In this document: positions 1 through 5,814 of the stretch, piece by piece | Position numbering within the stretch: position 1 is the stretch's first letter | How the letters are laid out: every line of letters starts with the position of its first letter | DNA from: Alphaproteobacteria bacterium | Lineage (GTDB): Bacteria; Pseudomonadota; Alphaproteobacteria; Rhodobacterales; Rhodobacteraceae | Assembly: GCA_003694465.1 (NCBI GenBank) | Contig: RFKM01000001.1 | Span: 1 to 5,814 of the forward strand | Length of the DNA stretch: 5,814 nucleotides | Direction: 5' to 3' | Position numbers and translations under genes: made by a program | Notes under the pieces: generated by a model | Databases searched by the model: none | Told to the model about the DNA's origin: nothing | The model's input: the letters and a program-made list of their open reading frames with translations, nothing else

Positions 1-683
1 AGATTGCCGCCTTCGCCCGCCTGCGCCGGGTCGATGCCTTGCAGGCCGAGGCCGAGCGCGCGGCGGCCCATGACGACCTCGACGCCGCCCGGCGCGTGAC
101 CGGCCGGCTCAAGCGCCTTTACGGCGGGCGCGAGGAGATGCGCTGGGGGCTTGAGCGTTTTTCTGCCCGCGAAGACGAGATCTTCGACGCCGACGGCCTG
201 CTCGGCCTTGCCGAAACCGAGCTGCTGGCGCCGCTCGATGCGCGCGCGACGGAAGAAATCGAGGCCGCGGCAAGGCAGGTGACGACGATCACCGCCATCG
301 TGCCGCTTGCCCTTGCCGACCTTGCCACCGCCCTTTCGGCCAACCTCCGGATGATCCGCCGCATCGCCGAGATCTATGGCGGGCGCGCCGGGCTTCTCGG
401 CTCGTGGCGGCTGACCCGGGCGGTGCTGACCCATCTGGTGGCGACGGGCGCGGTGGCGGTGGGCGACGATCTGATCCACTCGCTCGCCGGCGGCTCGGTT
501 CTGTCAAAACTCAGCCGCCGCTTCGGCGAGGGGGTTGTGAACGGCGCGCTCACCGCCCGCGTCGGCGTCGCGGCGATGGAGGTCTGCCGGCCGCTGCCCT
601 TTGTCGTGAAGGCGCGGCCGGGCGTCACGGCAATCCTGCGCCGCGCGCTGGCGGGGGTGTTCGGGGCGGGCAGGGGCGCGTGA
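1..683 (+). CDS. TIGR01620/YcjF-family membrane protein (DUF697), 3' part
   Basis: This is the C-terminal 226 residues of a gene that begins outside the window; the frame is open from base 3, so the TTG at 39 is not a credible start. The visible part opens with a charged, helical, Ala/Arg/Glu-rich stretch (about residues 1-90). It continues with the DUF697-type hydrophobic segment VTTITAIVPLALADLATAL (93-111), a second hydrophobic region ending in GDDLIHSLAGG (about 134-164), and the block GEGVVNGALTARVGVAAMEVCRPLPF, whose ends are near residues 175 and 200. The LTARVGVAAMEVCRPLP portion is the strongest match to YcjF-type proteins as I know them. The family sits in the inner membrane, usually next to the stress-linked GTPase-like YcjX, so a ycjX-like gene may lie upstream (inference). 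Its biochemical role is poorly defined. The stop TGA is at 681-683, 7 bases before the putative ileS promoter. Confidence 0.85.
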   Translation, partial: IAAFARLRRVDALQAEAERAAAHDDLDAARRVTGRLKRLYGGREEMRWGLERFSAREDEIFDADGLLGLAETELLAPLDARATEEIEAAARQVTTITAIVPLALADLATALSANLRMIRRIAEIYGGRAGLLGSWRLTRAVLTHLVATGAVAVGDDLIHSLAGGSVLSKLSRRFGEGVVNGALTARVGVAAMEVCRPLPFVVKARPGVTAILRRALAGVFGAGRGA

Positions 684-690
684 TGCGGGC

Positions 691-719
691 TTGCCCAAAC
701 CGGGCCGGGGCAATATACC
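691..719 (+). promoter_or_regulatory. Putative sigma70-type promoter of the ileS leader
   Basis: A -35-like TTGCCC (691-696, 4 of 6 to TTGACA) and a -10-like TATACC (714-719, 4 of 6 to TATAAT) are separated by exactly 17 bases. AATATA around 712-717 is one of few A/T-rich spots in this GC-rich gap. The expected start point, 6-8 bases past the -10, falls in a C run with A727 as the best purine. A727 is the first base of the ATG of the Ile-rich mini-ORF, so the transcript may begin with that start codon. This is a sequence-match call only. Confidence 0.5.
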
Positions 720-726
720 CGCCCCC

Positions 727-777
727 ATGATGCACCTGCCCGCGATCATCATTCGAATTACCAGCCCGGCGCTCTGA
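727..777 (+). CDS. Putative Ile-rich leader peptide upstream of ileS (16 aa)
   Basis: The mini-ORF ATG ATG ... CTC TGA encodes MMHLPAIIIRITSPAL. Codons 7-9 and 11 are Ile (ATC, ATC, ATT, then ATT after a CGA Arg), so four of five consecutive codons call for Ile. ATT makes up half of its Ile codons but only 2 of 39 in ileS. There is no Shine-Dalgarno before it; instead the predicted transcription start coincides with its first base, consistent with leaderless translation, as known for the alphaproteobacterial trpL of Sinorhizobium. The stop codon sits in the loop of a GC hairpin (766-792). The likely role is to sense charged tRNA-Ile and tune ileS expression by attenuation. That role is inferred from position and codon content. 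A chance ORF of 16 codons is possible, but the Ile cluster directly before ileS makes it less likely. Confidence 0.55.
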   Translation: MMHLPAIIIRITSPAL

Positions 778-792
778 CACACGAGCCGCCGG
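766..792 (+). promoter_or_regulatory. GC hairpin overlapping the leader-peptide stop codon
   Basis: CCGGCG (766-771) pairs with CGCCGG (787-792), and CTC (772-774) pairs with GAG (783-785), leaving a single bulged C at 786. This gives a nine-pair stem with an 8-base loop TGACACAC that starts with the leader stop codon. No T-run follows, so it is not a standard intrinsic terminator. A ribosome stalled on the Ile codons at 745-759 would cover or crowd the 5' arm, which would make the fold depend on translation. The pairing is read directly; the regulatory role is inferred. Confidence 0.45.
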
Positions 793-863
793 ACAAAGGC
801 GTATGGACCCCGCGCCGCCCTTCTCCTAAAACCCGACCGATCCATTCGCAAAGGACGCCCGAA
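778..863 (+). promoter_or_regulatory. ileS 5' untranslated leader, C-rich and G-poor
   Basis: These bases separate the leader-peptide stop from ileS. They contain the 3' arm of the stop-codon hairpin, a weak downstream hairpin (GGCGT 798-802 with GCGCC 812-816, one G-T pair), and an alternative four-pair fold (CGCC 787-790 with GGCG 798-801) that excludes both. Bases 807-850 hold 22 C and 6 G in 44 positions, a skew of the kind Rho factor prefers. The stretch ends in the ileS ribosome binding site. No T-box elements and no T-run terminator are seen. An 8-codon ATG-to-TAA frame at 803-829 is probably incidental. Confidence 0.4.
850..855 (+). promoter_or_regulatory. Shine-Dalgarno site of ileS
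   Basis: AAAGGA lies 8 bases before the ATG at 864. It is the only good purine-rich site nearby and supports that start. Confidence 0.8.
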
Positions 864-3770
864 ATGTGCGCCGAAACGCCCGACTACAAGACCACCCTGA
901 ATCTGCCCGAAACCGATTTCCCGATGCGCGCCGGCCTGCCGAAGCGCGAGCCCGGCTGGCTCGAACGCTGGGAGAAGATCGGTGTTTATGACCGTCTGCG
1001 CGAAAAGCAGGGGCGCGAGCCCTTCATCCTGCACGACGGCCCGCCCTATGCCAACGGCCACCTGCACATCGGACACGCGCTCAACAAGATCCTCAAGGAC
1101 ATGATCGTGCGCAGCCAGCAGATGATGGGGCGCGATGCGCGCTACGTGCCGGGATGGGACTGCCACGGCCTGCCGATCGAATGGAAGATCGAGGAGCAGT
1201 ATCGCGCCAAGGGCAAGGACAAGGACGAGGTGCCGGTGATCGACTTCCGGCAGGAGTGCCGGCGCTTTGCCGAGGGCTGGATCGACATCCAGCGCGAAGA
1301 GTTCAAGCGCCTTGGCGTCACCGGCAACTGGGCCAACCCCTACCTGACGATGGATTTCCACGCCGAGGCGGTGATCGCCGAGGAATTCATGAAGTTCCTG
1401 ATGAACGGCACGCTCTATCAGGGCTCGAAGCCGGTGATGTGGAGCCCGGTGGAAAAGACCGCCCTTGCCGAGGCCGAAGTCGAATACCACGACCACAAGA
1501 GCCACACGATCTGGGTGCGCTTCCCGGTGGTGGCCGGGGGCGAGGGCGATCTGGCCGGCGCCGCGGTGGTGATCTGGACGACGACGCCATGGACGATCCC
1601 GCAGAACCGGGCGGTGGCCTACAACCCCGAGATCGCCTACGGGCTCTACGAGGTGACCGGCACCGGCGAGAATTCCGCCGCGCGGGTGGGCGAGAAGCTC
1701 CTGCTGGCAGACAAGCTCGCCGAAGAGGTGTTCAACGCCGCGCGCGTCGACAACAGCCAGTTCCGGCGCCTGCGTGCGGTGTCGGCCGAAGAGATCGGGG
1801 CGCTGGTCTGCGCCCATCCCTACCGCGGCATCGAGGGCGGCAAGGGCGAGTGGGACTATGACGTGCCGGTGCTCCCCGGCGAGCACGTGACCGACGACGC
1901 CGGCACCGGCTTCGTCCATACCGCCCCCAGCCACGGCGATGACGACTACCAGCTCGGGCTGAAATTCGGCCTCGAGATGACCTACAACGTCGAGCCAGAC
2001 GGCACCTACCGGGCCGATCTGCCGGTGTTCGGCGGCGAGGCGATCATCGAGCCCGACGGCAAGGAAGGGCCGGCGAACGTCTCGAACATCAAGGCGCTGG
2101 CCCGGCAGGGGGCGCTGCTCGCCAAGGGCAGGCTGACCCATTCCTACCCCCATTCCTGGCGCTCGAAGGCGCCGCTGATCTATCGCAACACCCCGCAATG
2201 GTTCGTGGCCATCGACCGCAAGCTCGACGACGGGATGGGCGAATACGGCGATACCATCCGCACCCGCGCCCTCACCTCGATCGACAAGCTGGTGAAATGG
2301 ACGCCGCCGTCGGGGCGCAACCGGCTGCATGCGATGGTCGAGGCCCGGCCCGACTGGGTGCTCTCGCGCCAGCGCGCCTGGGGGGTGCCGCTGACCTGCT
2401 TCACGAAGAAGGGCGCGCGCCCGACCGACGACGATTTCCTGCTGCGCAATCCCGAGGTCAACGCCCGTATCACCGCCGCCTTCGAGGAGCGCGGCGCCGA
2501 TGTCTGGTATGAAGAGGGCTTCAAGGAGCGGGTGCTGGGCGGCATCGTCAACCCCGACGATTACGAGCAGGTCTTCGACGTGCTCGACGTCTGGTTCGAT
2601 TCGGGCTCGACCCATGCCTTCGTGCTGCGCGACCGCCCCGACGGCAGCCCCGACGGCATTGCCGACCTCTACCTCGAGGGCACCGACCAGCACCGCGGCT
2701 GGTTCCATTCCTCGCTTCTGCAGGCCTGCGGCACCAAGGGGCGCGCGCCCTATCGCGGCGTGCTCACCCACGGCTTCACCCTCGACGAGAAGGGGATGAA
2801 GATGTCGAAGTCGCTGGGCAACACCATCGTGCCCGAGGAGGTGACGAAACAATACGGCGCCGACATCCTGCGCCTGTGGGTGGCGCAGTCGGATTTCACC
2901 AACGACCAGCGGATCGGGCCGGAAATCCTCAAGGGCACCGCCGACAGCTACCGGCGCCTGCGCAACACCATGCGCTTCATCCTCGGCAACCTCGCCGGCT
3001 TCGACGCCGCGCGCGAGACGGTCGACGCCGCCGAGATGCCGGAACTCGAGCGCTGGGTGCTGCACCGCCTCGCCGAGCTCGACGAAACCGTGCGCAAGGG
3101 CTATGCCGCCTACGATTTCCAGGCGACCTTCCAGGCGGTTTTCAACTTCGCCACCGTCGACCTTTCGGCCTACTATTTCGATATCCGCAAGGATGCGCTC
3201 TATTGCGACCGGCCCGATTCGCTCTCGCGGCGGGCGGCGCGCACGGTGCTCGACATTCTCTTCCACCGGCTCACCACGTGGCTCGCGCCGGTTCTGGTGT
3301 TCACCATGGAAGAGGTCTGGCTCGAACGCTATCCGGGCGAGGAGTCCTCGGTGCATCTGGTCGATTTCCCCGAAACCCCGGCGGCCTGGCGCGACGCGGC
3401 GCTGGCGGAAAAATGGGCCGGCATCCGCGCCGCCCGCCGGGTGGTGACGGCGGCGCTGGAAGTGCAGCGGCGCGAGAAGGTGATCGGTGCCTCGCTGGAG
3501 GCGGCGCCGGTCGTGCATGTGCGCGACGCCGCCCTTGCCGATGCGCTGCGCTCGGTGAACTTCGCCGATGTCTGCATCACCTCGGACATCGTCGTCACCA
3601 CCGACCCGATGCCGAACGAGGCCTTCCGCCTGCCGGAAGTCGAAGGGGTGGGCGTCGTCTTCGAGAAGGCCGAGGGCGAGAAATGCCAGCGCTGCTGGAA
3701 GATCCTGCCCGATGTCGGCGCCCATCCGCACCCGGGCACCTGCGCGCGCTGCGACGACGCCCTGAGCTGA
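864..3770 (+). CDS. ileS: Isoleucine--tRNA ligase (isoleucyl-tRNA synthetase)
   Basis: This cytoplasmic class Ia enzyme charges tRNA-Ile with isoleucine using ATP and hydrolyses mischarged Val-tRNA-Ile. The 968-residue product is complete and slightly longer than the roughly 940 of E. coli IleRS. The catalytic Rossmann fold shows PPYANGHLHIGH (60-71; HIGH at 68-71) and KMSKS (646-650). WVLSRQRAWGVPL, DVWFDSGSTH and EGTDQHRGWFHSS lie between them. The inserted CP1 editing domain has the threonine motif TTTPWT (from T239) and GTGFVHTAPSHGDDDY, with H352 and D361 matching the editing His and Asp of E. coli. A helical anticodon-binding domain follows. The C-terminus has a zinc site formed by C941, C944, C960 and C963. 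It is the bacterial (IleRS1) type by length and zinc tail. The start is supported by AAAGGA 8 bases upstream. Its own promoter and the Ile-rich mini-ORF upstream suggest feedback by tRNA-Ile charging (inference). No frameshift or missing key residue is seen. Confidence 0.98.
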   Translation: MCAETPDYKTTLNLPETDFPMRAGLPKREPGWLERWEKIGVYDRLREKQGREPFILHDGPPYANGHLHIGHALNKILKDMIVRSQQMMGRDARYVPGWDCHGLPIEWKIEEQYRAKGKDKDEVPVIDFRQECRRFAEGWIDIQREEFKRLGVTGNWANPYLTMDFHAEAVIAEEFMKFLMNGTLYQGSKPVMWSPVEKTALAEAEVEYHDHKSHTIWVRFPVVAGGEGDLAGAAVVIWTTTPWTIPQNRAVAYNPEIAYGLYEVTGTGENSAARVGEKLLLADKLAEEVFNAARVDNSQFRRLRAVSAEEIGALVCAHPYRGIEGGKGEWDYDVPVLPGEHVTDDAGTGFVHTAPSHGDDDYQLGLKFGLEMTYNVEPDGTYRADLPVFGGEAIIEPDGKEGPANVSNIKALARQGALLAKGRLTHSYPHSWRSKAPLIYRNTPQWFVAIDRKLDDGMGEYGDTIRTRALTSIDKLVKWTPPSGRNRLHAMVEARPDWVLSRQRAWGVPLTCFTKKGARPTDDDFLLRNPEVNARITAAFEERGADVWYEEGFKERVLGGIVNPDDYEQVFDVLDVWFDSGSTHAFVLRDRPDGSPDGIADLYLEGTDQHRGWFHSSLLQACGTKGRAPYRGVLTHGFTLDEKGMKMSKSLGNTIVPEEVTKQYGADILRLWVAQSDFTNDQRIGPEILKGTADSYRRLRNTMRFILGNLAGFDAARETVDAAEMPELERWVLHRLAELDETVRKGYAAYDFQATFQAVFNFATVDLSAYYFDIRKDALYCDRPDSLSRRAARTVLDILFHRLTTWLAPVLVFTMEEVWLERYPGEESSVHLVDFPETPAAWRDAALAEKWAGIRAARRVVTAALEVQRREKVIGASLEAAPVVHVRDAALADALRSVNFADVCITSDIVVTTDPMPNEAFRLPEVEGVGVVFEKAEGEKCQRCWKILPDVGAHPHPGTCARCDDALS

Positions 3771-3816
3771 GCCCCGCGCGCGGCGCGCACCCGCCGGCCT
3801 GCCCGGCAAGCGGGGC
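3771..3816 (+). terminator. GC-rich hairpin directly after ileS, possible terminator
   Basis: GCCCCGC (3771-3777), starting at the base after the ileS stop, pairs with GCGGGGC (3810-3816). Inside it GCCGG (3793-3797) pairs with CCGGC (3803-3807) around a 5-base loop. No T-run follows, so termination would be weak or need other factors. In DNA this GC-rich some such pairing is expected by chance. Confidence 0.3.
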
Positions 3817-3841
3817 GCGGCGCCCGAGCGGCGAGCGGCCA

Positions 3842-3853
3842 AAGCGCGCGCTT
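3842..3853. repeat. 12-base perfect palindrome in the ileS-transporter gap
   Basis: AAGCGCGCGCTT is its own reverse complement. It lies in the 238-base gap 3771-4008, which otherwise holds GC-rich inverted repeats, no RNA gene and no convincing promoter. It could be a protein-binding site, or chance in a sequence dominated by GC dinucleotides. Confidence 0.3.
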
Positions 3854-3995
3854 GCCCGGCGCGGCGCACCGGCCTAAGCAGGTCTGGTCAAATCGTCTTT
3901 CGCCGGGGCGCAACACGGCCCGGGCAGGCGCACGCCGTGCCTTGGCAGAAGCGCGCTCCGGTCGCGGGCGCCGCGCCGGCCTGGCCGAGCGCGAT

Positions 3996-4004
3996 GGGGA
4001 GGGG
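3996..4004 (+). promoter_or_regulatory. Shine-Dalgarno site of the EamA-family transporter gene
   Basis: GGGGAGGGG ends 4 bases before the ATG at 4009, with its GGAG core 7 bases away. This selects 4009 over the in-frame ATG at 3937, which has no such site and would add a 24-residue, Ala/Pro/Arg-rich, non-membrane tail. Confidence 0.7.
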
Positions 4005-4008
4005 ACAG

Positions 4009-4845
4009 ATGAGCCTCGCGTTGCTCATGGCAATCCTCGGCGCCGCGTTCCTGCACGCCGGCTGGAATGCCCTGATCAAGACCGGCGGCAACAAGCAGTC
4101 GGGCATGGTGGTGCTGTCGGTCGGCCATGCCGCCGCCGGGGCGCTGGTGGCGGCCACGCGCCCCTTTCCCGGCGCCGAGGTCTGGCCCTGGCTGCTGGCC
4201 TCGGGGCTGATCCACATGGCCTATCAGCTGCTGCTCTCCTATGCCTACGATCATGGCGACCTCAGCCGCGTCTACCCGATCGCGCGGGGGACGGCGCCGA
4301 TGATCGTGGCGCTGGCCGGGGCGGTGCTGCTCAGCGACAGGCTGTCGCCCAGCGAACATGCCGGCATCGTCGTGCTTGGCCTTGGCATCATCGGCATGGC
4401 GCGCGGGGTCTTCGCCTCGGGCGAGTCGCTCCGGTTGCTGCCCTTCGCCTTCGGCTCGGCGCTGGCAACGGCGGGCTATTCGATGGTCGACGGCACCGGG
4501 GCGCGCCTCTCGGGCGATGCCATCGGCTATGTGGGCTGGCTGATGATGACCTCGGCGGTCTTCTACATCCCGGCGGCGCTGGGGCTGCGCGGGCGGGCGG
4601 CATGGCCGTCTGGCCGGCGGGAATGGGCGCTGGGCCTCATCGCCGCCTTCGCCTCCTATGCCGCCTATGCGGTGGTGGTCTGGGCGATGGCCCGCGCCCC
4701 CATCGCCCTCGTCGCGGCGCTGCGCGAAACCTCGATCCTGTTTGCAATGCTGATCGGCTGGGCGCTGTTTTCCGACCGGATGACCGCCGGAAAGATCGTT
4801 GCCGGGGGGCTGATCGTCGCCGGGGTGATCCTGACCCGGCTTTGA
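4009..4845 (+). CDS. EamA/DMT-family transporter, ten predicted membrane helices
   Basis: This 278-residue inner-membrane protein of the drug/metabolite transporter superfamily probably exports a small metabolite or amino acid; the substrate cannot be read from the sequence. About ten hydrophobic helices are visible, arranged as two five-helix EamA halves (about 1-136 and 144-276). The first half carries GDLSRVYPIARGTAP (83-97) at the loop into helix 4. The second half carries the corresponding APIALVAALRETSILFAML (230-248), followed by SDRMTAGKIVAGGLIVAGV (255-273), the usual tail of the family. Length is typical. The start at 4009 is chosen for its strong ribosome binding site and because helix 1 begins within a few residues of it. 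The gene stands 238 bases from ileS and 92 from the next gene, so an operon is not evident. Rhodobacteraceae genomes carry many paralogues, so no gene symbol is given. Confidence 0.88.
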   Translation: MSLALLMAILGAAFLHAGWNALIKTGGNKQSGMVVLSVGHAAAGALVAATRPFPGAEVWPWLLASGLIHMAYQLLLSYAYDHGDLSRVYPIARGTAPMIVALAGAVLLSDRLSPSEHAGIVVLGLGIIGMARGVFASGESLRLLPFAFGSALATAGYSMVDGTGARLSGDAIGYVGWLMMTSAVFYIPAALGLRGRAAWPSGRREWALGLIAAFASYAAYAVVVWAMARAPIALVAALRETSILFAMLIGWALFSDRMTAGKIVAGGLIVAGVILTRL

Positions 4846-4864
4846 CCGAAGCGCCACACCGGCG

Positions 4865-4881
4865 CGCCGCGGCCCGCGGCG
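4865..4881 (+). terminator. Short GC hairpin after the transporter gene, possible weak terminator
   Basis: CGCCGC (4865-4870) pairs with GCGGCG (4876-4881) around GGCCC, 19 bases after the stop codon. Only GCGTTGC follows rather than a T-run. It may slow transcription between the transporter and the downstream gene, but could be chance. Confidence 0.25.
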
Positions 4882-4937
4882 GCGTTGCAATCGGCGCGGC
4901 GATGCCGGAAACAGGGGGCAACCAGCGGGGGATGAGC

Positions 4938-5814
4938 ATGGGCATACGAGGTTTGGCAAGGCTTGCGGGCGCGGGGGGCATCGCGCTTCTCGCCGGGCTC
5001 GGGGCGGGCGCGGCCGGGGCGGAAGAGTTCGACTTCAGCACTGGCGTCGACATCATGCTGCGCCAGCAGACCACGGTTCATGCCCTGCAATTCCTGACCG
5101 TGACGAAAGAAATCGGCGGCGGGTTCCATCTCGGCCAGTCGGTCTATTCGGCGGCATGGGGCGATGCCGGCGGGCTGTTCATCGGCGGCTTCGAAGGGTT
5201 CCGCCGGTTCACCTTCTCCGACACCACCTCGGTCGACATCGGCGGCTTTGTCGGCGGCGGCGGCGGCGCGGCGGTGGTGCTGGGCGACGGGCTCATGACC
5301 AAGGCGCAGGTCACGCTCAACCAGGCCTTCGCCGAGGGGTTCGAGGCGCATCTCGGCATCGGCTGGACGCGCGTGACCGGATCGGCGATCAACACGCCGG
5401 TGCTCTCCTTCGGCCTGTCGCGCCGGCTCGACGTGGCGCTGGCGCCCGGCCATACCGGCCCGAGGCCGGCCAGCGGGATCGAGCTTTCCTCGGCCGCCGG
5501 CCTCGCCCGGGCCTATGTGCCGATAGCCAGCACGAGGCGCGGCGGCGGTTCGACGCTGAAGCCGATGGGGCTGGTGGGCGGCGAATTCACCATGCGCACG
5601 CCGGGCATCGACAACGTCGAGGCCTATGTTTCGGCGGTCGGCGCAGCCTATAACGAAGGCGCGGGCTATGCCGAATGGCTCGCCGGACCGCGCTTCTACA
5701 CCCGGCCCTTCCTGAACGAGCGGCTGCGCGGCTTTGCCGATGTCGGCATCGGTTTTGCCGGCGGCGGCACGGTCGATACCGGGGGTGGGCTGGTTCTGGC
5801 GGCCAGCGCCGGGG
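4938..5814 (+). CDS. Exported, probably outer-membrane beta-rich protein of unknown function, 5' part
   Basis: The frame is open with no stop to the window end, giving 292 visible residues from 4938; the C-terminus is missing. The N-terminus is a clear Sec signal peptide: basic MGIRGLARL, a hydrophobic Ala/Leu/Gly core, and an AGA-EE cleavage site after residue 28. The mature part is rich in Gly, aromatic residues and short alternating hydrophobic stretches separated by Gly/Asp turns, such as GLFIGGFEGFRRFTF, HLGIGWTRVTG and RGFADVGIGFAGG. This suits a beta-barrel or another beta-rich envelope protein. A (GGC)5 tract (5253-5267) encodes five Gly. I do not recognise a family. The start is uncertain: ATG 4938 has GGGGG 6 bases upstream, whereas in-frame ATGs at 4932 and 4902 have poorer sites. 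High GC3 and sustained codon bias support it as a real gene. Confidence 0.72.
   Translation, partial: MGIRGLARLAGAGGIALLAGLGAGAAGAEEFDFSTGVDIMLRQQTTVHALQFLTVTKEIGGGFHLGQSVYSAAWGDAGGLFIGGFEGFRRFTFSDTTSVDIGGFVGGGGGAAVVLGDGLMTKAQVTLNQAFAEGFEAHLGIGWTRVTGSAINTPVLSFGLSRRLDVALAPGHTGPRPASGIELSSAAGLARAYVPIASTRRGGGSTLKPMGLVGGEFTMRTPGIDNVEAYVSAVGAAYNEGAGYAEWLAGPRFYTRPFLNERLRGFADVGIGFAGGGTVDTGGGLVLAASAG

Follow-up and report, generated by a model that had tools for sequence, protein, structure and literature searches.

Does a reading frame of 16 codons in front of the gene for isoleucyl-tRNA synthetase (ileS) monitor the supply of isoleucine and, if so, which of its parts reads the signal? The question is raised by a stretch of 5,814 nucleotides (here called the window) from an alphaproteobacterium of the family Rhodobacteraceae, whose source assembly is a draft of 380 contigs that is 74% complete. 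An earlier note on this DNA proposed that the frame at 727-777 is an attenuation leader peptide controlled by charging of tRNA-Ile. The sequence agrees with its description: among five consecutive codons of the frame four encode Ile, ATT being used twice, and the frame ends 86 bases ahead of the ileS ATG at 864. Its count of the Ile codons of ileS is correct as well (37 ATC and 2 ATT, i.e., 39). The 51 bases of this upstream open reading frame (uORF) are read as ATG ATG CAC CTG CCC GCG ATC ATC ATT CGA ATT ACC AGC CCG GCG CTC TGA. The element is larger than the frame itself, as a promoter (691-719) and two hairpins, referred to as P1 (765-792) and P2 (798-816), belong to it too. The features discussed below are the following, with the basis of each assignment in brackets.

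691..696, + strand: -35 element TTGCCC (5 of 6 matches to TTGACC, 17-nt spacer to the -10 element)
714..719, + strand: -10 element TATACC (7 nt ahead of the ATG at 727)
727..777, + strand: uORF MMHLPAIIIRITSPAL and stop, predicted leaderless leader peptide (sequence, conservation, promoter spacing)
745..753, + strand: Ile run ATC ATC ATT, lineage-specific (family counts)
754..760, + strand: core CGA-ATT-A, i.e., Arg codon, putative sensor codon and A (109/110 family leaders)
765..774, + strand: 5' arm of P1, CCCGGCGCTC, the final uORF codons (CCCGG in 109/109 family leaders)
775..777, + strand: uORF stop TGA, within the P1 loop (in-frame stop count)
783..792, + strand: 3' arm of P1, GAGCCGCCGG, with one bulged C (pairing in 62 sequences)
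798..816, + strand: hairpin P2, GGCGT..GCGCC (two covarying pairs in 51 sequences)
850..855, + strand: ileS Shine-Dalgarno sequence AAAGGA (sequence)
864..3770, + strand: ileS, isoleucyl-tRNA synthetase, 968 aa (Pfam tRNA-synt_1 5.5e-123, Anticodon_1, zf-FPG_IleRS)

Besides ileS, the window contains the final part of a DUF697 gene and a gene for an EamA transporter. On the minus strand an open frame of 1121 codons (504-3869) lies antisense across ileS; such frames are typical for coding DNA rich in GC, and this one is unlikely to be a gene.

Conservation and start of the mini-ORF

The family set comprises 110 ileS upstream regions, 108 of them distinct (two pairs of rows are identical), from the window, 29 genomes and 80 genome records. 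The 29 genomes come from a search of 198 family genomes, where loci were obtained from the best 30, among them the window, and the 80 records are the best 80 out of 593 that were confirmed. Upstream of ileS, 109 of the 110 sequences (107 of the 108 distinct ones) contain the 3' core of the uORF; the pattern used as an anchor, CGAAT[TA]A-N(3-5)-CCGG, itself demands CGA, so that the constancy of this codon is to be read as 109/110 leaders and not as a separate count. In the exception (L097) AGC-ATT-ATT replaces CGA-ATT-A, and a single anchored leader among the 109 has ATA in place of ATT. CCCGG lies exactly four bases past the core in 109/109, though the anchor permitted three spacings. An in-frame ATG is present within 60 nt in 106/109 elements, two of the remaining three (L069, L076) fit a GTG start, and an in-frame stop follows at most 33 nt from the core in 104/106 leaders. 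In the ileS genes of this family set just 1.5% of the Arg codons are CGA (111/7,343) and 10% of the Ile codons are ATT, so that codon bias does not account for the core. The core with CCCGG occurs somewhere in the genome in 101/110 family genomes, not always at ileS, compared with 8 for a reversed control pattern. The mini-ORF is thus real, beyond chance.

The residues ahead of the core vary across the family, and this includes the Ile run on which attention had first been focused. Directly before CGA, 52 of 108 family uORFs have three Ile codons, 3 have four, 21 have one or two and 32 have none, the last group including several Paracoccus and Tabrizicola records; the core persists in uORFs of this group. 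The Ile run is therefore neither a conserved nor an essential sensor. Loss of the Ile codons in relatives with an intact ileS had been named as an outcome that would speak against a leader peptide; the run is indeed lost in many of them, while the CGA-ATT pair is kept within the family.

The position of the promoter bears on how the uORF is translated. A -10 element was scored as TAnnnn with at least four matches to TATAAT, 5-9 nt ahead of the start. In the frame of the core this rule holds in 104/109 family sequences, compared with 3/218 in the other two frames; the gap between the -10 element and the start is 6 or 7 nt in 97 of the 104, and 94 of 103 scored sequences have 4 or 5 matches to TTGACC at -35. 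Outside the family the spacing fits 21/29 ileS elements (1/58 in the other frames), but just 3/16 elements before leuA, 2/16 before genes for a small ACT-like protein and 0/7 before kinase genes (see below). A generic sigma-70 scan reported no promoter at 691-719 or elsewhere in the window. With the -10 element placed as for a start at the AUG, the RNA probably begins at the AUG or 1 nt before it, and the uORF is probably leaderless, as predicted from sequence.

Hairpins past the core and the output step

In P1 the final codons of the uORF are paired with the segment just past its stop. In 62 sequences 91.5% of the cells are paired and three pairs have changed on both sides; these are 62 of 69 candidate rows, the omission of seven rows with odd or long P1 ends (L034, L052, L059, L064, L068, L081, L109) raising the pairing figure somewhat. 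Covariation is modest and the base of P1 is nearly invariant. The hairpin forms in the predicted folds of the window, where the outermost pair (C765-A793) is broken, and P1 together with the core folds better than shuffled sequences (z -2.86); for the entire leader (727-863) no advantage over shuffles is seen (z -0.26).

P2 was recognised in 65/109 family leaders. Of 51 aligned sequences, 36 have C-G and 15 have U-A as the third pair of P2, with zero mismatch, and the inner pair is A-U in 27, G-C in 18, C-G in 2 and other in 4; 35 cells are compensatory, and slid controls show nothing comparable. As these 51 of 59 rows were chosen by a pattern that demands both arms of P2, a free test is provided only by the coupling of C-G with U-A and by the inner pair (A-U/G-C). 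The 3' arm of P1 could pair instead with the 5' arm of P2 (2:3 pairing) in 97.1% of the cells. Where P2 switches to U-A, this pairing is maintained as G-U; it shows no covariation of its own. P1, P2 and the compatible 2:3 pairing may form a set of mutually exclusive hairpins, in that part of the family in which P2 was recognised.

Such a set recalls classical transcription attenuation, in which a ribosome stalled at the Ile run would free the 3' arm of P1 to pair with the 5' arm of P2 as an antiterminator and would block P2 as the terminator, as in the trp and ilv leaders. The covariation of P2, the retention of 2:3 pairing and the run of three or four Ile codons in 55/108 family uORFs all agree with this scheme, and a short uORF with cognate codons is present as in the trp/ilv attenuators. 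The GC-rich stem with a T run before the gene, however, is missing. P2 has no T run, and a hairpin followed by a T run, resembling a terminator, is found in just 5/188 leaders (about 2 are expected from shuffles), and three or more of these five hairpins are P1 itself; the 44-member non-family ileS group in this count, as in the counts of stops and base composition, includes family genomes fetched later, the strict outside set being 29. No intrinsic terminator was found on the + strand of the window between 400 and 1200, and this element was rejected as the output. Because P2 is in addition recognised in only part of the family and the Ile run is missing in 32/108 uORFs while the core persists, attenuation, which the earlier note had envisaged, is unlikely in its classical form.

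Alternatively, control could be exerted on translation of ileS. Here, the 5' arm of P2 (GGCGT) would pair with an ACGCC located just past the ileS Shine-Dalgarno sequence (AAAGGACGCC), and the ribosome on the leader would decide whether that arm is free. GGACGCC or GGATGCC is found near the start in 31/65 leaders with P2 as compared with 5/44 without it, and 8/13 uORFs ahead of the ACT-like genes extend over the main start codon. On the other hand, 34 of the 65 leaders with P2 have neither motif, the counts include related sequences, and the minimum-energy folds of the window form P2 instead. For the ileS leader we consider such a translational switch improbable.

Signals other than hairpins were also looked for around P1. 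A T is found 11 nt past P1 in 43 of 84 elements, whereas the highest count at any position among 300 shuffles is 37; the 84 include 17 unclassified elements that were added manually, and in a few elements the P1 end is misplaced. The signal around a Y-G pause motif was diffuse, with only the T at +11 standing out, and a precise motif of this kind was discarded. The stretch past P1 is rich in C in 94 family ileS leaders (C 0.40, G 0.23), a composition that may be general to 5' leaders. ATTCG, the complement of CGAAT in the core, occurs within 40 nt past P1 in 12/65 Ile elements, mostly outside the family (3.3 expected), and RTTCG is found at an identical offset in six Ile elements; with 12 of 65, ATTCG is too rare to be a general part. 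An Rfam search of the window to E 5 gave no match, T-box included, and a search of 12 loci of the class to E 0.5 gave a tRNA alone; a known RNA family, including the T-box riboswitch, was therefore set aside.

Distribution of the cassette and its second codon

A covariance model built from 62 ileS leaders was run on a sample of 289 genomes of the class and matched 90 of them at E ≤0.05, a set whose weak end surely includes chance matches. In 200 genomes of the phylum, 21/21 matches at E ≤0.001 came from Alphaproteobacteria, the genomes outside the class among the 200 being uncounted. The 27 matches outside the family for which loci were available all have an in-frame uORF encoding R-I-x-x-P-[AV] or, in one case, R-L-x-x-P-A. 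Downstream lie ileS (12 loci, ten family codes), an ACT-like gene (11), leuA (1) and an AAA_33 kinase gene (1), and two are unassigned; further ileS elements are present in another family (f174, four loci read). The assignment as ACT-like is based on two members, with matches to the acetolactate synthase small subunit at E 7e-4 (below the cut-off) and to ACT_5 at E 0.09, the remaining genes being assigned by motif likeness. In 8 of 13 uORFs of the ACT copies the stop lies past the gene's start, i.e., the uORF runs over the start codon (L171, L176, L182, L186, L187, L190, L276, L277). Another 30 places with CGAATTA-N4-CCCGG comprise 5 at ileS, 4 at a kinase gene (L139, L146, L148, L159) and 21 that are coding-like or unrelated; L153, L157 and L116 share one coding stretch, which we take to be rho.

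Several side observations concern these other genes. A P-loop kinase gene (GK/RxA[SA]GKST) with a CGA-ATT uORF is found in several alphaproteobacterial families (L194, L237, L239, L251 and L259, in addition to the four above); these uORFs end in R-I-x-x-P-A or P-V followed by a stop. The Pfam assignment to AAA_33 was tested for one member, L194, and we know of no link between this kinase and isoleucine. Three genomes of a single genus have two Ile cassettes spaced by about 180-200 bases (L238, L240, L244). Further downstream, the loci L168, L192, L234 and L241 encode an [LM]S[YF]LDHI-like protein, presumably Nudix-like.

The single covariance-model match ahead of leuA reads CGA-CTT-A, i.e., with a leucine codon after CGA. 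A sample of 385 genomes of the class was searched for CGA-[C/G/T]TT-A with the CCCGG hairpin. The 23 raw matches, as compared with 17 for a reversed control pattern, say little as counts alone, and it is their location that is informative: leuA lies downstream in 17 rows, which represent 16 distinct places and nine family codes and without exception have CTT; three rows in two genomes precede an ACT-like gene, and the other three are unrelated. In the latter two genomes (L276, L277) a single uORF carries tandem CGA-CTT and CGA-GTT cores ahead of the ACT-like gene. About 1.3 kb beyond this tandem, on the same (minus) strand, a third cassette, of the Ile type, stands ahead of another gene.

Two tests in which loci were chosen by the protein alone avoid the bias of these patterns. 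For leuA, 30 loci (from a sample of 142 genomes of the class) were screened with 36 Arg-Leu codon pairs allowed at 4-8 nt from the hairpin arm, in a frame with ATG. Ten matched, all with CGA-CTT, the next base being A in nine and G in one. For ileS, 29 loci, 28 of them outside the family (a sample of 115 genomes; one locus had just 89 nt upstream), were screened with 18 Arg-Ile pairs at 4-8 nt; again ten matched, all with CGA-ATT-A. The 29 ileS loci gave no Leu-type match, and Val pairs gave two, both without the CGA core. The cassette is absent at 19/29 ileS and 20/30 leuA loci, i.e., it is patchy; where present, its codons are fixed and follow the downstream gene. Conservation of the ORF upstream of ileS, which had been suggested as a check, holds within the family (109/110); outside it, many ileS loci are devoid of the cassette.

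Among the fetched loci with the hairpin, pooled, ATT is found at 152 ileS, 12 ACT and 7 kinase genes and at no leuA, CTT at 16 leuA and 2 ACT genes, GTT at 2 ACT genes, and neither CTT nor GTT at ileS. Fisher's test of this association gives p 1e-22, for rows that are non-independent and chosen by patterns; 15 of 239 rows were excluded for want of the hairpin pattern, and 33 of the other 224 are unclassified, some of these being plainly coding and some good elements missed by the patterns. Four genomes (G238, G383, G461, G477) carry CGA-ATT before ileS and CGA-CTT before leuA. A general pattern for other sensor codons matched 147/385 genomes of the class sample, among the matches listed, mostly in a manner resembling coding noise, and Phe-like (L274), Thr-like (L229) and TTG (L230) matches had no fitting gene; such codons were rejected.

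From these data it becomes apparent that the ileS and leuA copies are the same cassette with the isoleucine and leucine codons exchanged. This swap is, at the level of sequence, the best evidence for a sensor of amino-acid charging and, together with the conservation, gives strong support to the earlier proposal of a leader-peptide gene for ileS. It also bears on the notion that CGAATTA is a binding site for a protein on RNA or DNA, or an RNase site, with an incidental reading frame. In line with such a site, the third base of ATT and the next A hardly vary though the code permits change. The promoter spacing, however, is specific to one frame, an in-frame stop soon follows the core (104/106), and the change between ATT, CTT and GTT tracks the amino acid of the gene, which leaves this explanation little room. 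A chance ORF, suggested by nothing but a length of 16 codons, is refuted by core conservation, fixed spacing and the frame-specific promoter.

Proposed mechanism and comparison with known systems

The reading that we prefer, with a probability of roughly 60%, is that 727-777 is a conserved, likely leaderless leader-peptide gene in which CGA-AUU senses a shortage of charged Ile-tRNA and raises expression of ileS. RNA polymerase would start at the AUG and ribosomes would load at once. With Ile-tRNA charged, the ribosome would run to the stop inside P1 and leave, allowing P1 to refold. With Ile-tRNA uncharged, it would wait while CGA occupies the P site and AUU the A site; the A-site codon is proposed as the sensor because the codon that changes with the gene directly follows CGA. 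From CGA to the end of CCCGG the distance is 16 nt. The leading edge of a ribosome lies about 15 nt past the first P-site base. A ribosome waiting at this position would cover exactly CCCGG and keep P1 open. Within that part of the family that includes the window, the P1 3' arm released in this way could base-pair with the P2 5' arm. As long as P1 is open, more of the ileS mRNA would be made at full length.

As intrinsic terminators are nearly absent, the output step after P1 is one that we infer. P1 is most likely a pause hairpin that favours termination, probably of the Rho type; we lean towards a pause that exposes RNA to Rho because of the scarcity of terminator-like hairpins (5/188), the T at +11 and the C-rich stretch. 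Hairpin pauses have a spacing of about 11 nt, as has the T past P1. For most of the ACT copies, the uORF over the gene's start codon suggests a translational output, or interference at that site.

The choice of codons is likely to be a tuned slow spot, as CGA is a poorly decoded Arg codon that depends on inosine-A wobble, and NTT is read by G-U wobble. Three observations fit less well, one of them being the AAA_33 kinase, for which no tie to isoleucine is known. Ribosomes waiting at the Ile run (745-753) would halt short of CCCGG and P1. Moreover, if the amino acid alone counted, ATC would equal ATT, yet the last T of ATT and the next A are near-fixed, and part of the constraint must therefore act on RNA or on a detail of decoding.

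A broader and more tentative proposal, to which we assign somewhat less than even odds, is that CGA-NUU-A with the CCCGG hairpin is a portable one-codon sensor in which NUU alone sets the amino acid, which is re-aimed by one base and stacked in tandem, functions with no intrinsic terminator, and defines an isoleucine regulon that includes the ACT-like protein and the kinase. The slow Arg codon would prime the ribosome, the next codon alone would specify the amino acid (AUU for Ile, CUU for Leu, GUU for Val), and the fixed 4-nt gap would let a single waiting ribosome hold the hairpin open. If true, the exchange of a single codon between genes amounts to a natural codon-swap experiment on the way in which ribosomes perceive a shortage of an amino acid, and the question of why CGA ahead of a hungry codon matters could be addressed in a clean system; the one-base difference between ATT and CTT makes the sensor idea directly testable. 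The proposal would also explain part of the control of branched-chain amino-acid genes and of isoleucyl-tRNA synthetase in Alphaproteobacteria, which to our knowledge mostly lack T-boxes, and would tie the small ACT-like protein and the AAA_33 kinase, both poorly known, to isoleucine supply.

The earlier note knew of no described ileS leader in Alphaproteobacteria, but one is already in print. A study that used ribosome profiling to map the CDSs of Caulobacter crescentus, and that reported 375 leaderless mRNAs, gives CCNA_03934 the name of ileS leader CDS (PMC4117421). CCNA_03934 is like the mini-ORF in being a small ileS leader CDS in an alphaproteobacterium. In the parts of that paper that concern it, it serves only as a negative control, its sequence, codon core, hairpin and regulation being undescribed there; in our own reading it was detected by footprints (PMC4117421). 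In the open full-text literature the locus tag was found in PMC4117421 alone. Searches of the same literature listed no account of the cassette; subscription papers were outside this scope, and one on proteobacterial attenuators (Vitreschak 2004, as cited in PMC4117421) may list alphaproteobacterial leuA or ilv leaders.

Among better-described leaders, uORFC-8-2, the cysS leader of Rhodobacterales, is a synthetase uORF with cognate codons from the order to which the window also belongs, with 145 examples; it differs from the ileS leader in its tandem Cys codons and its intrinsic terminator with a U run (PMC8632094). The window element has neither of these, nor does it precede cysS, and the main text of PMC8632094 makes no mention of ileS. 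The trpL/rnTrpL attenuator of Sinorhizobium meliloti likewise has a leaderless leader-peptide ORF starting at the AUG and senses an amino acid, but this is tryptophan, and the attenuator also yields an sRNA (PMC10117765). The ilvBN leader of Caulobacter, like proteobacterial ilv leaders, shares the Ile/Val codons and the link to branched-chain amino-acid genes; there, a stalled ribosome blocks a Rho-independent terminator, and the codons are in tandem rather than in one fixed pair (PMC4117421). Further comparisons come from another phylum. In Actinobacteria, leuA and ileS are controlled at the RNA level by the LEU element, with a Leu-codon leader peptide, and by a translational T-box, but through a pseudoknot or by tRNA binding, and classical attenuation of actinobacterial leuA was doubted by the authors (PMC1262725). 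The Corynebacterium ilvB-II uORF is conserved, rich in Ile, Leu and Val codons, precedes a branched-chain gene and was tested with reporters; it is unlike the ileS leader in its strong terminator stem with a U run and its several codon positions (PMC10272879).

In trpL/rnTrpL we know of no CGA-NTT core. The ileS element would work as a leader of the ribosome-gated type that differs from classical attenuators in failing the terminator test, in its fixed two-codon core and in its swappable sensor codon.
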